64,000 nt of DNA from Geminocystis sp. NIES-3708 (GTDB lineage Bacteria; Cyanobacteriota; Cyanobacteriia; Cyanobacteriales; Cyanobacteriaceae). The position numbers were made by a program, and so were the translations under genes. Under the pieces are notes generated by a model that had not been told where the DNA came from, searched no databases, and saw only the letters and a list, made by a program, of their open reading frames with translations. Shown here piece by piece: positions 1 to 64,000 of the stretch. How positions within the stretch are numbered: the stretch's first letter is position 1; the number at the start of each line of letters is the position of its first letter. The DNA is taken from the NCBI RefSeq assembly GCF_001548095.1, contig NZ_AP014815.1, positions 1,921,656 through 1,985,655 of the forward strand. Direction: 5' to 3'.

Positions 1-463
1 AAAACTAAGACCGATAAAGATTCTGCTAGTTTATTTTTACTTTTAATTATCATATTTAGAAATATTATTTTTATTTTTAGACTGCTTCGGATTTAATAAT
101 AATATAAATTAGACTTTTTTTAGGTAAAGAAAAGATTAAGAACTTAAATTTTTATAAAATATCCAGACTATTTTTTCTAAATATTATAAACTTATAAATA
201 TCAAATATTCAAATTAATGACCTAAATAGTTAATACGAATAAGGTTAAGAATAAATTAAAGAATTTTATTTTAAATTAATATATAATTTAGTCAAATCTA
301 GCTAAAAATTAAATTAAAATACTCACTCTTTATAATTAATAGTAATTATTTAGATACTGATTTTTATTAATAATATTTATTAGTAAGGTTATAGAACTAA
401 TATTTATTGAATTTTATTATTATTTATAATAAACTCTTATTTTAAAATATTAACAAATTATTT
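1..463. other. AT-rich upstream region without a gene
   Basis: This stretch is extremely A+T rich and every frame is short. It precedes the SphX-like lipoprotein gene. The only structure I can point to is a pair of TTAA cores 11 bp apart near 245-259 (listed separately). No tRNA or recognisable small RNA was seen. Part of it may be the promoter region of a gene lying outside the window. Confidence 0.6.
241..261. promoter_or_regulatory. possible Pho-box-like sequence upstream of the sphX-like gene
   Basis: The block AGGTTAAGAATAAATTAAAG has two TTAA cores spaced 11 bp, the periodicity of cyanobacterial Pho boxes bound by SphR/PhoB. A very similar block occurs at 11436-11470 near the second phosphate-binding protein gene. 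It lies about 200 bp before the start codon and reads in the reverse sense to the usual CTTAACCT form, so assignment to this gene is uncertain. Confidence 0.35.
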
Positions 464-1504
464 ATGATGAATAATAAATCATTGTTAAAAGGAAAAATTT
501 TGTTATCAGCAGTTATTTTATCAACATTATCTGCTTGTGGTAGCACAAAAAATCAAGAATCAAAAAATATAATAGTAGATGGTTCAAGTACTGTGTTTCC
601 TATTACTAATTTAATTGTGGAAAAATTCAATGCCTCCAATAAAGAAAACATTGAAGCAGAATCTAATTTTTCAGGCTCAATTGGTGGATTTAGAAAATTT
701 TGTCAAGGTGAAACAGACATAAATAATTCTTCTGTACCTATTCCTCAAACCTTTATGACACAATGTAAAAAGAATGGGGTTGCCTATATCGAGTTACCCG
801 TTGCTTTTGATGCTTTAACGGTGGTAACTAATCCTGCTAATGATTGGGCAAAAACCATCACCGTAGAAGAATTAAAAACTATGTGGCAACCATCGGCAGA
901 AAATAAGATTACTCGTTGGAATCAAGTTAATAATCAATGGGCAGATAAGCCATTAAATTTATTTGGTGCAGATAGAGATTCTGGTACATTTGAATATTTT
1001 ACAGTGGCTATCATTGGCGAAGAAAATAGTCGGAATGATTATGTATTTAGCGAAGATGACAATACACTGGTTCAAGGTGTAATACAAGATCCTAACGCCC
1101 TTGGCTATTTTGGTTATGCTTACTATTCGAAACATAAAGACAAGTTACAACCAGTAGCCGTTGATAGTGGTAGCGGTGGAATTTTACCCTCCGATGAAAC
1201 CATCAAAAATAATAGCTATCGCCCTTTAACTCGTCCTTTATTTATCTATGTTAACGCCAAAAAAGCCCAAGAAAATAAAGCCTTAGCTAAGTTTGTCACT
1301 TTCTATTTAGATAATGCTTCTCAAATTGTTCATAAAGTGGGTTATTTACCATTACCAGATTCAGCTTATAAAGTTGCCTTAATTCATTTTAATAAAAATC
1401 AAGTCGGCACAGTATTTAATGGTAAACCCGAACTTAATGCGACTATAAATGAATTACTAAATAGAACTTATGCGGCGGAAGGTAAAGAAGGCTATGTATT
1501 TTAA
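464..1504 (+). CDS. sphX: PstS/SphX-type phosphate-binding lipoprotein
   Basis: This is a 346-residue periplasmic solute-binding protein of the PstS superfamily. A hydrophobic signal sequence ends in the lipobox LSAC with the lipidated Cys at residue 25, so it should be anchored to the outer face of the inner membrane. The phosphate-ligand segments are visible: DGSSTVFP (about 39-46), SGSIGGF (about 70-76) and RDSGTFEYF (about 161-169). The DGSSTV form and the lipobox resemble the cyanobacterial SphX branch, which is known from phosphate-starvation responses; the symbol is by similarity. It stands alone, without pstCAB genes, and ends facing argF. Start: ATG at 464; a second ATG follows immediately at 467. 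Confidence 0.85.
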   Translation: MMNNKSLLKGKILLSAVILSTLSACGSTKNQESKNIIVDGSSTVFPITNLIVEKFNASNKENIEAESNFSGSIGGFRKFCQGETDINNSSVPIPQTFMTQCKKNGVAYIELPVAFDALTVVTNPANDWAKTITVEELKTMWQPSAENKITRWNQVNNQWADKPLNLFGADRDSGTFEYFTVAIIGEENSRNDYVFSEDDNTLVQGVIQDPNALGYFGYAYYSKHKDKLQPVAVDSGSGGILPSDETIKNNSYRPLTRPLFIYVNAKKAQENKALAKFVTFYLDNASQIVHKVGYLPLPDSAYKVALIHFNKNQVGTVFNGKPELNATINELLNRTYAAEGKEGYVF

Positions 1505-1566
1505 ACCTCAAAAGTAATTAGACTTTTCAGTGGGTAAAATTTGATAAGCTAAGACGCATTTAACTT

Positions 1567-1755
1567 ACCTGAGTTCGAGAGAAGAAAAACGGTGAAGACG
1601 AGACAGGTAGAGAAGTGGACAAGTAGAATGGAAGAAAACCTCTCAATATTCGATGCACTTTTGAGAGAACTTTATTAATTCACAAGAGATACAATCTTCA
1701 TGTCTGCCTGTCTTCCAAGTCAGTTCTTATTAATAATTTTACATTGAACTCAGCT
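1567..1755 (+). repeat. dispersed imperfect-palindrome repeat, copy A
   Basis: About 189 bp bounded by an inverted pair: ACCTGAGTTCGA at the left and TTGAACTCAGCT at the right. Inside are GACAGGTAGAGAAGTGGACA near 1602 and, in opposite sense, TGTCTGCCTGTCTTCCAAGT near 1701, so the element can fold back on itself. The same arrangement occurs at 22664-22841, 44672-44841 and 53265-53449. This copy sits between the convergent sphX-like and argF genes, ending 13 bp from the argF stop codon. It may be a MITE or a structured 3' element; it has no coding capacity. Confidence 0.8.
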
Positions 1756-1767
1756 TACAAATTAACT

Positions 1768-2694
1768 TTACGTATCAGTTAAGCCTAACAAACAAGCCAT
1801 TAAAGCCTTTTGTGCGTGCATTCTATTCTCCGCTTGATCCCATATACGAGATTGTTTACCTTCCATTACTTCCGTTGTAATCTCTTTTTCTCGATAGGCA
1901 GGAAGACAATGAAGAATGATTGCCGAATCATCAGCAAGGTTAACTAATTCTTGGTTTATTTGATAAGATTGAAAAATAGGAATTCTTTGAGCAGTTTCTT
2001 CTTCTTGCCCCATACTTGCCCATACATCAGTATATAAAACTTGAGCATTTTCTGAGGCGGCTTTAGCATCATTGGTAATTGTAACTTGTTCAGGTCTGGT
2101 GGCTAAGGATTGAGCTTGTTTGACAATATCAAGATTGGGTAAATAACCTTCAGGGGTAGCGATGCGCACATTCATCCCCATTAAAACACCTCCGAGTAAA
2201 AGAGAATGAGCTACATTATTACCATCTCCTAAATAAGTCATGGTGATACCTTCTAAAGTGCCAAAAGATTCTTGAATAGTTTGTAAATCTGCTAGAATTT
2301 GGCATGGATGCTCTAAATCTGTCAAAGCGTTGATAATAGGAATATTGCTATAGTCAGCAAAAGTTTGTATATCCTCTTGGGCAAAGGTACGAATGGCGAG
2401 TATATCCAGATAACGATCTAATACTCTAGCTGTATCTTCCAAAGGTTCTCCTCTACCTACTTGAGTACGACTAGGATTTAAGTCAATAACGTTACCACCC
2501 AATTGGTACATTGCCACGCTAAAAGATACACGAGTGCGGGTAGAGGCTTTATAAAATAACAATCCTAAGGTTTTATTGTAGTTAAATTTTTCTTTGCTAC
2601 CTTTTAAATCCGCCGCTAAATTCAAAACTGTATTGATTTCTTCTTGGTTTAAGTCAGCGATACTTAATAAATCTCTACCTGTTAAATTACTCAT
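1768..2694 (-). CDS. argF: ornithine carbamoyltransferase
   Basis: A 308-residue enzyme of arginine synthesis that carbamoylates ornithine to citrulline in the cytoplasm. The carbamoyl-phosphate signature STRTR is at residues 51-55, the HPCQ motif follows in the segment LEHPCQILADL, and the ornithine-specific HCLP motif is at about 262-265. Length is normal for the family. The gene is monocistronic here, divergent from rimP, and its stop codon is 13 bp from repeat copy A. Confidence is high because all signature motifs are intact; aspartate carbamoyltransferase is excluded by HCLP and the DVWASMG segment. Confidence 0.96.
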   Translation of the reverse strand: MSNLTGRDLLSIADLNQEEINTVLNLAADLKGSKEKFNYNKTLGLLFYKASTRTRVSFSVAMYQLGGNVIDLNPSRTQVGRGEPLEDTARVLDRYLDILAIRTFAQEDIQTFADYSNIPIINALTDLEHPCQILADLQTIQESFGTLEGITMTYLGDGNNVAHSLLLGGVLMGMNVRIATPEGYLPNLDIVKQAQSLATRPEQVTITNDAKAASENAQVLYTDVWASMGQEEETAQRIPIFQSYQINQELVNLADDSAIILHCLPAYREKEITTEVMEGKQSRIWDQAENRMHAQKALMACLLGLTDT

Positions 2695-2922
2695 AAATTA
2701 AAGATTACTTCTCGAATAATTTTCATATCTTAACCCAGATTCATAATCCATAAATTAACCGTTATGGAAATTTTATGCTATGATATTAATCAACTAAAAC
2801 TCTACGTTTTCATGATCTTTACCATTAAGTTAAACTATTCAGATCATCTCAACGTCATAGAATTTATGCGAAAAAGCATCTGAAACAGTGAAATAGGGAA
2901 TTAGTGACAATACCATCGACAG

Positions 2923-2945
2923 AGTGGGTACAACCCGCTTTTTTT
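2923..2945 (+). terminator. terminator-like hairpin in the rimP-nusA leader
   Basis: AGTGGGT, a three-base loop ACA, ACCCGCT, then seven T residues form a textbook intrinsic terminator. It ends only 41 bp before the rimP start codon, and the gene on the other side (argF) points away, so it would cut transcripts heading into rimP-nusA. It therefore looks like a leader attenuator of the operon that encodes NusA. rimP leaders with a comparable hairpin are known in proteobacteria; equivalence here is inference. Confidence 0.65.
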
Positions 2946-2986
2946 ATTGCTTTTTATCATTATTCTATTGACTTTTTATCCAATTT

Positions 2987-3457
2987 ATGAATCATCCCCT
3001 GATCCCCAGCATCACAGAAATAGCTAAATCGATAGCCCAAGATTTAAACCTCGAAATAGTCAATTTGGTATTTCAAACCAACAAAAATCCTCCACTATTA
3101 AGGATTGATATTCGCAATTTATCAGGGGAGACCAGTCTTGATGATTGTGAAAAATTTAGTCGTTTATTAGAAGAAAATCTTGATGCAAAAGACATCATTC
3201 CTTCGGCTTATATGTTAGAAATTTCAAGTCCGGGAATTGGCGAAAACTTGACTAGCGACAGGGAATTTATTAGTTTTAAAGGTTTTCCTGTGATTGTTGA
3301 AACTAATATAGAGTATAAAAAACACACTCAATGGCATGGAAACCTACAAAGTAGAGATGAAAAAGCAATACATATCAACTGTAAAGGCAAAATGGTAGCT
3401 ATTCCTAGAGAAATTGTCACAAAAGTTCAACTAGAGAATAACCAAGAAAAAGACTAA
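2987..3457 (+). CDS. rimP: ribosome maturation factor RimP
   Basis: A 156-residue protein matching RimP, which helps mature the 30S ribosomal subunit. The two-domain layout is visible: an N-terminal alpha/beta half with LRIDIRN and SLDDCEKFSRLLEE (about 37-68), the conserved YMLEISSPG motif (about 75-83), and a short SH3-like C-terminal half. It is the first gene of the conserved rimP-nusA-ylxR-infB order. The ATG at 2987 is the first in frame after the leader hairpin. No frameshift or oddity. Confidence 0.93.
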   Translation: MNHPLIPSITEIAKSIAQDLNLEIVNLVFQTNKNPPLLRIDIRNLSGETSLDDCEKFSRLLEENLDAKDIIPSAYMLEISSPGIGENLTSDREFISFKGFPVIVETNIEYKKHTQWHGNLQSRDEKAIHINCKGKMVAIPREIVTKVQLENNQEKD

Positions 3458-3506
3458 AAAAATTAATTATTAATTATCAACTATTCACTATAAATTATTA
3501 ACTATT

Positions 3507-4655
3507 ATGAGTATCGTTAAATTACCGGGTTTAAAAATGCTGATTGAAGAAATCAGTAAAAGTCATAACTTACCAGAAAATTCTGTGAAAGAAGCCTTGA
3601 GAGAGGCACTATTTAAAGGTTATGAGCGTTTTCGTCGTTCAAAACAGACCAATTCTCATCCTTTTGGAGATGACTATTTCGATAATTTTAGACTAGAGCT
3701 TGATGTCGAAGAAGAAGGATTCAGAGTTTTAGCACTGAAAATGGTTACGGAATCAGTACAAGAACCTGACCATCAAATTTCCTTAGATGAGGTACAAGAG
3801 TTCAATGACGAAGTACAGCTTGGAAACGAAGTTTTAGTTGATGTAACTCCTGAACAAAAAGACTTTGGACGTATGGCGGCTATACAAACTAAACAGGTAT
3901 TGCAACAAAAATTAAAAGATCAACAAAGGGCTATTATTCAAGAGGAATTTAAAGAATTAGAAGGGACAGTTTTACAAGCAAAGGTACTTCGTTTTGAACG
4001 TCAATCTGTGATTATGACTCTTCAAAGTGCCCATGGAAGACCAGAAGTTGAAGCTGAATTACCCCATCATGAACAGATTGCCAGTGATAATTACCGTGCA
4101 AATGCTAGTTTTAAGGTTTATCTCAAAAAAGTCCGAGAAGGCTCTCAAAGAGGACCTCAACTGCTGGTATCTCGTGCTGATGCTGGTTTAGTCGTTTATC
4201 TTTTTGATAATGAAGTCCCTGAATTTGAAGAAGGAGTTGTCCGAATTGTGGCGATCGCCAGAGAAGCAAATCCTCATAATCGTTCTGTGAATGCTCGAAC
4301 AAAAATTGCGGTGGATACCTTAGAAAGAGACGTTGATCCAGTGGGAGCGTGTATTGGAGCAAGGGGATCACGTATTCAAGCAGTGGTAAATGAACTTAAA
4401 GGCGAAAAAATAGACGTAATTCGTTGGTCACCTGATCCAGCTACTTATATTGCTAACTCTTTAAGTCCAGCTCAAATTGATCTGGTAAAATTAATTAATC
4501 CAGAAGAAAAACAATCTTTGGTCATCGTACCAGATAATCATTTAAGTTTAGCTATCGGTAAAGAAGGGCAAAATGTTCGTCTTGCAGCACGGTTGACAGG
4601 TTGGAAAATTGACATCAAATCAAAGTCAAAATACGCTGATGAAGAATCTGAATAA
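3507..4655 (+). CDS. nusA: transcription termination/antitermination protein NusA
   Basis: A 382-residue NusA with the N-terminal RNA-polymerase-binding domain, an S1 domain in the middle (about 135-200), and two KH domains: the first around GACIGARGSRI (about 278) and the second around AIGKEGQNVRLAARL (about 348). It ends shortly after KH2, so the acidic C-terminal repeats of enterobacterial NusA are absent, which is the usual cyanobacterial form. It starts 49 bp after rimP, and its last codons overlap ylxR. NusA modulates pausing and termination; the hairpin before rimP could allow feedback on its own operon (inference). Confidence 0.95.
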   Translation: MSIVKLPGLKMLIEEISKSHNLPENSVKEALREALFKGYERFRRSKQTNSHPFGDDYFDNFRLELDVEEEGFRVLALKMVTESVQEPDHQISLDEVQEFNDEVQLGNEVLVDVTPEQKDFGRMAAIQTKQVLQQKLKDQQRAIIQEEFKELEGTVLQAKVLRFERQSVIMTLQSAHGRPEVEAELPHHEQIASDNYRANASFKVYLKKVREGSQRGPQLLVSRADAGLVVYLFDNEVPEFEEGVVRIVAIAREANPHNRSVNARTKIAVDTLERDVDPVGACIGARGSRIQAVVNELKGEKIDVIRWSPDPATYIANSLSPAQIDLVKLINPEEKQSLVIVPDNHLSLAIGKEGQNVRLAARLTGWKIDIKSKSKYADEESE

Positions 4656-4920
4656 ACAAAAAAATTATCGACGCTGTATCAGTTGTCATAAAGTCGGAGA
4701 GCGAAAAGAATTTTTGCGTATTGTCAGAGTTTATCCAGAGCAAAAAGTTTCTTTAGATCAGGGTATGGGAAGATCTGCTTATATTTGTCCTCAAGCTCAA
4801 TGTTTGAATTTAGCTCAAAAAAAAAAGCGTTTACCGAGGGCTTTAAAAACGGATATTCCCCTAGAAATTTATGAAAGACTTTGGCAAAAACTAGAATATC
4901 AAGAAAAAATGGACAAGTAG
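4639..4920 (+). CDS. ylxR: YlxR family RNA-binding protein (DUF448)
   Basis: A small basic protein with the YlxR signature: RRCISCHKVGERKEFLRIVR near the start, then GRSAYIC and C..LAQKKKRLPRALK. YlxR is a putative RNA-binding protein almost always found between nusA and infB, exactly as here. I chose the ATG at 4639, giving 93 residues and a 17-base overlap with nusA; an in-frame ATG at 4609 would add ten polar residues not expected in the family. The overlap suggests translational coupling to nusA. Confidence 0.88.
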   Translation: MKNLNKQKNYRRCISCHKVGERKEFLRIVRVYPEQKVSLDQGMGRSAYICPQAQCLNLAQKKKRLPRALKTDIPLEIYERLWQKLEYQEKMDK

Positions 4921-5100
4921 AAGAAAAAATATTAGTTATTAATTGTTCATTATTAATTATTCATTGTTACTCACTTTTTCAGAAAAATTATCATAATAGT
5001 AGATATTGATCAATAGGATTATAAAAATAACCAAAGCCTATTGAACAGTTAATTATTAAATTTAATATTTAAGATCTAATTAAAATTTACCAAAAACGGT

Positions 5101-5106
5101 TATAAT
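5101..5106 (+). promoter_or_regulatory. putative -10 box for infB
   Basis: A perfect TATAAT lies 26 bp before the infB start codon in the 211 bp gap after ylxR. I see no good -35 hexamer at the usual spacing, so this is a possible internal promoter only. It could explain the unusually long gap in an otherwise tight operon. Confidence 0.4.
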
Positions 5107-5131
5107 ATAGTACACTTAGGGCAATTTGTGG

Positions 5132-8100
5132 ATGAAAAACGGAAAAGTAAGAATATACGATTTATCAAAAGAGCTTGCGTTAGATAATAAGGACGTATTA
5201 GATATATGTGCCAAATTATCCATTGATGTGAAAAATCATAGTAGTACCATCACTGAATCTCAAGCTCAGAATATAAAAGAAGCAGCCAAAAACTATCATA
5301 TGACATCTGCCAATAACCAAGTCAAAAAAAATATCAGTAAAGAATCAAAAAATCCTCCTGCGTCAGACTTGAAACCAAAAAATAAAAAACCCGAAATACT
5401 AGCTATATATTCTAGTAACAATACTGAAACATCAACCTTGGAGAACCCAAAGGAAAATCTTACCCTTTTAACTCCTCCCCGTCCTCAGATGCCCTCATCT
5501 TCTGGGGAAAATGCTTCTGTAAAAGTAACACCATCAGTATCTAGTCCAGAAAAAGAACTCAAAGGATCACCCCCACGACCTCAAATAAGTGGAAATAAAC
5601 CAGCAACTAAGTCAATTCCTATCACTCATATTGATAAATCAAAGAGTAATGAGAATAAATTATCAGTGGAAATTCCTGAGAAAAACTCTGCTTCTAATGA
5701 GGATGATAAAAGACCAAAACCAAAAATTAATAATAAAAATAAAACTAATCCTCCTCGTCGTTCAAAAAATGGTCAACCTCGAAAGGAAGGAAATGAAACC
5801 ATTGAAGTTATAGATCAAGAACCAACCATAAAACCTGTTAAAAAACCTTTAACCTCTAAGGAGGAAAATTTTACAGGCATTGAAAATAAAGCAACTCCAA
5901 AACCAAAATTACACAGACCTCCTCAACGACCTGCGGCTATTATTGAAACAGATTTGGATGTTGATGATGATTTGGAAGAAAAGTCTCTCACTCCAGATGA
6001 TGATTTTGAATCAGAACCCATCTTACTAGAAAAACCCACAAGAGCGAAACAAAAACCGAAAAAACCTTTAAATAAAGGCGAAGAAGCTACTTGGGAAGAT
6101 GATGATGATTCTAAAGAAAGTAAGAAAACCGTTAAAAAACGTCGCTCTTTAGTTATTGATGACGATGATGATGATTTAGATGATCTCTTAGATGATGATC
6201 TTGATGAGAGTCTTAGTCTAGCTTTAGCTCGTCCCGAAAAACTCGCTAGTGAGCAACCAAAAGCACCAGAAAAAAGTCGTGCGCCGAGAAGACAAAAACC
6301 AAAATTAGATAAAACTGATTTTAAAGCAGATAAAAAACTAAAATCAGATAAGCAAGAATTACCAGAATTTATTATTCTCAAACAAAATCCTACTTTAAGG
6401 GATTTAGCTGAATTACTCAATACCCCTGATACAGAAATCATTAAGTTACTTTTCTTTAAAGGTATTGCGGTTAATATTACTGAAACTCTCGATCTCGAAA
6501 TTGCAAAAATTGTTGCCTCTGATTTGGGTGTCGAAGTAATCACGGAAGAGGAAAAAGCCAGTGCTGCCAAAACCGAGATGATTATGGAAACAGATTTGGA
6601 CAAATTACAAAATCGTCCTCCTGTTGTCACTATCATGGGTCACGTGGATCATGGTAAAACTACCTTGTTGGATTCCATTAGAAACACAAAAGTTGTACAA
6701 GGAGAAGCTGGGGGAATTACTCAGCATATTGGTGCATATCATGTGGATGTGGAACATGAAGGCAAAACTCAACAAATTGTATTCTTAGATACTCCCGGTC
6801 ATGAAGCCTTTACTGCAATGCGTGCAAGGGGAGCAAAAGTTACAGATATAGCTGTTTTAGTGGTAGCGGCTGATGATGGTGTCAGACCTCAAACGAAAGA
6901 AGCCATTAGTCATGCAAGGGCTGCAAAAGTTCCGATTGTCGTTGCTATCAATAAAGTTGATAAACCTGACGCAAATCCTGATCGTGTTAAACAAGAATTA
7001 GTGGATTTACAGTTAGTGCCTGAAGATTGGGGCGGTGATACCGTTATGGTTCCTGTCAGTGCTTTAAATGGTCAAAATTTAGATACTCTCTTAGAAATGA
7101 TCGTTTTAGTGTCAGAAATGGAACAACTTTCTGCTAACCCCGATCGTCTAGCTAAAGGTACAGTAATCGAGGCGCACTTAGATCGTGCGAGAGGTCCTGT
7201 TGCTACTTTATTAGTTCAAAATGGAACTTTAAGAGTTGGGGATGTTATCGTTGCTGGTTCAGTGTCAGGTAAGATTAGAGCAATGATTGATGATCGTGGA
7301 GATAAAGTCGAAGCAGCTACTCCTTCTTTTGCTGTAGAAATTCTCGGTCTAAATGAAGTTCCTGCGGCTGGAGATGAATTTGATGTTTATAAAAATGAGA
7401 AAGAAGCTAAAGCTATCGCTGAAAGTCGTGCATCAGATCAAAGAGATACTCGCTTACAACAGGCTATGTCTTCTCGTCGGGTCACATTAAGTACTTTATC
7501 AGCTCAAGCACAACAAGGAGAATTAAAAGAACTTAATTTAATCCTCAAAGCAGATGTACAAGGCTCTGTAGAAGCGATTTTAGGGTCTTTGAAACAATTA
7601 CCCCAAAAAGAGGTTCAAATTCGAGTATTACTATCTAATGCTGGAGAAATCACAGAAACTGATGTGGACTTAGCGGCGGCTAGTGGTGCAGTAATCATCG
7701 GATTTAATACGACTTTAGCTCCTAATGCTCGACAAGCCGCTGAACAAGAAGGAGTTGATATTCGGGAATATAATGTAATTTATAAATTGCTTGATGAAAT
7801 TGAAGGAGCAATGGAAGGATTACTTGATCCTGAAGAAGTAGAAGAAAGTCTTGGTACTGCTCAAGTAAGAGCTGTCTTTGCCGTGGGTAAAGGTGCTGTC
7901 GCTGGTTGTTATGTGACTTCAGGAAAAGTGGTTAGAAATCGCTTAATTCGAGTGTTACGTAATGGTAAAGTTGTTTATAGTGGCAATTTAGATTCTCTTC
8001 GTCGTGTTAAAGATGATGTAAAAGAAGTTGCTTCTGGTTTTGAATGCGGTATTGCTATCAATAAATTTAGTGATTGGCAAGATGGTGATCAAATTGAAGC

Positions 8101-8140
8101 TTACGAAATGGTATTTAAACGTCGAACTTTAACTCAATAG
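5132..8140 (+). CDS. infB: translation initiation factor IF-2
   Basis: A large GTPase that places initiator tRNA on the 30S subunit. Domains in order: a first IF2_N module at the N-terminus ([11 protein letters not shown]), a long low-complexity Lys/Pro/Asp linker of about 400 residues including an Asp run near 6160-6200, a second IF2_N region ([10 protein letters not shown]), then the GTPase with [11 protein letters not shown] (about residue 503), DTPGHEAF and NKVDKP, followed by the domain II-IV tail. The start is taken as ATG 5132 (1002 residues); a TTG two codons upstream is in frame but has no better ribosome site. The long charged linker is typical of cyanobacterial IF-2. Last gene of the nusA operon. 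Confidence 0.96.
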
Positions 8141-8220
8141 ACTTTTTGTAAAAGTTAGACATTGATGTACAAGACAATTAACAGTTAACTTGTCTCTTTT
8201 TAAAATCAAAAGTTGAGAAA

Positions 8221-8252
8221 TAGTAAGGGTTAATAATATTTCACCCTTACTA
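8221..8252. terminator. hairpin after infB
   Basis: TAGTAAGGGT and ACCCTTACTA form a perfect 10 bp stem with a 12-base loop, 81 bp past the infB stop. It lacks a T run directly after it (TAAAAAAG follows), so it may be a processing or protective hairpin rather than a full terminator. It stands next to the second hairpin at 8267-8302. Confidence 0.5.
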
Positions 8253-8266
8253 TAAAAAAGTATAGG

Positions 8267-8302
8267 ATGTTGGCTACTTTTATTCAAAAACCCAACATTT
8301 TT
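8267..8302 (+). terminator. probable terminator between infB and the CocE-type hydrolase
   Basis: ATGTTGG pairs with CCAACAT (7 bp) across an 18-base loop, followed by a short T run. It ends only 7 bp before the hydrolase start codon at 8310, so either it terminates infB transcripts close to the next gene or the hydrolase starts at the downstream ATG at 8340. Confidence 0.5.
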
Positions 8303-8309
8303 AATTCCT

Positions 8310-9941
8310 ATGTTAGAAATAATCAAAAAAACTGCCTCAATGGTGACTCGTGACGGCATTAAGTTAACTGCTGATATTTATCGCCCCGTCATTACCGAAA
8401 AGTTACCTGTTTTATTGATGCGTCAACCCTATGGAAAAGCGATCGCTTCAACGGTAGTTTATGCACATCCAAAATGGTATGCCCGTCAAGGCTATATTGT
8501 TGTGGTTCAAGATGTAAGAGGTAGAGGGGATTCGGAGGGAGAGTTTCAGTTATTTGAAACAGAAATTGAAGATGGTTATGATACTCTTGATTGGGTGTCA
8601 AATTTAGAAGGCTGTAATGGCAAAATCGGGATGTATGGTTTTTCTTACCAAGGAATGACTCAGCTATATTGTGCCATTAGTCAACATTCGGCATTAAAAA
8701 CTATTTGCCCTGCGATGATTGCCTATGATTTATACTCAGATTGGGCTTATGAAAATGACGCTTTTTGTTATGAATTAAATTTAGCTTGGGCGATACAATT
8801 AGCCGCAGAAACTGCACGATTAAAAAATGATTTAACCGCTTATAAAATACTTTATTTAGCCAGTCGTAATTTACCTGTTAATGATATTCCTATTATTTTG
8901 GAAGAGGTTTTAAGAAAATATTGTCCTAGTAATTTTTATTATCAATGGTTAAGTCATTCTAAAAATAGTAATTATTGGCTTAATTTATCTCCAAAAACTT
9001 ATTTTGATAATATTGATTTACCAATGCTTCATATTGGTGGTTGGTTCGATACTTATTTACGAGGTACATTAAATCTATATCATGAAATGAATCAAAAAAG
9101 TGAGTTTCAACAACGTTTAATTATTGGTCCATGGAGTCATCTTCCTTGGGGAAATACTTTAGGAGATCGCTATTATACTCAAGAAGCAAATAACAATATT
9201 AATGAATTACAAATACTTTGGTTCAATAAATATTTAAAAGGTATAGAAAATAATAATTTATCCAACAAAAATATTCAAATATTTCAAATGGGGGGGGATA
9301 AGTGGCTCTATTTAGATAATTATGATAGAAAAAAAGAAATCAAATTTTATTTAAAAAGTACAGGTTTAGCTAATATAACAGATAATAATGGTAAATTAAT
9401 TGTTAATAATAGTAATAATTTTAATATACAAGAAGATATAATTATTCATGATTTTTGGCGTTCACCTCCAAGTTTAGGCGGACATAATAGCATATTAGCA
9501 GGAAGTTTTGATAGAAGTAAATTAGATAATCGTAGTGATATTTTGACTTACACTTCAGATTTTTTAACAGAAGATTTAGAGATAATGAGAGATGTGGAAT
9601 TAATAATTTATGCAACAGCAGATAGCAAAACCTTTGATTTATCGGCTGTGATTTCTCAAGTATTTCCTGATGGAAAAGTTTATAATTTTAGTCAAGGTTA
9701 TATCAAAATAACTGATCATGATGTAAATAAAGTAATCAAATTTAATTTACAATCAACCTGTATTAAAATTCAAAAAAATACAGCTATTCGATTAAGTATT
9801 AGTTGTGCAAGTTTTCCTTCTTATTCTGTTAATATAGGAGAAATTGATAGTAATCATCATAATTTAGCTTTAGACAGAAAACCAATTACTATTAATATTT
9901 TTTCAGGAAAAGATAATCCTTCAGCTGTGTCTTTTTTCTAA
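8310..9941 (+). CDS. CocE/NonD family hydrolase (X-Pro dipeptidyl-peptidase S15 type)
   Basis: A 543-residue serine hydrolase. The N-terminal half is an alpha/beta-hydrolase with TRDGIKLTADIYRP, QDVRGRGDSEGEF, and the nucleophile elbow GFSYQG (Ser about 112); GPWSHLPW (His about 276) fits the catalytic His, with DTYLRG just before it. The C-terminal half is the beta-jelly-roll of the X-Pro peptidase C-terminal domain (AGSFDRSKLDNRSDILTY onwards). Family members act on acyl esters, beta-lactams or X-Pro peptides, so the substrate cannot be stated. The start may be ATG 8340, which would begin MVTRDGIKL as in many relatives. It stands alone. Confidence 0.82.
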   Translation: MLEIIKKTASMVTRDGIKLTADIYRPVITEKLPVLLMRQPYGKAIASTVVYAHPKWYARQGYIVVVQDVRGRGDSEGEFQLFETEIEDGYDTLDWVSNLEGCNGKIGMYGFSYQGMTQLYCAISQHSALKTICPAMIAYDLYSDWAYENDAFCYELNLAWAIQLAAETARLKNDLTAYKILYLASRNLPVNDIPIILEEVLRKYCPSNFYYQWLSHSKNSNYWLNLSPKTYFDNIDLPMLHIGGWFDTYLRGTLNLYHEMNQKSEFQQRLIIGPWSHLPWGNTLGDRYYTQEANNNINELQILWFNKYLKGIENNNLSNKNIQIFQMGGDKWLYLDNYDRKKEIKFYLKSTGLANITDNNGKLIVNNSNNFNIQEDIIIHDFWRSPPSLGGHNSILAGSFDRSKLDNRSDILTYTSDFLTEDLEIMRDVELIIYATADSKTFDLSAVISQVFPDGKVYNFSQGYIKITDHDVNKVIKFNLQSTCIKIQKNTAIRLSISCASFPSYSVNIGEIDSNHHNLALDRKPITINIFSGKDNPSAVSFF

Positions 9942-10020
9942 AAAAATTGGATAAACAAAGAATTTATCTCAATAAAACCTCAGTTTAATATAAAAAATAA
10001 TGAAGATCAACACAGGTAGC

Positions 10021-10210
10021 AGGGTGTTTTCAAAGTCGGGGTGAGTTTTTTTTATTCTTACCCCAATCCCTCTCCCATAGGGCGAAGAGAGTTTTTGTAA
10101 TCATTAATTTATCAATCAAAAAAACAGACTAAAAATGCTTTAAGATTTAGTTTTTAATGATCGCACAGTAATACTTTATAAGCACCATAAAAGGAAAACG
10201 AAAACACCCT
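10021..10210. repeat. 190 bp element bounded by an 11 bp inverted repeat
   Basis: AGGGTGTTTTC at 10021-10031 is matched exactly by GAAAACACCCT at 10200-10210. Between them are two further fold-backs: GGGGTGAG with CTTACCCC around 10039-10065, and CTCTCCCATAGGGCGAAGAGAG around 10070-10091, a G/C-rich segment that stands out in this AT-rich DNA. It fills the gap between two convergent genes (hydrolase and pstS). I see no clear target-site duplication. A decayed MITE or a composite terminator are both possible. Confidence 0.55.
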
Positions 10211-10233
10211 ATGGAATTTAACTCGTCAATAAT

Positions 10234-11262
10234 TTAACTAATGCTATTAATCGCAGTAGTTACTTTTTTAATTACGTTATCTGGTAAAGGAATATAACCT
10301 AAATCTGAGCTGAATTTTTGTCCCCCAGATTTACTTACTGCCCAATTTAAAACTTGTTTTAAGGCTTGAGCTTTTTTCGCATCAGGATACTTTTTATAGG
10401 CTAAAATCCAACTAAAAGATACAATGGGATAAGAGCGATCGCCAGTAGGATCGGGTGCAAATCCTCTTAAGTTAGCTGGTAATTGGATCTGAGATAATGA
10501 GACTGCGGAATTTTGGGGAGATGGAGGAACAAATTTACCAGCTTTATTTTGTAATTGAGCTGTTTTTAATCCATTTTTTTTTGCAAAACCATACTCAATA
10601 TAACCGATAGCACCATCAGTTTGTTGAATCTGAGCCGTAATCCCTTCGTTACCTTTTGCACCAATACCTTTAGGCCACTGAACTGTAGTACCTTCACCTA
10701 CTTTGCTTTTCCATTCACTACTGATAGCCGCTAAATGTTTTGTGAATACTCCAGTAGTACCAGAACCATCAGAGCGATAGATTACTTTAATGGGTTTACT
10801 TTTAGGAGAACCAATTTGATTCCAATTAGTAATTTTGCCTAAGAAAATATCTGCTAATTGTTGACGAGTAAGTTTAACAGTAGTAACATCTTTGTTGTTA
10901 AAAGCTAAAACTACACTTCCTGCGGTAACGGGTAAAAGTAACGCACCTCTGGAAACTTTAGCGATTTCGTCATCTTTCATGGCTACATCACTAGCACCAA
11001 AATCAACAGTATTTCCGATAAATTGTTTAATACCAGCACCACTACCTACAGATTGATAGTTAACTTGTGTGTTTTTGTTAATTTTATTATATTCTACGAA
11101 CCAACGTTGATATAAAGGAGCAGGAAAACTAGCCCCTGCACCATTAATCCTAATAGCTTGAGCTGATGCAGATTCAAAAGGTAATTGACTAGCAATTATA
11201 CTTCCCGATAAACCAGCTAAACCATACAAAAAATCTCTTCTTTTAATGTTAAAATCAGTCAT
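10234..11262 (-). CDS. pstS: phosphate ABC transporter substrate-binding protein PstS
   Basis: A 342-residue phosphate-binding protein. The N-terminus carries a twin-arginine signal (KRRDFLYGLAG, then ASAQA at about 32-36), so it should be exported folded by the Tat system, unlike the lipoprotein at 464-1504. Ligand motifs are present: GAGASFPAPLYQRW (about 41), GSGAGIKQF, and YRSDGSGTT (about 164). Length is normal. No pstC/A/B genes are beside it; it converges on the CocE-type hydrolase. A Pho-box-like tandem repeat lies 160-200 bp upstream. Having two different phosphate binders within 11 kb suggests division of labour at different phosphate levels (inference). Confidence 0.93.
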   Translation of the reverse strand: MTDFNIKRRDFLYGLAGLSGSIIASQLPFESASAQAIRINGAGASFPAPLYQRWFVEYNKINKNTQVNYQSVGSGAGIKQFIGNTVDFGASDVAMKDDEIAKVSRGALLLPVTAGSVVLAFNNKDVTTVKLTRQQLADIFLGKITNWNQIGSPKSKPIKVIYRSDGSGTTGVFTKHLAAISSEWKSKVGEGTTVQWPKGIGAKGNEGITAQIQQTDGAIGYIEYGFAKKNGLKTAQLQNKAGKFVPPSPQNSAVSLSQIQLPANLRGFAPDPTGDRSYPIVSFSWILAYKKYPDAKKAQALKQVLNWAVSKSGGQKFSSDLGYIPLPDNVIKKVTTAINSIS

Positions 11263-11423
11263 TTGATCGATTACTATAATGAACTATTTACAGCTTAAAT
11301 TCTAAAACAAATTGTGATTATTTAAACTATTTTAATCATAAAAAATTTTACATTTATTTTTAATAGGACAATTATGACGTTTTTAGAATTTTAATGTCTT
11401 TTTAAACACTTTTTATTGGATAA

Positions 11424-11460
11424 TAGTTAAGAATAGGTTAAGATAAATTAAACATTAAGA
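11424..11460 (-). promoter_or_regulatory. Pho-box-like tandem repeat upstream of pstS
   Basis: In the 335 bp gap between pstS and pilD, four TTAA cores occur in a row at about 11427, 11438, 11448 and 11455, the first three spaced 10-11 bp. On the pstS strand it contains CTTAACCTATTCTTAACTAT, close to the cyanobacterial Pho-box half-site pattern PyTTAAPyPy. This fits phosphate-starvation control of pstS by a SphS/SphR system. The rest of the gap shows nothing else clear. Confidence 0.5.
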
Positions 11461-11597
11461 AATTTTATTTTTTAGTCTTTTAATTTCTAATTTCTAATTC
11501 CAGCAAATCAGTATTAAATAATGAAAATATTGATCATAAAATTCAAACTGGATAGCTGATAACTGATAGCTAAAAAATTCCGAATCTCTAATTATTT

Positions 11598-12401
11598 ATG
11601 GCTAATTTTTTGATTTACTTAATTATTTTTGGTTGGGGTGCGTGTATTGGTAGTTTTCTCAATGTGGTAATTTATCGTTTACCAGCTAAAATTTCTTTAA
11701 TCAATCCTCCTTCAAGATGTCCAAAATGTTTTCATCCTCTTGGTAAAACTGAAAATATTCCCGTTATAGGTTGGTTATGGTTGAGAGGTGAGTGTCGTTG
11801 GTGTCATACTCCTATTTCTCCTCGTTATCCTTTGATTGAAGCAATGACAGGATTATTTTTTGCTTTAGTATTCCATCAATTTGGTTTTACATGGTTAAGT
11901 GTCGGCTATGTCATTTTTCTAAGTTGGTTGATTGCTTTAGCTTTAATTGATATGGATACGATGACTTTACCTAATTCTCTCACTCAGTCAGGATTAATTA
12001 TGGGGGTGATTTGGCAAACATGGCTTGGTTTTACTGTTGGTGGTATTAACACTGCTTCTGTTTACTTATTTATCAGTATTTTAAGTGCAGTAATTGGTAT
12101 TTGGTTGTTTGATACTATTCGTTTTATCGGTAGTTTTGTGTTGGGCAAACCTGCTATGGGAGGTGGCGATCCTAAGTTGACAGCAATGATAGGATCATGG
12201 TTAGGATGGCAAGGTGTTTTAATAACTGGTTTTCTTGCCTGTGTTTATGGCACGATTATCGGTTTTGGTGCGATCGCATTAAAATTATTGGAGAAAGGAA
12301 AACCCATGCCCTTTGGACCTTTTTTAGTATTAGGAGCAATTACAGCAATATTTTTAGGAGATTTTTTATTATCTAGTTATCTTGAATACATAGGATTTTA
12401 G
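11598..12401 (+). CDS. pilD: prepilin peptidase / N-methyltransferase
   Basis: A 267-residue polytopic membrane enzyme that cuts the leader of type IV pilins and methylates the new N-terminus. The zinc-type Cys pairs CPKC (41, 44) and CRWC (66, 69) are in the cytoplasmic loop after the first membrane span. The aspartyl-protease pair is Asp118 or Asp120 in LIDMDTM and Asp191 in the GGGDPKL motif. About seven membrane spans can be traced. It is followed 84 bp later by the YvcK-like gene on the same strand. All catalytic residues are intact. Confidence 0.95.
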   Translation: MANFLIYLIIFGWGACIGSFLNVVIYRLPAKISLINPPSRCPKCFHPLGKTENIPVIGWLWLRGECRWCHTPISPRYPLIEAMTGLFFALVFHQFGFTWLSVGYVIFLSWLIALALIDMDTMTLPNSLTQSGLIMGVIWQTWLGFTVGGINTASVYLFISILSAVIGIWLFDTIRFIGSFVLGKPAMGGGDPKLTAMIGSWLGWQGVLITGFLACVYGTIIGFGAIALKLLEKGKPMPFGPFLVLGAITAIFLGDFLLSSYLEYIGF

Positions 12402-12469
12402 GGATATTAGGTAATTCCTCATGGTTTTCACCATTGTTGACTATAATCTATTAGGAGTAAGGAATTAAT

Positions 12470-12493
12470 ATGTTATACCAATTCTATGATTAG
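12470..12493 (+). other. possible leader peptide overlapping the yvcK start
   Basis: ATG at 12470 opens a seven-codon frame (MLYQFYD) ending TAG at 12491-12493, which overlaps the yvcK start at 12486. The best Shine-Dalgarno run nearby, AGGAGTAAGG at 12453-12462, is 7 bases from this short frame and 23 bases from the yvcK ATG. It could couple or dampen yvcK translation, or simply be chance. Confidence 0.3.
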
Positions 12494-13826
12494 TAATCGT
12501 AACGGTCGAAAAAAAGTTAATCATTTATATAAGTGGTTATCACCCGGTATCCTCGTTAAACGCTGGTTATTGACTAGCATGATTGGCATTTTATTGACGG
12601 TTTTAGGTTTAGCTATTTGGACTAAATTAACTCCTATTTATCGTTTTCTTGATTTTATCATTGCTCTTCTGAATAAGATAACAAATAATTTTCCTAGTAA
12701 TATTTCAGGACCGTTAGTCTTAATTTTTGGTTTATTTTTATTATATTGGGGACAAACTCGTACTTTTGGTTCAATAACAGAGGTTTTAAAACCTAATAGT
12801 GATGAGGATTTAATCGAGGTTTTGTGGAATTATCGTCGTTTAAATCGTGGTACAAAAGTCGTTGCTATTGGTGGTGGTACTGGTTTATCAACTTTGTTGC
12901 GAGGAATTAAAGATTATAGTGCTAATATTACTGCCATTGTGACTGTCGCTGATGATGGTGGCTCTTCCGGAAGAATACGCAGAGAAATGGGGATGTTACC
13001 ACCCGGAGATATTCGTAATTGTATTGCTTCTTTGGCTGATGAAGAAAAATTATTGACGGAGTTATTTCAATATCGTTTTACCGCAGGAGAAGGTTTAAAT
13101 GGTCATAGTTTTGGTAATTTATTTTTAACAGCCTTGAATGATATTACTGGAAGTTTAGAAGGAGCAATCGATGCTAGTTCAAAAGTATTGGCTGTTAGGG
13201 GAAAAGTTCTTCCTTCAACTTTATCTGACGTAACTTTATGGGCAAGATTTGCCGATGGAAAAATTGTGGAAGGAGAGTCAAATATTCCTGAAGTTAGAGG
13301 AAAAATCATTGAATTGGGCTGTCATCCTCAAAATCCTCCTGCTACTCCAGCAGTAATCAAAGCTATTCAACAAGCACAATATATCATTTTAGGTCCTGGT
13401 AGTTTATACACTAGTATTATTCCTAATTTACTTATCCCTGAAATTCGTGAGGCGATCGCACAAAGTTCTGCACCTAAAATTTATGTATGTAATATTATGA
13501 CCCAAAAAGGGGAAACCGATGGTTATACCGTCAGTGATCATATTCGTGCCATCGATCAAGTTTGTGGTGGTAAAATATTTGATGCTGTATTAGTACAAGG
13601 GCGATCGCCTTCGGAAGATATATTGAAAAAATATGCCCAAAAAGAATGTCATCCTGTGTACCTTGATAGAGAAGAAGTTACAAAATTAGGAAGAAGAATA
13701 GTACAAGGAAATGTGATGAGTCAAAATTCAGAGGATGGTTATGTGCGTCACAATTCTCAATTGTTAGGAAAAACTTTATTTAGATGGTATAGTAACACAC
13801 CTAAATCAAAATTCTTCAAATTTTAG
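12486..13826 (+). CDS. yvcK: YvcK/CofD-like gluconeogenesis factor
   Basis: A 446-residue protein. Two membrane spans occupy roughly residues 28-48 and 65-85, followed by the CofD-like nucleotide/phosphosugar-binding fold: [16 protein letters not shown] (about 123-138), [23 protein letters not shown] and NGHSFGN. In Bacillus, YvcK is soluble, binds UDP-sugars and links central metabolism with wall growth; the membrane-anchored form is common in cyanobacteria. The first residues are basic and plausible for the chosen ATG, although the ribosome site seems better placed for a short upstream frame. Symbol by family similarity. Confidence 0.85.
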
Positions 13827-13885
13827 TGATATAATTGTAAAAGATGTTAATACTTGACTTTTAGTATTGTTAAAATAAATCTTTC

Positions 13886-15010
13886 ATGAATACCACAAGT
13901 AACCTCAGTAAAGTGTTATCAAATATTCCAGCTAATGCTAGTGAAGCAGTTATCGCTTTAAATTTTGCCTCTTTTTTATTAAATGCGTTGGGATTTGAAG
14001 ATCAAGAAATTTATCCACAATATCCTGATGGTAATGGAAAATTGGTTGATCGAGCCGCAAGAAAAACGATTGGGGATGATATTTTTTTATTTACTAAATC
14101 AAATCCTTATTTTTTACTAGAATTAAAAGGAAAAGATATTAATTTAGCCCAAGGAAGTTCTCAATATCATAGTACGGTAAAACAACTAAAACAATATCTT
14201 CTTGCCCCTAACTGTCGTCAAGCACAATGGGGAATGATTACTAATTCAACTCATATCCAATTATTTCGCCGTCACGGGAAGGTTATTTTCCCCGCTTCTG
14301 AATGTATAAATCTTGAAGAAGGAAATATTGATAAGATAATCGCTAATTTTCGTCGTCAAATTGAAAAACCGCATCAAGCCTTAACCATAACTGTTTATAA
14401 CAATAAAGGTGGTGTTGGTAAAACTACCACAAGTGTTAACATGGCGGCAGCTTTAACTTTAAAGAGAAAAAAGGTGTTAGTTATCGATTTTGATCCTAAT
14501 CAGCAAGATTTAACTACTTCTTTAGGTTTACCATTATCTCAAGGCAATGTATTTGAGGCACTAACAAAAAAAGATGTCAGCTTAGAAAAATCGATCCAAA
14601 CTTATTCTTTTAAGTTTAAAGGTAACGGTTTAAAAGTCCATTTTGATGTGATTCCTGCCGATAAGATTTTAGCAGAGACTGGAGATAAAGATTTATATCA
14701 AAACAGTTATCAATTAGGTTCACAAATACTATCTGAAAAATTACTACCATTTAAAAATAAATATGACTATATTATTATTGACGCTCCTCCTAATTGGCGA
14801 TTTTTTAGTAAATTAGCTGTGTATGCTGGTGATGTTATTTTAATTCCCACAAAACATAATAATCTTTTTTCTATAGAAAATGCTGTGACGGCTATTACGA
14901 AGTTTATCCCTGAAATGCAGAAAGAAAAAAAGAATGGCACTCCGATGGCATTACCAATTTTTTTTAATGGTGAAAAAACGACTGTGCTTGCCCTGAGGGG
15001 GCGACAATGA
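13886..15010 (+). pseudogene. 5' part of nuclease-like/ParA fusion gene, interrupted by an IS
   Basis: Original residues run to 14992; the last codons come from the inserted element. The N-terminal about 160 residues resemble the type I restriction HsdR N-domain: Asp55 in GKLVDRAARK, Glu79-Leu-Lys81 in FLLELKGKD, and a following Q/Y helix (QYHSTVKQLKQY), which together fit a PD-(D/E)XK core. Residues from about 167 are a ParA/MinD ATPase: deviant Walker A KGGVGKTT (174-181), VIDFDPNQQDLT (about 199), and Walker B YIIIDAPPN (about 295). The coding phase continues exactly into 16275-16526 when the element and one target copy are removed, giving about 449 residues. The truncated product still holds both domains, so residual activity is possible. 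Confidence 0.85.
14993..15006 (+). repeat. left terminal inverted repeat of the IS
   Basis: CTGAGGGGGCGACA, exactly complementary to 16261-16274. The G/C-rich ends contrast with the AT-rich surroundings. The 9 bases just outside, at 14984-14992, are the left copy of the target duplication. Confidence 0.92.
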
Positions 15011-15102
15011 AGGTAAACAGACGATGGCATAAGAGATTGAAGCTGGTAATCTGGATAAAAATAAGATGTTTTTAGTTTTTATATTAATTACTATAGAAAA
15101 AG

Positions 15103-16254
15103 ATGTTTCAACTTCCCCAATTTTATCAGGAGTATTTAAAAAAACAGTTTAATTTACCTCAATATTTAACTCTTTGTCTTTTAGTTAATTTACTTCAAAA
15201 TCTTAAAACTGTTAGGTTAGAAGAAATGGCAAAACTTTTTCCTTATCCGATTAAATTAAGAAGTAGAATTAAAAAGTTACAAAGATTTTTAAGTCTGAAA
15301 AATTGGAAAGTTGAAACCATATGGTTTCCGATTTTAAAATCATGGATTATGAACCAATGGGAATCAAACAAAGTAATTTATTTAGTCATTGATAGAACAC
15401 AGTGGCAAAACATTAATATATTGATGGTAAGTTTAGTTCATCATCAAGGAGCTATCCCTGTATATTTTATCTGATTAAATAAAAAAGGAAGTAGTAATTT
15501 ATCAGAACAAAAACAAGTATTAGAAGCAAGTATTAATTTATTAATTGAATATAAAATAATCGTTTTAGGAGATAGAGAATTTTGCTCTGTGGATTTAGCA
15601 AAATGGTTATCAGTAGAGAAACAGGTTTATTTATCTCTACGTTTAAAAAAGAGTGAATATGTGGAGTTAGAAACTGATATATGGTTTCGATTGAGTGAAT
15701 TAGGTTTATCTCCAGGATTCTCCGTATATTATCGAGGAATAAAAGTTACAAAAACCAAGGGATTCTCAGGAATTAATTTAGCAGCAAAATGGAAGAAAAA
15801 CTATAGACATAAATCGAATAAACAGCCATGGTTTATTCTCACAAATTTAGAAAGTATGTCGGAAACAATCTCTGCTTATTCCAAAAGAATGGGTATTGAA
15901 GAAATGTTTAGAGATTTTAAATTAGGAGGTTATAACTTAGAAAGTACAAAACTTGAAAATGAACGACTAATTTCTTTAATTATACTGATAACATTATCCT
16001 ATAGTTATTCAACATTTATAGGAGAAGAAATTAAAAGAAAAGGAATAAGTGAATATCTAGTTAGACCCATAGAAAAAAGAAGAAGATATAAAAGATATAG
16101 TGATTTTTCTATTGGTTTAAATGGGATAAAATGGCTAAGTGAAATCTGCTTTTTTCAAGAACAATTAGATAAGTTAACCTCTTTATTTCCTCAGAAACAG
16201 TCCTATTATCGTCAAGGTATGAGGGCTATTTCCCTTATCCAATCTGCATTCTGA
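15103..16254 (+). pseudogene. IS4-family DDE transposase with in-frame stop
   Basis: Reading one frame from ATG 15103 to the stop at 16252-16254 gives about 383 codons with one internal TGA at 15472-15474. The DDE residues are recognisable: Asp in IDRTQW (first part), Asp in LGDREF, and Glu in the IS4 signature Y-(2)-R-(3)-E-(6)-K, seen as YSKRMGIEEMFRDFK. Both halves are in the same phase, so this is a point nonsense change (a TGG codon is the simplest ancestor), not a programmed frameshift. Codons after the TGA remain open and well conserved in pattern, so the stop is probably recent. Confidence 0.9.
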
Positions 16255-16260
16255 ATGTTC

Positions 16261-16274
16261 TGTCGCCCCCTCAG
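16261..16274 (-). repeat. right terminal inverted repeat of the IS
   Basis: TGTCGCCCCCTCAG, the exact reverse complement of 14993-15006. It begins 6 bp past the transposase stop codon. The adjacent 16275-16283 is the right copy of the 9 bp target duplication. Confidence 0.92.
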
Positions 16275-16526
16275 GTGCCTGCCTTAAATGTCGCTTATCA
16301 AAGAATGGGTGAAATTATCAAAAAAATCAAAAAAGAGCAAGGATTTGATTTATTTCCTTACTTTTTTCCTCGATATACAAAGGCGATAAAAGATTTGCAT
16401 ATTCACCAATTACCAAATTATGCTTATATTGCTGGATCAATATTTGAATATGTGCCAGCCGTTTATAAAAATAAGTCAGCTTATAGTTACTATGAAGATT
16501 TAGTTAAGGAGTATTTTTTGCAATGA
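16275..16526 (+). pseudogene. 3' part of the interrupted nuclease-like/ParA fusion gene
   Basis: This fragment encodes the C-terminal about 83 residues of the ParA-like protein (ALNVAYQRMGEIIKKIKKEQ at the start, a tail ending VKEYFLQ). It carries the helix-rich end expected after a ParA ATPase core and no catalytic motif of its own. The phase matches the 5' part at 13886-14992 across the insertion. A GTG at 16275, contributed by the target duplication, could in principle restart translation. The stop codon overlaps the start of the next gene (ATGA). Confidence 0.85.
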
Positions 16527-17239
16527 ATTATCCCCAAGAAATGGGCAATTTAATTTCTTTATATGTTGATGAAATTGAAATAAATAATCCCTGTGATTTA
16601 CCTCAATTTCTCATCAAAGCCTCTGCAAAAATACTTAATCAGCAAGGAGGAATAAACTGGATTCCCGTAATTGTAAAGCAAATCGGGGAAAGCCAATATG
16701 AAGTAATTGGCAATTCTTTTATTTTTGCCATCGCCCTTGAAGCTGGTTTAGAAAGAGTATGGTGTATCGTTGCTGATGATAGTGATCAAACTACTGAATT
16801 AAGTCAAATTTTAGCACAAGAAAAAATCCCTAAAATTAATCTGTCTAAAGCTTCTAGGGATGAAATTAAAAGTGCTTTAGAATATTTAATCGAAAAACCT
16901 GATAGCGTCTTAAAAACTGTCAAACTGGCGATCGCAACTACCAAAATCGAAGAATCACCTAGACAATATTGGCAAAATTTTGATGAAATTATTAAATTAA
17001 AATGCGGTATTACAAAAGGTAAAAAACTAGACTCATTAAAAGAGGTTTTTTATCTTACCCCCGAATGTTTACCGAAAACAGAAACAACAACGATAATTAA
17101 ACCTGATAATATTAATGAGGTTCAATCCCTTGAAAATGAAACTCTCAAAAATCTGAAAATTATAGCAAAAGAAAAGGGAATTAAAGGCTTTAGTAAAATG
17201 AAAAAAGGTGACTTAATCAACGTTTTGGTTACAAAATAA
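16523..17239 (+). CDS. ParB-like protein with C-terminal Rho_N/SAP-like motif
   Basis: A 238-residue protein whose ATG overlaps the stop of the ParA-like gene (ATGA), so the two were translationally coupled. Residues about 42-85 resemble the ParB/Srx-fold domain: WIPVIVKQIGESQYEVIGNS and the following AIALEAGLERVWCIV. The C-terminal about 35 residues (LKNLKIIAKEKGIKGFSKMK onward) match the Rho_N/SAP-like helix pair, a nucleic-acid-binding motif. The central part (STKASRDEIKSALEYL-like helices, QYWQNFDEIIKLK) is not recognised. With the upstream ATPase it forms a ParA/ParB-like pair of unknown job: partitioning, or defence given the nuclease-like domain. The frame is intact although its partner is disrupted. 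Confidence 0.7.
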   Translation: MNYPQEMGNLISLYVDEIEINNPCDLPQFLIKASAKILNQQGGINWIPVIVKQIGESQYEVIGNSFIFAIALEAGLERVWCIVADDSDQTTELSQILAQEKIPKINLSKASRDEIKSALEYLIEKPDSVLKTVKLAIATTKIEESPRQYWQNFDEIIKLKCGITKGKKLDSLKEVFYLTPECLPKTETTTIIKPDNINEVQSLENETLKNLKIIAKEKGIKGFSKMKKGDLINVLVTK

Positions 17240-17309
17240 TACTCCGAAATGATATTTTCTCTATTTTTTGACGTTTTAATCCTATCAATTTTATACTTTT
17301 ATTACTTGA

Positions 17310-17330
17310 TGGTGGGAAAAAAACCCACCA
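17310..17330. terminator. hairpin between convergent genes
   Basis: TGGTGGG, a loop of seven A, and CCCACCA form a 7 bp stem. It sits between the ParB-like gene and petH, which converge. On the petH strand the loop reads as T residues but no T run follows the stem on either strand, so it is a plausible shared but weak terminator. Confidence 0.5.
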
Positions 17331-17359
17331 AACAATAATTTAATTCACTATTTTAAGAA

Positions 17360-18565
<1,206 letters not shown>

Positions 18566-18589
18566 CTAAATAATTACTCCTTGTGCCTT

Positions 18590-18865
18590 TTATGCTTCAT
18601 TAGCAACAGTACTAGCACCCACTAAAGGAGCAACAATACCGATAGGGGAAATATTAATAATTTGTCCACCTAAACGACTAATCCGATTCATTTCTTGATT
18701 CATACGAGAATAAGATACGGCAATAAAAGAATTTCCGCTTTGACGAATAGGATAATCTAAGTTATTGCCATCTTTTTGGGCAATTCCAGTTACTTCAAAC
18801 AAAAAGCGACGTTCTTCAACAACAGGGTTATTAGCGAAAGTTTTCACAGCTTTTGTATTTCTCAT
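18590..18865 (-). CDS. stand-alone CpcD-like domain protein, paralogue of the PetH N-terminus
   Basis: A 91-residue protein that is almost entirely one CpcD-like domain. It matches the N-terminus of the adjacent PetH segment for segment: [19 protein letters not shown] in both, [11 protein letters not shown] in both, [11 protein letters not shown] in both, RLGG in both; roughly 70 percent identical over 75 residues by eye. It is closer to PetH than to what I recall of classical CpcD rod caps. It ends in a short Ala/Val tail with no catalytic domain. It is transcribed first in a two-gene unit with petH. Likely role: a rod-tip linker that competes or cooperates with PetH for phycobilisome ends (inference); tandem duplication is the simplest origin. 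Confidence 0.85.
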   Translation of the reverse strand: MRNTKAVKTFANNPVVEERRFLFEVTGIAQKDGNNLDYPIRQSGNSFIAVSYSRMNQEMNRISRLGGQIINISPIGIVAPLVGASTVANEA

Positions 18866-19171
18866 ATCTTTAATATACTCCTGATTTTATGAAAGTAAAG
18901 TAAAGTTTGTCTTAAAACGCTTATCATGTCAAGTTTTCACCACATAAACTTCATGGGCTAACAAAGAAACAAAAATATAAGCTCAATGTCAATCTTACCA
19001 AAACAGGGAATCAAAACCATTAGTAATTAGGAATCAGGCTTTAATATCATGAAAAAAATCCTTTAAATTATTGCTAATTATAATCAATTAAGATAATCTA
19101 AGAATAAGCTTATTAAAATATATTCTTAATTAGGATGCTCAAATAACACCACTATCAAATAAAGAAATAAC
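18866..19171. promoter_or_regulatory. divergent promoter region, petH unit and isiB-isiA
   Basis: This 306 bp AT-rich gap must hold the promoters of both divergent units. Around 19076-19125 there are several NATWAT-like hexamers and a palindrome AATAAGCTTATT, which could be part of a Fur site expected for iron-stress genes, but no clean 19 bp Fur box is readable. I see no gene or RNA here. Confidence 0.4.
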
Positions 19172-19684
19172 ATGGGAAAAATTGGCTTATTTTTCGGAAC
19201 TCAAACAGGTAATACTGAAACTATTGCCGAAGCTATCCAAAGAGAACTTGGAGGGGATAGCATAGTAGATTTACATGATGTAGCAGATGTAGAAGTCGAT
19301 AACTTAAAAGAATATGAATATCTGATCATTGGTTGTCCTACTTGGAATATAGGAGAACTACAGAGTGATTGGGAAGGTTTATATGAAGATTTAGATCAAA
19401 TCGACTTTAGTGGCAAGAAAATTGCTTATTTTGGCACTGGAGATCAAATCAGCTATTCCGATAATTTTCAAGATGCCATGGGGATTTTAGAAGAAAAAAT
19501 ATCTTCTCTTGGCGGCAAAACCTTCGGTTATTGGAGTACTGACGATTATGATTTTAACGAATCAAAAGCAGTACGTAACGGTAAATTTGTCGGTTTAGCC
19601 ATTGATGAAGATAATCAATCAGATTTAACCTCAACTCGTATTAAATCTTGGGTTACACAAATCAAGAAAGAGTTTAGTTTGTAA
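19172..19684 (+). CDS. isiB: long-chain flavodoxin
   Basis: A 170-residue FMN electron carrier that replaces ferredoxin in photosynthetic electron transport during iron shortage. The phosphate-binding loop FGTQTGNTETIAE is at residues 8-20, the aromatic FMN contact in CPTWNIGELQSDW at about 53-65, and FGTGDQISYSDNF at about 88-100; the long-chain insertion is present. It lies upstream of isiA, the reverse of the isiA-isiB order described in several model cyanobacteria. Expected to be Fur-controlled, although I could not identify the site with confidence. Confidence 0.95.
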   Translation: MGKIGLFFGTQTGNTETIAEAIQRELGGDSIVDLHDVADVEVDNLKEYEYLIIGCPTWNIGELQSDWEGLYEDLDQIDFSGKKIAYFGTGDQISYSDNFQDAMGILEEKISSLGGKTFGYWSTDDYDFNESKAVRNGKFVGLAIDEDNQSDLTSTRIKSWVTQIKKEFSL

Positions 19685-19707
19685 AATGAACAATAAATTT
19701 ACAAAAC

Positions 19708-19749
19708 TTTATCTAAAAATAATTGCAAAATTATTGCATTTAAGATAAA
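19708..19749. repeat. nested inverted repeats between isiB and isiA
   Basis: An outer pair TTTATCT (19708-19714) and AGATAAA (19743-19749) encloses an inner perfect 7 bp hairpin AATAATT-gcaa-AATTATT (19718-19735). It could be a processing or pausing structure between isiB and isiA, or overlap an AT-rich operator. There is no T run, so it is not a standard terminator. Confidence 0.5.
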
Positions 19750-19810
19750 TTATTGATAAGTTTATTAATAGTAAGTAGCAATAAGCTGTGAACAATAAAA
19801 GGAAGGTAAT

Positions 19811-20839
19811 ATGCAAACTTACGATAACGCTGAAGTAAAATACGATTGGTGGGCAGGAAATGCCAGATTTGCCAATCAGAGTGGTTTATTTATCGCCGCT
19901 CATGTCGGACAAGCTGCCCTGACTGCTTTTTGGGCTGGAGCTTTCACTCTATTTGAAATATCCCGTTTTGACATCTCCTTACCAATGGGAGAGCAAGGAT
20001 TAATTCTTTTACCCCACCTAGCTACTTTAGGTTGGGGCGTTGGTGAAGGTGGTCAAATTGTTGACACTTATCCTTACTTTGTCATTGGGGCAATTCATCT
20101 TATTTCTTCGGCTTTTTTAGGTGCAGGTGCTTTATATCATGTTTTAAAAGCACCAGAAGACTTAAATAAAGCTCAAGGACAAGCTAAAATGTTTCATTTT
20201 ACATGGGATGATTCTGCTAAATTAGGCTTAATTCTCGGTCATCATCTGCTATTTTTGGGTGCAGGTGCTTTATTATTAGCTGGAAAAGCGATGTATTGGG
20301 GAGGGTTATATGATGCAACTACTCAATCTGTGCGTATCATTGAACATCCTACCCTCGATTTAGCGACTATCTACGGTTATCAAACTCACTTTGCGAGTAT
20401 CAGTAGCTTAGAAGATTTAGTTGGTGGTCATATATATGTGGGTATAATGCTCATGATCGGAGGCGTATGGCATATTCTTGTACCACCTTTAAAATGGGCA
20501 AGAAAAGTTCTTATATTTTCCGGAGAAGCAATTTTATCTTATTCTTTGGGGGGAATTGCTTTAGCTGGATTTGTTGCCGCTTATTTCTGTGCTGTCAATA
20601 CTCTAGCTTATCCTGTCGAGTTTTATGGTCCTGCTTTAGAGGTGAAATTGGGAATCACCCCTTATTTTGCAGATACCGTTCAATTACCTTACGGAGAACA
20701 TACATCTCGTGCTTGGTTAGCTAATGCTCATTTCTTCCTTGCGTTCTTTTTCTTACAAGGACATTTATGGCATTCTTTACGGGCTTTAGGATTTGATTTT
20801 CGTCGGGTAGAAAAAGCATTGGACTCTATCCAGGGCTAA
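19811..20839 (+). CDS. isiA: iron-stress-induced chlorophyll-binding protein CP43'
   Basis: A 342-residue six-span chlorophyll antenna protein of the CP43/Pcb family that rings photosystem I under iron stress. Recognisable parts are the start [20 protein letters not shown], paired His in membrane spans ([44 protein letters not shown]) and [13 protein letters not shown]. It lacks the large lumenal loop of true CP43, giving the usual IsiA length. It lies 126 bp after isiB, so it may have its own promoter, and is closed by a strong terminator. A Pcb antenna protein is the alternative, but the flavodoxin neighbour favours IsiA. Confidence 0.95.
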
Positions 20840-20981
20840 AAACCCATGGGGAAAAAAAGTTAATATAGGGTCAATATATTTAACTTTTTCCTTTCTACAC
20901 TTTTACTACTACAAAAGTTGGGGACAAATTTGGGAAAATAGTCCATAACTTAATTATCAATGATTCTCTTGTTAATTTTAC

Positions 20982-21026
20982 GAGGAACTTCTGCAAAATG
21001 TCAATAGTAGAAGTTTCCTCTTTTTT
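20982..21026 (+). terminator. intrinsic terminator of isiA
   Basis: GAGGAACTTCT (20982-20992) pairs with AGAAGTTTCCTC (21009-21020) with one bulged base, followed by six T residues. It is the strongest terminator in the window and closes the isiB-isiA unit. Confidence 0.85.
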
Positions 21027-21106
21027 ATGATGATTTATCTATTATTATCCACTGCCGATTGATTACCTATTACCTAATTTTAGCCGATTAATATATACGT
21101 CTATGT

Positions 21107-22555
21107 TTATAATCTGAAGATTTCTTTACCTTCAGAAATAACCACTAAATTAATTTGTAATGGTCCTGCTGTATAGGTTTCATTTGCTGTTATAGCGATA
21201 ATTTCATCCACTGATTGATCTGTTAATTGTAGTTCTTGAATAAAACTAATTAAAGAGATGATCTTACCATCTCCAATAAAAATTCTACCTAATACTCCTT
21301 CTCTTCTGGCACGAAATTGACTAACGGAAATTAAAAAATCGAGTTTTTCTTGTAATTCATTATTTTTTAAATCATTTTTATCAAAAGTAATAGAAGCTAT
21401 TTGTTCATTTTTCGCATAAACTTTCTGATTAGGAGTTACATCAGCAAAAATTCTGACATTTTCTTCTCCTTGTACATAATTTCCTGCCGATAAAATTCTG
21501 ATTAAATACTCTCCGTTTTGAGATATTTGATCTTTGATTTGTTGTACTTGTGCTTTGGTTATTTGTACAAATCTTTGATTCGGAAACTTATTTCCATAAC
21601 CTAAAGTTAACATTACTCCTCGATTAGCTTCGTTTAAAATACCATCTATTAATTCTTCTAAATTCGTACTTCTATCAGTTTTAACTAAGGTAACAGTCAA
21701 TACTTGTCCTTTAACAACAGCAATAGGTCTTTCTCTTAAATCTTGATAAGTCTGATAATATTGTTCTAAGATTTCTACTTCTCGACGATAAAATGCGAGT
21801 TCTTTTTCTAAGGATAATAATTCATTTTCTTTATTTTTTAAAATTTGATCTTTTGCAGAGATATTTTTATCTAATTTAGAAATTTGTTCATCTCTGGATT
21901 TTATATCTGATTGTAGTTTATTTTGTTTGTTTTGTAATTGTATTAAACTTTGTTCCTGTTTTTGTAAAATATTTTCTTGTTCTTCTATTTGTATTTGTTT
22001 ATTTTGTAAGTCATTATCTCTTTCAATAATAGATTTTTCAAGTATTTGACTTTGTTTTTCTATCTGCTCTTTTTCTTCTAATAATTTTTTTTTATCTCCA
22101 ATAATTGTCTTTAATTCTAATTTTAATTTTTCTGTTTGAGTGGAAATAGTTTTAAGTTGAGTTTGAGTATTTTTTAATTCTTTTCCTGTAGTATTTAAAA
22201 GTGTTCGCACGGAATTTTGTCTTTTTTGAGCTTCTTTTAATTCCGTTTCCGCTCTGTTTTTTTCTACTTGAACTTTTTCTAATTGAGCTGTAATTTCTCT
22301 TCTTTTCTTGAGGATTTCATCTAATTGAAAAATACCCTGTCGTAAAGACTCACTTAAACTAAATAAAATTACTAATGTAGAAGCAGAAATTAATATTCCT
22401 GTTCCAATCGTTATGACTATTGCAGTTTGTTTCGGGCGTAGTTGAAATAGTCTTAGTCTCGCTTTACCTACTTTTGTACCAATGCGATCGCCTAATGCCG
22501 CAATTAAGCCTCCTAAGATTAACATTGCCAGAATCAAAATATAGGCACTTGTCAT
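21107..22555 (-). CDS. DUF3084 membrane coiled-coil protein
   Basis: A 482-residue cyanobacterial conserved protein. Two membrane spans lie at about residues 4-22 and 46-68; between them is ALGDRIGTKVGKARLRLFQL, a conserved block of the family. A long Gln/Glu/Lys-rich coiled coil runs from about 75 to 260, followed by a globular C-terminal domain (RPIAVVKGQVL onward). Function is unknown in the family as far as I know; the layout suggests a membrane-anchored structural or cell-envelope role (inference). It is followed upstream by repeat copy B and ntcA. Confidence 0.85.
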   Translation of the reverse strand: MTSAYILILAMLILGGLIAALGDRIGTKVGKARLRLFQLRPKQTAIVITIGTGILISASTLVILFSLSESLRQGIFQLDEILKKRREITAQLEKVQVEKNRAETELKEAQKRQNSVRTLLNTTGKELKNTQTQLKTISTQTEKLKLELKTIIGDKKKLLEEKEQIEKQSQILEKSIIERDNDLQNKQIQIEEQENILQKQEQSLIQLQNKQNKLQSDIKSRDEQISKLDKNISAKDQILKNKENELLSLEKELAFYRREVEILEQYYQTYQDLRERPIAVVKGQVLTVTLVKTDRSTNLEELIDGILNEANRGVMLTLGYGNKFPNQRFVQITKAQVQQIKDQISQNGEYLIRILSAGNYVQGEENVRIFADVTPNQKVYAKNEQIASITFDKNDLKNNELQEKLDFLISVSQFRARREGVLGRIFIGDGKIISLISFIQELQLTDQSVDEIIAITANETYTAGPLQINLVVISEGKEIFRL

Positions 22556-22663
22556 ATAAAATAGAGTTCCATCACTCCTAACAAATTTTATTCACACCAT
22601 TTATATAGTTTAACCTTATTTGATGGGAGTTCGGGAAAGAAAATACGAGGAAATGAAGAGACT

Positions 22664-22841
22664 ACCTCCGTTCGACAGAAGAAAAATTGTGAACATAAGA
22701 CAGGTGGACAAATAAAAAAACCACCAATATTTGCCGATTTCGGAAAGAATTTTGTTCATTCACAAAAAATATAATGTCCCTGTTTCCCTGTCAACTTATC
22801 TTCCAAGTCAATCGTCACCTATTTTTAGATCAAACTCAGTT
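22664..22841 (+). repeat. dispersed imperfect-palindrome repeat, copy B
   Basis: Bounded by ACCTCCGTTCGA at the left and TCAAACTCAGTT at the right. Shared inner blocks are CGACAGAAGAAAAA, AAGACAGGTGGACAA near 22697, TTCATTCACAAAAAA near 22755 and TCTTCCAAGTCA near 22800. It lies in the 321 bp gap between the DUF3084 gene and ntcA, ending 35 bp past the ntcA stop codon. The remainder of the gap shows nothing else. Confidence 0.8.
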
Positions 22842-22876
22842 AGGAGACTAAGAAAAAATTAATTACCCTTTTTTTA

Positions 22877-23554
22877 TTATGCAAATTGTTGACTTAAAGC
22901 AACGGGATTATGTACAGTGATTTTCTTTTTGGTAATAGAAATCATCCCCTCTTGTCTTAATTCTCCTAATAATCTGGTAACAGTCACACGGGTTGAGCCT
23001 ATTGCTTCGGCGATGGCTTGATGAGATAATTTTAAATCGATGGTAATACCATTAAGGCTAGGTACACCGAAATCTCGACAAAGAATTAATAAAAAACTCA
23101 CTAAGCGAGAAGCCATATCACGATGAGCTAAGGTTTCGATCATTAATTCCGTTTGTAAAATCCGAGAAGAGAGTCCTTGTAGCATTAAACGAGACAATTC
23201 TGGATTATCTTTCAAAGATCTTTGAAAATGCTCAATGGGAGCAGATAATAACTCTACGGGAGTAAAAGCCACAGCATGATAGAAACGATCTGATTTTTGT
23301 CCAGTAATTAAGGACAAAACGCCAAATACACTATTTTCTCGTAGTAAAGCTACCGTAATTTCTTCTCCTGCTTCATATACCCGTGACAATTTGACAGCAC
23401 CCTTCATTAAAAAATATACTCTTTCGGCGGGATCACCGGGAAAAAAGATGGTTTTACCACGCTCAAATCTTTCCACTACAGGGGTATAAATTCCGACACC
23501 AATTTGACGAAATACAGAAGCTAAAGGTTGTTCTTGATTTGATACTGATTGCAT
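22877..23554 (-). CDS. ntcA: global nitrogen regulator NtcA
   Basis: A 225-residue CRP-family transcription factor that senses 2-oxoglutarate and controls nitrogen assimilation genes. The effector-binding beta-barrel spans about 20-125 ([20 protein letters not shown] is clear) and the C-terminal winged helix holds the recognition helix [19 protein letters not shown] at about 177-195, matching NtcA. A candidate NtcA box lies 74 bp upstream, consistent with the known autoregulation of this gene. It is monocistronic, diverging from fabI. Confidence 0.97.
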
Positions 23555-23627
23555 AGGGGGATAGTTACGGAATAATATTTAATGATTGATCGTGTAAACG
23601 ACACTTTCTATAAGAAAATAGGTAATT

Positions 23628-23641
23628 GTAAACTAGATAAC
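23628..23641 (-). promoter_or_regulatory. candidate NtcA-binding site upstream of ntcA
   Basis: On the ntcA strand the site reads GTT-N8-TAC (GTTATCTAGTTTAC), five of six bases of the consensus GTA-N8-TAC. A TATAGA sequence follows 16 bases further toward the gene and could be a -10 box, although the canonical spacing is 22-23. This suits the autoregulation known for ntcA. Confidence 0.45.
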
Positions 23642-23711
23642 TATCTATAACTTAATTAGTTTAGCGAATTATTGTCAGATATTACAGAAAAATAGAGAAA
23701 AAATCAAGAAT

Positions 23712-24497
23712 ATGTTAGATTTAACCAACAAAAACGCCCTTATAACAGGTATTGCCAATAATAAATCCATCGCTTGGGGTATTGCTCAACAATTACACAA
23801 AGCCGGTGCAAATATTGGTGTGACTTATCTTCCCGATGAGAAAGGAAGATTTGAAAAAAAAGTAGGAGAATTAGTTGAACCTTTAAAACCTAGTATTTTT
23901 CTTCCTTGCAATGTACAAGATGATGCTCAAATTGATGAAACTTTTGCTCAAATTAAGGAAAAATGGGGACATATTGATATTTTAATTCACTGTTTAGCTT
24001 TTGCTGGGAAAGAAGATTTAGCAGGAGATTTCAGTAATACTTCTCGTGAAGGTTTTAAAACTGCCCTTGATATTAGTGCCTATTCTCTTACTCGTTTAGT
24101 ACAAGCGGCTAAACCCATTTTGCGCTCAGGTGGTAGTGTTGTAACTTTAAGCTATTTAGGAGGGGTAAAAGTAATTCCCAATTATAACGTCATGGGAATT
24201 GCTAAATCCGCTTTAGAAATGAGTGTACGTTATTTAGCTTCTGAATTAGGTAGTCAAAATGTAAGAGTAAATGCTATATCTGCTGGTCCTATTCGTACTT
24301 TAGCATCTTCCGCCGTTGGTGGTATTTTAGATATGATTCATCATGTAGAAGCAGTTGCACCTTTACGCCGTACTGTGACTCAGATCGAGGTAGGGAATAC
24401 TGCCGCTTTTCTTTGTAGTGATTTATCTAGTGGTATTACAGGACAAGTTATCTATGTCGATGCTGGTTATGAAATTATGGGTATGACTCAAGGTTAA
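23712..24497 (+). CDS. fabI: enoyl-[acyl-carrier-protein] reductase (NADH)
   Basis: A 261-residue SDR-type enzyme for the last reduction in type II fatty-acid elongation. The nucleotide-binding ITGIANNKSIAWGIA sequence at about 11-25 is the atypical FabI variant, and the catalytic pair is Tyr-x6-Lys in YNVMGIAK (about 158-165). SAGPIRTLA near 195 matches the substrate-loop region. Length is standard. It is alone, followed directly by a MITE-like element. Confidence 0.95.
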   Translation: MLDLTNKNALITGIANNKSIAWGIAQQLHKAGANIGVTYLPDEKGRFEKKVGELVEPLKPSIFLPCNVQDDAQIDETFAQIKEKWGHIDILIHCLAFAGKEDLAGDFSNTSREGFKTALDISAYSLTRLVQAAKPILRSGGSVVTLSYLGGVKVIPNYNVMGIAKSALEMSVRYLASELGSQNVRVNAISAGPIRTLASSAVGGILDMIHHVEAVAPLRRTVTQIEVGNTAAFLCSDLSSGITGQVIYVDAGYEIMGMTQG

Positions 24498-24501
24498 TTA
24501 A

Positions 24502-24707
24502 TTAGGGGTTGCTGAAAAAGTAGAAAGCCTTTTAAATTCTTGGTTTTATAAATACTACATTAACACAAAAAACGTGCAAAAATAGAGTTTTTGGTTTTAA
24601 AAAGAGGTTTTTTAATACTATTTCTAAAAAATATATCTTATTTTTTTAAGAATAAAAGCAATTACTCATTGCCTACCTCACTGAAAAACTTTTTCATCAC
24701 ACCCTAA
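24502..24707. repeat. MITE-like element with 20 bp terminal inverted repeats
   Basis: Left end TTAGGGGTTGCTGAAAAAGT (24502-24521) and right end ACTTTTTCATCACACCCTAA (24688-24707) are inverted copies with about four differences. The 206 bp are AT-rich and non-coding. It fills almost the entire gap between the convergent fabI and purU genes, 4 bp after the fabI stop and 5 bp before the purU stop. Similar half-ends occur at 41984-42000 and 55896-55919. The end sequence suggests a non-autonomous relative of an IS, but no transposase for it is in the window. Confidence 0.7.
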
Positions 24708-24712
24708 CTATT

Positions 24713-25567
24713 TTAAGCAAAAACTACGGTACGATTTCCATAGACTAAAACTCGATGTTGTAAGTGTAATCGTACCCCTCTAGCTAAGACGATTTTTTCT
24801 AAATCTTTACCTTTTCTAATTAAATCTTCTACGGTATCTCGATGACTAATTTTAACAACATCTTGTTCAATAATTGGTCCTGCATCTAAATCTTCGGTGA
24901 TATAATGTGCTGTTGCACCAATAATTTTAACTCCTCTACTATAGGCTTGATGATAAGGTTTTGCTCCAATAAATGCTGGTAAAAAAGAGTGATGAATATT
25001 AATCACATTAGGAAATTCTTGCAAGAAATCTGAGCTTAAAACCTGCATATATTTTGCTAAAATAACTAAGTCTATATCAGCATTTTTTAATAATTCTAAT
25101 TGTTTTAATTCTTGCTCTTTTTTATTATCTTTATTAATAGGTAAATAATAAAAATTAATTCCAAATTGTTCGGCAGTTTTCGCTAATTTTTCGTGATTAC
25201 TAATAATTAAACCAACTTTTGCTTTTAATTCTTTAGCCTGAATACGCCATAATAAATCATATAGACAATGATCTTGTTGGCTCACCCAAATAGCTACTTT
25301 GGGAATTGTCTCAGAAAAATGTAGTTGCCAATCTGCTTGTAAAGGTTGTGCAATGGCATTAAAAGCTCTACCAATTAAATCTTTTGGTAAATTAAAATCT
25401 TGTAACTGCCACTCAATACGAGATAGAAATAAACCTGCTTCTAAATCGGTATGATGATCGGCATGAATAATATTACCACCGTTAGAATAAATAAAATTAG
25501 CGATTTTTGCCACTAAACCTTGTTGATCAGGACAAGATACCAGTAAAGTAGCTGTATCTAAGCTCAT
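24713..25567 (-). CDS. purU: formyltetrahydrofolate deformylase
   Basis: A 284-residue enzyme that hydrolyses 10-formyl-THF to formate and THF, feeding formate to purine synthesis and balancing one-carbon pools. An N-terminal ACT domain (LLVSCPDQQGLVAKIANFIY, about 8-27) precedes a formyltransferase-type domain with the catalytic INIHHSFLPAFIGAKPYHQA (about 199-218) and the Asp of TEDLDAGPII (about 236-245). The active-site Asn-His-Asp set appears intact. It is 140 bp downstream of the fructokinase gene on the same strand but probably a separate unit. Confidence 0.95.
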   Translation of the reverse strand: MSLDTATLLVSCPDQQGLVAKIANFIYSNGGNIIHADHHTDLEAGLFLSRIEWQLQDFNLPKDLIGRAFNAIAQPLQADWQLHFSETIPKVAIWVSQQDHCLYDLLWRIQAKELKAKVGLIISNHEKLAKTAEQFGINFYYLPINKDNKKEQELKQLELLKNADIDLVILAKYMQVLSSDFLQEFPNVINIHHSFLPAFIGAKPYHQAYSRGVKIIGATAHYITEDLDAGPIIEQDVVKISHRDTVEDLIRKGKDLEKIVLARGVRLHLQHRVLVYGNRTVVFA

Positions 25568-25707
25568 AAATTTTTACTTTTGAAAAGAGAATAAGAAACT
25601 AGAAATCAATAATATTTTAATTAGTTTTAAAATATACCATCTTTTTTACTTAACCACTTAGATTTTACTGAAGTTTCAGCATTGTTTATTCTTTACGCTT
25701 CATTTTC

Positions 25708-26583
25708 TTATTCTTTTAAAAAAGAGGCATAAAATGATTTATCATTAGTGGTTGCTCCTTGTCTCTCAACAATAGCACTTGCAAATTCTTGAGCTTTAGT
25801 TAAAGTAGTGGATATATCCCAATTTTTAAGCATACCGAGAATTAATACGCTACAAAAAGCATCTCCTGCTCCTACAGTATCAATAACGGCGATGTTTTGA
25901 GAGGGAGAAATTTGCTTACTAATACCATCACGGGTGAATGCAATTGCCCCTGCTTTACCCTTAGTGAGGGTAATATTATTTAAAGGATAAGTTGAGAATA
26001 AGTAGTTAATTGCCTCGTTAATATCCTTTTTTTCCGTGATAAGTAAAGATAATTCTTCTTCATTTAACTTTAAAGAAGATGTTTGTTTTAATAATGATTT
26101 AATGACATTTGAATTCCACCAAGGCGATCGCAAATTAACATCAAGAAAGATAGAAGGTGATATATCTGTTTTTATTTTTTCAAGGGTTTTAGCCGAAATG
26201 GAATTTCTAAGAGCTAATGTACCATGATATAAAATACTATTTTCAGCAAGGTTAGGAAGCATCGAAAAATCAATAAAATCATAGGCACTATTTTCGACAA
26301 TATCGTAACTAGGTTCATTATCAATAAACTTTACTTGTACAATTCCCGTAGGATAGAATTGATCATATTGCAATCCTGAAAGATTCATACCCCAATCTGC
26401 CATAGCTTTTTGGATGGTTTCTCCGTAAATATCATTACCGATACGAGAAATAAATAAAGGTGATACTCCAAAGGCTTGTAAATGCCAAGCTACGTTAAAG
26501 GGTGCACCTCCTAACACCACATTACCATCGGGAAAACAGTCAAATAAAACTTCGCCAAAAATAATTACTTGTGAATTATTCAT
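25708..26583 (-). CDS. frk: PfkB-family sugar kinase, probable fructokinase
   Basis: A 291-residue ribokinase-family kinase. The sugar-binding GGAPFNVAWHL (about 21-31) and the catalytic DTVGAGDAFCSVL motif (about 235-247) are intact. The neighbourhood (sucrose-6-phosphate phosphatase and sucrose-phosphate synthase on the same strand) supports fructose as substrate, recycling fructose from sucrose breakdown, but substrate is inferred from context. A decayed gene separates it from spp. Confidence 0.82.
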   Translation of the reverse strand: MNNSQVIIFGEVLFDCFPDGNVVLGGAPFNVAWHLQAFGVSPLFISRIGNDIYGETIQKAMADWGMNLSGLQYDQFYPTGIVQVKFIDNEPSYDIVENSAYDFIDFSMLPNLAENSILYHGTLALRNSISAKTLEKIKTDISPSIFLDVNLRSPWWNSNVIKSLLKQTSSLKLNEEELSLLITEKKDINEAINYLFSTYPLNNITLTKGKAGAIAFTRDGISKQISPSQNIAVIDTVGAGDAFCSVLILGMLKNWDISTTLTKAQEFASAIVERQGATTNDKSFYASFLKE

Positions 26584-26714
26584 TAATTTATAATGTTTGA
26601 TTTTTAAATAATTTATCGTTGTTGTCTGTATTGCTTTGCATCATAAAACGTAGTTATTAACAAAATACTATTCGCTTTAATTATCTTTAATGTCAATCAT
26701 CGGTTAATTTTTAT

Positions 26715-27013
26715 ATGACGACAGTGACACAAAACTATTTAAAAGAAGTAAAAGACTAAGTTAATCGTGTTATAACTCAAAATGATCAACTTAATCAAAA
26801 ACTGAATTATTTAAAGGTAAAAGTTGTCACTATCAAGGAAAGTAAAGTATTAATGGAATTAACAAAAGACTTGATGATGTTAATAAAGGAATTAATGATA
26901 CTAACACTCGAATTAACAGTATTGATTTCTTGATTCGTGTCATTGTTGGCACAGTAGGAGTGGCTATTATTCTTAGATTTACCAAATTTCTATTTTTCAA
27001 AACCTTAATGTAA
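26715..27013 (+). pseudogene. decayed small coiled-coil membrane protein gene
   Basis: Starting at ATG 26715 the translation MTTVTQNYLKEVKD hits TAA at 26757-26759, where a GAA-to-TAA change would restore KEVKDEVNRVITQN. Later the frame must shift (near 26870) to read DDVNKGINDTNTRINSIDFL followed by a membrane span IRVIVGTVGVAIILRFTKFL and a stop at 27011-27013. This is the layout of small cyanobacterial proteins with an N-terminal coiled coil and one C-terminal membrane segment, function unknown. One nonsense and one frameshift lesion make it non-functional. It fills the 457 bp gap between frk and spp, which is otherwise empty. Confidence 0.75.
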
Positions 27014-27040
27014 AAACATATTTAATACCATTTTTATTAC

Positions 27041-27871
27041 TCAATATTTAATATCAGGAAAATAATGAAAAATTCCTTCTACAATTCCACTGCTATAGTT
27101 ACCATTCATGCTTAAATATCCTCCTTTTGCAATATAAACAGAATATTTTTCCCCTGTAGTTTGTAGATGAAATTTAACTTTTTCTTTCACTTCTTCATGG
27201 GCGTTGGCGACTAAAATAGATTTAATAGGACTAATCAATACATCTAAATCGTTACCGCTATCTCCAGAAAAAATGGTATTTTCAAGAGTAAAATCTTGTT
27301 TTTCCATTAAGTATTCAATAGCATGACGTTTATTAGCACTGATAGGCAAAATATCTAATAATCTGATACTAGCTTCTTCATCAATACTCCAAATTAAATT
27401 AGATTTTATTTGTTTTTGTTGTAGTCTTAAACGAATTTCTTTGATAAGAATCTCAACATCAGCATCAAAGGAAACATAATAACTCAATTTATGTAAGCCT
27501 TGTTTTGATTTTTCCTGAAGACGACAAGATTTTAAGTCAGCAAAAAGAGGGATTAAATCAGCATAATCTTTATTTTGCCAATCTACAGCTATTTTTTCAT
27601 CCCAATTATCTTCTCTTATCCATTGATTATTCTCAATTTTGTATATACTTGAACCCACATCTGCAATAACAAAATTTGGTAATGGTAATTGATATTGTGC
27701 GATCGCATTTTTCACTAGAAGTTGATCTCTGCCAGTCACATAAGCTAAAGTAACTTGAGAATTTGCGACTAATTGAGAGAATAAATATCGAGCATTATCA
27801 GATTCTTCCGCCTCTCCATTGGGGATTAAAGTTCGATCTAAATCTGTACAGATTAACAATTTATTTATCAT
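27041..27871 (-). CDS. spp: sucrose-6-phosphate phosphatase
   Basis: A 276-residue HAD-superfamily phosphatase making sucrose from sucrose-6-phosphate. The catalytic Asp pair is in CTDLDRTLIPNG (Asp9, Asp11), VTGRD is the second motif, and SGDSGNDLDVL the magnesium-binding fourth. The C-terminal VYIAKGGYLSMN is typical of SPP. It is 38 bp downstream of sps on the same strand, so the two final steps of sucrose synthesis are co-transcribed. Sucrose is a compatible solute under salt stress in cyanobacteria. Confidence 0.93.
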   Translation of the reverse strand: MINKLLICTDLDRTLIPNGEAEESDNARYLFSQLVANSQVTLAYVTGRDQLLVKNAIAQYQLPLPNFVIADVGSSIYKIENNQWIREDNWDEKIAVDWQNKDYADLIPLFADLKSCRLQEKSKQGLHKLSYYVSFDADVEILIKEIRLRLQQKQIKSNLIWSIDEEASIRLLDILPISANKRHAIEYLMEKQDFTLENTIFSGDSGNDLDVLISPIKSILVANAHEEVKEKVKFHLQTTGEKYSVYIAKGGYLSMNGNYSSGIVEGIFHYFPDIKY

Positions 27872-27909
27872 TATTTTAAAAGTATTAATGTTATAAAAAA
27901 TTAATAAAA

Positions 27910-30042
27910 TTATTCACAAAGAGCAAAAAAGTTATAATGATTTAAACCGTCAATAATTCCATCAGCAAATTGTTTTTTGGAAAAGAAAATAGGTTCACTT
28001 TCAGCAATTTTTGAAAGTTCTTCCTGATGACGATTTGCTACTACTACGGATAAAGTATTGCCTAGCATCATATCTTCATCACCCCCCGAACCTCCAGCAG
28101 TAAGTATGCGGTTTAAGGGTATATCCCATTGCCCTGCAAACCACCGTAAAGCATAGCCTTTAGAGGCTCTCACGGGAATAATATCTAAAAATTGACCAAA
28201 AGAAAAAATCACATTAACTGTATGTTCATGTTGATGTAGAATACTTTTAATTTCATCGACACTAGGGGCAATCATTGGATCATAAAAATAGCTAATTTTA
28301 TATTTACTTTGTCGTTCTTTTGGTTGTAAAGAAATTCCGTTAAATTCTGTTAATAAAGATACTAATTTTTGTCGATTCCAAAGATAGTTAATATGATTTG
28401 TCCAAGCATCATCTTTGATAAGATCTGGGGCATAATAAATTTCTGTTCCCATGCTGGTAATTAAAACATCAGGCTGGGGGATATTTTCTTTACGCAATAA
28501 TTTTAAGGCTGAATCTAATCTTCTTCCAGTGGCAATACAGAAACTAATATTTTTCCGTTTTTCATTGACAATAGTTATTAGTCTTTCTAAAGATTCTCGA
28601 TCCCCAAGCAGGTTTTGATCAATGCTAGTAACGATCGCCCCATTGTTATACATCATCCCCCGACGTTTAACAGCAACCCTTTGTAACGGTTCAGTATTGT
28701 CAATTATCGGTTGTAACATTTTCATATAAGTATTAACATGAGATTTCCATGTATAATACTGTTTAACTTTTTTAATGCCATTTTGAGCGAAAGTTTCCCA
28801 TTTTTTGCGATCGCCAAGAACTTTTAAGATATGATGAGCAATATCTTCAGGATCAAGAGGATCGATCAGATAGCCATTCTGACAGTTTTTGATAATATCT
28901 ACTGGACCACCGTCTTTAGTGGCAATAATGGGCAAACCACTAGCCGCAGATTCAATTAAAGTTAGCCCAAAGGGTTCGGTTAAAGCTGGATTGACAAAAA
29001 CTCCCCCTGATAATGCCGCTAAACGATAAATTACGCAGATGTCATCTAAAGTGATACTTTTGGGATAAGCTACCTTACCATAAAGATCATAGCGATCAAT
29101 AGTTAATAATAAATCTGTGAAAATTTCTTGATTACCAACATCTAAATCTTTGACATCATTTCTAATACCAGCAAAAATAACTAGATTTGCCTTTTCTTGT
29201 AGTTTTTTACATTGCCCAAAAGATTCGATTAATATGGGAATATTTTTTCTTTGATCTAACCGAGAAAGGGCTAAAATAATAGGTTTACGAGGATCTTTTA
29301 AAAAACGAGCGATAGTTCTGAAAATACTACTATCCCACTCATCACCTTGTGGGGGATAAAACTTCTCAACATCTGTACCCGGAGGGATAACTCGCATTTG
29401 TTGAGGTTCATAATAATCATATTGTGCATATTGTTCATTAATTTCCTGATATGTGCTAGTAATAACCCTTTGTGCCGAACTGAGTGTCTCTTCTTCAGCA
29501 TTGATACGACGAATCATTTTATAACGTTTTTCAATGACTTCTCGATTAACGCCACTAGCTAAAAGTCTTTTTCGCTTACTACGCCCTAAAGAATGCCCTG
29601 TATGAATCAGAGGAATGCCAAGTTGATGAGATAATCGAACACCTACATATCCTGCATCAGCGTAATGAGTATGAATAATGTCAGGCATTTTTTCCTGATT
29701 TTGTAGATATTCAATGGCATTATCCGCAAAGTTATCTAAATAATCCCATAATTCTTCTTTTGGAATATAATCGTCTAAGTTACAAGAAATACGAACAATA
29801 TTAGCTTTTTTGTTTAAAACTTCAATGGTTTGACTATAGTCACTACTAATATGAGGATCGATTAGTAGTTTAGTCATTAAATCAACTTTTTTAATGTCAG
29901 AATGTTTGGATAATGCTTCAGTTAATTCCAAAACGTATTTAGTTTGACCACCAGTATCCGCATCTTTACCTAATTCAAGATTTTTTCCTCTAATTAAACC
30001 GTGAATACTGATTAATAATATGTATTTTTGGTTATTTTTCAT
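27910..30042 (-). CDS. sps: sucrose-phosphate synthase with SPP-like C-terminal domain
   Basis: A 710-residue enzyme joining a nucleotide-sugar glucose to fructose-6-phosphate. The N-terminal two thirds are a GT4 glycosyltransferase: SIHGLIRGKNLELGKDADTG at the start, GHSLGRSKR, LSRLDQRKN and TEPFGLTLIE as donor site. The last about 240 residues are an HAD/SPP-like domain (ICIATGRR, AGGSGGDEDMM) in which the nucleophile motif reads TSIDQNLLG, so the first catalytic Asp is missing and it should be inactive as a phosphatase; the separate spp gene supplies that activity. First gene of the sps-spp unit. Confidence 0.95.
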   Translation of the reverse strand: MKNNQKYILLISIHGLIRGKNLELGKDADTGGQTKYVLELTEALSKHSDIKKVDLMTKLLIDPHISSDYSQTIEVLNKKANIVRISCNLDDYIPKEELWDYLDNFADNAIEYLQNQEKMPDIIHTHYADAGYVGVRLSHQLGIPLIHTGHSLGRSKRKRLLASGVNREVIEKRYKMIRRINAEEETLSSAQRVITSTYQEINEQYAQYDYYEPQQMRVIPPGTDVEKFYPPQGDEWDSSIFRTIARFLKDPRKPIILALSRLDQRKNIPILIESFGQCKKLQEKANLVIFAGIRNDVKDLDVGNQEIFTDLLLTIDRYDLYGKVAYPKSITLDDICVIYRLAALSGGVFVNPALTEPFGLTLIESAASGLPIIATKDGGPVDIIKNCQNGYLIDPLDPEDIAHHILKVLGDRKKWETFAQNGIKKVKQYYTWKSHVNTYMKMLQPIIDNTEPLQRVAVKRRGMMYNNGAIVTSIDQNLLGDRESLERLITIVNEKRKNISFCIATGRRLDSALKLLRKENIPQPDVLITSMGTEIYYAPDLIKDDAWTNHINYLWNRQKLVSLLTEFNGISLQPKERQSKYKISYFYDPMIAPSVDEIKSILHQHEHTVNVIFSFGQFLDIIPVRASKGYALRWFAGQWDIPLNRILTAGGSGGDEDMMLGNTLSVVVANRHQEELSKIAESEPIFFSKKQFADGIIDGLNHYNFFALCE

Positions 30043-30112
30043 TATCTTAGTGGTATGCTATATTGCTTTATTATACCTTAAGTATAATTAATAACTTTTG
30101 CAATACATTTAT

Positions 30113-30442
30113 CTACGATAAAGAAAAAGATAAGCCACAAGTACAATGATTGACAATATTAGGATTTTTATATTGAAATGCACCTCCCATCAAATCTTCA
30201 GTATAGTCAATGGTTAAATTTTGTAAATATTGATAACTATCAGAATCAACAATAATCTTAATCTCGGAATCAAGAGCAAACTGATGATCTTCTTTTTGAG
30301 GTTGGGAATCCAATTTTAATTCATAGACATAATCGGCACAACCCCCTTTTTTAATTTGTAACCTTATATAGTCTTTTGATGGTTCTAAACCTGCTCGTAA
30401 TCTTTTTAGTTCAGCGACCGCATTTTGTGTGAGATTAATCAT
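30113..30442 (-). CDS. IscA/HesB family iron-sulfur assembly protein
   Basis: A 109-residue A-type carrier-like protein. The three conserved Cys are present: one in KKGGCADY (about 35) and the pair in NHCTCGLSF (about 101 and 103), and the family start ITLT-like INLTQNAVAELKRL is clear. It probably handles iron-sulfur clusters or iron. The fold fits IscA/SufA, but the spacing before the C-terminal pair is slightly different from textbook members, so I do not assign a symbol. It lies 24 bp after the cupin gene on the same strand. Confidence 0.82.
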   Translation of the reverse strand: MINLTQNAVAELKRLRAGLEPSKDYIRLQIKKGGCADYVYELKLDSQPQKEDHQFALDSEIKIIVDSDSYQYLQNLTIDYTEDLMGGAFQYKNPNIVNHCTCGLSFSLS

Positions 30443-30466
30443 AGATAATTAAGAATTATTGATTGT

Positions 30467-30886
30467 TTATTGTCTTGCATAATCATCCTGAAAACGAATA
30501 ATATCATCTTCTCCTAAATATTCACCGTTTTGTACTTCAATTAAAATTAATTTAATAACTCCCGGATTTTCAAGACGATGAGTCGTACACTGAGGAACAT
30601 AGGTAGATTGATTTGCCGCCAAGATTTTGATTTCTTGATCACATTCTACTTTTGCAGTACCAGACACTACTATCCAATGTTCACTACGATGATGGTGCAT
30701 CTGTAAGCTGAGACGATGACCGGGATTTACTTCTATACGTTTAATTTTATAACCAGGACCTTCTTCAAGGGTAGTAAACGAGCCCCAAGGACGAGTTTCA
30801 GTAACATTATTTTCCACAGAATAAGTATTGATATTGAAATTATTAGTTTCCTTAATCACCTGATTTTGAATTTGAACCATAATCAC
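30467..30886 (-). CDS. cupin protein, mannose-6-phosphate isomerase type II-like
   Basis: A 139-residue single-domain cupin. TRPWGSFTTLEEG and YKIKRIEVNPGHRLSLQMHH followed by RSEHWIVVSG give the metal-binding cupin motif (His, His, Glu/His), and the second half has THRLENPG. The sequence matches the C-terminal isomerase domain of bifunctional ManC enzymes as a free protein. It probably interconverts phosphosugars for GDP-mannose supply, but catalysis is inferred. It precedes the IscA-like gene by 24 bp. Confidence 0.82.
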   Translation of the reverse strand: MIMVQIQNQVIKETNNFNINTYSVENNVTETRPWGSFTTLEEGPGYKIKRIEVNPGHRLSLQMHHHRSEHWIVVSGTAKVECDQEIKILAANQSTYVPQCTTHRLENPGVIKLILIEVQNGEYLGEDDIIRFQDDYARQ

Positions 30887-30921
30887 AGTTTAAATATTTT
30901 TATTAAAATAACACCACAAAG

Positions 30922-30945
30922 AAAAAGGGGAGATAATTCCCCCCC
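30922..30945 (-). terminator. intrinsic terminator of clpC
   Basis: On the minus strand a 7 bp stem of G residues against CTCCCC (one G-U pair) closes a four-base loop and is followed by five T residues, about 20 bp past the clpC stop codon. The G/C-rich stem stands out from the AT-rich gap. Confidence 0.65.
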
Positions 30946-30965
30946 ATAGATTTATGAAAAATCAG

Positions 30966-33437
30966 TTAAACACCAGCTTTGACTAATAACGGATTTTCTC
31001 TTTCCGCTTTAATCGCTACTTTTCCTTCTTCATCAATATCCACTGTGGCAGTATCTCCTTCCTGAATACGTTTAGATAAGATTTCTTCCGCTAATACGTC
31101 TTCTAATAGTCGCATAATAGCACGACGTAAGGGACGAGCACCATAAGCAGGATTGAAACCTTCTTCTACTAAACGCTCTTTGAATTTCTCTGTCACTTGT
31201 AAATGAATTTCTTTCTCTGTTAAACGAGCAAAGACTTCCTTGAGTAAAATTTCGGAAATTTCTTTGACTTCTCCCTTATTAAGTTGACGGAAGACAATAA
31301 TTTCATCGAGACGATTAAGAAACTCAGGGCGGAAGTAGTTTTTCAATTCCTCATTAACCAAAGATTTAATACGATTGTATTGAGATTCTGACTGATCACT
31401 TTCAAGTTCAAAACCTAAACCACCACCACCTTTTTCGATTACTTTTGAACCGATGTTGGATGTCATGATTAATAAGGTATTTTTGAAGTCAACAGTACGA
31501 CCTTTAGAATCAGTTAAGCGTCCATCTTCGAGAATTTGTAGGAGTAAGTTAAATACGTCAGGGTGTGCCTTCTCGATTTCATCAAAGAGTACAACAGTAT
31601 AAGGACGACGACGGACAGCCTCAGTTAATTGTCCACCTTCGTTATAGCCAACATAGCCCGGAGGTGAGCCGATTAATTTGGATACGGTATGACGTTCCAT
31701 ATATTCTGACATATCCAAACGGATCATAGCTTCTTCTGAGCCAAAGAAATAAGTTGCTAAGGCTTTAGTAAGTTCGGTTTTTCCTACCCCAGTAGGTCCA
31801 GAGAAGATAAAGGATGCAATGGGACGGTTAGGATTTTTCAAGCCCACTCTTGCCCGTCTGATAGCCCTTGAAATAGCTTTAACTGCGTCTTCCTGACCGA
31901 TAATTCTCTGATGAAGAGTGTCTTCCATGTGTAAGAGTTTATCAACTTCAGATTCGGTAAGTTTTTGCACGGGTACACCAGTCCAAGAAGCCACGATGTG
32001 AGCGATTTCTTCTTCTGTGACGATGGGGCTATCGGTGACTTGAGGATTTTTCTTTTTCAGATCGGCTAAACCACGAATTTCGCTCTTAATTTCCATTTCT
32101 CGATCACGCAATTCCCCTGCTTTATCAAAGTCTTGAGATCTTACAGCTTCGTCTTTTTCTTTTAAAACTTGTCTCAATTCTTTATCTAACTCTTTGGCTT
32201 CCGCTGGTAACTGAGAATTCATCAAACGAACTCTTGAACCTGCTTCATCCACTAAGTCAATAGCTTTGTCAGGTAAATAGCGATCGCTTATATAACGATC
32301 TGAGAGGGTAGCGGCTGCCGCAAGAGCTTCATCAGAAATTTTTAGCTTGTGATGTTGTTCATAACGTTCCCGTAGTCCGAATAAAATCTCAATAGTTTCT
32401 TCAACACTAGGTTCGCCAACCATTACAGGCTGAAAACGTCTTGCTAAAGCCGCATCTCTTTCGATGTGTTTACGGTATTCATCGAGGGTAGTCGCCCCTA
32501 TGCACTGTAGTTCACCCCTTGCCAAAGCTGGTTTAAGGATATTTGCCGCATCAATAGCCCCTTCAGCAGCCCCAGCACCAATCAAGGTATGAACTTCATC
32601 AATGACAAGAATAACGTTTCCTGCTTGACGAATTTCATCCATGATTTTTTTGAGACGCTCTTCAAATTCCCCACGATATTTTGTACCTGCCACCAGTAAA
32701 CCAATATCAAGGGTAACGACTCTTTTATCTTCTAATAAATCAGGTACATCTTTATTTGCAATGCGTTGGGCTAATCCTTCAGCGATGGCGGTTTTACCTA
32801 CCCCCGGCTCACCAATTAAGACAGGATTATTTTTGGTACGGCGACCAAGAATTTGAATAACACGTTCAATTTCTTTTTGACGACCGACAACGGGATCTAA
32901 TTTCCCCTCGGTGGCAAAAATGGTTAAATTTGAGCCAAACTCATCTAAAGTCGGAGTTTTGTTAGAACGATTACCACCACCCACACCTACAGGAGTAGTT
33001 TCGGTTTCCCCTAACATCCGAATAACTTGAGTGCGGACTTTTCCTAAGTCAACCCCAAGGTTTTCTAAAACTCTCGCCGCAACACCTTCACCCTCACGAA
33101 TTAAACCAAGGAGTAAGTGTTCAGTACCAATGTAATTGTGTCCTAATTGACGAGCTTCTTCTAAAGATAACTCTAAAACTCGTTTAGCTCTGGGAGTAAA
33201 GGGAATTTCTACCGCTACAAAGCCAGAACCTCTACCGATAATTTTTTCAACCTCGATCCGAGCATCTTTAAGGTTAACACCCATAGACTTGAGGACTTTG
33301 GCGGCGACACCTGTCCCTTCTCCAATCAAACCAAGCAGTATTTGCTCAGTACCTACGAAGTTATGACCCAAGCGACGAGCTTCCTCTTGGGCTAACATGA
33401 TCACCTTGATCGCCTTTTCTGTGAAGCGTTCAAACAT
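30966..33437 (-). CDS. clpC: ATP-dependent Clp protease ATPase subunit ClpC
   Basis: An 823-residue HSP100 unfoldase that feeds substrates to ClpP. Domains in order: two N-terminal Clp repeats (about 1-145), first AAA module with Walker [11 protein letters not shown] (about 210) and [15 protein letters not shown], a middle UVR-type region ([15 protein letters not shown], about 440), second AAA module with [10 protein letters not shown] (about 550) and [13 protein letters not shown], and a D2 C-terminus. All motifs are intact and length is standard for cyanobacterial and chloroplast ClpC. No CIRCE element was seen upstream. Confidence 0.97.
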
Positions 33438-33863
33438 AATTTTTCTTTACTCACCCTATGCCACGTTTAATAGCTGATTTTAACACAGGATTAAGGTTAG
33501 TATGTGCCAGTTTCTACAGTAATTAGTTCGGAAATCAGTATTCCTTTCCCTGAGATGAACTGAACAGCAGGATAAAATTAAGTAAAATATAAAAAATATT
33601 CAGAGATTTAGTTAAAGGTTATATAATCCGTTATATTCATTATTATTTAATAATTAATCTGTTAACTTTCTTTGCAAAAAATCAATTTATTTTAATATAA
33701 ATCACATTTTATATAAACTAATATTAAGTATAAAGCTAATTATGAAGATGCTAGATAGCTTTTGAATAAAGTTTTTCAGTTTTATCTCTTAAATTATGAC
33801 TTTTTTCTTTGGCTGAAAATTAAGGTAGAATTAGTCATTTCTAATAATTGTAAATTTATAAGC
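33438..33863. other. intergenic region upstream of clpC and the FGE-like gene
   Basis: This divergent gap is very AT-rich. A + strand promoter candidate is listed at 33599-33627. A TTG at 33762 opens an in-frame N-terminal extension of the FGE-like gene but looks less likely as a start than ATG 33864. No RNA gene, repeat or CIRCE-type heat-shock operator was recognised. Confidence 0.5.
33599..33627 (+). promoter_or_regulatory. putative promoter of the FGE-like gene
   Basis: TTCAGA at 33599-33604 and a perfect TATAAT at 33622-33627 are 17 bp apart. The start codon chosen for the downstream gene is at 33864, leaving a long leader. In such AT-rich DNA this could be chance. Confidence 0.35.
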
Positions 33864-34721
33864 ATGATAAATAATTTAAAAAGATATAAATTCGAGATTG
33901 TTACTATTAATTTATCCAATAGTAATAATTATAGTCATCCCACTTTAACTTTAAATCGTTCGCAAAAAGAAGCAGATTATTTTGAAATAAAATTAGCAAA
34001 TAATATTTTATTGGAAATGATTAATATTCCTCAAGGAAATTTTGTTATGGGCACTCCTGATATAGAACAAGGAAGAAGTGTTGACGAAACTCCAGAGCAT
34101 GAGGTATCTATTTCTAATTTTTTTGTAAGCAAATATCTCATTACTCAAAGTCAATATTTAGGGGTAATGAATGAAAATCCCTCTTTTTTTGTGGGAGAAA
34201 ATAAACCTGTGGAAAATATTTCTTGGTTTAGTGCTCAGAATTTTTGTGCTAAATTATCCGCCTTAACAGGTAAAAAGTTTCGTTTATTAAGTGAAGCGGA
34301 ATGGGAATATGTTTGTAGAGCGAATACAAATACCCCTTTTTCTTTCGGTAGAACTATTACCCCAGAATTAGCTAATTATAAAGCTAGTTTTGGCTATGGT
34401 GATGGCAGTGGCGGTAAATGGAGACAAGAAACGACAGAAGTAGGAATTTTTACAGCTAATAATTTTGGCTTATATGATCTTCATGGTAATGTTTGGGAAT
34501 GGTGTGAAGATCATTGGCATGAAAATTATCATCAAGCCCCTATCGATGGTAGTGCATGGCTAGAAACTGAAAAAAATGTAGATGAAGATTTTCCTCGAGT
34601 TATTAGGGGAGGTTCGTGGGATGACACAGCGTATTATTGTCGTGCTGGAGTAAGGCTTTGGACTTTACCACAATTTAAGGGTAAATTGATCGGTTTTCGA
34701 GTAGCCTGTGATGACAATTAA
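33864..34721 (+). CDS. formylglycine-generating-enzyme-like (SUMF1/FGE-sulfatase domain) protein
   Basis: A protein of 285 residues from ATG 33864, dominated by one FGE-sulfatase domain: LLEMINIPQGNFVMGTPDIE, VSISNFFVSKYLITQSQYLG, PVENISWFSAQNFCAKLS, RLLSEAEWEYVCRA, YDLHGNVWEWCEDHW and VIRGGSWDD-YYCRAGVR. Cyanobacteria carry many such paralogues, often fused to or near protein kinases; few are shown to oxidise sulfatase Cys to formylglycine, so the enzymatic role is open. A TTG at 33762 would add 34 residues, but the chosen start gives the FEIVTINLSN opening that I expect for the family. Confidence 0.8.
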   Translation: MINNLKRYKFEIVTINLSNSNNYSHPTLTLNRSQKEADYFEIKLANNILLEMINIPQGNFVMGTPDIEQGRSVDETPEHEVSISNFFVSKYLITQSQYLGVMNENPSFFVGENKPVENISWFSAQNFCAKLSALTGKKFRLLSEAEWEYVCRANTNTPFSFGRTITPELANYKASFGYGDGSGGKWRQETTEVGIFTANNFGLYDLHGNVWEWCEDHWHENYHQAPIDGSAWLETEKNVDEDFPRVIRGGSWDDTAYYCRAGVRLWTLPQFKGKLIGFRVACDDN

Positions 34722-34855
34722 GAATGAACCAAACTTGCTATAGAATCAATATTAGTGAAAAATTGAAGAATACTTTTATTAAGTTTTTTCTTCGATGAAT
34801 CAAGAGTTATTAGAAGTTATTTAGGCTTATTTTGCTCTCAAGAAATTATAACAAT

Positions 34856-34902
34856 TATTCATTATTCACTATTCATTACTATTTACTATTCATTATTCAC
34901 TA
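34856..34902. repeat. short direct repeat directly before pheS
   Basis: TATTCATTATTCACTA occurs at 34856-34871 and again at 34887-34902, separated by the related ATTCATTACTATTTACT. Similar low-complexity ATTCATT/ATTCACT strings precede nusA (near 3470), follow ylxR (near 4940) and precede wecB (near 63240). They resemble short tandemly repeated sequences of cyanobacteria. The second copy ends 2 bp before the pheS start and leaves no room for a Shine-Dalgarno sequence. Confidence 0.65.
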
Positions 34903-34904
34903 TC

Positions 34905-35900
34905 ATGGCAACGGAAATTGAATCTCAATTACAGATATTAGCTCAATCAGCTCAAAAAGCCATCGCCTCGGCTGATACTTTGCAAAAGTTAGAAGAATTA
35001 AGGGTTAGTTATTTGGGGAAAAAAGGCGATTTATCTTTAATTTTAAAGGAAATGGGCAAATTATCCGCTGAAGATCGTCCTCGTATTGGTGCAGTTGCTA
35101 ATGATATTAAAACAGAAATACAAAACAGTTTGACGAATCAACAGCAACAATTACAGCAAGAAGGAATTAATCGTCAAATTTTAGCACAAACTCTTGATGT
35201 CACAATGCCGGGCGTTAGCTATCCCCTTGGAAAATCCCATCCTTTACAAAGTACTATTGATCGAGTTATTGATATTTTTGTGGGTTTAGGATATACGATC
35301 GCCGAAGGACCACAAATTGAAAGCGATTATTATAATTTTACCGCCTTAAATACCCCTGAAGATCATCCAGCTAGGGATATGCAAGATACTTTTTATTTTG
35401 AAGACGGTAGTTTATTGCGAACTCATACATCATCTGTACAAATTCGTTATATGGAAAATAATGAGCCACCTTTGAGAATTATCGCACCGGGTAGAGTATA
35501 TAGGCGAGATACCGTTGATGCCACTCACTCCGCCGTCTTTCATCAAATCGAAATTTTAGCTATTGATAAGGGTTTAACTTTCTCAGATTTAAAAGGTACA
35601 ATTAAAGAGTTTTTACGTCAAATGTTTGGGGATGATTTACCAACGGTATTTCGTGCTAGTTATTTCCCATTTACTGAACCTTCTGCGGAGGTTGATGTAC
35701 AATGGCAAGGAAAATGGCTAGAAGTTTTGGGTTGTGGTATGGTTGATCCCAACGTGTTGAAAGCTGTAGGATATGATCCTGAAGTTTATAGTGGCTTTGC
35801 GGCTGGATTAGGAGTTGAGCGTTTTGCGATGATTTTACACAAAATCGATGATATTCGCCGATTATATAATAGTGATCTTCGTTTTTTACAACAATTCTAA
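34905..35900 (+). CDS. pheS: phenylalanine-tRNA ligase alpha subunit
   Basis: A 331-residue class II synthetase subunit. The N-terminal coiled-coil (about 1-85) is followed by the catalytic domain with [19 protein letters not shown] (about 105), motif 2 [20 protein letters not shown] (about 198-217), and motif 3 [13 protein letters not shown] (about 304-316). Length is normal. pheT is not adjacent, which is usual in cyanobacteria. No ribosome-binding site is visible because a short direct repeat abuts the start codon. Confidence 0.96.
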
Positions 35901-36022
35901 GAAAAGAAACTGAAAATAGTGAACTTTAATAAAATTATTCAATGAATAAATTGTCTATTACCATTAGAATAATTATTATTGATTCCTAAATTTCTCATTT
36001 CTAATTTTCGTGGGGTTTACTT

Positions 36023-36952
36023 GTGTTTTTTAGCGTTGTTATTCCTACCTATAATCGTTTGCCTATTTTACAAAAATGTCTCTTGGCTTTAGAGAATCAA
36101 CAATTTAATCCAAATTTAGTTACTGACTATGAAATTGTTGTAGTAGATGATGGCTCAACTGATGAAACTATATCATGGTTAACCACACAAAAAGCTCTTT
36201 TATCTCACGTTAAATTTTATACTCAAAATCACAAGGGTGCGGCGGCGGCACGTAATTTAGGAGTAGAAAAAGCCCAAGGAGACTGGATTATTTTTATTGA
36301 TAGCGACTTAATTGTAACATCTTCTTTTTTACAAGCCCATAGTCAAACTTTAAATTCAGAGGCAACAAGTCTTAATAATGACCTTATTTTTACCTATGGT
36401 GCGGTAATTAATACCTGTAACTTTGATGATCCCACATCTGAACCTTATAAAATCACCGATTTTTCCGCCGCTTATTTTGCTACGGGAAATGTTGCGATCG
36501 CAAAAAAATGGTTGCTAAAAGCTGGATTATTTGATACGATGTTTCGCCAATATGGTTGGGAGGATTTAGAATTAGGAATAAGGCTCAAAAAATTAGGATT
36601 AAAATTAATAAAATGCCCCCAAGCTGTTGGTTATCACTGGCATCCAGCATTTAATATTGAACAAATACCAAAGCTAATTGAGCAAGAAATTCAAAGAGGG
36701 AGAATGGGAGTTTTATTCTATAAAAAACATCCTACTTATGAGGTAAAAATGATGATTCAAATGACATGGTTACATAAACTATTATGGGGCATTTTATCTT
36801 TGGGAGGCACTTTAAACGAAAAAACTCTTCAACCTATTTTGCAATGGCTAATAAATCGAGGAAAACCTCAATTAGCACTAGAAATAGCCCGTATTTTTCT
36901 CAATTGGTATAACGTAAAAGGAGTTTATGCCGCTTATCAGGAAACTAAGTAA
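36023..36952 (+). CDS. family 2 glycosyltransferase
   Basis: A 309-residue GT-A fold glycosyltransferase. It opens with VVIPTYNRLPILQKCL, then VVDDGSTDET and an IFIDSDLIV segment (DxD-like metal site), and FRQYGWEDLELGIRLKKLG as acceptor/base region. The start is GTG at 36023, the only good start before the fold begins. Substrate and acceptor cannot be told from sequence; the partners are pheS and a coiled-coil protein, so context gives no hint. Confidence 0.88.
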   Translation: MFFSVVIPTYNRLPILQKCLLALENQQFNPNLVTDYEIVVVDDGSTDETISWLTTQKALLSHVKFYTQNHKGAAAARNLGVEKAQGDWIIFIDSDLIVTSSFLQAHSQTLNSEATSLNNDLIFTYGAVINTCNFDDPTSEPYKITDFSAAYFATGNVAIAKKWLLKAGLFDTMFRQYGWEDLELGIRLKKLGLKLIKCPQAVGYHWHPAFNIEQIPKLIEQEIQRGRMGVLFYKKHPTYEVKMMIQMTWLHKLLWGILSLGGTLNEKTLQPILQWLINRGKPQLALEIARIFLNWYNVKGVYAAYQETK

Positions 36953-37074
36953 TAATATTTAATTTACAGAAAAATGATAACTAAATAAAATTTGTCCATA
37001 TAATTACTGTTAGACAAAAATTTAAGACAACTTAGATAATAAAATTTTTATTAAAAATATTGGAGGAAAAAGTA

Positions 37075-38622
37075 ATGAATCCTATCTCTCTTATTATAGG
37101 TGTGATCGTTGGTGCAGTAGTAACTTTCTTTTTAAAGCCAAATAAAATCGATAATAGCGTTATCGAAGAAGAGAAACAAAAAGCTTTAAGTCAAGCAGAA
37201 AATGATTTTGAGACTCGCAAACAAGAATTAATCGCTTCTTTAAGCCAACAATATCAAGCTGAAGCCAATCAAAAAATAGCTGATACAGAGAAAGCATTTG
37301 AAAGACAAATTCAAGATTATCAAAATCAAGTTAATGAGTTAGAGACAACTATTAATAATTTACAATCCGCAGAAGATAAAACTATCGAGCTACAAAACAC
37401 TATCTTGGAGTTACAGGCCAAAATTGCTGAATTAGAAGGCGGAGTAGAAACTTCAGGTTTGGATGATAGGGTAGCACAATTAGAGCAACAAATTCAGCAA
37501 CAAGTACAAGAATTTGAAGATAGACAAACTCAATTACAACAATCTTTTCAAGTTCAAATCGAACAGTTACAGGAAAGTCATCAGCAGGAAATTGAAGATT
37601 ATCAAATTCAAATTGATAACTATAGACAAACCATAGCAAATTTTAATACCCCTGTAGAAGAAGTTAATTTAATAGAAGAATCTTCTATGGAAGAAGTTGA
37701 TTTTCCTGATAACGTTGTTGACGAAATTTTAGACTCTCCTGAAGAAGAATTAATTCCTGCTTTTGATTTACCAGAAGAATCTGCTTCTTTTGATGATGGC
37801 GGCTTAGATTTTGTGAGTGAAGAGGAAGAATTGACTCCTGCTTTTGATTTACCAGAAGAATCTGCTTCTTTTGATGATGGCGGCTTAGATTTTGTGAGTG
37901 AAGAGGAAGAATTGACTCCTACTTTTGATTTACCAGAAGAATCTGCTTCTTTTGATGATGGTGGTTTAGATTTTGTGAGTGAAGAAGAAGAATTGACTCC
38001 TACTTTTGATTTACCAGAAGAATCTGCTTCTTTTGATGATGGTGGTTTAGATTTTGTGAGTGAAGAAGAAGAATTGACTCTTGATTTAGTAGAGGAAGAA
38101 ACTTCAGATAGTGCTTTAAATTTTCCTAGTGAGATGGAAGAATTATCTTTTGATTTAGAAGAAGATTCTGAAATAGAAGTATTTAGCGAAGATTTATCTG
38201 AGGATAATGAATTGAAAGAAATTTCTACTTCTGGAGATGATTTTAATTTTGATGCTTTTTCTGAATCTGCTTCTGATGTCGAAATATTTGGTGAAGGTTT
38301 AAATTTATCTACAGATAATGACTTAGAAGAAGTTTCTACTCCCGAAGATGATTTTAACTTTGATGCTTTTTCTGAATCTGCTTCTGCGTCAGTAGAGTCT
38401 GATGTAGAAATATTTACAGATAATTTATATGGAGATGATGACTTTAATCTTAACTTAGATTTATCTGATAACTCTGATGATAACGATTTAGATTTATCTG
38501 CTTTAGTTGATGATGACTCTAATTCTAATAATGAATTCGATTCTTTCACCAATGATAGTGATAACGATGAATTCGATTTTGACTCTTTATTAGATGATGA
38601 GGAAGAAAAATTCAATAAGTAA
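37075..38622 (+). CDS. membrane-anchored coiled-coil protein with acidic repeat C-terminus
   Basis: Not recognised as a characterised family. The start is ATG 37075, preceded at the right distance by GGAGG (37062-37066); a TTG at 37060 is in frame but overlaps that site. The 515 residues have a single N-terminal membrane span (about 3-20), a Gln/Glu-rich coiled coil to about 190, then four near-identical 27-residue units each containing FDLPEESASFDDGGLDF, and an Asp/Ser/Phe-rich acidic tail with recurring FNFDAFSES. The highly negative tail and coiled coil suggest a cytoplasmic scaffold or partner-binding protein (inference). The repeats are nearly identical at DNA level, indicating recent expansion. 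Confidence 0.75.
   Translation: MNPISLIIGVIVGAVVTFFLKPNKIDNSVIEEEKQKALSQAENDFETRKQELIASLSQQYQAEANQKIADTEKAFERQIQDYQNQVNELETTINNLQSAEDKTIELQNTILELQAKIAELEGGVETSGLDDRVAQLEQQIQQQVQEFEDRQTQLQQSFQVQIEQLQESHQQEIEDYQIQIDNYRQTIANFNTPVEEVNLIEESSMEEVDFPDNVVDEILDSPEEELIPAFDLPEESASFDDGGLDFVSEEEELTPAFDLPEESASFDDGGLDFVSEEEELTPTFDLPEESASFDDGGLDFVSEEEELTPTFDLPEESASFDDGGLDFVSEEEELTLDLVEEETSDSALNFPSEMEELSFDLEEDSEIEVFSEDLSEDNELKEISTSGDDFNFDAFSESASDVEIFGEGLNLSTDNDLEEVSTPEDDFNFDAFSESASASVESDVEIFTDNLYGDDDFNLNLDLSDNSDDNDLDLSALVDDDSNSNNEFDSFTNDSDNDEFDFDSLLDDEEEKFNK
37750..38073 (+). repeat. four tandem 81 bp coding repeats
   Basis: Units at 37750-37830, 37831-37911, 37912-37992 and 37993-38073 differ by only a few bases, and a partial fifth begins at 38074. 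Each encodes 27 residues from Leu-(Ile/Thr)-Pro through a run of Glu. The unit length keeps the frame, so copy number can vary without breaking the gene. Changes between units are few: LIP versus LTP, PAF versus PTF, and silent changes. Confidence 0.95.
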
Positions 38623-38689
38623 ATAACAAAAAATTAAGTTATTTGCTTATCAGTGATTATTTGTTATTTTTAATATTTACTGTTATTGA

Positions 38690-39124
38690 TTATAATTTTT
38701 TTTTAATCAATAAACAGTTGCGATTATCGGGCAAATGATCATACTTTAATTCATCGGCAATTTTTTGTAAAATCTCAATTCCTCTACCACCAGAAGCTAA
38801 CTCTTCCAGTGAAGATATTGTTTTTGATACTGGTATTGGTATTAATTGAAAAGGTTGCCCATAATCCCATATTTTAATTTTAATTTCTTCTGGTGTCACG
38901 TTGATTTCTAAATCAATAGGAGTTTCTGAAGGTCTATTTTTGTGTGCATGACGCACTGCATTTGTAAATCCTTCCGCCAAAGCGAGTTGACACTGTAACC
39001 AATCTTTTTCATTAATCCAGTCTTGTTTCATTGTATCAAAACGATGTAATACTTCTTCTAAATAAATCAAATCAGTTTTGACTTGGAAAAATATTTTTTG
39101 AGAAACTTTCAAGTGTAATTTCAA
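38690..39124 (-). CDS. RsbW-like anti-sigma/serine-protein kinase (HATPase_c)
   Basis: A 144-residue GHKL-fold protein. The N-box is EGFTNAVRHAH (about 51-61), the G1 box KIWDYGQPF (about 93), and the G2-like GGRGIEILQ (about 117). Proteins like this bind and phosphorylate anti-sigma-factor antagonists. The GAF-PP2C phosphatase at 44845-46308 is the type of enzyme that reverses this. No anti-sigma antagonist (STAS) gene is in the window. It diverges from the alpha/beta hydrolase gene. Confidence 0.85.
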   Translation of the reverse strand: MKLHLKVSQKIFFQVKTDLIYLEEVLHRFDTMKQDWINEKDWLQCQLALAEGFTNAVRHAHKNRPSETPIDLEINVTPEEIKIKIWDYGQPFQLIPIPVSKTISSLEELASGGRGIEILQKIADELKYDHLPDNRNCLLIKKKL

Positions 39125-39214
39125 CCTCTAATAATTTTTTTAGTGATGAAAAAATTTAATTTTAACTACTATTCAGATATAGTTATTTTAGCTTAAATTT
39201 TATTAAACCAAACT

Positions 39215-40123
39215 ATGATATTTTCTTCTTCAACTCAATATTATTCATGGAATAAATATAAATGTTCTTATACTAGTTATAATACTGATAAAAATCATAA
39301 TGTAGCTTTAGTCTTAATTCATCCTATCGGTGTTGGTTTATCAGGTAATTTTTGGCATCGTTTTTTATCTACTGAAGCTCGTCACCATAGTGATTTACCT
39401 ATTTATAATCCTGATTTATTAGGTTGTGGCAACAGTGATTTACCTCGTGTTGCTTATGATCCAAAAGATTGGGCAAACCAACTTAATTATTTTATCAAAA
39501 ATGTCATCAAAAAACCTGTTATTTTAGTTGTTCAAGGTGCATCTTTTCCTGTCGCTGTTTATATGTCTGCTGGAGAGGAAAAATCAGATTTAATTCAAGG
39601 TTTAATTTTGTCAGGTCCTCCTGCATGGAATATTATGACTAATGGGGGTAATCTTCGTGTTAGTGAAATTATTTGGAATTTATTTTTTGATTCTTTTATA
39701 GGCTCTTTATTTTATCAATATGCTCGTCGTCGTGATTTTATTAAATCTTTTTCTATTAAGCAACTATTTGCAGATGCTAAAGATGTTGATGATGAATGGT
39801 TAGATATGTTAGAAAAAGCAGCCATTAATCCTCAAAATCGTTATAGTGTTTTCTCTTTTTTAGCTGGATTTTGGCGTAAAGATTATTCAAAACTAATGAA
39901 AAAATTAGACCAAAAAATACTACTTTTAATCGGAGAAAAAGCTACCAGTGTTAGTAAAGAGGGTTTTAAAGAAACACCTGATCAGAGAATTCAATTATAC
40001 CAAAATAATATTGCTAATATCAAAGGGAAAAAAATCAAAGGGCGTAATGTTTTACCCTATGAATCAACGGAAGAATTTTTAACAGAAGTAATTGATTTTT
40101 ATAAAGATTTTGTTACTAATTAA
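39215..40123 (+). CDS. alpha/beta-fold hydrolase
   Basis: A 302-residue hydrolase of the lipase-like alpha/beta family. LVLIHPIGVGLSGNFWHRF gives the oxyanion region, YNPDLLGCGNSDLP the conserved core, and VVQGASFPVAVYMS replaces the usual GxSxG elbow by QGASFP. ILLIGEKATSVSKEG fits the Asp loop. No unmistakable catalytic His is seen near the C-terminus. Substrate unknown. The elbow departs from the consensus, so activity is uncertain. Confidence 0.78.
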   Translation: MIFSSSTQYYSWNKYKCSYTSYNTDKNHNVALVLIHPIGVGLSGNFWHRFLSTEARHHSDLPIYNPDLLGCGNSDLPRVAYDPKDWANQLNYFIKNVIKKPVILVVQGASFPVAVYMSAGEEKSDLIQGLILSGPPAWNIMTNGGNLRVSEIIWNLFFDSFIGSLFYQYARRRDFIKSFSIKQLFADAKDVDDEWLDMLEKAAINPQNRYSVFSFLAGFWRKDYSKLMKKLDQKILLLIGEKATSVSKEGFKETPDQRIQLYQNNIANIKGKKIKGRNVLPYESTEEFLTEVIDFYKDFVTN

Positions 40124-40242
40124 ATCTACAATCTATCATTAATTTACTTTTTATAATTTATCTTTTGTGGAGTTGATAATTCTCTACATTTAAGCACTTA
40201 TTTAAATTATTTAATTATTAGTTAGTTATTTATTAAAATTTT

Positions 40243-41493
40243 ATGGATAATATTCAAGCTATTAGAGGCACAAAAGATATTTTGCCCAGTGAAGTGATAT
40301 ATTGGCAATATTTGGAGAAAACTGTTGGAGAAATTTTAGCAAAGGCTAATTATCAAGAAATTAGGACTCCTATTTTTGAACAAACTTCTCTATTTGAAAG
40401 AGGTATTGGTGAAGCTACTGATGTAGTGGGCAAAGAAATGTACACATTTACAGATCGTGGAGAACGTTCTATTACTTTACGTCCTGAAGGCACTGCGGGA
40501 GTAGTACGTTCTTACATTCAGCATAAATTATTTGCCAGTGGTGGAGTTGAACGACTATGGTATGGTGGTGCTATGTTTCGTTATGAACGTCCTCAAGCAG
40601 GAAGACAACGACAGTTTCATCAAATAGGTTTGGAGTTGTTAGGTAGTAAGGCGGCAAGGGCAGATGTGGAAGTGATTGCTGTTGCTTGTGATATATTAAA
40701 GACCTTAGGCTTAAAAAACCTCAGTTTACAACTTAATTCCGTGGGCAGTAAAGAAGACAGACAAACCTATCGACAAGCCCTAGTAGATTATTTAACCCCC
40801 TACAAAGACGATTTAGATTCAGATTCACAGGATAGATTAAGTCGTAATCCTTTGCGAATTTTAGATAGTAAAGATCAAAAAACTCAAGAAATCGCCAAAA
40901 ATGCTCCTAATATCCTTGACTATCTAGGAGATGACTCCCGTAATCATTTTGAGAAAGTATGCAGTTTATTGAACGATTTAAATATCTCATATCAACTTAA
41001 TCCTCGTTTGGTTAGGGGCTTAGATTATTACACTCATACAGCTTTTGAAATACAGTCCTCTGATTTGGGCGCACAAGCAACAGTTTGTGGAGGTGGAAGA
41101 TATGACGGTTTAGTCTCCCAATTAGGAGGGTTGGAAACTCCAGCGATTGGTTGGGCAATGGGTATAGAAAGGTTAATATTATTATTGGAACAATTACAGC
41201 CTCTTAAACCTCAAAATCCCGATATTTATTTCGTTTCTCGTGGAGAAAAAGCAGAAAATCAAGCCCTTATAATTGCTCAAGAATTACGTCATACTGGTTT
41301 TAAGGTAGAATTAGATCTCACTGGTAGTAATTTTGCTAAACAATTTAAAAGAGGCGATCGTAGTGGTGCTAAAATCTGTTTAGTTTTAGGGGATAGTGAA
41401 GTTGAGCAAAAAGTAATTCAAGTAAAAGATTTAAAAACTTCAGAACAAAAAACCGTATCTCAGAAAGAATTAATAAAACTTTTATCGAATTAA
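40243..41493 (+). CDS. hisS: histidine-tRNA ligase
   Basis: A 416-residue class II synthetase. It opens with QAIRGTKDILP, carries the motif 2 arginine in RYERPQAGRQRQFHQIGLELLG (about 111), GLDYYTHTAFEIQ (about 259) and GGGRYDGLVSQLGG (about 281), and ends in the alpha/beta anticodon-binding domain (QALIIAQELRHTGFKVE, then KICLVLGD). Complete and normal in length. The phasin-like gene follows by 34 bp on the same strand, perhaps co-transcribed. Confidence 0.97.
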   Translation: MDNIQAIRGTKDILPSEVIYWQYLEKTVGEILAKANYQEIRTPIFEQTSLFERGIGEATDVVGKEMYTFTDRGERSITLRPEGTAGVVRSYIQHKLFASGGVERLWYGGAMFRYERPQAGRQRQFHQIGLELLGSKAARADVEVIAVACDILKTLGLKNLSLQLNSVGSKEDRQTYRQALVDYLTPYKDDLDSDSQDRLSRNPLRILDSKDQKTQEIAKNAPNILDYLGDDSRNHFEKVCSLLNDLNISYQLNPRLVRGLDYYTHTAFEIQSSDLGAQATVCGGGRYDGLVSQLGGLETPAIGWAMGIERLILLLEQLQPLKPQNPDIYFVSRGEKAENQALIIAQELRHTGFKVELDLTGSNFAKQFKRGDRSGAKICLVLGDSEVEQKVIQVKDLKTSEQKTVSQKELIKLLSN

Positions 41494-41527
41494 AATAGAA
41501 AAATAATTAAAAATTGATGGTAAGACT

Positions 41528-41851
41528 ATGGATAATAACGATTGGCTAAAACAATTATTAATGATAGGAGTCGGCACAACTTCTCTGGCGGCAGAAAAAA
41601 TAAAAGAAGTCAGTGAGCAATGGGTAAAAGAAGGTAAAATAAACCCAGATCAAGCTAAAGGAATTGTAGATGATTTATTGCAACAAATACAATCAGATCA
41701 AAGTACTATTCAAGCTCAAATGGAGCGACAAATTCGCAATATTTTACAAGATTTAGGTGTTCCTCGACAGTCTGAAATGGATGAATTAAGAGGGAGAATT
41801 GATCGTTTAGAGCGACAAATTAGAGATTTAGAAAATAAATCTTGGCGGTAA
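41528..41851 (+). CDS. phasin-family helical protein
   Basis: A 107-residue, nearly all-helical protein: an N-terminal short hydrophobic stretch (WLKQLLMIGVGTTSLA), an amphipathic middle (KEVSEQWVKEGKINPDQAKG) and a C-terminal leucine-rich coiled coil (DELRGRIDRLERQIRDLENK). This matches the short phasin-like proteins that coat polyhydroxyalkanoate granules or bind membranes. No PHA synthase gene is nearby, so the role is tentative. It follows hisS by 34 bp. Confidence 0.7.
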   Translation: MDNNDWLKQLLMIGVGTTSLAAEKIKEVSEQWVKEGKINPDQAKGIVDDLLQQIQSDQSTIQAQMERQIRNILQDLGVPRQSEMDELRGRIDRLERQIRDLENKSWR

Positions 41852-41983
41852 ATTATTAAATGATAATTAGTAATTAGAAATTTTAACTTTCGTTTTCTAA
41901 AATATTTTTTGTAAAAATATTTTTCACAAACATCAAAAATCTAATTTTTCTTTAGAAACTATTGCTCATTGCTCATCCCACAT

Positions 41984-42000
41984 TTAGCAACCCCTAATAA
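41984..42000 (-). repeat. possible decayed end of the MITE-like element
   Basis: Read on the minus strand, TTATTAGGGGTTGCTAA shares 13 contiguous bases with the left end of the element at 24502. No matching partner end was found nearby, so it may be a remnant or chance. It lies in the otherwise empty 273 bp gap between the phasin-like gene and the lipoprotein gene. Confidence 0.35.
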
Positions 42001-42124
42001 TCAATAAAAAAGTAATTAATCATTGGTTATAATGCCAATAATTAACTACTTTTATTTTAATTAATAATATTTTTAATAATAGTGAAAAAAATTCAGCTAT
42101 TATTCTGAGTAACTGACTTACCTA

Positions 42125-43009
42125 TTAGCGACGGCGGCGACTGCCGAAACCACTACTTCTTCTTGCAGGAGTGGTGCGACGAATCCCTGTAGATTTATTA
42201 CTACCAAAACGATTATTACTAGGCTGTCTGGCTTTACCAGATTTACCGCTAGTTTTTAGATTACTCGATCCTACACCAGAGCCTGTTCCTTTGCTACTAT
42301 TAGTATTAACTTTATTAATCTTATTGCCTGAACTATTTTTAATAGTACCCGTGGTGCGAAAAGACTGACGATTTTTTTCTACTGATGGCACAGAATTATT
42401 GTTAGTTCTATAGTTTGTTACCGCTTGATTATAACTAGAGCCATAACCACCAAAGCCATTCAAATTACCACCAGACTGATAGACAGGGGGAATATAGTAC
42501 TGAGGTCTAAATAACAGACTACCTAGTGCTTGTCCAGCTAGTGCACCGGCAAAAGGACTCCAGAAACTTGATTGTTGTCTCACGATGACGGTTTCTTGCC
42601 TTCCAGTGTCAGGGTTGGTGACAGTTTCTGTTTCATTATGAACATATTCTATTTTAAAGTCTTCGGTTAAGTGCATTATTGCTTCATTACCGTTGATTTC
42701 TACGAAAGTTTTTTCCCCATTTTTAATTTCTTCATCGGTTAATCTTGCCATTTGTAGATTAGTTGTTCTAAATATAGGGCTACTTCCGGGAGGATTATTA
42801 AGCAAAACTAAAGTATATTCACCGTCAACATCATTAAATGTAGCTTGTTGTACGGGATATTGTCCAGTAGCAATATTATTCTTAGGAATATTTGTGTTAT
42901 TAGTTAAATTAGCAGGATTATTAGTGCTTACACTATTAGATGAACCACAAGCGACAGTACTGAAACTGAGAATTATAGTTAAAAAAATAGCGATAATTGA
43001 TTTAAACAT
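42125..43009 (-). CDS. putative lipoprotein with Gly/Ser/Arg-rich tail
   Basis: Not recognised as a characterised family. The N-terminus has a signal sequence ending in the lipobox TVAC (Cys about 21), then an Asn/Thr-rich linker, a compact region with FNDVDGEYTLVLLNNPPGSS and EYVHNETETVTNPDTGRQET, a Gly-rich stretch (FAGALAGQALGSLLF), and a low-complexity Gly/Ser/Asn tail ending in basic SRRRR. Likely a surface- or periplasm-facing lipoprotein. It follows the DUF1517-like gene by 29 bp on the same strand, so they may be co-expressed. Confidence 0.72.
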   Translation of the reverse strand: MFKSIIAIFLTIILSFSTVACGSSNSVSTNNPANLTNNTNIPKNNIATGQYPVQQATFNDVDGEYTLVLLNNPPGSSPIFRTTNLQMARLTDEEIKNGEKTFVEINGNEAIMHLTEDFKIEYVHNETETVTNPDTGRQETVIVRQQSSFWSPFAGALAGQALGSLLFRPQYYIPPVYQSGGNLNGFGGYGSSYNQAVTNYRTNNNSVPSVEKNRQSFRTTGTIKNSSGNKINKVNTNSSKGTGSGVGSSNLKTSGKSGKARQPSNNRFGSNKSTGIRRTTPARRSSGFGSRRRR

Positions 43010-43038
43010 TATTTGCTTGATTTTTAGATTTATTAATT

Positions 43039-43635
43039 TTATAAAGGGATTAATTCAGGAAAATTGATTAAAATTTGATCAGATGTTAATCTTTCTCCTA
43101 ATCTAGCTGGGGAAAAATGGAGGGCAATGGCTCTATATTTATCTTTGTAATTAAGATTGATAAGAGCTTTCAAACCATAGGTTAAAGCTTCCATATCAGC
43201 TAAATCAGTTTCAATGTCCAAAACTTCACCTTCAAAGGCTACTGTGATCATAACAATTATATTTTCAGTAACAGGGAGAGATAAAGGTGTGTTTTCCTCT
43301 ACTTCCTCTAAATCTGGTTGACTGAGATATCGTTGTGCTGAGTCAGTAAATAACTCAGTGACGAAATCTCCGGCATCAGCTTCATCCCAAAATACATCTC
43401 CTTCATTAGAAGCACTTTGCCAATAGGTTTTATATTGTAAAATTGTTTCACAAGTATTAACTAAACACTCTCCCATAACTTCCATATCACCATCGGCATC
43501 TACGGCGATTCTAGCATTTTGGTTTAAGATTCCTAGTAAGGGGGCGATGTCGTTTCCCTGTAAATGAATAAAAATTCTGGAAACAACGTATCTTTTTTTC
43601 CCGACAAATTGATTAAAGCGATCAGTTATACTCAT
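43039..43635 (-). CDS. conserved cyanobacterial protein, probably DUF1517
   Basis: A 198-residue soluble protein without a signal or membrane span. The blocks FVGKKRYVVSRIFIHLQG near the start, QYKTYWQSASNEGDVFWDEA in the middle and IALHFSPARLGERLTSDQIL near the end are the kind of strongly conserved text I associate with cyanobacterial DUF1517 proteins. No catalytic motif is visible. Assignment is from memory of the family, so the domain name could be wrong; the gene itself is convincing. It is followed by the lipoprotein gene 29 bp later. Confidence 0.72.
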   Translation of the reverse strand: MSITDRFNQFVGKKRYVVSRIFIHLQGNDIAPLLGILNQNARIAVDADGDMEVMGECLVNTCETILQYKTYWQSASNEGDVFWDEADAGDFVTELFTDSAQRYLSQPDLEEVEENTPLSLPVTENIIVMITVAFEGEVLDIETDLADMEALTYGLKALINLNYKDKYRAIALHFSPARLGERLTSDQILINFPELIPL

Positions 43636-43725
43636 GATAATTAATAATTCATAGTTGATAATGAAACAAGAGAAAAGAGTAAGGAAAATTGATTAATTCC
43701 TCATTTATCATTTCATTTTTAATTA

Positions 43726-44568
43726 TTATTTACGGACTAATAAAACGGGACAATTTGCATTTACCCGAATATAATCAGATAAAGAAGTACCTAATAAACG
43801 ATCTAAATCAACTAAGTTTTTGGCAATAGAAGGACGACGATCAGGAGATCCTAATAATAATAAATCAATGTTTTTATCTTCTGCTAATTGACAAATTTGC
43901 TTTCCTGGTCTGCCTCCAGTTACGATACATTTAGTCTGAATGCCCATACGTTTAGCTTTGGCTAAAGCAGGTGCTAAAATGGGATTTTGTTCCATCTCAG
44001 AGGTAGATAAATCTAAATCTGGACTCATATCTGGATTTACTCTAACTAAGTATAATTCTGCTTCGGAATAGTCTCTGAGTAAATATAAAGTTAATTCCAG
44101 GGCATAATCTGCTGACTCTGATTTATCTAAAGCTAACATCACTCGTTTAATTTTACGCACATATATATCATCTTTCACTAACAGCATAGGGCGATCGCTA
44201 AGTTGAAATACATACTGACTGACTGAATTTTCTAAAAAAGATTCTAAACGAGTTAAACCCCTTGAGCCCATTAAAATAAGATCAGCATTAATTTCTTGAG
44301 CTGTATTACAAACAGTATCTTTAGGATCTCCTTGCTTTAAAATAGTAGAAACTTTGGTAGGATTGATATTGACGTTTTTTACTATATCAGATATGATTCG
44401 ACCGCCTTCTTCCCATTTTTGAGCTAAAGTATCCGCCGAAGCTTGAGGAGGTATGACATGAAGAATAGTAATTTCACTGTTTTGAAATGCAGGAATATCC
44501 AATAACATTTTTAGCATTTCTTGAGTATGACCAGTACCAGAATCAGCGTATAAAATTTTATCTAACAT
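43726..44568 (-). CDS. tandem universal stress protein
   Basis: A 280-residue protein with two UspA domains in a row (about 1-135 and 140-280). Each has the nucleotide-binding G-2x-G-9x-G(S/T) signature region: MGSRGLTRLESFLENSVSQY in the first and LGSPDRR-SIAKNLVDLDRLLGTSLSDYI in the second, each ending in PxLLVR/K. Probably binds ATP and serves in general stress responses; targets unknown. Monocistronic in appearance, with repeat copy C 104 bp upstream. Confidence 0.88.
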   Translation of the reverse strand: MLDKILYADSGTGHTQEMLKMLLDIPAFQNSEITILHVIPPQASADTLAQKWEEGGRIISDIVKNVNINPTKVSTILKQGDPKDTVCNTAQEINADLILMGSRGLTRLESFLENSVSQYVFQLSDRPMLLVKDDIYVRKIKRVMLALDKSESADYALELTLYLLRDYSEAELYLVRVNPDMSPDLDLSTSEMEQNPILAPALAKAKRMGIQTKCIVTGGRPGKQICQLAEDKNIDLLLLGSPDRRPSIAKNLVDLDRLLGTSLSDYIRVNANCPVLLVRK

Positions 44569-44671
44569 AATTTTACAAGTGTATTTTTATTAAAGTCTTT
44601 ATCTTTAAAATACAACTTTCAGTGACCGTAAAATCTAACATTTTGTAAAGACTATAAAAAAATTAGAGATG

Positions 44672-44841
44672 ACCTCAGTTTGACAGAAGAAAAGTCGTGA
44701 AAACGAGACAGGTGGACAAGGAAACAGGTAGAAAAATTCCTAATATTTGTACACTTTAAAATAATTTTATTGATTCATGCAAGATGTAGTTTGTCTATCT
44801 TTAAGTCATTTCTCACCAATAATTTTATATCGAAGTCAGGT
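44672..44841 (+). repeat. dispersed imperfect-palindrome repeat, copy C
   Basis: Bounded by ACCTCAGTTTGA and TCGAAGTCAGGT. Inner blocks are GACAGAAGAAAAGTCGTGAA, ACGAGACAGGTGGACAAG near 44703, TGATTCATGCAAGA near 44770 and CTTTAAGTCA near 44800. It ends 3 bp from the stop codon of the GAF-PP2C phosphatase gene, with the same polarity as copies A, B and D. Confidence 0.8.
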
Positions 44842-44844
44842 GAA

Positions 44845-46308
44845 CTAAGGTTCACTACAAGCACAAACAATTGAATCATTGGGATTAAATTTAACGATAA
44901 TTAAAGTCATATCATCGGTATTTTTATGACCTATACCAGTGAATTGTTTAATTTCCTGAAAAATATAGTTAAGAATTTCCTCAGCTGCGGAATAATTTTG
45001 ACAAGCATAGTCAAAACAAATATGTAAATTATCCTCATCAAATCTTTGATTATTCTGATTAACAGCATCTGTTAAACCATCAGTATAATAAAGAATAATA
45101 TCATTCAATTCTAATTTAATTACATCATCTTTATATTCAGAATTAGGTTCTAAACCAATTAACATTCCTTCTGTATCTAAGGGAATAATTTTTTTTGTTT
45201 TTTCTCTCCATAATAAAGGAGGATTATGAGCCGCATTAGCAAAGCGTAAAAGATGAGTTTGAGGATCATATTCCGAGTAAAATAACGTCACAAAACGATG
45301 AGAATTATCTAAATCAGCATACATCACCCGATTAAGATGCTCTAATACTTTAGAAGGAGAATGACGATTTAATACTTCTGCCCGTAACATTCCCCTCGTC
45401 ATTGTCATAATCAATCCTGCTGGTACACCTTTACCCATGACATCTCCAATGACTATACTCCAAGGCTCACAAGGTGCATTAGGTATTTGTGCAGTATTTT
45501 CATCCCATTGATCATAATTCACGGGAATAAAATCATAATAATCGCCGCCAACACGATTCGCTGTTTGACACTTAGCCGCTACTTCTAAGCCTTTAATCAT
45601 CGGACATTTTCGAGGTAATAATCTTAATTGAATTTCTGAGGCAATCTCTAATTCTCGATCTTGTCGTTCTTTTGATCTCAATTCTACTGTTAATTCATGA
45701 TTGGCGATCGCCACTGCTGTTTGATCTGCGACTAATTGAGCTAGTTTTTTACGAGTTTGAGTCCATAAATATTGAGAATCCTTACTGAAAATATACAATC
45801 GTCCTTTTTCAATATTTTTAATTAAAATTGGAGTACTAAAAACATTTAAAAAAGGCGTTAGCTTATCATTAAACTTATCTTCTACAAAACTGGAAAAACA
45901 TTCAATATTAGGAACAATATCAGGATTTTTTTCGTGCTTTTTTTGATAACTATTAATTTCATTAACTACACTTTGAAATGAATGATTAATTTGTTCTCGC
46001 AACTGATTATTTTGACAATAAATTTGCTCTAAATTAACTTTATGATTATCATGATAAAGTATTAACGCACCACCTTCCGCATCCGTAACTCTGGCAACCA
46101 TTAAAGGAGTTAATTCCAAAAACTGATTCAAATTATTAAAGCTACGTAAAGCAAAACTTAAAGAGCTTAATAAATTTTGAATTTTATTTTGTTCCCGTTG
46201 TAAACTAGCTACCAACTCTTTTAAAGCCAAAACAGGAGTATATTTATCCGATTGATAATTAGATGACACAGTTTTAGAATTTAGAGAATTAGGTTTAAAG
46301 ATAGACAC
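44845..46308 (-). CDS. GAF-domain PP2C (RsbU/SpoIIE-type) serine phosphatase
   Basis: A 487-residue regulator. The N-terminal half (about 55-200) is a GAF-like sensor region, then a linker helix (QDRELEIASEIQLRLLPRKC) that is characteristic of RsbU-type proteins, and a SpoIIE/PP2C domain with GGDYYDFIPV, IVIGDVMGKGVPAGLIMTMT, FANAAHNPPLL and ILYYTDGLTDA carrying the metal-binding Asp residues. It should dephosphorylate an anti-anti-sigma STAS protein in a partner-switching pathway; the RsbW-like kinase at 38690-39124 could be the opposing enzyme, though distance makes this only a suggestion. Confidence 0.88.
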   Translation of the reverse strand: MSIFKPNSLNSKTVSSNYQSDKYTPVLALKELVASLQREQNKIQNLLSSLSFALRSFNNLNQFLELTPLMVARVTDAEGGALILYHDNHKVNLEQIYCQNNQLREQINHSFQSVVNEINSYQKKHEKNPDIVPNIECFSSFVEDKFNDKLTPFLNVFSTPILIKNIEKGRLYIFSKDSQYLWTQTRKKLAQLVADQTAVAIANHELTVELRSKERQDRELEIASEIQLRLLPRKCPMIKGLEVAAKCQTANRVGGDYYDFIPVNYDQWDENTAQIPNAPCEPWSIVIGDVMGKGVPAGLIMTMTRGMLRAEVLNRHSPSKVLEHLNRVMYADLDNSHRFVTLFYSEYDPQTHLLRFANAAHNPPLLWREKTKKIIPLDTEGMLIGLEPNSEYKDDVIKLELNDIILYYTDGLTDAVNQNNQRFDEDNLHICFDYACQNYSAAEEILNYIFQEIKQFTGIGHKNTDDMTLIIVKFNPNDSIVCACSEP

Positions 46309-46586
46309 GCAAATAATTAATAATATTAATACTGATAAATACCATCTTCATAGATCAAAGATAGTAGTCAACCTGATCAATGATGAAGAAAGTATATCAA
46401 CTATTTATCAAATGTCAAGTTTAATATAATATCTACAGTATTTTCTTTTCATAGAGATAACTATCAGCTTTGAGTAATTAGCTTTTAAGTATAGTAACGA
46501 AGATTTACAGATTTATTTTTTATTTTGAATTATTCACAAATGATTTAGTCCAATTGCTATAGAATATCTAAATTAATTATTAATTA

Positions 46587-47234
46587 CTAATTAATCATTT
46601 TTTCTTTTTTAGAAAGGATGAATAAGCTACCATCACCTCCTCTACCAATTCTTAAAGATTCATCTATATAAGTTACTTTTAAGCTAGGAATTCTTCCTTG
46701 AGGATTACGAGCATTAAATACTTTAAAAGGATCTAATAATGATGTTTTTAATCCTAATATTTTTTTAATAGAAAGGAAACGTTTTTGAAAATTTACATTA
46801 ATTATATCTTTAGGTAAAACTTCATTTTCTATTATTTTAGGAGCAAAAGTAGCCGTTACTTTAACCGCTCCGTTCATTAACCCAGAAGAATGTCTCACAA
46901 AAGCAATATTAAAAAATGAGGCTTTTTGAGTGTCAATTATTTGATAAACTTGTTGTAATTGAAAACCAAAGGGTAATTTATTTAAAGAACGAATCTCCCT
47001 AGCTGTTGAATAATGTAATTGCCAAATTCCATCTAGTAGGTTAACTCCATCAAACAAGGGTCTTGGAAAAGGATTATAACTCTCTAAATTTATTGTTAAT
47101 TGTTCTATTTCACTAACTTCTGAGGGAGATAGCATTAAATCTGTAATAGGATATTCAGGATTGATTTTACGACTTTGAGCAAGGTTTTTAATAACCGATA
47201 ATAATGTTTCTTTAAGAATTAAGCGACTATTCAA
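46587..47234 (-). CDS. PAP/fibrillin domain protein
   Basis: A 215-residue plastid-lipid-associated-protein family member. The fingerprint is LLDGIWQLHYSTAREIRSL (about 76-94), QVYQIIDT and the terminal IDESLRIGRGGDGSLFIL (about 190-207). Cyanobacterial and plastid fibrillins associate with thylakoids, plastoglobule-like bodies and photoprotection. No signal or membrane span. It stands alone, with about 280 bp of featureless sequence before the phosphatase gene. Confidence 0.87.
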   Translation of the reverse strand: MNSRLILKETLLSVIKNLAQSRKINPEYPITDLMLSPSEVSEIEQLTINLESYNPFPRPLFDGVNLLDGIWQLHYSTAREIRSLNKLPFGFQLQQVYQIIDTQKASFFNIAFVRHSSGLMNGAVKVTATFAPKIIENEVLPKDIINVNFQKRFLSIKKILGLKTSLLDPFKVFNARNPQGRIPSLKVTYIDESLRIGRGGDGSLFILSKKEKMIN

Positions 47235-47411
47235 AATATTATTTTTATGACTTGATAGTTAATTATTAATGGTAATTTTAGCGAAAATATTCAAGATTCA
47301 GATGTGGGATTCAGAAAAAAAGAAATAGAAAAGTACATTAATTCGAGTCAAAATATCAAAGTTTGAGATATTATTAGCTTTGTTTATAATGCACTTAAAG
47401 TTTAGAAAACT

Positions 47412-47567
47412 ATGGAATGGACAACAGAAGCCGAAGCAAAATTAAAAGAAATACCTTTTTTTGTACGCCCTGCCGCTAGAAAAAAAATAGAAAAATTTGT
47501 CGCCGATAAAGGAGAAAATCTTATTACCGTAGAACTTTATTTAGAAGCAAAAGCCAAATTTAATTAA
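47412..47567 (+). CDS. PCP-reductase-domain microprotein
   Basis: A 51-residue protein equal to a single PCP_red module, the small C-terminal domain of the light-independent protochlorophyllide reductase subunit ChlB. Key positions are MEWTTEAEAKLKEIPFFVRP, then a basic helix (AARKKIEKF) and ITVELYLEAKAKF. It begins at the first ATG after an AT-rich leader. Free-standing copies are widespread in cyanobacteria, function not settled; a role in chlorophyll-related protein assembly is plausible but unproven. There is no chlB nearby. Confidence 0.82.
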   Translation: MEWTTEAEAKLKEIPFFVRPAARKKIEKFVADKGENLITVELYLEAKAKFN

Positions 47568-47632
47568 TCTATAAATCAATCTTTTGCATTGTTAACTTTT
47601 CTATTTGTTTCCTTATCTTTTGATATTGTGAA

Positions 47633-47661
47633 TTGTTCATTGAGTAAATCTAGCATATAAT
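47633..47661 (+). promoter_or_regulatory. putative promoter of the rpmH-rnpA-yidC cluster
   Basis: TTGTTC at 47633-47638 and TATAAT at 47656-47661 are 17 bp apart, 48 bp before the rpmH start. The -10 box is perfect; the -35 matches three of six bases. Confidence 0.55.
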
Positions 47662-47693
47662 ATATATTGCTGTTTTTTTTATTAACTAAATTT

Positions 47694-47700
47694 AAGGAGG
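47694..47700 (+). promoter_or_regulatory. strong ribosome-binding site deciding the rpmH start
   Basis: AAGGAGG lies 8 bases before TTG 47709. It is one of the few full Shine-Dalgarno sequences in the window and fixes the non-ATG start of rpmH, because no ATG occurs in the frame until the middle of the protein. Confidence 0.8.
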
Positions 47701-47708
47701 AAAAACCG

Positions 47709-47846
47709 TTGAGTAAACATACTTTAAATGGCACAAGACGTAAACAAAGAAGAACCTCTGGTTTTCGTGCACGTATGAGAACCGAAAATGGTCGTAAAGT
47801 GATTCAAGCTCGTCGTAACAAAGGTAGAAAAAGATTATCTGTGTAA
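47709..47846 (+). CDS. rpmH: ribosomal protein L34
   Basis: A 45-residue, very basic protein: a TTG start, then [40 protein letters not shown] and RLSV. This is the complete L34 of the large ribosomal subunit. The TTG start is supported by a full AAGGAGG site and by the normal protein length. It heads the conserved rpmH-rnpA-PH-yidC-jag run. Confidence 0.96.
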
Positions 47847-47921
47847 CTTATTTTTAAGTTTTAATTTTTATTTCGAATAAATCACTATCTCTCATTTTTA
47901 TTGTAATCACTATAAAACTAG

Positions 47922-48290
47922 GTGGGACTACCATCACGACATAGACTAAAACGGCGGTGGGAATTTCAATCTGTTTATAAGCAGGGTATTCGCCGCTCTA
48001 GTCGTCATCTTATTATTAGAGCTTTACCCACGACTGAAAATTGTCATGATCAATTTATTGATGCAAAAATAGGTATCTCTATTAGTCGCAAAGTTAGCAA
48101 AAAAGCTGTAGTGCGTAACCGCATTAAAAGACAAATTAGGTCAGTCTTTCGGTATTTATTGCCGAAAATTTCCTCTCCTTGGCTTATTGTTGTTATCGTA
48201 AAACCAGAAGCTCAAGAATGCAATTATGAACATTTTTTGAGAGAATTAGAACAGTTATTAATTAAAGCTGAAATAATCCATGGGAATTAG
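47922..48290 (+). CDS. rnpA: ribonuclease P protein component
   Basis: A 122-residue basic protein that assists RNase P RNA in cutting tRNA 5' leaders. The family core is [20 protein letters not shown] at the start and [26 protein letters not shown] in the middle (the RNR motif). It starts with GTG at 47922, 75 bp after rpmH. The 3' end overlaps the PH-domain gene by 11 bp, so translation is probably coupled. Confidence 0.95.
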
Positions 48291-48672
48291 AGAAGATGTT
48301 TTTTATGAAGGTGGTCCTCATATTGGGGATCTCATTTTCAATGTTCTATTAGCTTTTACCGTTATTTGTCTCCCTCTTACGGTAGGGGCAATAGTTCGTG
48401 CTATTTGGTTAAGATTTCGTATTACTGATCGTCGCATTTCTATCACTGGCGGTTGGCAAGGAAAAGATCGTACTGACATTATTTACTCAGAAATTGTCAA
48501 AGTTGTCAAAGTTCCCAGAGGTTTAGGTTTTTGGGGAGATATTGTCGTGACTCTTAAAGACAGAAGCCGTTTAGAAATGCGTGCCATTCCTCGTTTTCGT
48601 GAGATTTCTGATTATATCACTGAACGTGCTGCGGATAAAACTGGCAGATCTAAAGAAGCGATCGCACAGTAA
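48280..48672 (+). CDS. PH-domain membrane protein between rnpA and yidC
   Basis: A 130-residue protein with one membrane span (about 16-38, [21 protein letters not shown]) followed by a bacterial PH domain: [20 protein letters not shown] and the end of the fold [20 protein letters not shown]. Its ATG lies inside the end of rnpA. Genes of this type sit between rnpA and yidC across cyanobacteria, suggesting a part in membrane-protein insertion, but no role is established to my knowledge. Confidence 0.85.
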
Positions 48673-48779
48673 TTATTGACAGTGAACAATAAACAATTAA
48701 CAATCAAAAGGGATCATTAGATCATTATCAATTAATATCTATTAAGAATTAAAAATATAGTAAATTTAAAGAGATTACA

Positions 48780-49925
48780 ATGGATTTTGGTATAGGTTTT
48801 ATATCAACTAATATAATGTTGCCAATCCTAGATTTTTTCTATGGAATTGTGCCTAGTTATGGTTTTGGGATTGTTGCTCTGACTTTAGTGGTCAGATTTG
48901 CCGTTTATCCTCTTAGTGCTGGACAAATTCGCAATATGAGAAAAATGCGCATCACCCAGCCTTTAATGAAACAAAGACAAGAAGAGATACAAAAAAAATA
49001 TAAAGATAATCCTCAAAAGCAACAAGAGGAAATGGCAAAAATAATGCAAGAGTTTGGCAATCCTTTGGCAGGATGTTTGCCTTTACTATTACAAATGCCT
49101 ATTCTATTCGCCTTATTTGCCACCCTCAGAGGATCACCTTTTTCTGACATTAATTACACTGTGGACGTGCAGATTTTCCCTCAAGAACAAATAGAACGTA
49201 TTTTACCTCAAGCATTTAGCACAAAATCTCAAAATGTGTTTATTAGCGATGGTGTACATAGTCAAATTTCAGCACTATTACCTACAGGCAATAAGTTAAC
49301 CGTTGGAGAAACAGAAAAAATTGAGTTACAAACTATTGAAGGAAAATCATTACAAGAAGTAATTTCTCAATATCCAGATAATCATTTAGAACCTCGTTGG
49401 CTTATTACCAAAGGTGAAGAAAGAATTAGTATTAATGGAAATGGTGAAATTACCGCTCTAGCAGTGGGAGATGCTACCATTCAAGTGACTATTCCGGGTA
49501 TCGCCGCAGATAAAGGATTCTTATTTATTAAAGCTCTTGGTAGAGTCGGAGCGACTAATCCAGATGGTTCGATTAACTGGGATATTGTCGGTATGATCAT
49601 CTTCTTTGGCTTAAGTATTTATCTTAACCAAGAATTATCAGGTAGTGGACCAAAACCTTCAGGCAATGATCAACAACAATCTATCAATAAAATTACTCCT
49701 ATCATTTTTTCGGGTATGTTTTTATTTTTCCCCCTTCCTGCGGGAGTTTTAATGTATATCGTTCTTGCCAATATTTTTCAAACTATTCAAACTCTAATTT
49801 TAACCCGTGAACCTTTGCCTGAAAATATTCAAAAAATAGTAGATGAGCAAGAAAAAGCGGCTAGAGGTAGAGAAGAAATTCCTTTTGAGAAAAAAAGTCT
49901 GAAAAAGAAAGAAAAAACTTCATAA
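48780..49925 (+). CDS. yidC: YidC/Oxa1 membrane protein insertase
   Basis: A 381-residue insertase for plasma- and thylakoid-membrane proteins. The core spans are clear: [20 protein letters not shown] near 26, [20 protein letters not shown] near 100, then a long hydrophilic loop (about 125-255) and two further spans from about 262 with [20 protein letters not shown]. The loop contains a segment like a bacterial Ig-like (Big_2) repeat: [12 protein letters not shown] ... [20 protein letters not shown]. Similar loops are, as I recall, usual in cyanobacterial YidC. Basic C-terminal tail for ribosome binding. Confidence 0.95.
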
Positions 49926-49949
49926 TCAATCACAATTTTTATAGCAATT

Positions 49950-50441
49950 ATGGATGAACAAATCCAACGGGGTCAAAAATGGCTAGAAACTCTTTTAAAA
50001 TTAATGGGAGTTCCTGCTAATGTTAACTTAGGTAGATTAGAACAAAATGGGGATCAAGTTATTTCCTGTTGGCTTACTATTGATGAAACCACTTTAGATC
50101 AACCCAAAATTGAGGCTTTAACTGGTAAAAAAGGAGAAACTATTGATGCTATTCAATATTTAGTTAATGCTTTACTCAATATCGGTGTGGATGAAAATTC
50201 TCATCGTTTTTTTACCGTAGAATTAAATGGTTATCGTCTCCGTCGTCAAGCAGAACTAATGGCGATCGCCCAAAGAGCGGCGGAAAAAGTGCGCTTAACG
50301 GGTGTACCCGAAGAAATACGCTATCTATCATCAGTAGAACGTCGTCAAATTCATAGTATTTTAGAGAAATCAGGTGATTTATCAACGGAAAGTCAAGGGA
50401 ATGAACCTGATCGTCGTTTATTGGTCAAATTAAGAGAATAA
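49950..50441 (+). CDS. jag: Jag/KhpB-type RNA-binding protein (KH and R3H domains)
   Basis: A 163-residue protein with a KH-like domain (about 35-80, LTGKKGETIDAIQYLVN) and an R3H domain at the C-terminus (VRLTGVPEEIRYLSSVERRQ, then IHSILEKSGDLSTES). It lacks the long N-terminal Jag domain seen in Bacillus. It follows yidC by 24 bp, the usual partner. Family members bind RNA and influence envelope growth; specific targets here are unknown. Confidence 0.9.
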   Translation: MDEQIQRGQKWLETLLKLMGVPANVNLGRLEQNGDQVISCWLTIDETTLDQPKIEALTGKKGETIDAIQYLVNALLNIGVDENSHRFFTVELNGYRLRRQAELMAIAQRAAEKVRLTGVPEEIRYLSSVERRQIHSILEKSGDLSTESQGNEPDRRLLVKLRE

Positions 50442-50459
50442 ATAATTAGGAATTGTTAG

Positions 50460-50478
50460 GGGTGAATACTATTCACCC
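50460..50478 (+). terminator. hairpin after jag
   Basis: GGGTGAAT-act-ATTCACCC is a perfect 8 bp stem 19 bp past the jag stop. It lacks a proper T run (ACCTATTTAG follows), so it is a weak terminator or 3' end stabiliser for the rpmH cluster. Confidence 0.45.
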
Positions 50479-50555
50479 ACCTATTTAGAAATTAATAACT
50501 ATCTATTACTTTTTCCTTCCTCTTAATTTCTTCCCCATTCCCTCAAAGTATAACC

Positions 50556-51188
50556 ATGATAGCCACTACAAAGATAAAACCATCGGAAAATAGATCACTT
50601 TTAAATGGCATACGCTGGGAAACTTATCAGGCTTTAGCATTAGATTTAGCCGAAAATCCTAGTAAAAAATTGACCTATAATCAAGGTATATTAGAAATTA
50701 TGACTTCACTACCAGAGCATGAGCTAAATAAGAGGTTTTTGGGGCGTATAGTGGAAACCACCACAGAAGTTTTAGGATTAGAAATATATAGTTTAGGTTC
50801 GACTACATGGAGTCGAGAGGATTTACAACGAGGAATTGAACCTGACGAATGTTATTACATAACTAATGAGGCGATTGTAAGAGGAAAGTTAGATTTTGAC
50901 TTAAATATTGATCCTCCACCGGATTTAGCCATCGAAATAGATATTATAAGTAGCTCTTTAGATCGATTAAGTATTTATGCGAATCTTGCCATTGGGGAGA
51001 TTTGGCGATTTGATGGTAAAAATTTATTTATTTATGTCTTGCAAAATATTTCTTGTCAGTTACAAGATTACTCAAGAGTATTATCCGTTTTATCAACAGA
51101 GAATATTTTAAGATTTTTGCAAAAACGAAAGGAAATGGGAGAAAATGCTTCATTAAAGAGTTTCGTCAATGGTTGCAAAATTTGTTGA
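50556..51188 (+). CDS. Uma2-family (DUF820) putative PD-(D/E)XK endonuclease
   Basis: A 210-residue member of the Uma2 family, which is greatly expanded in cyanobacteria. WETYQALALDLAENPSKKLTY opens the fold, EPDECYYI and PDLAIEID-ISSSLDRL hold the acidic nuclease-like core, and GEIWRFDGKNLFIYVLQ the end. The usual E-x-K/S triad position reads EIDII, so catalytic competence is uncertain. Real targets of the family are unknown. It interrupts the run from jag to yceD, suggesting it is a later arrival. Confidence 0.85.
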   Translation: MIATTKIKPSENRSLLNGIRWETYQALALDLAENPSKKLTYNQGILEIMTSLPEHELNKRFLGRIVETTTEVLGLEIYSLGSTTWSREDLQRGIEPDECYYITNEAIVRGKLDFDLNIDPPPDLAIEIDIISSSLDRLSIYANLAIGEIWRFDGKNLFIYVLQNISCQLQDYSRVLSVLSTENILRFLQKRKEMGENASLKSFVNGCKIC

Positions 51189-51221
51189 ATTGATTAATTT
51201 ATTCGTTAATAAAAATTGATT

Positions 51222-51725
51222 ATGGAAAAAATTTATATCCCTCGATTGTTAAAAATGCCCGAACAAAAAGAGGAAATTAAGTTAAATCATCAAATTTCTG
51301 GCTTGAATAGTCTTACTCCTGTACGAGGATTTTTTCAAGTTGCTCATCGGGGAAATTTTTTGGAGTTACAGTTACAAGCAAATACCATCTTAACTTTAAT
51401 TTGTGATCGATGTTTACGAACTTTCAACCATCGTTTAGAAGTCGATACTTCAGAAATTATTTTATTGAAAGAAGAAGAAACTAACTTAAATTTGCCTTTA
51501 GAAATGGAAATTTTAACAGAGGATTTATCGGAAACATTGCCCCCTGATGGTGAATTAATCGTTGATGAATGGATTTATGAACAAATATCTTTAGCTATGC
51601 CATTACGTAACCTTTGTGGTAATGATGATTGTCAACCTCCTGTCATTGAAGAGAAAAAAGATAGTAATATTAAAGATAATCGTTGGTCTGCTTTATCTGA
51701 TTTAAAGTCTTTAATTAAGGAATAA
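51222..51725 (+). CDS. yceD: YceD family protein (DUF177)
   Basis: A 167-residue protein starting at ATG 51222; an in-frame TTG six bases upstream is less likely. The DUF177 fold is marked by LLKMPEQKEEIKLN, LTLICDRCLRTFNHRLEVDT with the first Cys pair, LPPDGELIVDEWIYEQISLA and the C-terminal pair in RNLCGNDDC. In bacteria YceD supports 23S rRNA accumulation; in plants a homologue does likewise in chloroplasts. It precedes ycf46 by 21 bp on the same strand. Confidence 0.88.
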   Translation: MEKIYIPRLLKMPEQKEEIKLNHQISGLNSLTPVRGFFQVAHRGNFLELQLQANTILTLICDRCLRTFNHRLEVDTSEIILLKEEETNLNLPLEMEILTEDLSETLPPDGELIVDEWIYEQISLAMPLRNLCGNDDCQPPVIEEKKDSNIKDNRWSALSDLKSLIKE

Positions 51726-51746
51726 ATAAAAATAACATCAAAAGGA

Positions 51747-53243
51747 ATGAATCATTTTAGTCAAGAATTTTCATTGTTATTAAGGGCGTGTTACCCCCTT
51801 ATTTATATCCCCACTCAAGAAGAAGAAAGGGTAGAAAAGGCGATCGCCAATATTGGCAAAAATATCAATAATCGCAATATTTATACATGGGATTTTGTTG
51901 ACGGCTATCAAGATAATCCCAACAATGCAAATTTTGGCAGACGTAATCCTTTACAAGCTTTAGAATTTATCGAAAAATTACCTTCTAACACTTCAGGAAT
52001 TTTCATTTTAAGAGATTTTCAAAGATTTTTAGAAGATATTTCTGTGTCTCGAAAATTGCGTAATTTGGCTAAAACTTTAAAAGCACAACCGAAAAATATT
52101 GTGGTAGTAGCTTCAGAAATTAACATCCCCACAGAGTTAAAGGAAGTTTTTACCGTTGTCGAATTTGCTTTACCTCAAGCTGAGGAAATTAAAACGGAAA
52201 TTCAAAGATTATCATTATCTACAGGGCAATCTTTGTCAGAACAATTTTTAGGAGAATTAGTAAGATCAGCTCAAGGATTATCCTTAGAACGCATTAGAAG
52301 AGTTCTTACACGGGCGATCGCTCAAAATGGCAAATTAGAAGGAGAAGACGTTGAACTAATATTAGAAGAGAAAAAACAGTCCATAAGGCAAACACAAATA
52401 CTCGACTACTATCCTGCAAAAGAACAAATATCTGATATTGGCGGTTTAGATAATTTGAAAGAATGGTTATTAAGACGAGGAGGAGCTTTTAGTGAATCAG
52501 CAAGAGCTTATGGTTTACCCTATCCTAGAGGTTTACTATTGGTTGGCATTCAAGGCACAGGCAAATCTTTAACAGCAAAAGCGATCGCCCATCATTGGCA
52601 TTTACCATTATTACGCTTAGATGTAGGGCGATTATTTGGAGGTTTAGTAGGAGAATCGGAATCACGCACCCGTCAAATGATCAATTTAGCAGAGGCTTTA
52701 TCTCCCTGTATTTTATGGATTGATGAAATAGATAAAAGTTTTGCTGGTGCTGATGGTAAAGGAGATTCTGGTACAACTAGCCGAGTTTTTGGCACATTTA
52801 TTACATGGTTAGCGGAAAAAGAAAGCCCTGTTTTTGTGGTTGCAACGGCTAATAATATTCAAAATTTACCAGCAGAAGTCTTAAGAAAAGGTCGATTTGA
52901 TGAAATATTTTTTGTGGGATTACCTAGCCAAGAGGAAAGAGAAGCCATCTTTAATGTACATTTGAGCAGATTACGTCCTCATAACCTCAAAAGCTATGAT
53001 ATAAAAAGGTTAGCTTACGAAACACCTGAGTTTTCTGGGGCGGAAATTGAGCAAACGATTATTGAAGCCATGCACTTAGGTTTTAGTCAAAATCGAGATT
53101 TTACCAGTGAAGATATATTAATAGCTGCCAGTCAGATTATTCCCTTAGCACGAACAGCAAAAGAGCAAATTGAGTTTTTGCAAAATTGGGCAACATCAGG
53201 AAAAGCTCGTTTAGCCTCTCGTAACCAATTGAGATTAACTTAA
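51747..53243 (+). CDS. ycf46: Ycf46-type AAA ATPase
   Basis: A 498-residue ATPase. The N-terminal half (about 1-220) is a degenerate ATPase-like region; the C-terminal AAA module has DIGGLDNLKEWLLRRGGAFS, Walker A VGIQGTGKS (about 266-274), Walker B ILWIDEIDK (about 324) and sensor/arginine-finger region GRFDEIFFVGLP. This matches the plastid/cyanobacterial Ycf46 family, implicated in photosynthetic regulation and carbon uptake. Complete and typical in length. Confidence 0.92.
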   Translation: MNHFSQEFSLLLRACYPLIYIPTQEEERVEKAIANIGKNINNRNIYTWDFVDGYQDNPNNANFGRRNPLQALEFIEKLPSNTSGIFILRDFQRFLEDISVSRKLRNLAKTLKAQPKNIVVVASEINIPTELKEVFTVVEFALPQAEEIKTEIQRLSLSTGQSLSEQFLGELVRSAQGLSLERIRRVLTRAIAQNGKLEGEDVELILEEKKQSIRQTQILDYYPAKEQISDIGGLDNLKEWLLRRGGAFSESARAYGLPYPRGLLLVGIQGTGKSLTAKAIAHHWHLPLLRLDVGRLFGGLVGESESRTRQMINLAEALSPCILWIDEIDKSFAGADGKGDSGTTSRVFGTFITWLAEKESPVFVVATANNIQNLPAEVLRKGRFDEIFFVGLPSQEEREAIFNVHLSRLRPHNLKSYDIKRLAYETPEFSGAEIEQTIIEAMHLGFSQNRDFTSEDILIAASQIIPLARTAKEQIEFLQNWATSGKARLASRNQLRLT

Positions 53244-53264
53244 AGCCCAAAACTAAGAACTTTT

Positions 53265-53449
53265 ATCTAGGTTCGACAGAAAAAAATGATGAAGATGAGA
53301 CAAGAAGACAAGTCTAATAATAGAAAAATTCTCAATATTTGTGCATTTTTAAAATAACTTTGTTGATTCACAAAAAACGTAATCTCCCTATGAGTCTTTC
53401 AGCCTGTCTTCTAAGTCGTTCATTATCTATTTTTATTTTAAACTCAGGT
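53265..53449 (+). repeat. dispersed imperfect-palindrome repeat, copy D
   Basis: Bounded by ATCTAGGTTCGA and TTAAACTCAGGT. Inner blocks are TTCGACAGAAAAAAATGATG, GATGAGACAAGAAGACAAG near 53294, TTGATTCACAAAAAACGTAA near 53362 and GCCTGTCTTCTAAGTCG near 53402. It lies between the convergent ycf46 and rhodanese genes, ending 23 bp past the rhodanese stop codon. Confidence 0.8.
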
Positions 53450-53472
53450 TAACTCATACTTTTGTTCAAACC

Positions 53473-54474
53473 TTAAGTTGTTTTTTCTGGTCCTGTTTCT
53501 ACAGGTAAATCAGTAGTACTATACTCTGTCCATGAACCTTCATAAATTCTAACATTAGGATAACCTAGTAAATGTTTTAATACCACATATTGTAAAGTTG
53601 CTTCCCTTCCAGTGCTACAAGAAACGATAATATTATCTGTTGGTTTAATATTACGACTTGCTAAAATTTGCTTAATATCATCCAGAGATTTTAATTTGTG
53701 AGGATTTTTTAATGCTTCATTAGGATTATTTGCTTCGGTAAAAGTAGGCCAAGGAATATTTTTTGCCCCTGGAATATGACCATTTCTAACCCAGAGATTT
53801 GTTTTTCCTTCAAAAAGATCTGCTGGTCTGGGATCAATAATTACAACTCCTTGTTTACCAATTAGGGGTTCTAATTCTTTTAAATTAATTCTCACAGAAG
53901 GATTATCTTTGAGGGAAAATTTACCTAAATCATAGCGGGGAAACTCTTTGGTAACAATTTTATTTGCATCTTTATAGCCTTTATAACCACCGTCAACAAC
54001 GGCAATATCTTTCGCACCAGAACGTTCTAACAAATAGGCTACCATCGTCGCACCTAGAACATTGGTACCATCAGAGTAAACAACTATTTTATCATTATTG
54101 CTAATTCCAGCTTTAGCGAAAATTTGTACTATTTTTTCCGAATCCCAATATTGCACAGGTAAAAAACCATCAGGTCCTCTAAAATTATTATCAGCAATAT
54201 TTACAGCTTGGGGAAGATGTCCATCAATATACTCTAAAGGATTAATACGCACATCTAAAATCTTCAGATTAGGATTTTTAATATTTTCTTCTATCCAACT
54301 CGGCGAAACAAATTGAATGTTGGCTGATGTATTTGCAACTATCGGCGAGAAAGATAGACAAAAAATGCTTAAAAAAGCACCAAAAAAGATGACAGAAAGA
54401 CGAATAAGTTTATTTGTTAGCCATGTTTTTGGATTCCATGAAAAGTATTTTTTGAAAAATGTTAGTTGTTCCAT
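53473..54474 (-). CDS. secreted/membrane-anchored tandem rhodanese sulfurtransferase
   Basis: A 333-residue thiosulfate/3-mercaptopyruvate-type sulfurtransferase. A hydrophobic segment at about 22-44 (LIRLSVIFFGAFLSIFCLSF) is an export signal or anchor. Two rhodanese domains follow: the inactive-type N-terminal domain (LKILDVRINPLEYIDGHLPQ) and the catalytic C-terminal domain with the active loop CSTGREA (Cys about 286). The periplasmic location and the divergent TSUP permease, which moves sulfite-type or related anions, hint at a sulfur-handling pair (inference). Confidence 0.88.
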   Translation of the reverse strand: MEQLTFFKKYFSWNPKTWLTNKLIRLSVIFFGAFLSIFCLSFSPIVANTSANIQFVSPSWIEENIKNPNLKILDVRINPLEYIDGHLPQAVNIADNNFRGPDGFLPVQYWDSEKIVQIFAKAGISNNDKIVVYSDGTNVLGATMVAYLLERSGAKDIAVVDGGYKGYKDANKIVTKEFPRYDLGKFSLKDNPSVRINLKELEPLIGKQGVVIIDPRPADLFEGKTNLWVRNGHIPGAKNIPWPTFTEANNPNEALKNPHKLKSLDDIKQILASRNIKPTDNIIVSCSTGREATLQYVVLKHLLGYPNVRIYEGSWTEYSTTDLPVETGPEKTT

Positions 54475-54532
54475 TATTCTCTACATTTCTAATAAAAGAG
54501 TTTTGCTACATTATACTGTAATTTTATTGCAG

Positions 54533-54787
54533 TTGCTATCAAAATAAATTAAAAAACATTTTAAATAATTCTTGCTTTGTGAAGCAGGTCGAATCTGATT
54601 TTTTTTAAGTTATAAAAAATAAATAGCGGTTTAAACAATGGCAGAAGTGAGTGAGTAAAGTTAATTTTGCATTTTATTTTTTCAAAGCTTTGGTAAAAAT
54701 GGGTTAAAACTCATTAGCTCTATACAATTAATTTTCCATGAGTACTTATATAAGAAAACGTTAAATTGCTGTCAAAATAAATTAAAA
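54533..54787. repeat. 22 bp direct repeats flanking 211 bp in the rhodanese-TSUP gap
   Basis: The 22 bp at 54533-54554 recur at 54766-54787 with one difference (GCTATC versus GCTGTC at the start). The 211 bp between them is AT-rich, non-coding, and contains a small TGCTT-AAGCA hairpin near 54572. The gap of 365 bp holds the promoters of two divergent genes. It looks like an insertion with duplicated ends, or a tandem duplication with internal decay. Confidence 0.6.
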
Positions 54788-54839
54788 TACGATTAAGATT
54801 TTCAATATCTTTATAATTAATTTTTTAGGAATTTGTACG

Positions 54840-55595
54840 TTGACAATTACTGAATTAATACTTTTAATTACTATTTTCTTATTCACAAGCATTATCGGCG
54901 TAGTGACAGGAAGTAACTCTTTAATTACTGTTCCTGCTATGTTAGAGTTTGATATTTCACCAGCAAATGCCATCGCTACCAATATGTTTGCCTTAATATT
55001 TATGAGTGTAGGCGGCACAATTCCCTTTCTCAAAGGAGACTTACTCAAGCGACAAGATTTATCTCTACTTTGTGTGTTAACCGTTATTGGTTCTATCTTA
55101 GGTGCATTATTAGTAATAGTTATACCTTCAAAAACTATGCCTTTACTAATATCTATTTTTATGATCTGTGTGTTAATCTTTTCTGTTACAAATCATCATA
55201 AAGGCGTAGAAAAAAAAGAAAAGCCTTCCCCTACATCTTTAAAAATTGGTTATGGCTTAACCTTTTTGTTAGGTATTTACGGAGGATTTTTTAGTGGAGG
55301 TTATGTTACTACTCTTACTGCTGCTTTTATCGCTTTTTTAAACATGACTTTTGTTGAAGCAGTGGCAGTTACGAAAGTATTAAATATTTTTTCTTCTCTT
55401 ATTGCAACCTTAATTTTTATGAGTCAGGGATTAGTTGATTATAAACTAGGAATAATTTTAGGTATAACGATGTTTTTTGGAGCGATAATTGGTGCAAAAT
55501 TTGCCTTAAAAATGAGTAATCTTTGGCTACGAAGGATTTTTATTGTTACAGTTATTATTCTTGCTTTAAGAAATTTATGGCAATGGTTTAATTAA
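54840..55595 (+). CDS. TSUP-family (TauE/SafE) anion permease
   Basis: A 251-residue integral membrane protein with about eight spans arranged as two similar halves: ILLITIFLFTSIIGVVTGSN, then IATNMFALIFMSVGGTIPFL, and later LTFLLGIYGGFFSGGYVTTL with FVEAVAVTKVLN and IIGAKFALKM. This is the sulfite/sulfonate exporter superfamily, which also moves other organic anions; substrate not determinable. The start is TTG at 54840; no ATG occurs before the first span. Divergent from the rhodanese gene. Confidence 0.88.
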   Translation: MTITELILLITIFLFTSIIGVVTGSNSLITVPAMLEFDISPANAIATNMFALIFMSVGGTIPFLKGDLLKRQDLSLLCVLTVIGSILGALLVIVIPSKTMPLLISIFMICVLIFSVTNHHKGVEKKEKPSPTSLKIGYGLTFLLGIYGGFFSGGYVTTLTAAFIAFLNMTFVEAVAVTKVLNIFSSLIATLIFMSQGLVDYKLGIILGITMFFGAIIGAKFALKMSNLWLRRIFIVTVIILALRNLWQWFN

Positions 55596-55919
55596 GGTAT
55601 AACTTAAATCTTGCACTAATTATAAAATATACAGACGAAAGGAGGAGACAGAAAAGAGGAGATAAAAATAATAATTAATTTAAACTGATTATATATTCAT
55701 TTTATCTTCAATATTTATTATTATTTTGTTTTCATGTAAGGTCTTAGTATGATGAAAATTTTTTTTGGTGAGGATAATAAATAATTATAAGGGTTTTTAT
55801 CTAATAAACATATCAAAAGAAAAGAAATTTAAAATCAATTTTTGTTTATAAATCATTGATTCTTATTATATTACTATTAAAAGAATGCCTACTCTCACTA
55901 AAAAATTTTTCAGCAAATG
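55596..55919. other. intergenic region between convergent TSUP and DUF790 genes
   Basis: A 324 bp AT-rich stretch without a gene. A purine-rich segment AGGAGGAGACAGAAAAGAGG is near 55640. At 55896-55919, read on the minus strand, TTAGCATTTGCTGAAAAATT resembles the left end of the MITE-like element at 24502, but the other end was not found. No terminator with a T run is clear. Confidence 0.45.
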
Positions 55920-57134
55920 CTAATCAATTATTTCTAAAACTTCTTTAGGAGAGAGTTTATTTTTAAACCAGATTACTGGATTAGGTAAATCCTGAAAATT
56001 AACTCCTGCTTTTTCTAAATTTAAACGCTCAGAAATCGCTAATATTAGATTCTTTGCTTCTGCACGGCGTACTTGATAAAATTTCTTCTGTAAATACTCT
56101 GGTCGCCAATAACCAACGATTTCTAATAAAAAATCTCTGCCATCAGGATGCACTAGACGAAAATCTGGTATCATGACACTACCAGGTAAAGGCACTAAAT
56201 CCACTTCTCTTTCTAAACGCCATTGTGTTTTTAATTTCGCCCAACCATTGGCAAAAGATTCTTCTAGCATACTATCATAGGTTTTATTGTTGGCATAATG
56301 ACTTACTAAACCGCAATTGTCATCAAGGGTAAAATAACCAGTTTTTTCTCCATTGCCGTAATTGTCTTTCATGCACAATTTTGCTTCTAAATTCCACTTG
56401 CTGACGTGGAGTAAAGCTGGTATCATTTTTGCTAAGGCTAAACCATAACGAGTACTGGCTTTAAATAAACTGGTAGGTCCATCGATGGTAATAGTAAAAC
56501 CAGTGTCAGCATCCCCTTCAATATAAGCGATTAGCTGAAATAATTTGAGGTAACGAAACAGTAATTTATATTCCCCCGGATCGTTACGGTGAGCATGAAT
56601 GATAATATGACTAGCACGGTAAAAAATTCCTTGTACTTGGGATAAATTATAACGGTGGATTAATGTTTCTGGGGTTGGTGCATCCAATTCCGTTAAAATT
56701 CGATTTTCCTGTAAGTCAGCATATAATCCTCTTTCAATTTCACTGGGTAAAACTTCTCTTTTTAATTCGGCACTTAATAATGAGGCGATCGCTTCTAAAG
56801 TATAATTTTTATGATCAGGTATTGTCGCTTTTTGTGCTGATAAAGTAAAGACTTTTTCCCTTAGTGTAGCAGGTTCAATAGGACTTTCGATGGTAAATTG
56901 AGCAAAATGATTTTTGACTAGATGAGCTAAACCACGCTTTAATTTATATTCTGGACTATCTGCTTCTAAATTGAGTAATTTTTCGTCTAATTGTGCCTGA
57001 GTTTTGCCTAAACAATCTTGAAAACACTCTATTATTTCTAAGGCTAAATCGATAATTTTTGGTTGTAAAGATAATTTTTTAGGGATAATCGTTTCACCAC
57101 TATAACGATAAATTAATAAATCACTTTTGAGCAT
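55920..57134 (-). CDS. DUF790 (Bax1-like) putative nuclease
   Basis: A 404-residue protein of the DUF790 family. Archaeal Bax1 of this family is a nuclease that works with the XPB helicase in DNA repair. Here the N-terminal half has LNLEADSPEYKLKRGLAHLV, a middle GFTITIDGPTSLFKASTRYG, and the C-terminal nuclease-like core MIPDFRLVHPDGRDFLLEIV followed by GYWRPEYLQKK, with Asp and Glu in the PD-(D/E)XK positions. No XPB-like helicase gene is in the window, so partnership is not shown. Confidence 0.82.
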   Translation of the reverse strand: MLKSDLLIYRYSGETIIPKKLSLQPKIIDLALEIIECFQDCLGKTQAQLDEKLLNLEADSPEYKLKRGLAHLVKNHFAQFTIESPIEPATLREKVFTLSAQKATIPDHKNYTLEAIASLLSAELKREVLPSEIERGLYADLQENRILTELDAPTPETLIHRYNLSQVQGIFYRASHIIIHAHRNDPGEYKLLFRYLKLFQLIAYIEGDADTGFTITIDGPTSLFKASTRYGLALAKMIPALLHVSKWNLEAKLCMKDNYGNGEKTGYFTLDDNCGLVSHYANNKTYDSMLEESFANGWAKLKTQWRLEREVDLVPLPGSVMIPDFRLVHPDGRDFLLEIVGYWRPEYLQKKFYQVRRAEAKNLILAISERLNLEKAGVNFQDLPNPVIWFKNKLSPKEVLEIID

Positions 57135-57251
57135 GGTTTTGGTATTGTTAATTTATTGCTTTTTTCTTAATTTTATGTGTCTCTCGCAAAGGTGCAAAAA
57201 CGGAAAGCTATAAAGGTTTTATAGGAGTTGATGCTTATTTTCTTAATTTCG

Positions 57252-60200
57252 TTATTTCAATTTTTTAATTAATTCTAAATAACCATTATATAATTTTCTA
57301 TAGTCATAATTTTTGGCTAAGTTTTCTGCATTTTTACCAATATCATCTAATAACTCATTATCCATTAATAGTTGAGAAATAATATCAGGATATCTAGTTA
57401 AGTTATCTTCAATAATTGCCTGAATTTTATCGTTAATATCATAACCACGAAAAGCAATATTTGTACCAAGAATTACTTTAGCAAAACTCATGGCTTCCAT
57501 TATTTTTAACGATGAACCAGTACCAGATAACATCGGTGCTACAATTAATTTAGCCTGTTGATAAGCTATCATTAATAATTCTATATCGACTTTACCAAGA
57601 GATATATAGTTATCATTATTTTCTACTTGGCAACAACTACCAATAAAAATAAATTTACAAGGAATATCAGATTTTTTTTCTCGATAATTAAAAGCTATTT
57701 TTTTGATTTCTGTCACCGCTTCAAGATTAGGAAAATGACCACTTCCCACAAATAAACAGTAATTTTCTCTTAACCAAGGATAAAAATTAAGCCATTTTTC
57801 TTGATCACTAATAACTTTTTGCCTTAGTGGTAAATTGATATTGACAGGATTGGAAATAATTCTACTATTTATATCCCATTTATATAAAAATTCTTGATCT
57901 TCTTTTGATACACATACAACTTGATTAGCAGTTTTTAAACTAGAAATTTCTTCAGCTAATAAGACTTGATAAATAGGAGAATTTACGGCTACTTGTTGAC
58001 ATAACATATCATGGGCAGTAATTATTAATTGAACATTTTTTTCTTGACAAATTTTACTGACAGTTTTACCCCAAAAAGGATATTCTAATATAACTATATC
58101 AGCCCAGTCGATAATTTTTTCGATAGATTTTTTAAAGTTGTTATCAAAACGGAATTGATTATACATACTCAAACGCCAGTCTTCTGCAATTTGTTGAATA
58201 TTTTCCTCTTGTTTTTCAATATTTTGATGATTATTACTATCAACTTTTTTTAATTGATTAGTATTAATTAAGGTATTATAACTATTCGTATAAACTTGAT
58301 TAATTAATTCTAAGTCTTGAAAATTTTGATCATAAAAACTATAACGTACATTATCCAAAATTAACTCTTTTTCCTGCCCAATAGTAAATAACCATACCGA
58401 ATTACCTTTTTCTTGTAAGTAATCAATTAATAATCCTACCCGTTGACTTGCGCCAGCTTTTCGTTCTAAAATATCTCCCCAAGGATATAAGATAGCAATT
58501 TTTTTCCCTTCTTCTATCAGGTTATTTTTAACTAGGTAATCTCCCATCGTAACTTTTAAACTATCATTAATTATCTGTTGATATTCTGACTTATTATCAC
58601 CCCAAATAAAATTAATAATTTTACTATTTATTATGGATTTATTCTCAGATGCTAAGTTATTAAAATTAGGTAGATTATAAACAAGTAGATGAGGATTATA
58701 ACTCATAATTTTTTGAGCTTGATATTGATGATTGGCAAGAATAACTTTTACTTTACTAAATAAATATAATTCTTCTTCTAATTCTTGTTTATCGATTTCT
58801 TGATGATTAATGATAGGATAATAATATGATTGTAAATTCGATACCTGACAAATAATAGGAATATGATTTAATCCCATTTTTTCAACCAAAATCTGATTGT
58901 TAATAGAATCGATAAAAATAGTATCTAAATCTTCTTTTTGTAGATAATTTATCAAATTATGAGGAATAGATAAAGTATTTATATCAACTACGTTTCTAGT
59001 AAAAGTTATCTTATTTTCATAAACATTTTTAAAATATTTTTCTGAACTTATTTTTTTTATAAATTTAGGAGATTTTCCTAATCTTAAAAACCAAATATTT
59101 TTAAAAAAACAGTATCTAAAAATATTATTAATTTTTTGTTTAAAATTACTAAAGTTATGATCATCAAAATCAAAATTAAGAGAATAAACAATTAAATAAA
59201 TACCATAACCTAATTCTGATAAACATTGTAAATGACTAAGCATAACCTGTCCATGTTCATCTAAATTTAATAAATTATCTCCATTAATAATTATTAAAAT
59301 TCTAGGATTATTAGCTAAAGATTTTATTTCTTTTTTATTGGATAAATTATCAGCAAAATTTACGTCTGATAATAAACATTCAATTAAACTATCAGGAGAA
59401 TGTTTTTTACACCAATCAAGACTGAATTCCTGAGCATTTTTTTGATATTGATCAATATTATTAATAACTTTGATAATAGTTTGACTGATTTGTTCTGGAT
59501 TTTGATAAATTCCTCCTCTATTTTCATCCACTTGACTAGCTAACCAACTATTCGCAGGTATAATAACTGGTTTTCCTGCCGCTAAAGATTCTGTTAAAAC
59601 TCCTGAAGTGCGATAACGATAACTGTTAATATCATAGGGAATCATTAATAAATCAGCACTCATTAATAATTGATAATATTCTGCTGTTGTCATGGGATTT
59701 TTGATTATTTTTACTATATCTTGAGGATATTGTTCAAGTTTTAATCTACTTGCTAAAATACCATTTTCTCCCGTATTGATATTAAAGTTAGATTGAATAG
59801 TTATTCTAATTTTTTTTGTGATTAAATAGTCTTCCCATAAATCAGCTACTATTTTTGGTAAATATAAGTAACCTTTCTCGATTCTTGCATCTCCTAAATA
59901 AACTAAATGTAAAGGTTGATTATCTTTTTTTTTGTCGATATTTTGTTGTAAATTTTCTTGTCTAAATGGAACAGGTATTTCTATTAACTTAACAGGAGAA
60001 AGACTATTATAACGTTCAACTAATTGTTTAGTATCTGTGTAAAATCTTACTTTTTCAGGAAATAATTGATGTTGATAAAATTCATTTAAACAAGCCTTAA
60101 TACCTATTCCATGAGCATTTTTTACTAAATAATCATCAATATCTCGTCTTAACATTATGTGATATTGAGGTACATTATTTAAATTTTTTTGTTTTAAAAA

Positions 60201-60860
60201 GTATAATATTTCTTCTAGTTGTTCAATACTTAAAGTATGAATAAAAACATGATCAGTAGAATTAATTTGTAAAAAATTAATCGTTTTTTCTAAAGAACTA
60301 ATAAATGAACTATTTTTATAAGTTAATAATTTTTCAATAATTTTATTAAGAATTTTTTTAATTACGTTTAAACTGAATCTAATTAAACCCCAAATTATTT
60401 TGACAATTCCCCATAAAGTATTCGTGAGAGGAATATATTTGATTAATTTAATATCATTTTTTATCCATTGGGTCAAGCGAAATAAACTACCTTCTACTTT
60501 ATCGAAGAATCCTCTTGTTTTCGGTTGAATTAATTTGAGTTTAAATATTTGATAATTAATTTTTTCTCGATAATCTTTAACGATGTCAATTAAGTTAATA
60601 TCTTTCTGATCATTAAGAAGTTTTTTTAATTGTTTTTGAATAATATTTAATGGTTGAGTAGAGTTATTAAACCAATCGACTTTAAATACAGAAAATACTT
60701 TAATATTATTAGGATATAAGGAAGAAGAAAAATTTTTATTAGCAACAATTATTGGTTTATAACCTCTTCTTTGTGCAGCTTCCGCTACCGATAAACTGCA
60801 CTCATAATGATGTCCTTGTAAATCTTGTAGGGAATGATCAATAATAATAAATCTTTTCAC
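57252..60860 (-). CDS. large protein with two GT4-type glycosyltransferase domains
   Basis: A 1202-residue protein, unusually long for one glycosyltransferase. The first GT4 unit ends with LVYLGDARIEKGYLYLPKIV and RYRTSGVLTESLAAGKPVII (about 320-440); a second unit starts near 790 (IAILYPWGDILERKAGASQR) and has LFVGSGHFPNLEAVTEIKKI and MLSGTGSSLKIMEAMSFAKV (about 1040-1140). Between them is a region (about 520-770) that resembles another degenerate glycosyltransferase-like fold (PRILIIINGDNLLNLDEHGQ). It is more AT-rich than most genes here. Probably extends an envelope or secreted polysaccharide; sugars unknown. Confidence 0.8.
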   Translation of the reverse strand: MKRFIIIDHSLQDLQGHHYECSLSVAEAAQRRGYKPIIVANKNFSSSLYPNNIKVFSVFKVDWFNNSTQPLNIIQKQLKKLLNDQKDINLIDIVKDYREKINYQIFKLKLIQPKTRGFFDKVEGSLFRLTQWIKNDIKLIKYIPLTNTLWGIVKIIWGLIRFSLNVIKKILNKIIEKLLTYKNSSFISSLEKTINFLQINSTDHVFIHTLSIEQLEEILYFLKQKNLNNVPQYHIMLRRDIDDYLVKNAHGIGIKACLNEFYQHQLFPEKVRFYTDTKQLVERYNSLSPVKLIEIPVPFRQENLQQNIDKKKDNQPLHLVYLGDARIEKGYLYLPKIVADLWEDYLITKKIRITIQSNFNINTGENGILASRLKLEQYPQDIVKIIKNPMTTAEYYQLLMSADLLMIPYDINSYRYRTSGVLTESLAAGKPVIIPANSWLASQVDENRGGIYQNPEQISQTIIKVINNIDQYQKNAQEFSLDWCKKHSPDSLIECLLSDVNFADNLSNKKEIKSLANNPRILIIINGDNLLNLDEHGQVMLSHLQCLSELGYGIYLIVYSLNFDFDDHNFSNFKQKINNIFRYCFFKNIWFLRLGKSPKFIKKISSEKYFKNVYENKITFTRNVVDINTLSIPHNLINYLQKEDLDTIFIDSINNQILVEKMGLNHIPIICQVSNLQSYYYPIINHQEIDKQELEEELYLFSKVKVILANHQYQAQKIMSYNPHLLVYNLPNFNNLASENKSIINSKIINFIWGDNKSEYQQIINDSLKVTMGDYLVKNNLIEEGKKIAILYPWGDILERKAGASQRVGLLIDYLQEKGNSVWLFTIGQEKELILDNVRYSFYDQNFQDLELINQVYTNSYNTLINTNQLKKVDSNNHQNIEKQEENIQQIAEDWRLSMYNQFRFDNNFKKSIEKIIDWADIVILEYPFWGKTVSKICQEKNVQLIITAHDMLCQQVAVNSPIYQVLLAEEISSLKTANQVVCVSKEDQEFLYKWDINSRIISNPVNINLPLRQKVISDQEKWLNFYPWLRENYCLFVGSGHFPNLEAVTEIKKIAFNYREKKSDIPCKFIFIGSCCQVENNDNYISLGKVDIELLMIAYQQAKLIVAPMLSGTGSSLKIMEAMSFAKVILGTNIAFRGYDINDKIQAIIEDNLTRYPDIISQLLMDNELLDDIGKNAENLAKNYDYRKLYNGYLELIKKLK

Positions 60861-60960
60861 TGTACTTTTAATAAACGAAATTAATAATTGATGGATAATA
60901 TTATCAGCAAATAAGTGATTTATCGGCTAAATTAAAGAATAAATTAATGAAAATATCATC

Positions 60961-61443
60961 ATGATTAGAATTGGAAACGGTTACGATTTACATCGATTAG
61001 TTGAAGGTAGAAAACTTATTTTAGGTGGTATCGAAATAGATCATCATTTGGGATTATTAGGTCATAGTGATGCAGATGTGTTAACTCATGCTATCATGGA
61101 TGCTTTGTTAGGTGCTTTAAGTTTAGGGGATATTGGACATTATTTTCCACCTAATGATCCTCAATGGGCAGGAGCTAATAGTATGGAACTATTGACTCAA
61201 GTACATAAATTAATTCTTGACCGAGGGTGGACTATTGGTAATATTGATAGTGTAATCGTGGCAGAACGTCCTAAATTAAAGCCTCATTTACCTTCGATGA
61301 TTAATTCTTTATCCAACAAATTGGCGATCGCATCTGATAAAATAAGCATCAAAGCCACAACCAATGAAAAATTAGGTCCAGTGGGCAGAGAAGAAGCGAT
61401 CTGTGTTCACGCCGTAGTTTTACTATTATGTCAAGATAAATAA
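60961..61443 (+). CDS. ispF: 2-C-methyl-D-erythritol 2,4-cyclodiphosphate synthase
   Basis: A 160-residue enzyme of the MEP isoprenoid pathway. The zinc ligands are Asp9 and His11 in GYDLHRL and His43 in [29 protein letters not shown] and the C-terminal [20 protein letters not shown] are all as expected. Complete, single gene, divergent from the large glycosyltransferase with a 100 bp gap. Confidence 0.97.
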
Positions 61444-61559
61444 ATAATTCTTAATATTATCTAATCTGAAAAGGGGGCGAGTTTCTCACTGTAATATTAT
61501 TGGTTTTCGTTATTATAGTTATAGTTCCGTAAAAACTGAAATTTATAAATATTAATATT

Positions 61560-61796
61560 ATGTCTTTAGCATTAACCAACGAAAACGTAGAACAAGTATT
61601 AGACGAATTACGCCCTTATCTCATGGCTGATGGTGGTAATGTTGAGTTAGTTGAAATTGATGGACCTACGGTAAAATTAAAATTACAAGGTGCTTGTGGT
61701 TCATGTCCTAGTTCGGCAATGACTCTAAGAATGGGTATTGAGCGACGTTTAAAAGAATATATTCCTGAAATTGCTGAAATAGAACAAGTTTTTTAG
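61560..61796 (+). CDS. nfuA: NifU-like (Nfu) iron-sulfur scaffold
   Basis: A 78-residue protein equal to the NifU C-terminal domain: [20 protein letters not shown] followed by the cluster-binding CGSCPSS (Cys46, Cys49) and [17 protein letters not shown]. In cyanobacteria this short Nfu is the major iron-sulfur scaffold, including for photosystem I. Complete. Symbol by similarity; the E. coli NfuA has an extra N-terminal domain missing here. Confidence 0.93.
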
Positions 61797-61821
61797 CTTT
61801 ATTTGTCAAAAAAATCATATC

Positions 61822-61865
61822 AGAGGGTTATCCAGAAGAATTATGAGATCGCCCTCTTATTTTTT
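61822..61865. terminator. probable terminator after nfu
   Basis: AGAGGG (61822-61827) pairs with CCCTCT (61852-61857) across a 24-base loop, followed by TATTTTTT. It lies 26 bp past the nfu stop, between convergent genes. Confidence 0.5.
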
Positions 61866-61896
61866 CTGAGGAAGTCATTTTATCCCATTGTTAATG

Positions 61897-62268
61897 TTAA
61901 TTATTATAAGTTTGCCACGTCCTGATACCTGCTTTTAAACCAGCCAAAAAACTACGACTTTTAATTTGAGCATTTTCTACTTGTTTTTTAGCTGTAATCA
62001 TACTACTATCGATTTTTTTGACTGCACCAGAAGCACTTTTAACACCTTCTTTCATTTCGCCACTTAATTCTGTTAATTCTATGTTTGTAGCTTTTATAGC
62101 TTCTAGTGTGTTGGGAAATTCTCTGTTTAAAGTATCAAATAATTTTTCAGCACTACGAGCGGCACGACTCAATTCTTTGGCAACAGGGATTAATACAATC
62201 AGCACCGCCGTTAAGCTAATGGATACAAGACAAAGAGAAAATCCTAACCAGAAAATAGGTTCAGTCAT
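61897..62268 (-). CDS. DUF948-type membrane-anchored helical protein
   Basis: A 123-residue protein with one N-terminal membrane span (about 5-26, WLGFSLCLVSISLTAVLIVL) followed by amphipathic helices (TNIELTELSGEMKEGVKSAS, then VKKIDSSMITAKKQVEN) as in DUF948 proteins. Function unknown; often beside YtxH proteins, as here, where the YtxH gene lies 11 bp upstream on the same strand. Confidence 0.8.
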   Translation of the reverse strand: MTEPIFWLGFSLCLVSISLTAVLIVLIPVAKELSRAARSAEKLFDTLNREFPNTLEAIKATNIELTELSGEMKEGVKSASGAVKKIDSSMITAKKQVENAQIKSRSFLAGLKAGIRTWQTYNN

Positions 62269-62279
62269 AATAGTTATAT

Positions 62280-62582
62280 TTACTTATCATCTAGGTTAAC
62301 TTGATTTTGACTGGCTTCAACTCCTGCGATAATAGCCGTTTTAAGACGATCAAGAGTATTATCCCATTTTTTTAAAGCTGATGTAGAAAGACGGTGACGA
62401 TTAACTTGAAGAGTAGAGGAAAAATCTTGAGCTATTTCTGGTAATGCCTCGGCGGTTTTCTTTAAAACTTTTCTATTTTCTGAGCCATTGCGGGGAGAAA
62501 ATAAAAGAGTTGCTATGGTAGCGATGCCACTACCCACTACTAACCCTATAATAAAATTGTTATTTTTTTGATCTTGACTCAT
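62280..62582 (-). CDS. YtxH-domain protein
   Basis: A 100-residue protein with the YtxH opening: FIIGLVVGSGIATIATLLFS and PRNGSENRKVLKK, then helices to the end. The N-terminal glycine-rich membrane span and the PRNGS/K motif identify the family, which is induced by stress in Bacillus but has no known activity. It is between a thioesterase gene (46 bp away) and the DUF948 gene (11 bp), likely one transcript. Confidence 0.85.
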   Translation of the reverse strand: MSQDQKNNNFIIGLVVGSGIATIATLLFSPRNGSENRKVLKKTAEALPEIAQDFSSTLQVNRHRLSTSALKKWDNTLDRLKTAIIAGVEASQNQVNLDDK

Positions 62583-62628
62583 GAAACATTACCCGTTAAT
62601 TGACTCTTACATTATTAAACAGAAGTTT

Positions 62629-63111
62629 CTACGATTTTACAAGAACATCCTTTAACAATGGTGGTAATTGTCGCATAATTTTACCTTTTTCTCGATCAAT
62701 ACCTACTAAAGTCACTCTACCACTAACATAAATCAAAGAACTTTCTTCCGCTGTAATTTGATAATCCCAATGGATTCTTACCCCTTGAATTTCATTCATT
62801 CTTGTTTTCACTATAGCACGATCACCCATTTTCATTGACTGGTGATAGCGGATATTTACTTCGATAACGGGTAAATCACACCCTAAATTAACCAAATCAG
62901 CGTAATTTATACCTAGCGATCGTAAATACTCTACTCTTGCCTCTTCCATCCAAGTTAAATAATTGCCATGCCAAACTATTCCCGCATAATCTGTGTGGTG
63001 AGGATGAGCTACTACAGAATATTCAAACCATTTTTCGATAGTTGCTCGAAAACCATGATCTAATTCAATCTCGGTTATAGGAGGTAATTGAGGTTGATGT
63101 ATTTGAGACAA
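62629..63111 (-). CDS. hotdog-fold acyl-CoA thioesterase (4HBT family)
   Basis: A 160-residue hotdog-fold enzyme. The 4HBT signature is clear in HPHHTDYAGIVWHGNYLTWM (the Asp at the catalytic position) and EEARVEYLRSLG, with PVIEVNIRYHQSMKMGDRAI and GRVTLVGIDREKGKIMRQLP later. It probably hydrolyses acyl-CoA or acyl-ACP; a role in vitamin K1 synthesis is possible in cyanobacteria but the sequence does not single it out. Likely first gene of the thioesterase-YtxH-DUF948 run. Confidence 0.85.
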   Translation of the reverse strand: MSQIHQPQLPPITEIELDHGFRATIEKWFEYSVVAHPHHTDYAGIVWHGNYLTWMEEARVEYLRSLGINYADLVNLGCDLPVIEVNIRYHQSMKMGDRAIVKTRMNEIQGVRIHWDYQITAEESSLIYVSGRVTLVGIDREKGKIMRQLPPLLKDVLVKS

Positions 63112-63259
63112 TGTACTACTCCCAATCTAATTTTGATTATCAAAAATAATTTTATCATAAGATAAGTTTATATAGTATAACACTGACAAAAATTGACAAT
63201 AAACAATGGATAATTAACAATGAAAATAATTACTGATTACTCATTACTCATTACCCTAT

Positions 63260-64000
63260 ATGACTTTAACGAAAAAAACTATTTGTATTACTTTAGGAAC
63301 TCGTCCTGAAGCAATCAAACTTGCACCTGTGATCAAATGTTTTCAAGAAGCAGAGGATTTTGATACTAAAGTAATTTTAACAGGTCAACATCGGGAAATG
63401 GTAGAACAAGTAATGAATTTATTTGGGTTAGAGGCAACGACAGACTTAAACATTATGCAACCAAATCAGAGTTTAAGTGACATCACCTGTCGTAGTTTAC
63501 AAGGATTAGAAAAATTATTTCAAAATATTAAACCTCAGTTAGTTATTACTCAAGGAGATACTACCACAGCTTTTTCTGCCGCTTTAGCCGCTTTTTATCA
63601 GCAAATTCCCGTTGGTCATGTGGAAGCTGGACTACGAACAGATAACATTTATAATCCCTTCCCAGAAGAAGCTAATCGTCGTTTAATTTCTCAAATTGCA
63701 CAACTACATTTTGCTCCCACAACCTTAGCAGTGGAAAATTTACAGAAATCGGGAGTAACAGGAGAAATTCACCATACAGGTAACACCGTTATCGATGCTT
63801 TACTTTCTGTTGCTCAAAAAAATCCTCCTTGTGAGATAAAAGGCTTAGATTGGCAAAAATATAGAGTGTTATTAGTCACTGTGCATCGTCGAGAAAATTG
63901 GGGACAACCTCTAACAGATATTATTAACGGTTTACAATTAATTTTAGAGCAATTTCCTGATACTGCTATTTTATTACCTTTACATCGAAATCCTACCGTA
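63260..64000 (+). CDS. wecB: UDP-N-acetylglucosamine 2-epimerase, 5' part
   Basis: The first 247 codons run off the right edge of the window. TLGTRPEAIKLAPVI opens the fold, TGQHREMVEQVM, ITQGDTTTAFSAALAAFY and GHVEAGLRTDNIYNPFPEEA follow, then NTVIDALLSV and TVHRRENWG with the conserved catalytic His, Arg and Glu positions. The enzyme makes UDP-ManNAc for envelope polysaccharides. The start ATG 63260 follows an AT-rich ATTACTCATTACTC string without a clear ribosome site. Confidence 0.95.
   Translation, partial: MTLTKKTICITLGTRPEAIKLAPVIKCFQEAEDFDTKVILTGQHREMVEQVMNLFGLEATTDLNIMQPNQSLSDITCRSLQGLEKLFQNIKPQLVITQGDTTTAFSAALAAFYQQIPVGHVEAGLRTDNIYNPFPEEANRRLISQIAQLHFAPTTLAVENLQKSGVTGEIHHTGNTVIDALLSVAQKNPPCEIKGLDWQKYRVLLVTVHRRENWGQPLTDIINGLQLILEQFPDTAILLPLHRNPTV

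What the first reader, a model, noticed from the sequence alone, without database searches (positions are those of the whole stretch)
18590..18865. Free-standing duplicate of the PetH phycobilisome-docking domain in an operon with petH
A 91-residue protein nearly identical in layout to the first 75 residues of PetH (shared [31 protein letters not shown]) is transcribed 24 bp ahead of petH. A linker with the same docking surface as FNR could occupy phycobilisome rod ends and tune how much FNR is bound, or be a CpcD that was shaped by gene conversion with petH.
Basis: partly seen in the sequence, partly recalled or inferred. Interest (0 to 1): 0.65.

Follow-up and report, generated by a model that had tools for sequence, protein, structure and literature searches.

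The report
Antenna cap protein reborn from FNR
In this cyanobacterium, which lacks the ordinary gene for the cap of its light-harvesting rods, the cap-like protein looks like a copy of the docking end of the enzyme FNR, placed between the FNR gene and its old promoter, and similar copies stand next to the same gene in two other cyanobacterial lineages.

Summary
A 91-aa CpcD-domain protein (18590-18865, minus strand) ends 24 nt before petH and matches the PetH N-terminus at 58/81 residues. Apart from a 69-aa gene of ApcC size it is the genome's only stand-alone CpcD-domain protein found. It is not a relocated cpcD: 44 classical CpcDs form one clade (99/97), this protein lies inside its family's PetH, and joining the family's nine such proteins to classical CpcD is rejected (p-AU 0.0099). 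Its leader matches that of the single petH of sister genera (motif in 9 of 9 small genes, 0 of 9 petH behind them). So part of petH was duplicated in place. No recent gene conversion is seen. One relative seems to have lost the copy by recombination. Similar copies precede petH in Microcystis (protein test not decisive, p 0.16; promoter petH-like) and Roseofilum-type genomes (p 0.0025). Likely function, untested: a rod cap sharing FNR's site, replacing CpcD and limiting how many rod ends FNR occupies. Seven literature searches showed no description.

The parts
18590..18865 (-). PetH-derived stand-alone CpcD-domain protein (91 aa)
17360..18565 (-). petH, ferredoxin-NADP reductase with N-terminal CpcD domain (FNR-L), 401 aa
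18326..18565 (-). N-terminal docking (CpcD) domain of PetH, the paralogue of the small gene
18566..18589 (-). 24-nt gap between the two genes with a ribosome-binding-type sequence; 20-43 nt in the 9 tandem genomes of the family
18866..18945 (-). conserved promoter/leader block upstream of the small gene; its start-proximal 44-47 nt match the petH leader of sister genera with a single petH
18901..18912 (-). leader motif AGACAAACTTTA at -47
18927..18932 (-). TTGACA element, present in 14 of the 15 aligned family rows (possible -35; promoter activity not tested)
18272..18274 (-). internal Met98 of PetH in the linker, possible start of the short isoform FNR-S; by inspection a Met is in the linker of 15 of 15 family genomes, the stricter MTQA-like pattern in 10 of 15

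Best explanation
An ancestor of two genera of the family (that of Geminocystis NIES-3709 and a second one) lost the ordinary cpcD of the phycocyanin operon, and a partial in-place tandem duplication of petH put a copy of the PetH docking domain, with its own stop codon, between the petH promoter/leader and petH (the order of loss and duplication is not known). The copy is kept by selection and has diverged at a few fixed sites. Origin and replacement in the genome are shown by sequence. Inferred: the protein sits in the distal end of phycocyanin rods, on the Pfam00427 domain of the last rod linker, which CpcD and the FNR docking domain bind in a similar way in Synechocystis; it takes the capping role of the missing CpcD and competes with FNR-L for rod ends. 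Because the two are probably made from one dicistronic mRNA, their ratio, and so the number of rod ends open to FNR-L, would be set by translation rather than by two separate operons.
For: Tree of 120 docking domains: 44 classical CpcD one clade 99/97, 13 petH-adjacent small proteins inside PetH in 3 places; all CpcDs as one clade rejected, p-AU 3.7e-5; the nine of this family with classical CpcD rejected, p 0.0099. Leader motif at -47/-48 in 9 of 9 small genes, at -47 to -50 in 6 of 6 petH genes of family genomes without the copy, in 0 of 9 petH genes behind a copy, and in 1 of 102 other petH (2 mismatches, at -11); 47 nt 97.9% identical to the single petH leader of G011 and G008 (G011 is Cyanobacterium aponinum PCC 10605). 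RpoB tree: the tandem genera one clade (87/86), single-petH genera outside. Copy and classical cpcD were not found together: 9 tandem, 3 classical, 3 neither of 15 genomes. G003: copy lost, petH keeps the copy's leader and first codons. Fold search: top three hits are the rod-cap CpcD chains 7sc8_BN and 8tro_d and the FNR docking domain 8hfq_m. Similar binding of CpcD and FNR domain: passages of PMC10322944.
Against: No transcript, protein or binding data. The domain trees rest on 78-79 columns. The clade of the two tandem genera has only 87/86 support in RpoB and is unresolved in the FNR-domain tree, which also places g4 differently from RpoB. One diagnostic column (Ser73) is CpcD-like and 12 of 25 are neither. 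Some genomes do without any stand-alone CpcD (G003, g4, 6 of 10 genomes in the family of G047), so such a cap is dispensable in some lineages. The structure model is modest (mean pLDDT 68.8). Two of the 15 family genomes are only 63-67% complete.
Confidence: 0.82

Rival explanations
1. Relocated classical cpcD: the ordinary cpcD moved from the cpc operon to a place before petH.
For: It is the only stand-alone CpcD of rod-cap type found in the genome and NCBIfam names it CpcD.
Against: Lies inside PetH and is rejected as classical CpcD; its N-terminus VKTFxNNP is PetH-type, while the classical CpcDs of sister genera start MLSTLVSGSS or MLGNSVINSA and sit behind cpcC; the upstream DNA matches petH leaders.
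Confidence: 0.04
2. Relocated cpcD overwritten by an ancient gene conversion from petH.
For: A complete ancient conversion would leave the same protein tree as a duplication; Ser73 is CpcD-like.
Against: 1 of 25 separating columns is CpcD-like, isolated; needs two events where one is enough; no sign of later conversion in 9 genomes.
Confidence: 0.1
3. Duplicate retained for another role, for example a decoy that keeps FNR off rods without capping, or a copy of little use.
For: G003, the g4 genomes and 3 of 6 genomes of the Roseofilum-type genus lack it.
Against: Purifying selection; three lineages with the same arrangement and no classical cpcD found in them.
Confidence: 0.14
4. One old tandem copy inherited by all three lineages and lost elsewhere, instead of separate duplications.
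For: Same gene order in all three.
Against: The 13 as one clade rejected, p 0.0035; each set is nearest to the PetH of its own lineage; upstream DNA differs by lineage; 1 of 82 genomes drawn from the class has the pair.
Confidence: 0.05

Closest known systems
CpcD, phycocyanin rod-capping linker (PF01383; NCBIfam NF058509)
   Same: Same single domain and size, profile score above cut-off, nearest solved folds 7sc8_BN and 8tro_d; no classical CpcD found in the genome.
   Different: Lies before petH, not behind cpcC; descends from PetH, not from the classical CpcD clade; PetH-type N-terminus and leader.
N-terminal docking domain of PetH (FNR-L; 8hfq chain m)
   Same: 58/81 residues; inside the PetH clade; same leader as petH of sister genera.
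   Different: No FNR catalytic domains; fixed differences from the neighbouring PetH in 9 of 9 pairs, e.g. Thr/Ser26 for Val, Asn45, Ser73.
ApcC, allophycocyanin core linker (1b33 chain N)
   Same: Same fold family.
   Different: Probably the separate 69-aa gene at G000:C1:2927168; that name is my reading of its size, not a call.

Membership tests
CpcD rod-capping linker | CpcD domain profile above curated cut-off | tested here: met
   PF01383 70.9 bits vs 27; NF058509 100.3 vs 80. PetH itself also passes NF058509 (104.4), so the profile does not separate the two.
CpcD rod-capping linker | Member of the classical CpcD clade | tested here: not met
CpcD rod-capping linker | Gene next to rod-linker gene cpcC | tested here: not met
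   Beside petH; the rod-linker-size genes at C1:1653737 and C1:1636673 have no CpcD ORF behind them
CpcD rod-capping linker | CpcD fold | tested here: met
   Foldseek top hits 7sc8_BN, 8tro_d, 8hfq_m, E 5e-5 to 7e-5; modest model, pLDDT 68.8
CpcD rod-capping linker | Binds the distal rod hexamer and ends the rod | not testable with these tools
   needs isolated phycobilisomes or a mutant
PetH docking domain | Groups within PetH of the same family | tested here: met
   nested sets of 9, 19 and 24 rows with support 99/98, 97/95, 100/84
PetH docking domain | petH promoter/leader upstream | tested here: met
   (sequence match; promoter activity not tested)
PetH docking domain | Fused to FAD- and NADP-binding domains | tested here: not met
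   stop codon after 91 codons; only the CpcD domain in Pfam

The most novel reading that the evidence does not exclude
The duplication also moved the control of FNR: the conserved petH leader now precedes the cap gene and petH is a second cistron, so the known choice between the long, rod-bound and the short, soluble FNR has been rewired into a translational dial made of a free cap and FNR-L from one message. Loss of CpcD and its rebirth from petH would then be a repeated route by which cyanobacteria tie antenna length to the last step of electron transport.
Probability: 0.3. Interest if true: 0.78.

Novelty: new variant of a known kind. Interest (0 to 1): 0.6.

Why it matters
A published view is that FNR acquired its CpcD-like domain when hemidiscoidal phycobilisomes arose or later (passage of PMC10696076). 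Here the flow runs the other way, from FNR to a stand-alone CpcD, and apparently more than once. It warns that genes named cpcD by profile have more than one origin. [quoted passage not shown] passage).

Tried and rejected
Relocated cpcD: rejected by trees, AU test and upstream DNA. Recent gene conversion: no sign. Single old origin of the three tandem lineages: disfavoured (p 0.0035). Flavodoxin/IsiA-like neighbours as part of the unit: rejected; of the 14 other family petH loci compared, only G003 shows both next to petH (a few of those stretches are short). Sigma-70 scan of the region: 6 sites, 7.2 expected from shuffles, so no information. Naming the window's genome through a plasmid: no match. 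Microcystis protein tests not decisive: p 0.194 and 0.163. The Roseofilum-type test moved from p 0.060 (2 rows) to 0.0025 (3 rows and closer relatives); both are told. The Microcystis and Roseofilum groups were named for testing after the first tree was seen.

Rows dropped: one search left out loci L001-L039 (overlapping stretches of genomes fetched again later) and L060, L061, L067 (same genomes as G014, G001, G005). Some of the 60 genomes gave no petH or CpcD row because one search's match list was cut off by the tool; order-level counts are therefore not used. One search left out 2 G039 rod-linker fragments and near-identical rows of 16 loci, leaving 167 of 188 rows; one search used 120 of these, leaving out L181 (cut by a contig end) and others; one search used 107 rows (52 of the 54 new rows plus a part's).

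Full report
WHAT IS THERE. The minus strand holds a 91-codon gene (18590-18865) and, 24 nt downstream, petH (17360-18565). The small protein is one CpcD domain; PetH carries the same domain before its flavin and NADP domains. The two match at 58 of 81 positions. NCBIfam names the small protein rod-capping linker CpcD (100.3 bits, cut-off 80), but the PetH N-terminus passes the same model with 104.4, so the name does not settle the origin.

IS IT THE ONLY CpcD? A six-frame search of the whole genome with PF01383 gave six places: petH, the small gene, two rod-linker-size frames (298 and 287 aa), one 259-aa frame and one 69-aa frame, which by size is probably ApcC. With the CpcD-specific model at E <= 1e-17 two score: petH and the small gene. 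The two rod-linker genes have no CpcD ORF behind them.

RELATIVES. In the family as held (15 genomes, 5 genera) 9 genomes have the pair small gene + petH, 3 have a classical cpcD directly behind a rod-linker gene with petH elsewhere, and 3 have no stand-alone CpcD of this type; none has both kinds (loci). Two of the 15 are only 63-67% complete. One of the paired genomes is Geminocystis sp. NIES-3709 (plasmid identity 100%) and one of the classical ones is Cyanobacterium aponinum PCC 10605. In a draw of 82 genomes over the class, by my reading of the list, only the window's own has the pair (63 of the 82 have any match).

PHYLOGENY. In a tree of 120 docking domains (78 columns) the 44 classical CpcDs form one clade (99/97) and the 13 petH-adjacent proteins lie within PetH in three places; forcing all CpcDs together is rejected (p-AU 3.7e-5). 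Forcing the family's nine with classical CpcD: p 0.0099; forcing the 13 into one clade: 0.0035; Microcystis with classical: 0.194; Roseofilum type with classical: 0.060. After fetching 51 more stretches, a tree of 107 rows gave Microcystis 0.163, Roseofilum type 0.0025, classical clade 100/95 on 34 rows. The nine of this family form one clade (99/98), so the split from PetH is older than the two genera and there is no sign of homogenising since: paralogues within a genome are 69-76% identical in DNA, against orthologue medians of 79% (small gene) and 82% (petH part). Of 25 columns that separate PetH (5 rows) from classical CpcD (3 rows) in this family the small protein is PetH-like in 12, CpcD-like in 1, neither in 12; the same count gives 1/0/1 for the family of Microcystis and 4/0/4 for that of Roseofilum.

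UPSTREAM DNA, AN INDEPENDENT TEST. The block before the small gene aligns with the block before the single petH of sister genera (97.9% over 47 nt with G011 and G008; 86-87% over 44-47 nt with G005, G007, G010), including AGACAAACTTTA and AGGAGTATATTAA; TTGACA further up is kept in 14 of 15 rows. AGACAAACTTTA (up to 2 mismatches within 260 nt upstream) occurs at -47/-48 in 9 of 9 small genes, at -47 to -50 in 6 of 6 petH genes of family genomes without the copy, in 0 of 9 petH genes behind a copy, and once in 102 other petH genes, with 2 mismatches at -11; shuffled upstream sequences give 2.3%. The motif was not seen before petH outside the family apart from that one, so its older history is unknown. 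An RpoB tree puts the paired genera in one clade (87/86) with the single-petH genera outside and g4 branching first; an FNR-domain tree leaves the first splits open and instead groups g4 with g2 and g5 (96). The simplest history is an in-place partial duplication of petH in the ancestor of the two paired genera.

LOSS. G003, same genus as the window, has no small gene, although flavodoxin and IsiA-like genes lie upstream as in the window. Its petH has the small gene's leader (92.9% over 84 nt) and first codons (MRTTKVVKTF), then turns PetH-like (Val26, Thr45, Thr73). This is what recombination between the two repeats would leave.

OTHER LINEAGES. The Microcystis-type 88-aa frame was found in 12 of 50 genomes of that family search; in 10 of the 12 it stands before petH, in one the two are on different contigs and in one no petH match was listed; the other 38 show no such pair. 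Four of these genomes searched with PF01383 show no classical cpcD. The Microcystis small gene has TAGGCTAAA at -45 in 10 of 10 loci (closely related strains), against 2 of 70 other CpcD rows and 36 of 148 petH rows overall; of the 23 non-Microcystis petH loci fetched from that family 22 have it. This supports a petH origin there although the protein test does not decide. In the family of G047, 3 of 10 genomes have the pair, 1 a classical cpcD and 6 only petH at E <= 1e-12; loss of cpcD before rebirth is the natural reading there. L130 is Roseofilum halophilum.

FUNCTION. In Synechocystis the FNR docking domain sits at the distal end of a CpcL-type rod, on the Pfam00427 domain of CpcC2, and CpcD binds that domain in a similar pattern (PMC10322944, abstract and passages). 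FNR without the domain was not found in isolated CpcG-type phycobilisomes of Synechococcus PCC 7002 (PMC9319322, abstract and passages). The predicted small-protein model is closest to those chains. Hence the small protein should bind rod ends, cap them in place of the missing CpcD, and compete with FNR-L. That is inference. Gaps of 20-43 nt with ribosome-binding-type sequences in the nine pairs suggest one message; untested. The choice of FNR-L or FNR-S by different starts is described in PMC4143364 (passages); how it works when petH is a second cistron is open.

IN PRINT. Searches for cpcD with petH and operon, CpcD with FNR and duplication, Geminocystis with petH (no paper), Microcystis with cpcD and petH (no paper), CpcD with FNRL, rod-capping linker with loss, and cpcD with Microcystis listed no paper whose title or shown start of abstract reports this. 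Only open-licence PMC papers are covered. I read passages of PMC6479007, PMC4143364, PMC10696076, PMC9319322 and PMC10322944, no whole texts.

Noticed in passing
window 19172-20839 (+): A flavodoxin gene and a CP43/IsiA-like gene (Pfam Flavodoxin_1 and PSII; the name IsiA is recalled) run divergently from the pair; among the family loci compared only G003 (L042) shows both beside petH.
   Followed up: partly
window 15103-16254 (+): Two ORFs that read like a broken transposase; name from reading, no family search.
   Followed up: no
L246 1444-1887 and L247 1270-1761 (Microcystis): A third kind of CpcD-domain protein (148- and 163-164-aa frames) with a C-terminal part that looks like DUF1816 (recalled); frames of similar size and low score appear in other genomes of that family.
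   Followed up: no
L052 5265-5684: petH of G013 has a frameshift in a run of A just behind the internal Met of the linker: assembly error, slippage or real loss of the long form.
   Followed up: partly
L046, L049 (G007, G010): A genus of the family in which no stand-alone rod-cap-type CpcD was found, so PetH may be the only rod-end protein with this domain.
   Followed up: partly
L139: A contig titled Tatlockia sp. carries a petH that groups with cyanobacterium G057: likely contamination of that MAG.
   Followed up: no
NCBIfam NF058509: The CpcD equivalog model passes classical CpcD, the PetH-derived small proteins of all three lineages and the PetH tested, so database names hide different origins.
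   Followed up: yes
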